Assembly: GCA_027717875.1 (NCBI GenBank)
Contig: JALLOL010000158.1
Location: 1 to 6,086, forward strand
Reading direction: 5' to 3'
Length of the DNA: 6,086 nt
DNA from: Acidobacteria bacterium AH-259-L09
GTDB lineage: Bacteria; Acidobacteriota; UBA6911; RPQK01
The notes under the pieces are model-generated. The model worked only from the letters and a program-made list of their open reading frames with translations, had not been told where the DNA came from and did not search any database. Each line of letters starts with the position of its first letter. Position 1 is the first letter of the stretch. The translations under genes were made by a program, and so were the position numbers. This document shows positions 1-6,086 of this stretch, one piece after another.

Positions 1-22
1 AGAGGGTGTCACAAAACTCCTG
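1..22 (-). other. 3' exon side of the group II intron (flanking DNA)
   Basis: These bases lie beyond the predicted 3' end of the intron, so they are the DNA into which the intron inserted. Read on the minus strand the stretch starts CAGGAGTTTTG and continues into GTGACACCC. It is too short to identify a gene. The plus-strand text GGGTGTCACAAAA looks like the terminal repeats of some insertion sequences, but one copy of this length proves nothing. Confidence 0.4.
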
Positions 23-94
23 ATAGGGGTAGGAAGGGACGGTTAATTCCCGGCCCCTCCCCCCTCCGAACCGGACATGCGGATCTCCCGCATC
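23..94 (-). ncRNA. 3' part of the intron: rest of domain V plus domain VI
   Basis: Minus-strand bases 89-68 hold the GAGA tip and the 3' strand of domain V, ending GTCCGGTTC, which pairs with GAGCCGGATGC on the far side of the RIT insertion. Bases 67-23 fold as domain VI: a G-rich strand (GGAGGGGGGAGGGGCCGG), a GAATTAA loop and a C-rich return strand ending CCTACCCCTAT. The A opposite position 30 is unpaired within this stem and lies 8th from the predicted 3' end, as expected for the lariat branch point. The intact pairing on both sides suggests that the RIT insertion is recent. Confidence 0.82.
90..94 (+). repeat. Direct repeat GCATC, left copy (partner 3530-3534)
   Basis: GCATC occurs here and at 3530-3534 in the same orientation, flanking the inserted RIT DNA. 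Keeping one copy restores domain V of the intron, so this is either a target duplication or a shared crossover core. The repeat can be read as 6 bases (CGCATC, 89-94 and 3529-3534), which leaves the exact junction ambiguous by one base. Confidence 0.65.
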
Positions 95-118
95 TTATGG
101 GGCGCGCCCCATAAGATG
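91..118. repeat. Perfect 28-base palindrome at the left RIT end
   Basis: The sequence reads identically on both strands with its centre between 104 and 105. The first arm is CATCTTATGGGGCG. Its inner 22 bases (94-115) are two abutting, inverted near-copies of the RIT end motif CTTATGTGGCG, each with T changed to G at the seventh base. The outer CATC overlaps the direct repeat of the target. No equivalent is present at the right end. It has no T-run on either side, so it does not look like a terminator. A recombinase binding or crossover site is the most likely role, by inference from the motif. Confidence 0.7.
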
Positions 119-119
119 T

Positions 120-203
120 GTTATGTGGCCTCCGCACTTACGTGGCGCTGCCTGAATATCACCTTGATAATCCCATCACCTCGATATTTTAACGCCACAT
201 AAG
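120..203 (+). repeat. Left RIT end module, 84 bases (inverted copy at 3446-3529)
   Basis: The outer 28 bases (120-147) are the exact reverse complement of 3502-3529. They contain TTATGTGGC (121-129) and CTTACGTGGCG (137-147). An inner motif CGCCACATAAG (193-203) faces the other way. With two further bases it forms a 13-base match (191-203) to the reverse complement of 3446-3458. The 45 bases between the motifs are not conserved between ends. Opposed motifs with a fixed spacing suggest binding sites for recombinase protomers. The likely promoter of the recombinase operon also lies inside this module. Confidence 0.85.
164..190 (+). promoter_or_regulatory. Possible promoter of the recombinase operon
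   Basis: TTGATA (164-169) and TATTTT (185-190) are separated by 15 bases, shorter than the usual 17, so this is a weak sigma-70-type candidate. It lies between the outer and inner recombinase motifs, so recombinase binding there could repress the operon. TAAGAT at 200-205 is another possible -10 box but has no good -35 partner. Confidence 0.3.
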
Positions 204-236
204 ATTTTATTCGATACTGGTTGGATCTCATCCAAA

Positions 237-243
237 AAGGAGG
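237..243 (+). promoter_or_regulatory. Strong ribosome binding site of the first recombinase
   Basis: AAGGAGG is followed by 9 bases and then ATG at 253. This near-perfect Shine-Dalgarno site fixes the start of the first recombinase gene. Confidence 0.85.
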
Positions 244-252
244 ATCCAAACC

Positions 253-1500
253 ATGTTCGAAAAGTTGTTTAAGTATCGCCGTGTCTTAGCTCGCCACCGT
301 GACGGTCCGTTTGCGGAAGAGCGAGGCCACTATCTTTCGCATCGTGCACAGCAGGGAGCTGCAAAGGAGACCCTGCTAAAGATGGCCCGCGAATTGCTCG
401 TGGTTTCCCGTGAAGTCAACCTGATCCCCGGCCAGAAGATTGGAGTCGTTGAGATCGAGGCGGCTGCTGGGCGTTGGGCTCGACGCCAGCAGCGACACCG
501 TCGGGCGCGTACGCAGCGATGGTCGCGAGGACTCTTCGTCCTGACGGCGACCCAATGGCTTCAGTTCCTGGGTCGTTTCAAGAAGGCCGAGGAGAAGGCA
601 GTCCCCTTTTCAGACCTGATCAATGACTTTGCCACTTACCTGTGTCACGAGCGGGGTCTGTCCGCAGTCACGATCCGCAACTACTGTTGGCATGCCGGGC
701 GCTTTCTCCGCTGGTTTGACGGACATAGCCATGCTTTCGCCGAAGTTTCCATTCCACATGTGGATGGATTCCTCGCTCTAAACGGCACCCACGGCTGGAC
801 GCGAGTGTCAGTAGCATCTTGCGCAAAGGCGTTACGAGCCTTCTTTCTGCACGCCGAGAGGCAGGGTTGGTGCGCCTCTGGGATTGCAGCCGCCATTGAG
901 AGCCCTCGTATTTTTAAACAGGAGGGACTGCCTTCTGGACCTGCATGGAAGGATGTCCAACGCCTCATTGCGAGCACAGAGACCGATCAGCCGCGCGACA
1001 TTCGCGACCGAGCCGTGTTGATGCTTTTTGCCATCTACGGGCTGCGGGGTGGGGAGGTTAGGAATCTACGTCTCGAAGACATTGACTGGGAACGGGAGGT
1101 AGTCAAGATCTCACGTGCGAAGCAGCGACGCACGCGGGAGTACCCACTCATGCGCGCAGTTGGCGAGGCAATCATCCGCTACCTCAAAGAGGTTCGACCC
1201 CGCTGTACCCGTCGTGAGGTTTTCCTTACACTGAAGGCACCCTTCCGCCCGCTCTCGCCTGGTGCTCTCTACCACATGACCGGAACTCGGTTTTCGCAGC
1301 TCGGAATCGAAGCACTCCACCGAGGACCCCATGCTCTCCGGCACGCATGTGCAACTCACCTCGTCTGCGAAGGACTCTCGCTCAAGGAGATCGGCGATCA
1401 CTTAGGACACCGCAGCAGCTTCGCCACCCGTCACTATGCCAAGGTCGATATAACCGGACTGCGTGAGGTTGCGAGCTTTGACTTGGGAGGTCTGTCATGA
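253..1500 (+). CDS. ritA: Tyrosine recombinase, first of the RIT trio (RitA)
   Basis: A 415-residue site-specific recombinase of the tyrosine (lambda integrase) family, which cuts and rejoins DNA through a covalent 3'-phosphotyrosine. The first 115 or so residues are a basic extension rich in R and Q. A core-binding SAM-like domain follows (about 118-215: FATYLCHERGLSAVTIRNY), then the catalytic domain (about 230-405). Catalytic residues visible are R265 (YGLRGGEV), K290 in the beta-hairpin (RAKQRRTREYPL), H360 and R363 (HALRH), H386 (LGHRS) and the nucleophile Y395 (TRHYAKV). The start is set by AAGGAGG nine bases upstream. The stop shares ATGA with the next start, so translation is coupled. 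It probably acts with its two neighbours on the 84-base end modules. All expected residues are present, so I see no sign of decay. The family is certain; which step this member performs is unknown. Confidence 0.93.
   Translation: MFEKLFKYRRVLARHRDGPFAEERGHYLSHRAQQGAAKETLLKMARELLVVSREVNLIPGQKIGVVEIEAAAGRWARRQQRHRRARTQRWSRGLFVLTATQWLQFLGRFKKAEEKAVPFSDLINDFATYLCHERGLSAVTIRNYCWHAGRFLRWFDGHSHAFAEVSIPHVDGFLALNGTHGWTRVSVASCAKALRAFFLHAERQGWCASGIAAAIESPRIFKQEGLPSGPAWKDVQRLIASTETDQPRDIRDRAVLMLFAIYGLRGGEVRNLRLEDIDWEREVVKISRAKQRRTREYPLMRAVGEAIIRYLKEVRPRCTRREVFLTLKAPFRPLSPGALYHMTGTRFSQLGIEALHRGPHALRHACATHLVCEGLSLKEIGDHLGHRSSFATRHYAKVDITGLREVASFDLGGLS
1485..1490 (+). promoter_or_regulatory. Internal ribosome binding site of the second recombinase
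   Basis: GGGAGG lies 6 bases before ATG at 1497 and inside the end of the upstream gene. It supports the 4-base overlap start. The same GGGAGGT block precedes the third gene. Confidence 0.75.
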
Positions 1501-2444
1501 AACTGTCCGAAGTCATTAGCGAGTACATCGCACTCAAACAGTCGATGGGAGCGCGTTTCCACGCTGAAGCTGTCATCCTGAAAGCTTTCTCTAAAGCGCT
1601 TGGGAACGTCGCCATCGCAGAGGTGGCGGTCGCTCCTGTGCATGCCTACATCTCTGGTGCTGGTCCCGTTACGCGGTTCTGGCACCGTAAGCACGAGGCG
1701 CTTCGCGGCTTCTACCGTTTTGCGATCGGGCGCGGCTATGCGGGCTGTTCACCACTACCGAAGTCCTTGCCCAAGCCTTCCAAGCCTTTTGTCCCTTACA
1801 TCTTCTCTCAGCAGGAGCTGCAGCGGCTGCTCGATGCCACTGCTGGTCAGGAGAACCCACGCAGGAAACTCCAAGCTCACACCTTACGGACTCTAATCCT
1901 TCTACTCTACGGTGCGGGGTTGCGGATCAGTGAGGCGCTTTCTCTCACTCTAGCCGATGTGGACCTGGCGAGTGGCTTGTTGACAATCCACGAAAGCAAG
2001 TTCTATAAAACACGCCTTGTACCCATCGGACCTCGCCTCACCGACGCCCTGATAACGTATGCGATCAAACGACGAAAATTAGGTCACCCCCAGAGCCCGG
2101 AGGCACCTTTCTTCGTCACGCGCGCCGGCGCAACCGTAACACGCCAAATGGCGGAAAGAGCCTTCTGTCGTTTGCGTGAGAGTGCCGGTGTCCATCGGCA
2201 TGACGGCGCACGCTATCAGCCGCGACTTCACGACCTGCGTCACGGATTCGCGGTGCACCGCCTGGTTTCATGGTATCGCCAGGGTGCGGACGTCCAGCGT
2301 CTACTACCTCAACTTGCAACCTACCTCGGGCACGTTCATGTGGCGGCTACCCAGCGCTATCTCACGATGACCCCCGAGTTGCTGCATGAAGCGAGCTTAC
2401 GCTTCGAACGCTACGCCATGGCGGGAGGTAATCATGATGAATGA
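1497..2444 (+). CDS. ritB: Tyrosine recombinase, second of the RIT trio (RitB)
   Basis: A 315-residue tyrosine recombinase and the shortest of the three. It has a compact core-binding domain (about 1-90), a linker (LPKPSKPFVPYIFSQQEL) and a catalytic domain (about 105-300). Catalytic residues are R143 (AGLRISEA), K168 or K171 (ESKFYKTRLVPIG), H245 and R248 (LHDLRHG), H279 (YLGHV) and Y288 (TQRYLTM). Between HxxRH and LGH there is a longer spacer (VSWYRQGADVQRLLPQLATY) than in its neighbours, consistent with a separate subfamily. The start ATG overlaps the previous stop (ATGA) and is preceded by GGGAGG, so expression should be coupled to the first gene. It lies in the middle of the operon and overlaps the third gene. 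The family is certain; its specific role in the trio is not known from the sequence. Confidence 0.93.
   Translation: MKLSEVISEYIALKQSMGARFHAEAVILKAFSKALGNVAIAEVAVAPVHAYISGAGPVTRFWHRKHEALRGFYRFAIGRGYAGCSPLPKSLPKPSKPFVPYIFSQQELQRLLDATAGQENPRRKLQAHTLRTLILLLYGAGLRISEALSLTLADVDLASGLLTIHESKFYKTRLVPIGPRLTDALITYAIKRRKLGHPQSPEAPFFVTRAGATVTRQMAERAFCRLRESAGVHRHDGARYQPRLHDLRHGFAVHRLVSWYRQGADVQRLLPQLATYLGHVHVAATQRYLTMTPELLHEASLRFERYAMAGGNHDE
2423..2428 (+). promoter_or_regulatory. Ribosome binding site that decides the third start
   Basis: GGGAGG lies 5 bases before ATG at 2434 and 8 bases before a second in-frame ATG at 2437. This favours a start here over the longer reading that begins at 2386, which has no comparable site. 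The GGGAGGT..TCATGA arrangement echoes the junction at 1485-1500. Confidence 0.7.
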
Positions 2445-3432
2445 AACATTGATCGGTCCGTGGATCCGGCGCTTCCTGGTTGAACACCTCGTCTGCGAGC
2501 GCAATCTAGCGCGCAATACCCAGCGTAGCTACAGGGACACGATTATGCTGCTCATGCCCTTTGTTGCTGGTAAGGTGGGAAAAACTGTAGACCGGCTCTC
2601 CATTGAGCACGTCTCAGCAGACCTCGTCCGTCTTTTCCTTCTTAACCTTGAGGAGTCCCGTGGTTGCGGGATTGCGACCCGCAACCAGAGACTCGCTGCC
2701 ATTCGCTCCCTGGCTCGCTTCGTCGGGGAAAACAGCCCTGAACACATAGCCTGGTGTGGAGGCATCCGAGCCATTCCATTCAAAAAAACCACGAAGAAGT
2801 TGATGTCCTACCTCGATAAAGCAGAGATGGATGCGCTGCTGACTTCACCGGACTGTCACACAGCCCAAGGCCGCCGAGACCATGCCCTGCTACTGTTTCT
2901 CTACAACTCGGGTGCCCGCGCCGACGAAGCGGCGCGCCTGACCATTGCTGACCTCGATCTCCTGGGTTCGGCATCTGTCAAGATCCTTGGCAAAGGCAAC
3001 AAGGAGCGCCGGTGCCCGCTGTGGCCCGCGACAGCTCGGGAGCTAGCGGCTCTAGTCGCAAATCGCGGGCCTGGAGAGCGAGTTTTCCTTAACCGCTGCG
3101 GCCAACCAATTACGCGCTTTGGCATCCACACGATGGTCGAACGCTACGCCTTCAGGGCTAGGGCTCGGATGCCATCGCTCGCAACCAAACGAGTCAGCCC
3201 GCATACGATCCGTCACGGCACTGCAATGCATCTTCTGCGGGCAGGCGTGGACATCAACACAATCCGTGCGTGGCTGGGCCACGTATCGATCGATACAACC
3301 AACGTCTACGTCGAGATCGATTTAGAAATGAAGGCCAAGGCTCTCGCCAAGTGTGAGATAGCCGACGAAAACAAACCCCGGCGACACTGGCGCGAGGATC
3401 GAAGTCTGATGAACTTCTTGCGCGGCCTGTAA
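2434..3432 (+). CDS. ritC: Tyrosine recombinase, third of the RIT trio (RitC)
   Basis: A tyrosine recombinase of 332 residues from the ATG at 2434 (331 if 2437 is used), resembling XerC/XerD-type enzymes. The N-terminal core-binding domain (about 5-100) contains LVCERNLARNTQRSYRDT. The catalytic domain follows (about 120-300). Catalytic residues are R162 (SGARADEA), K187 in the beta-hairpin (GKGNKERRCPL), H257 and R260 (HTIRHG), H283 (WLGHVS) and Y292 (TTNVYVE). A basic tail follows the nucleophile (KPRRHWREDRS). The reading frame is open back to 2386, but the ribosome binding site GGGAGG at 2423-2428 favours 2434, which overlaps the second gene by 11 bases (ATGATGAATGA). It ends about 70 bases before the right terminal repeat. 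A third full recombinase separates this element from Tn554-type transposons, whose third protein is of another type. Confidence 0.92.
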   Translation: MMNETLIGPWIRRFLVEHLVCERNLARNTQRSYRDTIMLLMPFVAGKVGKTVDRLSIEHVSADLVRLFLLNLEESRGCGIATRNQRLAAIRSLARFVGENSPEHIAWCGGIRAIPFKKTTKKLMSYLDKAEMDALLTSPDCHTAQGRRDHALLLFLYNSGARADEAARLTIADLDLLGSASVKILGKGNKERRCPLWPATARELAALVANRGPGERVFLNRCGQPITRFGIHTMVERYAFRARARMPSLATKRVSPHTIRHGTAMHLLRAGVDINTIRAWLGHVSIDTTNVYVEIDLEMKAKALAKCEIADENKPRRHWREDRSLMNFLRGL

Positions 3433-3445
3433 CCGCCTGAGTAAA

Positions 3446-3529
3446 CTTATGTGGCGTTCGGACGAGCAAATCTGCTATAGCTACTGCCGTTCCAGGCCGG
3501 ACGCCACGTAAGTGCGGAGGCCACATAAC
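3446..3529 (-). repeat. Right RIT end module, 84 bases (inverted copy of 120-203)
   Basis: Inner motif CTTATGTGGCG (3446-3456) matches the reverse complement of 193-203, and the match runs 13 bases to 3458. The outer 28 bases (3502-3529) are the exact reverse complement of 120-147 and contain CGCCACGTAAG (3502-3512) and GCCACATAA (3520-3528). The gap between the inner motif and the first outer motif is 45 bases, identical to the left end, though the gap sequence differs. Conserved spacing without conserved sequence points to a protein-DNA complex of defined geometry. Confidence 0.85.
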
Positions 3530-3534
3530 GCATC
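3530..3534 (+). repeat. Direct repeat GCATC, right copy (partner 90-94)
   Basis: This is the right-hand copy of the short direct repeat bordering the RIT insertion. It also forms part of the 5' strand of intron domain V (GGATGC on the minus strand). Confidence 0.65.
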
Positions 3535-3540
3535 CGGCTC
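3530..3540 (-). ncRNA. Intron domain V, 5' strand, severed by RIT
   Basis: Minus-strand GAGCCGGATGC contains the AGC catalytic triad of domain V. It lies 5 bases after the stop codon of the RT gene, as is common. Joined to minus-strand bases 89-68 it gives a 33-base hairpin: the GCCGG/CCGGT outer stem, bulged bases, ATGCGG/CCGCAT inner stem and a GAGA-type tip. In this window the two strands are about 3.4 kb apart. Confidence 0.85.
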
Positions 3541-3545
3541 TCCAG

Positions 3546-4928
3546 TCAGTGGGGTCCACAGCGGGACTGACAGAGGGAATCATAGGCTGCGCTTAAAGTG
3601 AACAGCCCCTGCTCCCGAAAGAATGCTATGGGCCAGCGCTGATGGTCGGCTCCTCGTCCGCGCCCCCGTCCACCTTTCCGTTTCCGGAGAATGCTGCGCA
3701 GCCGCATTCGTACCCACCCATCTATATCCCGAAAGCAGTAAGGACGGCCGTGTTTAAAGTACTCAAACCAGCCTCCAAGTATCGGGTTGAGTCGGTCGAT
3801 GGTCTGCTGCAGACTGTGTCCGTTGGTGCGCCGTGTGTGGGATCGGATCCGGAGACGCAGTTGTTGGATGCTGCGCTTACGGGGCCAGCGCTTCCCTCGT
3901 TCAAAATGATATCCGAGGAATTCGAAGCCCCCGGCTTGGCTGGCATCCACCAGTCGCGTCTTTTCCGAATGCAGCACCAGACCTCGGGCCTGGATGAGCT
4001 GGCCTAGCCGTTTCAAGGCGGCATCCGCCTCCTGACGGCTCCCACACAGCACGACGATGTCATCCGCATAACGGATGATCTGGTAGCCCTCTTGCCACAG
4101 TACTTGGTCGACCCGGTGCAGGTAGACATTCGCCATCAAGGGACTGATCACAGCCCCTTGCGGCGTTCCCTGCTCCGGTTGCCAAGTCTTCACCCCTTCC
4201 AGAACCTTTTGGTTGAGGTAGGAGTCGATGAGCTGGAGCACCGTTCCGTCAGCGATCTCCTGACTGAGTTCCTCCATGAGAGTCTTGTGGTCGATTCGAT
4301 CGAAGTAGCTGACAATATCCGCATCCACCACCCAGTGATAACCCGCTTCGAGCAGCTCCGAGACCCGTCTCAAGGCATCTTTACAGCCTCGTCCCGGGCG
4401 GAAGCCGTAGCTCTGCGCCATGAATTTGGCCTCAAAGATCGGCTCAATCACCTGGCGCAAAGCCGTTTGCACGACTCGGTCACGTACAGCGGGAATACCC
4501 AGGGGCCTTTGCTTCTTCGCGCCTGGTTTATCGATCCAGACCCGACGCACGTCCCGGGGTTGGTATTGTCCTGCCTTCAGCTGCCGGTGCAATAGTTCCA
4601 GCTCCTGCTCAACTCGTTGGGAGAACTTTCTGACGCTCTGCCGATCCACTCCGGCCACTCCACGGTTGCGTTCCACCTTCTTCCAGGCCGCTTCCAGGTT
4701 GGCCGGTGCGTAGACTTTATCCATCAGGCTAAACCATTTGCCTCCTTTCACCCCCTTTTCGAGGGCCTTCAGCATGTGTTCGGTCCACACTGTCGCTTCC
4801 ACCCACGCCCATTTGTCAGCCCGGGCTTCTCCGCCTTGTCTAGAACTCTTGCTCACTGACGACGGTTGTGACTGCTTCAGCATGACTTTACACATCCACC
4901 TTCCTGGCCTCCTTCGCTCCACGGGCAT
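3546..4928 (-). CDS. ltrA: Group II intron reverse transcriptase/maturase
   Basis: A 460-residue intron-encoded protein that binds its intron RNA, assists splicing and makes cDNA at the target. Motifs in order are: WFSLMDKVYAPANLEAAW near 65-82 and NRGVAGVDRQS near 88-98 (RT0/RT1); IPAVRDRVVQ (145-154) and QSYGFRPGRGCKDAL (RT2); DADIVSYFD with catalytic D204 (RT3); EQGTPQGAVISPLMAN (RT4); YADD at 287-290 (RT5); GGFEFLGYHF (RT7). The maturase/thumb X domain follows (LNPILGGWFEYFKHG, about 381-395). A very basic stretch (RKRKGGRGRGRG) leads to a short C-terminal segment. There is no HNH endonuclease domain. The frame is intact and the YADD site complete. The longest start (4928) has a poor ribosome site; ATG at 4895 or 4883, behind GGAAGGTGG, is a credible alternative because conserved sequence begins after residue 28 or so. 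With domain V broken it can act only in trans. Confidence 0.95.
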   Translation of the reverse strand: MPVERRRPGRWMCKVMLKQSQPSSVSKSSRQGGEARADKWAWVEATVWTEHMLKALEKGVKGGKWFSLMDKVYAPANLEAAWKKVERNRGVAGVDRQSVRKFSQRVEQELELLHRQLKAGQYQPRDVRRVWIDKPGAKKQRPLGIPAVRDRVVQTALRQVIEPIFEAKFMAQSYGFRPGRGCKDALRRVSELLEAGYHWVVDADIVSYFDRIDHKTLMEELSQEIADGTVLQLIDSYLNQKVLEGVKTWQPEQGTPQGAVISPLMANVYLHRVDQVLWQEGYQIIRYADDIVVLCGSRQEADAALKRLGQLIQARGLVLHSEKTRLVDASQAGGFEFLGYHFERGKRWPRKRSIQQLRLRIRSHTRRTNGHSLQQTIDRLNPILGGWFEYFKHGRPYCFRDIDGWVRMRLRSILRKRKGGRGRGRGADHQRWPIAFFREQGLFTLSAAYDSLCQSRCGPH

Positions 4929-5314
4929 TACCCCGCTTCATCACTACAACGAAGCCTCTGTATCCTGCCGGGCACACTCCACCCGACAGGCCTCCCTGCT
5001 TAACGCACTCAGACTTCCCACCATTCTGTCTCCAACCACCACATGAGCCCCGTGATGGCTTTCTCATGCTACCCCTCAGCCTCACGGGCGTTTCAGTTCC
5101 TTTTAACAGGAACCTCCATTCGGGCTTCACCCTTCCCTAGCAGGCTCGCCAACTTCATGCGGCCGAATCGAGTTCGTTTCCTACGGACTGGCGGTTCTCC
5201 TCCAGTTGCTTCCCACCCCGCTTTAGGCGACGCAGTTACTTTCGGATACAGACCGGAGAACATCTGTCTGAAGAGGACTTTCACCTCTCTATCTGAGTGC
5301 GCTCACAGGCGCAC
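4929..5314 (-). ncRNA. 5' non-coding part of the group II intron (domain I region)
   Basis: There is no convincing gene in this 386-base stretch. Read on the minus strand it starts GTGCG, forms a GTGCGC/GCGCAC hairpin (5314-5297) and soon reaches GGTGAAAGTCC (5287-5277), a sequence typical of the start of bacterial group II intron domain I. It continues with GC-rich, self-complementary RNA up to the RT gene. A TAGGG at 5139-5135 is a candidate EBS1 for the CCCTA that ends the upstream exon. Exact subdomains cannot be drawn without a covariance model. Confidence 0.75.
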
Positions 5315-5397
5315 TAGGGGCGAGCCGTTGGCTCGCCCGAGCTTTTCATCCTGCGGCCAAACCTCAGGTTCGGGCGGACCGCCGGCCCGCCCCTACG
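5315..5397. repeat. REPIN-like pair of inverted hairpins
   Basis: Two related units face each other. Unit A (plus strand, 5315-5342) begins TAGGGGCGAGCCG and has a perfect 9-base stem, GGGCGAGCC/GGCTCGCCC, with a GTT loop. Unit B (minus strand, 5395-5368) begins TAGGGGCGGGCCG and has a stem of six pairs, GGGCGG/CCGCCC, plus inner pairs. Aligned over 28 bases, A and B agree at 22. Outermost TAGGGGCG (5315-5322) and CGCCCCTA (5388-5395) are perfect inverted ends around a spacer of about 25 bases. This is the layout of REPINs, extragenic doublets of REP hairpins normally copied in trans by a RAYT transposase. The intron abuts the outer edge of unit A. Copy number elsewhere in the genome is unknown. 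Confidence 0.65.
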
Positions 5398-5405
5398 AGC
5401 CGAAA

Positions 5406-5457
5406 CCAAAATGAAGAGCCTTTTGCGACGCCTCTGACAGTGGCGGCTCTGTTTTGG
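5406..5457 (-). terminator. Interrupted hairpin downstream of the MocA-like gene
   Basis: CCAAAA (5406-5411) pairs with TTTTGG (5452-5457), and AGAGCC (5415-5420) pairs with GGCTCT (5445-5450), with a small bulge between them. Inner CGCC/GGCG (5429-5432, 5442-5445) is an alternative pairing. On the minus strand GGCTCT is followed by TCATTTTGG, a short T-rich tail. It lies about 45 bases after the stop codon of the nucleotidyltransferase gene. A weak or bidirectional terminator is plausible; a small degenerate repeat is the alternative. Confidence 0.4.
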
Positions 5458-5500
5458 GGTCCTTCGAACTCTTTCGGACTGAGGTGCACACACAGACACT

Positions 5501-6086
5501 TTATTGCTTTTCTCCGATGAGTTTACGATATATTTGCGGCGTGTCGATGTCCAGGAGCGGCCTTTCGCTGTCCAGAGCAACGGTCACAATTTCGCTCTGG
5601 TGATGCTTGAGAATCTGCCTTCCCCCTTCGTCTCCTGTTATGCTGGCCAGTTCTGGAAAAAGTGATCGATCAAATAGAAGCGGTGCACCCCGCCGTCCCT
5701 TGTAGGTTGGCATTACGATGGGTCCGCCGCTCCCTTCGTAAGTGCTAATCAGTTCATCCAACAGGGTCGAGCTTAGAAAGGGCTGATCAGCGGGAATAAA
5801 AAGCGCCGCGCAGGCTGAAGAATCTACCGAACGCAGGCCCAGCTTCACCGAGGAGCTCTGGCCCTTCGCATACTCCACATTATTGACGATGTTGACCTCT
5901 AGATCGGACAAGACGGGTCGAACCGAATCGGCCATGAATCCAACCACAACGATTAACTCCCGAAGACGCGATGCCAGAACATTCTTGGCCACCCTTCTAA
6001 CCAATGGTTCACCATCTATAAGAAGAAGTTGCTTGGGACGATCCTCCGTCAGGCGTTTTGACTCGCCGGCTGCCAGCAGTACTCCA
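5501..6086 (-). CDS. MocA/MobA-like nucleotidyltransferase, 5' end beyond window
   Basis: 194 residues are visible and the frame stays open to the window edge, so the true start lies outside. A TTG codon at 6004 is internal because conserved sequence precedes it. The visible start GVLLAAGESKRL...RPKQLLLIDGEPL is the nucleotide-binding signature of the MobA-like NTP transferase fold (LAAG, R11, K18). Further motifs are GQSSSVKLGL (75-84), ADQP with the metal-binding D100, GRRGAP (130-135), GDEGGRQIL (151-159) and DIDTP near the C-terminus. LAAG rather than LAGG, the DQP and the GRRGAP motif favour the MocA side: cytidylyl transfer to molybdopterin for molybdenum hydroxylases. The first residues are probably only a few short of complete, since the family is about 190-205 residues. 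The protein is cytoplasmic and has no signal peptide. A related sugar or alcohol nucleotidyltransferase cannot be excluded without neighbouring genes. Confidence 0.85.
   Translation of the reverse strand, partial: GVLLAAGESKRLTEDRPKQLLLIDGEPLVRRVAKNVLASRLRELIVVVGFMADSVRPVLSDLEVNIVNNVEYAKGQSSSVKLGLRSVDSSACAALFIPADQPFLSSTLLDELISTYEGSGGPIVMPTYKGRRGAPLLFDRSLFPELASITGDEGGRQILKHHQSEIVTVALDSERPLLDIDTPQIYRKLIGEKQ

Follow-up and report, generated by a model that had tools for sequence, protein, structure and literature searches.

RIT elements (recombinase in trio) are approximately 3.5 kb long and encode three tyrosine recombinases in overlapping genes that share a strand; they are bounded by inverted repeats of 28–29 bp with a palindromic sequence nearby (PMC3414803). 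Among their products, RitA possesses two core-binding domains and RitC an extra C-terminal helix (PMC8138268). Insertions have been described in the tnpA gene of IS66 and in radC (PMC2864759), and in a transposase gene of the Tn6049 type (PMC3414803); the target specificity of RIT elements is listed as not tested in Table 1 of PMC10214605. According to the same source, circles of SE elements include 6 bp from the left flank.

Here we describe a 6,086-nucleotide stretch of contig JALLOL010000158.1 from Acidobacteria bacterium AH-259-L09 (the window), in which a RIT element interrupts domain V (DV) of a group II intron.

The RIT element and its host intron

The element resembles described RITs in its three overlapping recombinase genes, inverted repeats and palindrome near the ends, and it looks intact (Table 1). 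The rit genes are adjacent on one strand, overlap at 1497–1500 and 2434–2444, and each contains a PF00589 domain; the ritC start was chosen within an open frame that begins at 2386. A scan for the characteristic tyrosine recombinase motifs found the catalytic R, HxxR and Y in all three proteins, with LGH also present in the ritA product. Since a near-copy of the spacer lies at 115–120, directly after the palindrome at 95–114, the repeat-to-repeat core is 121–3528. The inner spacer probably represents the overlap carried by the element. The sequence-only reading had placed GCATC on both borders; a direct repeat is indeed present on both sides, but it is 6 bp long (CGCATC), not 5.

Table 1. Features of the RIT element and the interrupted group II intron in the window
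Feature	Position	Strand	Evidence
Host group II intron, RIT-interrupted	23..5314	-	Rfam match, intron protein, end motifs, uninterrupted relatives
DV 3' part, GGAGATCCGCATGTCCGGTTC, then domain VI	68..88	-	Rfam match, rejoining, relatives' alignment
Outer spacer, DV 3' side, GATGCG, identical to 3529–3534	89..94	-	
Perfect 20-bp palindrome TTATGGGGCGCGCCCCATAA, DV 3' side	95..114	.	
Inner spacer GATGTG, outer spacer with one base changed	115..120	+	
Left terminal inverted repeat, 27 identical bases, two TTAYGTGG motifs	121..147	+	
ritA, 415 aa, tyrosine recombinase	253..1500	+	PF00589 1.7e-29
ritB, 315 aa, tyrosine recombinase, 4-bp overlap with ritA	1497..2444	+	PF00589 1.2e-22
ritC, 332 aa, tyrosine recombinase	2434..3432	+	PF00589 1.5e-27
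Right terminal inverted repeat	3502..3528	-	
Outer spacer, DV 5' side, GATGCG on minus, CGCATC on plus	3529..3534	-	
DV 5' part, GAGCCG, outside spacer	3535..3540	-	
Intron-encoded protein, 460 aa open frame, reverse transcriptase (YADD) and maturase domain	3546..4928	-	TIGR04416, PF00078, PF08388

The intron begins with GTGCG at 5314 on the minus strand, and the motif at its 3' end is common to the window and its relatives, in agreement with the ends proposed earlier (23 and 5314). Its protein scored 387 bits against TIGR04416 (cut-off 300), as a group II reverse transcriptase/maturase. A GC-rich hairpin ahead of the 5' end suggests that the intron may belong to class C. On the unjoined window the Rfam model Intron_gpII matched 98–23 (minus strand) at only 25 bits, against a gathering threshold of 40, and left part of the 5' strand unmatched; only after rejoining of the flanks does the sequence show a domain V complete with AGC, bulge and closing stem. 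Since the insertion splits the ribozyme core, this intron copy should neither splice nor retrohome, though its protein frame is open.

Rejoined domain V, uninterrupted relatives and empty sites

Without 95–3534, the minus strand reads GAGCCG-GATGCG-GGAGATCCGCATGTCCGGTTC, a 33-nt DV with AGC at positions 2–4 and 12 of 12 scored pairs formed; the sequence-only reading had likewise seen a textbook DV with an AGC triad. In alignments with uninterrupted relatives (L112, L113, L092 and the L024 intron) no gap opens at the DV join, so the restored DV is not a product of chance. L112, whose encoded protein is 56% identical to that of the window, reads GAGCCGGATGCGGGAGATCCGCCAGTCCGGTTC in the aligned DV region. 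Together with the covariation described below, these relatives bear out the earlier claim of a RIT inside DV.

Natural empty sites were also found. Mesorhizobium plasmid CP050294 lacks the insertion present in CP050298; the Mesorhizobium strains are M. huakuii 583 for the filled site and M. loti 582 for the empty one. L128, an empty locus, matches L115 at 100% identity along one flank (2,915 nt) and at 94.4% along the other (665), and is missing L115 positions 2594–6015; L130 has the same breakpoints. In the Cupriavidus genome of L015, L125 is an intact intron paralogue with flanks of 96% and 93%, and the genome of L008 has an empty match of its own (L085, 75% over 207). For L017 and L018, the respective genomes yielded no uninterrupted copy of the intron.

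These sites bear on the notion that the DV-like flanks are a RIT attachment sequence mimicking DV, with no broken intron. The spacers are abutted by DV-like halves in all these loci, as mimicry would have it, but RIT-free intact intron copies match both flanks, and the empty sites refute it. Furthermore, intron-protein homology adjoins L007, L015, L016, L017 and L018 (and, weakly, L009), ltrA flanks L115, and other RITs of the same anatomy exist without DV. Using tblastn with the window intron protein, no match was detected beside L001–L005 or L008 at 1e-3. We regard mimicry as having practically no chance of being correct.

It is also improbable that the RIT serves as a DNA-level switch, whereby excision restores splicing and the intron-RIT pairing is selected. 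Rejoining yields an intact DV, and both the recombinases and the intron protein look intact. Against this, there was no sign of a conserved intron-RIT pairing, and Intron_gpII matches above the cut-off were found in 10 of the 14 RIT-bearing genomes searched, so that most introns in such genomes need no RIT.

Recurrence of insertion at one position of domain V

Nine RITs readable on both flanks (the window, L005, L007, L008, L015, L017, L018, L115 and L145) split DV at the identical position. Six additional loci show DV halves: the 3' half in L001, L002 and L004, the 5' half in L003 and L016, and the 5' half at both ends of L009. This brings the total to 15 DV insertions, the window included. 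Besides the window, the full cases come from alpha-, beta- and deltaproteobacterial records, to which the partial cases add, by record title, Terriglobia, Pirellulaceae and gammaproteobacterial MAGs. End mapping was scored with the palindrome, which misplaces L003 and L016, whose flanks were read separately; the mapped ends of L013, L048 and L121 depend on weakly matching repeats (21–22/30), and L006, L010, L011, L014, L030 and L045 stand outside the target assignment.

Because relatives occupy the same spot in other introns, the branch around the window appears to use the most conserved part of these introns as a landing site. If RITs had little insertion specificity, their presence in DV would reflect chance or ascertainment; RITs at large do occupy many different genes, and it was similarity to a DV-inserted element that determined which loci were surveyed. 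This explanation is very improbable, considering that the nine insertions share one position in DVs of differing sequence and spacers, in both rit orientations and, apart from the window, in several proteobacterial classes, and that recurrent target types are seen in other RIT branches too.

As a separate observation, a junction pattern allowing two mismatches matched 14 of 398 genomes in the phylum of G007, one of the 14 being G007 itself, the source of L007; the reversed control matched 1 genome.

Covariation and folding

Covariation was assessed on eight rejoined DVs (L145 left out). Of the 96 cells, 92.7% are paired, and double changes occur in 8 of the 12 pairs. None of 500 shuffles reached this set on any of five measures, slid versions were only 20–52% paired, and each locus's own halves out-paired dealt halves, with permutations as good in 24 of 40,320. 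Positions A2, G3, C4 and C11 are invariant.

Integron integrases recognise the folded attC hairpin, and the DV branch could similarly recognise a folded hairpin, in extruded or single-stranded DNA, instead of double-stranded sequence. The DV targets vary in sequence with their stems kept through paired changes, and in seven of the eight rejoined sites folding exceeds that of shuffled sequences (z -1.8 to -4.7; L017, z -0.1). Since DV folds for its own reasons, its folding is not independent support for such recognition, and the four constant bases could serve a site that is read as sequence; we consider hairpin recognition unlikely for this branch. As the general reason for RIT targeting suggested by the sequence-only reading, the hairpin was set aside, because a z of -1.2 or lower was reached by just 5 of the 36 rejoined sites outside DV.

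Targets of other RIT branches

None of the other 36 scored RIT sites is a DV. Outside this branch RITs have different targets, and transposase genes predominate in the scanned set: 18 of the 20 scanned non-DV sites lie inside transposase or recombinase genes. The longest-frame rule gave implausible frames for some loci (e.g. L042, L067 and L081), which were left unscanned. A single relative was found in viral contigs (L081), outside DV. On the RitB tree the DV label requires 5 changes against a shuffled mean of 12.3, with 0 of 500 shuffles as low; DV insertions are thus clustered, though not in one supported clade. The proposal that DV is a recurrent landing site consequently holds for the branch around the window and not for RITs at large.

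In the broadest reading, with perhaps an even chance of being right, RITs as a whole would be specialised parasites of other mobile elements. Each branch would recognise a short conserved segment at or close to the active site encoded by a widespread mobile-element gene, be it a DDE transposase, a tyrosine recombinase (other RITs included) or the group II intron ribozyme core, and would so possess a landing site that is nearly universal and that the host cell can do without.

Proposed mechanism of integration

The anatomy comprises, in order, a 6-bp spacer, one terminal repeat, ritABC pointing either way, the second terminal repeat, another spacer, the 20-bp palindrome and a last spacer. In all 12 loci that allow its placement, the palindrome is found on the 3' side of DV; L003 and L009 have none. 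The ritABC genes follow the DV strand in three of the nine loci and oppose it in six. L115 and L145 carry the same RIT (99%) at the same DV position in opposite orientations, and their intron copies have different outer flanks. Spacer copies within a single insertion often differ at 1–3 bases, which suggests that strict overlap identity is not needed or that the copies have drifted; the 3' copy in L017 (GTCGCG) is unlike both its 5' and inner copies.

We propose, with a probability of about 0.85, that this RIT branch integrates site-specifically at DV positions 7–12, the 6-bp spacer, via tyrosine recombination. The three recombinases would circularise the element, and the circle would carry an attP consisting of repeat, N6, 20-bp palindrome, N6 and repeat, each N6 flanked by inverted arms (in the window, CCMCATAA-N6-TTATGKGG). 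Strand exchange with DV across the 6-bp overlap would then yield one outer spacer per side, with the inner spacer being the third copy, and would place the palindrome on the 3' side of DV. The near symmetry of attP would allow ritABC to come to lie either way round. The DV target itself occurs in introns of diverse lineages and hosts.

Significance and comparison with known systems

These loci provide a defined candidate attB (DV positions 7–12) and a candidate attP for RIT integration; Mesorhizobium plasmids and a Cupriavidus genome add naturally occurring pairs of occupied and empty sites. The insertions also show that DNA elements exploit a ribozyme catalytic core as a target; insertion in DV should disable copies of the retroelement and may restrain intron spread.

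The available text of PMC3414803, PMC2864759 and PMC10214605 reports no DV target, 6-bp spacer triplet or palindrome-side rule for described RITs. GInt, SE and Tn554-related elements likewise carry several tyrosine recombinases per element; they have other gene sets, and a repeat-spacer-palindrome arrangement is not described for them in the available text of PMC10214605. The intron, with an ordinary DV once rejoined, domain VI and a reverse transcriptase/maturase, resembles other group II introns that encode such a protein, but is unlike them in that 3.4 kb cuts its DV.

Tn916-type coupling sequences and dif/Xer sites have a 6-bp overlap, non-identical spacers and inverted arms around the overlap. 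The window RIT shares these three properties, but differs from both in its three recombinases, extra palindrome and recurrent DV target.

The interrupted intron

The products of ritA, ritB and ritC are each tyrosine recombinases (PF00589), and a motif scan of the three window proteins located R, HxxR, LGH and Y, which we take to be the tyrosine recombinase motifs. The 460 amino acid intron protein scored 387 bits against TIGR04416 (cut-off 300) and has kept its YADD. Without the join, Rfam Intron_gpII matches the window only weakly (25 bits; gathering score 40), since the 5' part of domain V (DV) is 3.4 kb distant. The sequence-only reading had placed the RIT within DV, and this was borne out: taking out 95-3534 (3,440 bp) gives GAGCCG-GATGCG-GGAGATCCGCATGTCCGGTTC, 33 nt in which 12/12 scored DV pairs form. 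The join aligns gaplessly with uninterrupted introns in the related loci L112, L113, L092 and L024, those of L112 and L113 encoding proteins with 56% and 50% identity to that of the window. The flanking direct repeat is indeed present on both sides, but it is CGCATC (6 bp, 89-94 and 3529-3534) rather than GCATC.

Features of the window around the interrupted intron
Feature	Position	Strand	Remarks
RIT core	121-3528	plus	ritA, ritB, ritC between inverted repeats
Inverted repeats, 27 bases	121-147, 3502-3528		around ritABC
Group II intron	ends fit 5314 (GTGCG) and 23	minus	
MobA-like NTP transferase gene, 3' part	5501-6085	minus	PF12804; TIGR03310 below cut-off; next to intron

A GC-rich hairpin, GGGCGAGCC-AAC-GGCTCGCCC (5317-5338), immediately precedes the intron 5' end, presumably as expected for class C introns, which insert after terminator-like hairpins.

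Empty sites

The plasmid of Mesorhizobium loti 582 (CP050294, L128) carries a complete DV and matches the RIT-bearing plasmid of M. huakuii 583 (CP050298, L115) along both flanks, 2,915 nt at 100% and 665 nt at 94.4%. Neither match covers positions 2594-6015 of L115 (3,422 bp). With the four L128 bases common to the two matches counted in, the insertion amounts to 3,426 bp net, the combined length of the core, the palindrome, the inner spacer and a single 6-bp spacer. A further locus, L130, has the same breakpoints (97.5% and 89.9%). The sequence-only reading proposed to seek uninterrupted copies of the window intron in its own genome; same-genome copies of this kind were found for relatives: in the genome of L015 an intron copy with intact DV (L125) matches the L015 flanks at 96% and 93%, and in that of L008 a copy (L085) runs through the join at 75% over 207 nt with a gapless DV. 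An alignment of L111, from a different genome, to the L007 join (142 nt, 80%) has a single gap, which lies within DV and not at the join. Intron_gpII matches with E of 0.001 or better occurred in at least 13 of the 14 RIT-bearing genomes searched (150 candidates scored in most), at least 10 exceeding the cut-off. For L017 and L018 the one match in each genome was the locus itself, with no uninterrupted copy.

Recurrence of domain V as a target

Searching genome contigs with an alignment of 32 RitB homologues gave 168 relatives, of which the best 80 were taken as loci; one viral locus was added. Eight plasmid loci, picked among the matches listed (60 of 1,015 matching records), brought the total with the window to 90. 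Elements were placed by a repeat pair and a palindrome with at least 6/10 pairs in 48/90 loci, whereas in the remaining 42 the repeat pair was not placed, the palindrome was weak or the contig ended; four placed loci (L026, L058, L073, L077) had short flanks, leaving 44 to be scored. Rejoining restored DV in eight (window, L005, L007, L008, L015, L017, L018, L115), which scored 13-15 in a fixed register versus 3-10 in the others, a descriptive measure in that the DV cases were first spotted by eye and scores of up to 14 arise when the register is left free. L145, identified later, is the ninth rejoined case.

Six more loci beyond the 44 hold DV halves: the 3' half in L001, L002 and L004 (there adjoining masked bases); the 5' half in L003, altered to GCGCCG and with an unrelated opposite side; the 5' half in L016, whose opposite side is cut by the contig end; and a 5' half at each end of L009, which has no palindrome and perhaps reflects recombination between two insertions or misassembly. 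DV cases make up 13/19 of L001-L018 plus L115. Of the remaining six (L006, L010-L014), which are unassigned or at contig ends, L012 and L013 are not DV. The proposal of a recurrent landing site thus holds for nine rejoined loci and six with halves, and does not extend to the other 36 scored sites. The sequences establish both the insertion of RITs in DV and its recurrence, and from them we infer how insertion would proceed and how splicing would be affected.

The window intron protein matched at DV loci L007, L015, L016, L017 and L018, weakly at L009, and not in L001-L005 or L008, where some contigs are short; ltrA is annotated beside the element in L115. The window protein also matched at L024 (51% identity), where a non-DV RIT lies about 1 kb or less from the intact intron.

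Across the eight rejoined DVs, standard pairs fill 92.7% of 96 cells and 8/12 pairs show double changes; 0/500 shuffles were as high on any of five measures, and sliding the partner reduced pairing to 20-52%. The seven unpaired cells fall at pairs 3 (three), 7 (two) and 8 (two). L005, L007 and L018 account for those at pair 3, and the endings of L007 and L018 recur in intact L111 and L091. Outer 5' and 3' halves paired with their own partners at 45/48 positions versus a mean of 37.3 for swapped halves, with 24 of 40,320 permutations as good.

In a quickly built RitB tree with 90 rows (51 labelled, 14 as DV, L001-L004, L009 and L016 from partial flanks; L145 left out), the DV label changes five times versus a shuffled mean of 12.3 (0/500 as low), well supported branches alone forcing only one change. 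Most DV cases surround the IS21 and rve branches as a grade (supports low; L004 placed elsewhere), so DV may be an older target in that part of the tree.

Element anatomy and orientation

RITs with placeable ends read N6, repeat, ritABC, repeat, N6, 20-bp palindrome, N6. The palindrome lies at the DV 3' side in all 12 placeable DV loci (the nine rejoined plus L001, L002 and L016, where a contig end cuts it), regardless of the direction of ritABC, which is that of the DV strand in 3/9 and opposite in 6/9. Outer and inner spacers are similar and often unequal, differences that would fit an overlap carried over from the previous target. One and the same RIT (99%) occupies the identical DV position in L115 and L145, in opposite orientations, and the outer flanks of their intron copies differ. 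Inversion or rearrangement is possible; two separate insertions are likely, because a split DV should not retrohome. In L145 (/L129) a second RIT interrupts ritB of the DV-inserted one at the HDLRH stretch, giving a RIT in a RIT in an intron. Palindromes occur at or near both element ends in L010 and L012, and L013 has a further repeat end beyond its palindrome; these arrangements may record tandem or successive insertions.

Targets outside domain V

Translation across 34 rejoined non-DV sites gave a frame open over the full 297 residues examined in 14, and 20 of the 34 were scanned against Pfam. Transposase or recombinase genes were hit in 18/20: rve or Mu-type C-terminal domains in 11 (L020, L037, L046, L071, L056, L049, L076, L118, L059, L079, L025; in some the match is under the curated cut-off), DDE_Tnp_IS66 in four (L060, L072, L119, L117), and Transposase_mut (L116), Phage_integrase (L023) and Resolvase (L074) once each. 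The other two were an AAA domain in L053 (27.1 versus 27, at the cut-off or just under its listed rounding) and an HU-like DNA-binding domain in L122. Several junctions adjoin residues that we presume to be catalytic, so RITs could be regarded as active-site parasites of mobile-element genes. In the separate loci L039, L046, L055, L063 (assigned from DNA flanks) and L079, transposase genes that we take to be of IS21 type are interrupted by RITs at corresponding GNEKGRVERA-like positions; L046 and L079 show the Mu-type C-terminal domain.

Comparison with known RIT elements

The results were compared with portions of the RIT and related literature (PMC3414803, PMC10214605, PMC8138268, PMC2864759). 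The literature search found no paper treating RIT elements and group II introns together, and among the matches listed no title dealt with a group II intron carrying a RIT; the one paper that combined group II introns, tyrosine recombinases and domain V does not concern RITs, judging by its title and the opening of its abstract. Novelty is claimed only against the literature searched; related observations may exist in the main survey of RITs (Ricker et al. 2013) or in Nielsen et al. 2017.
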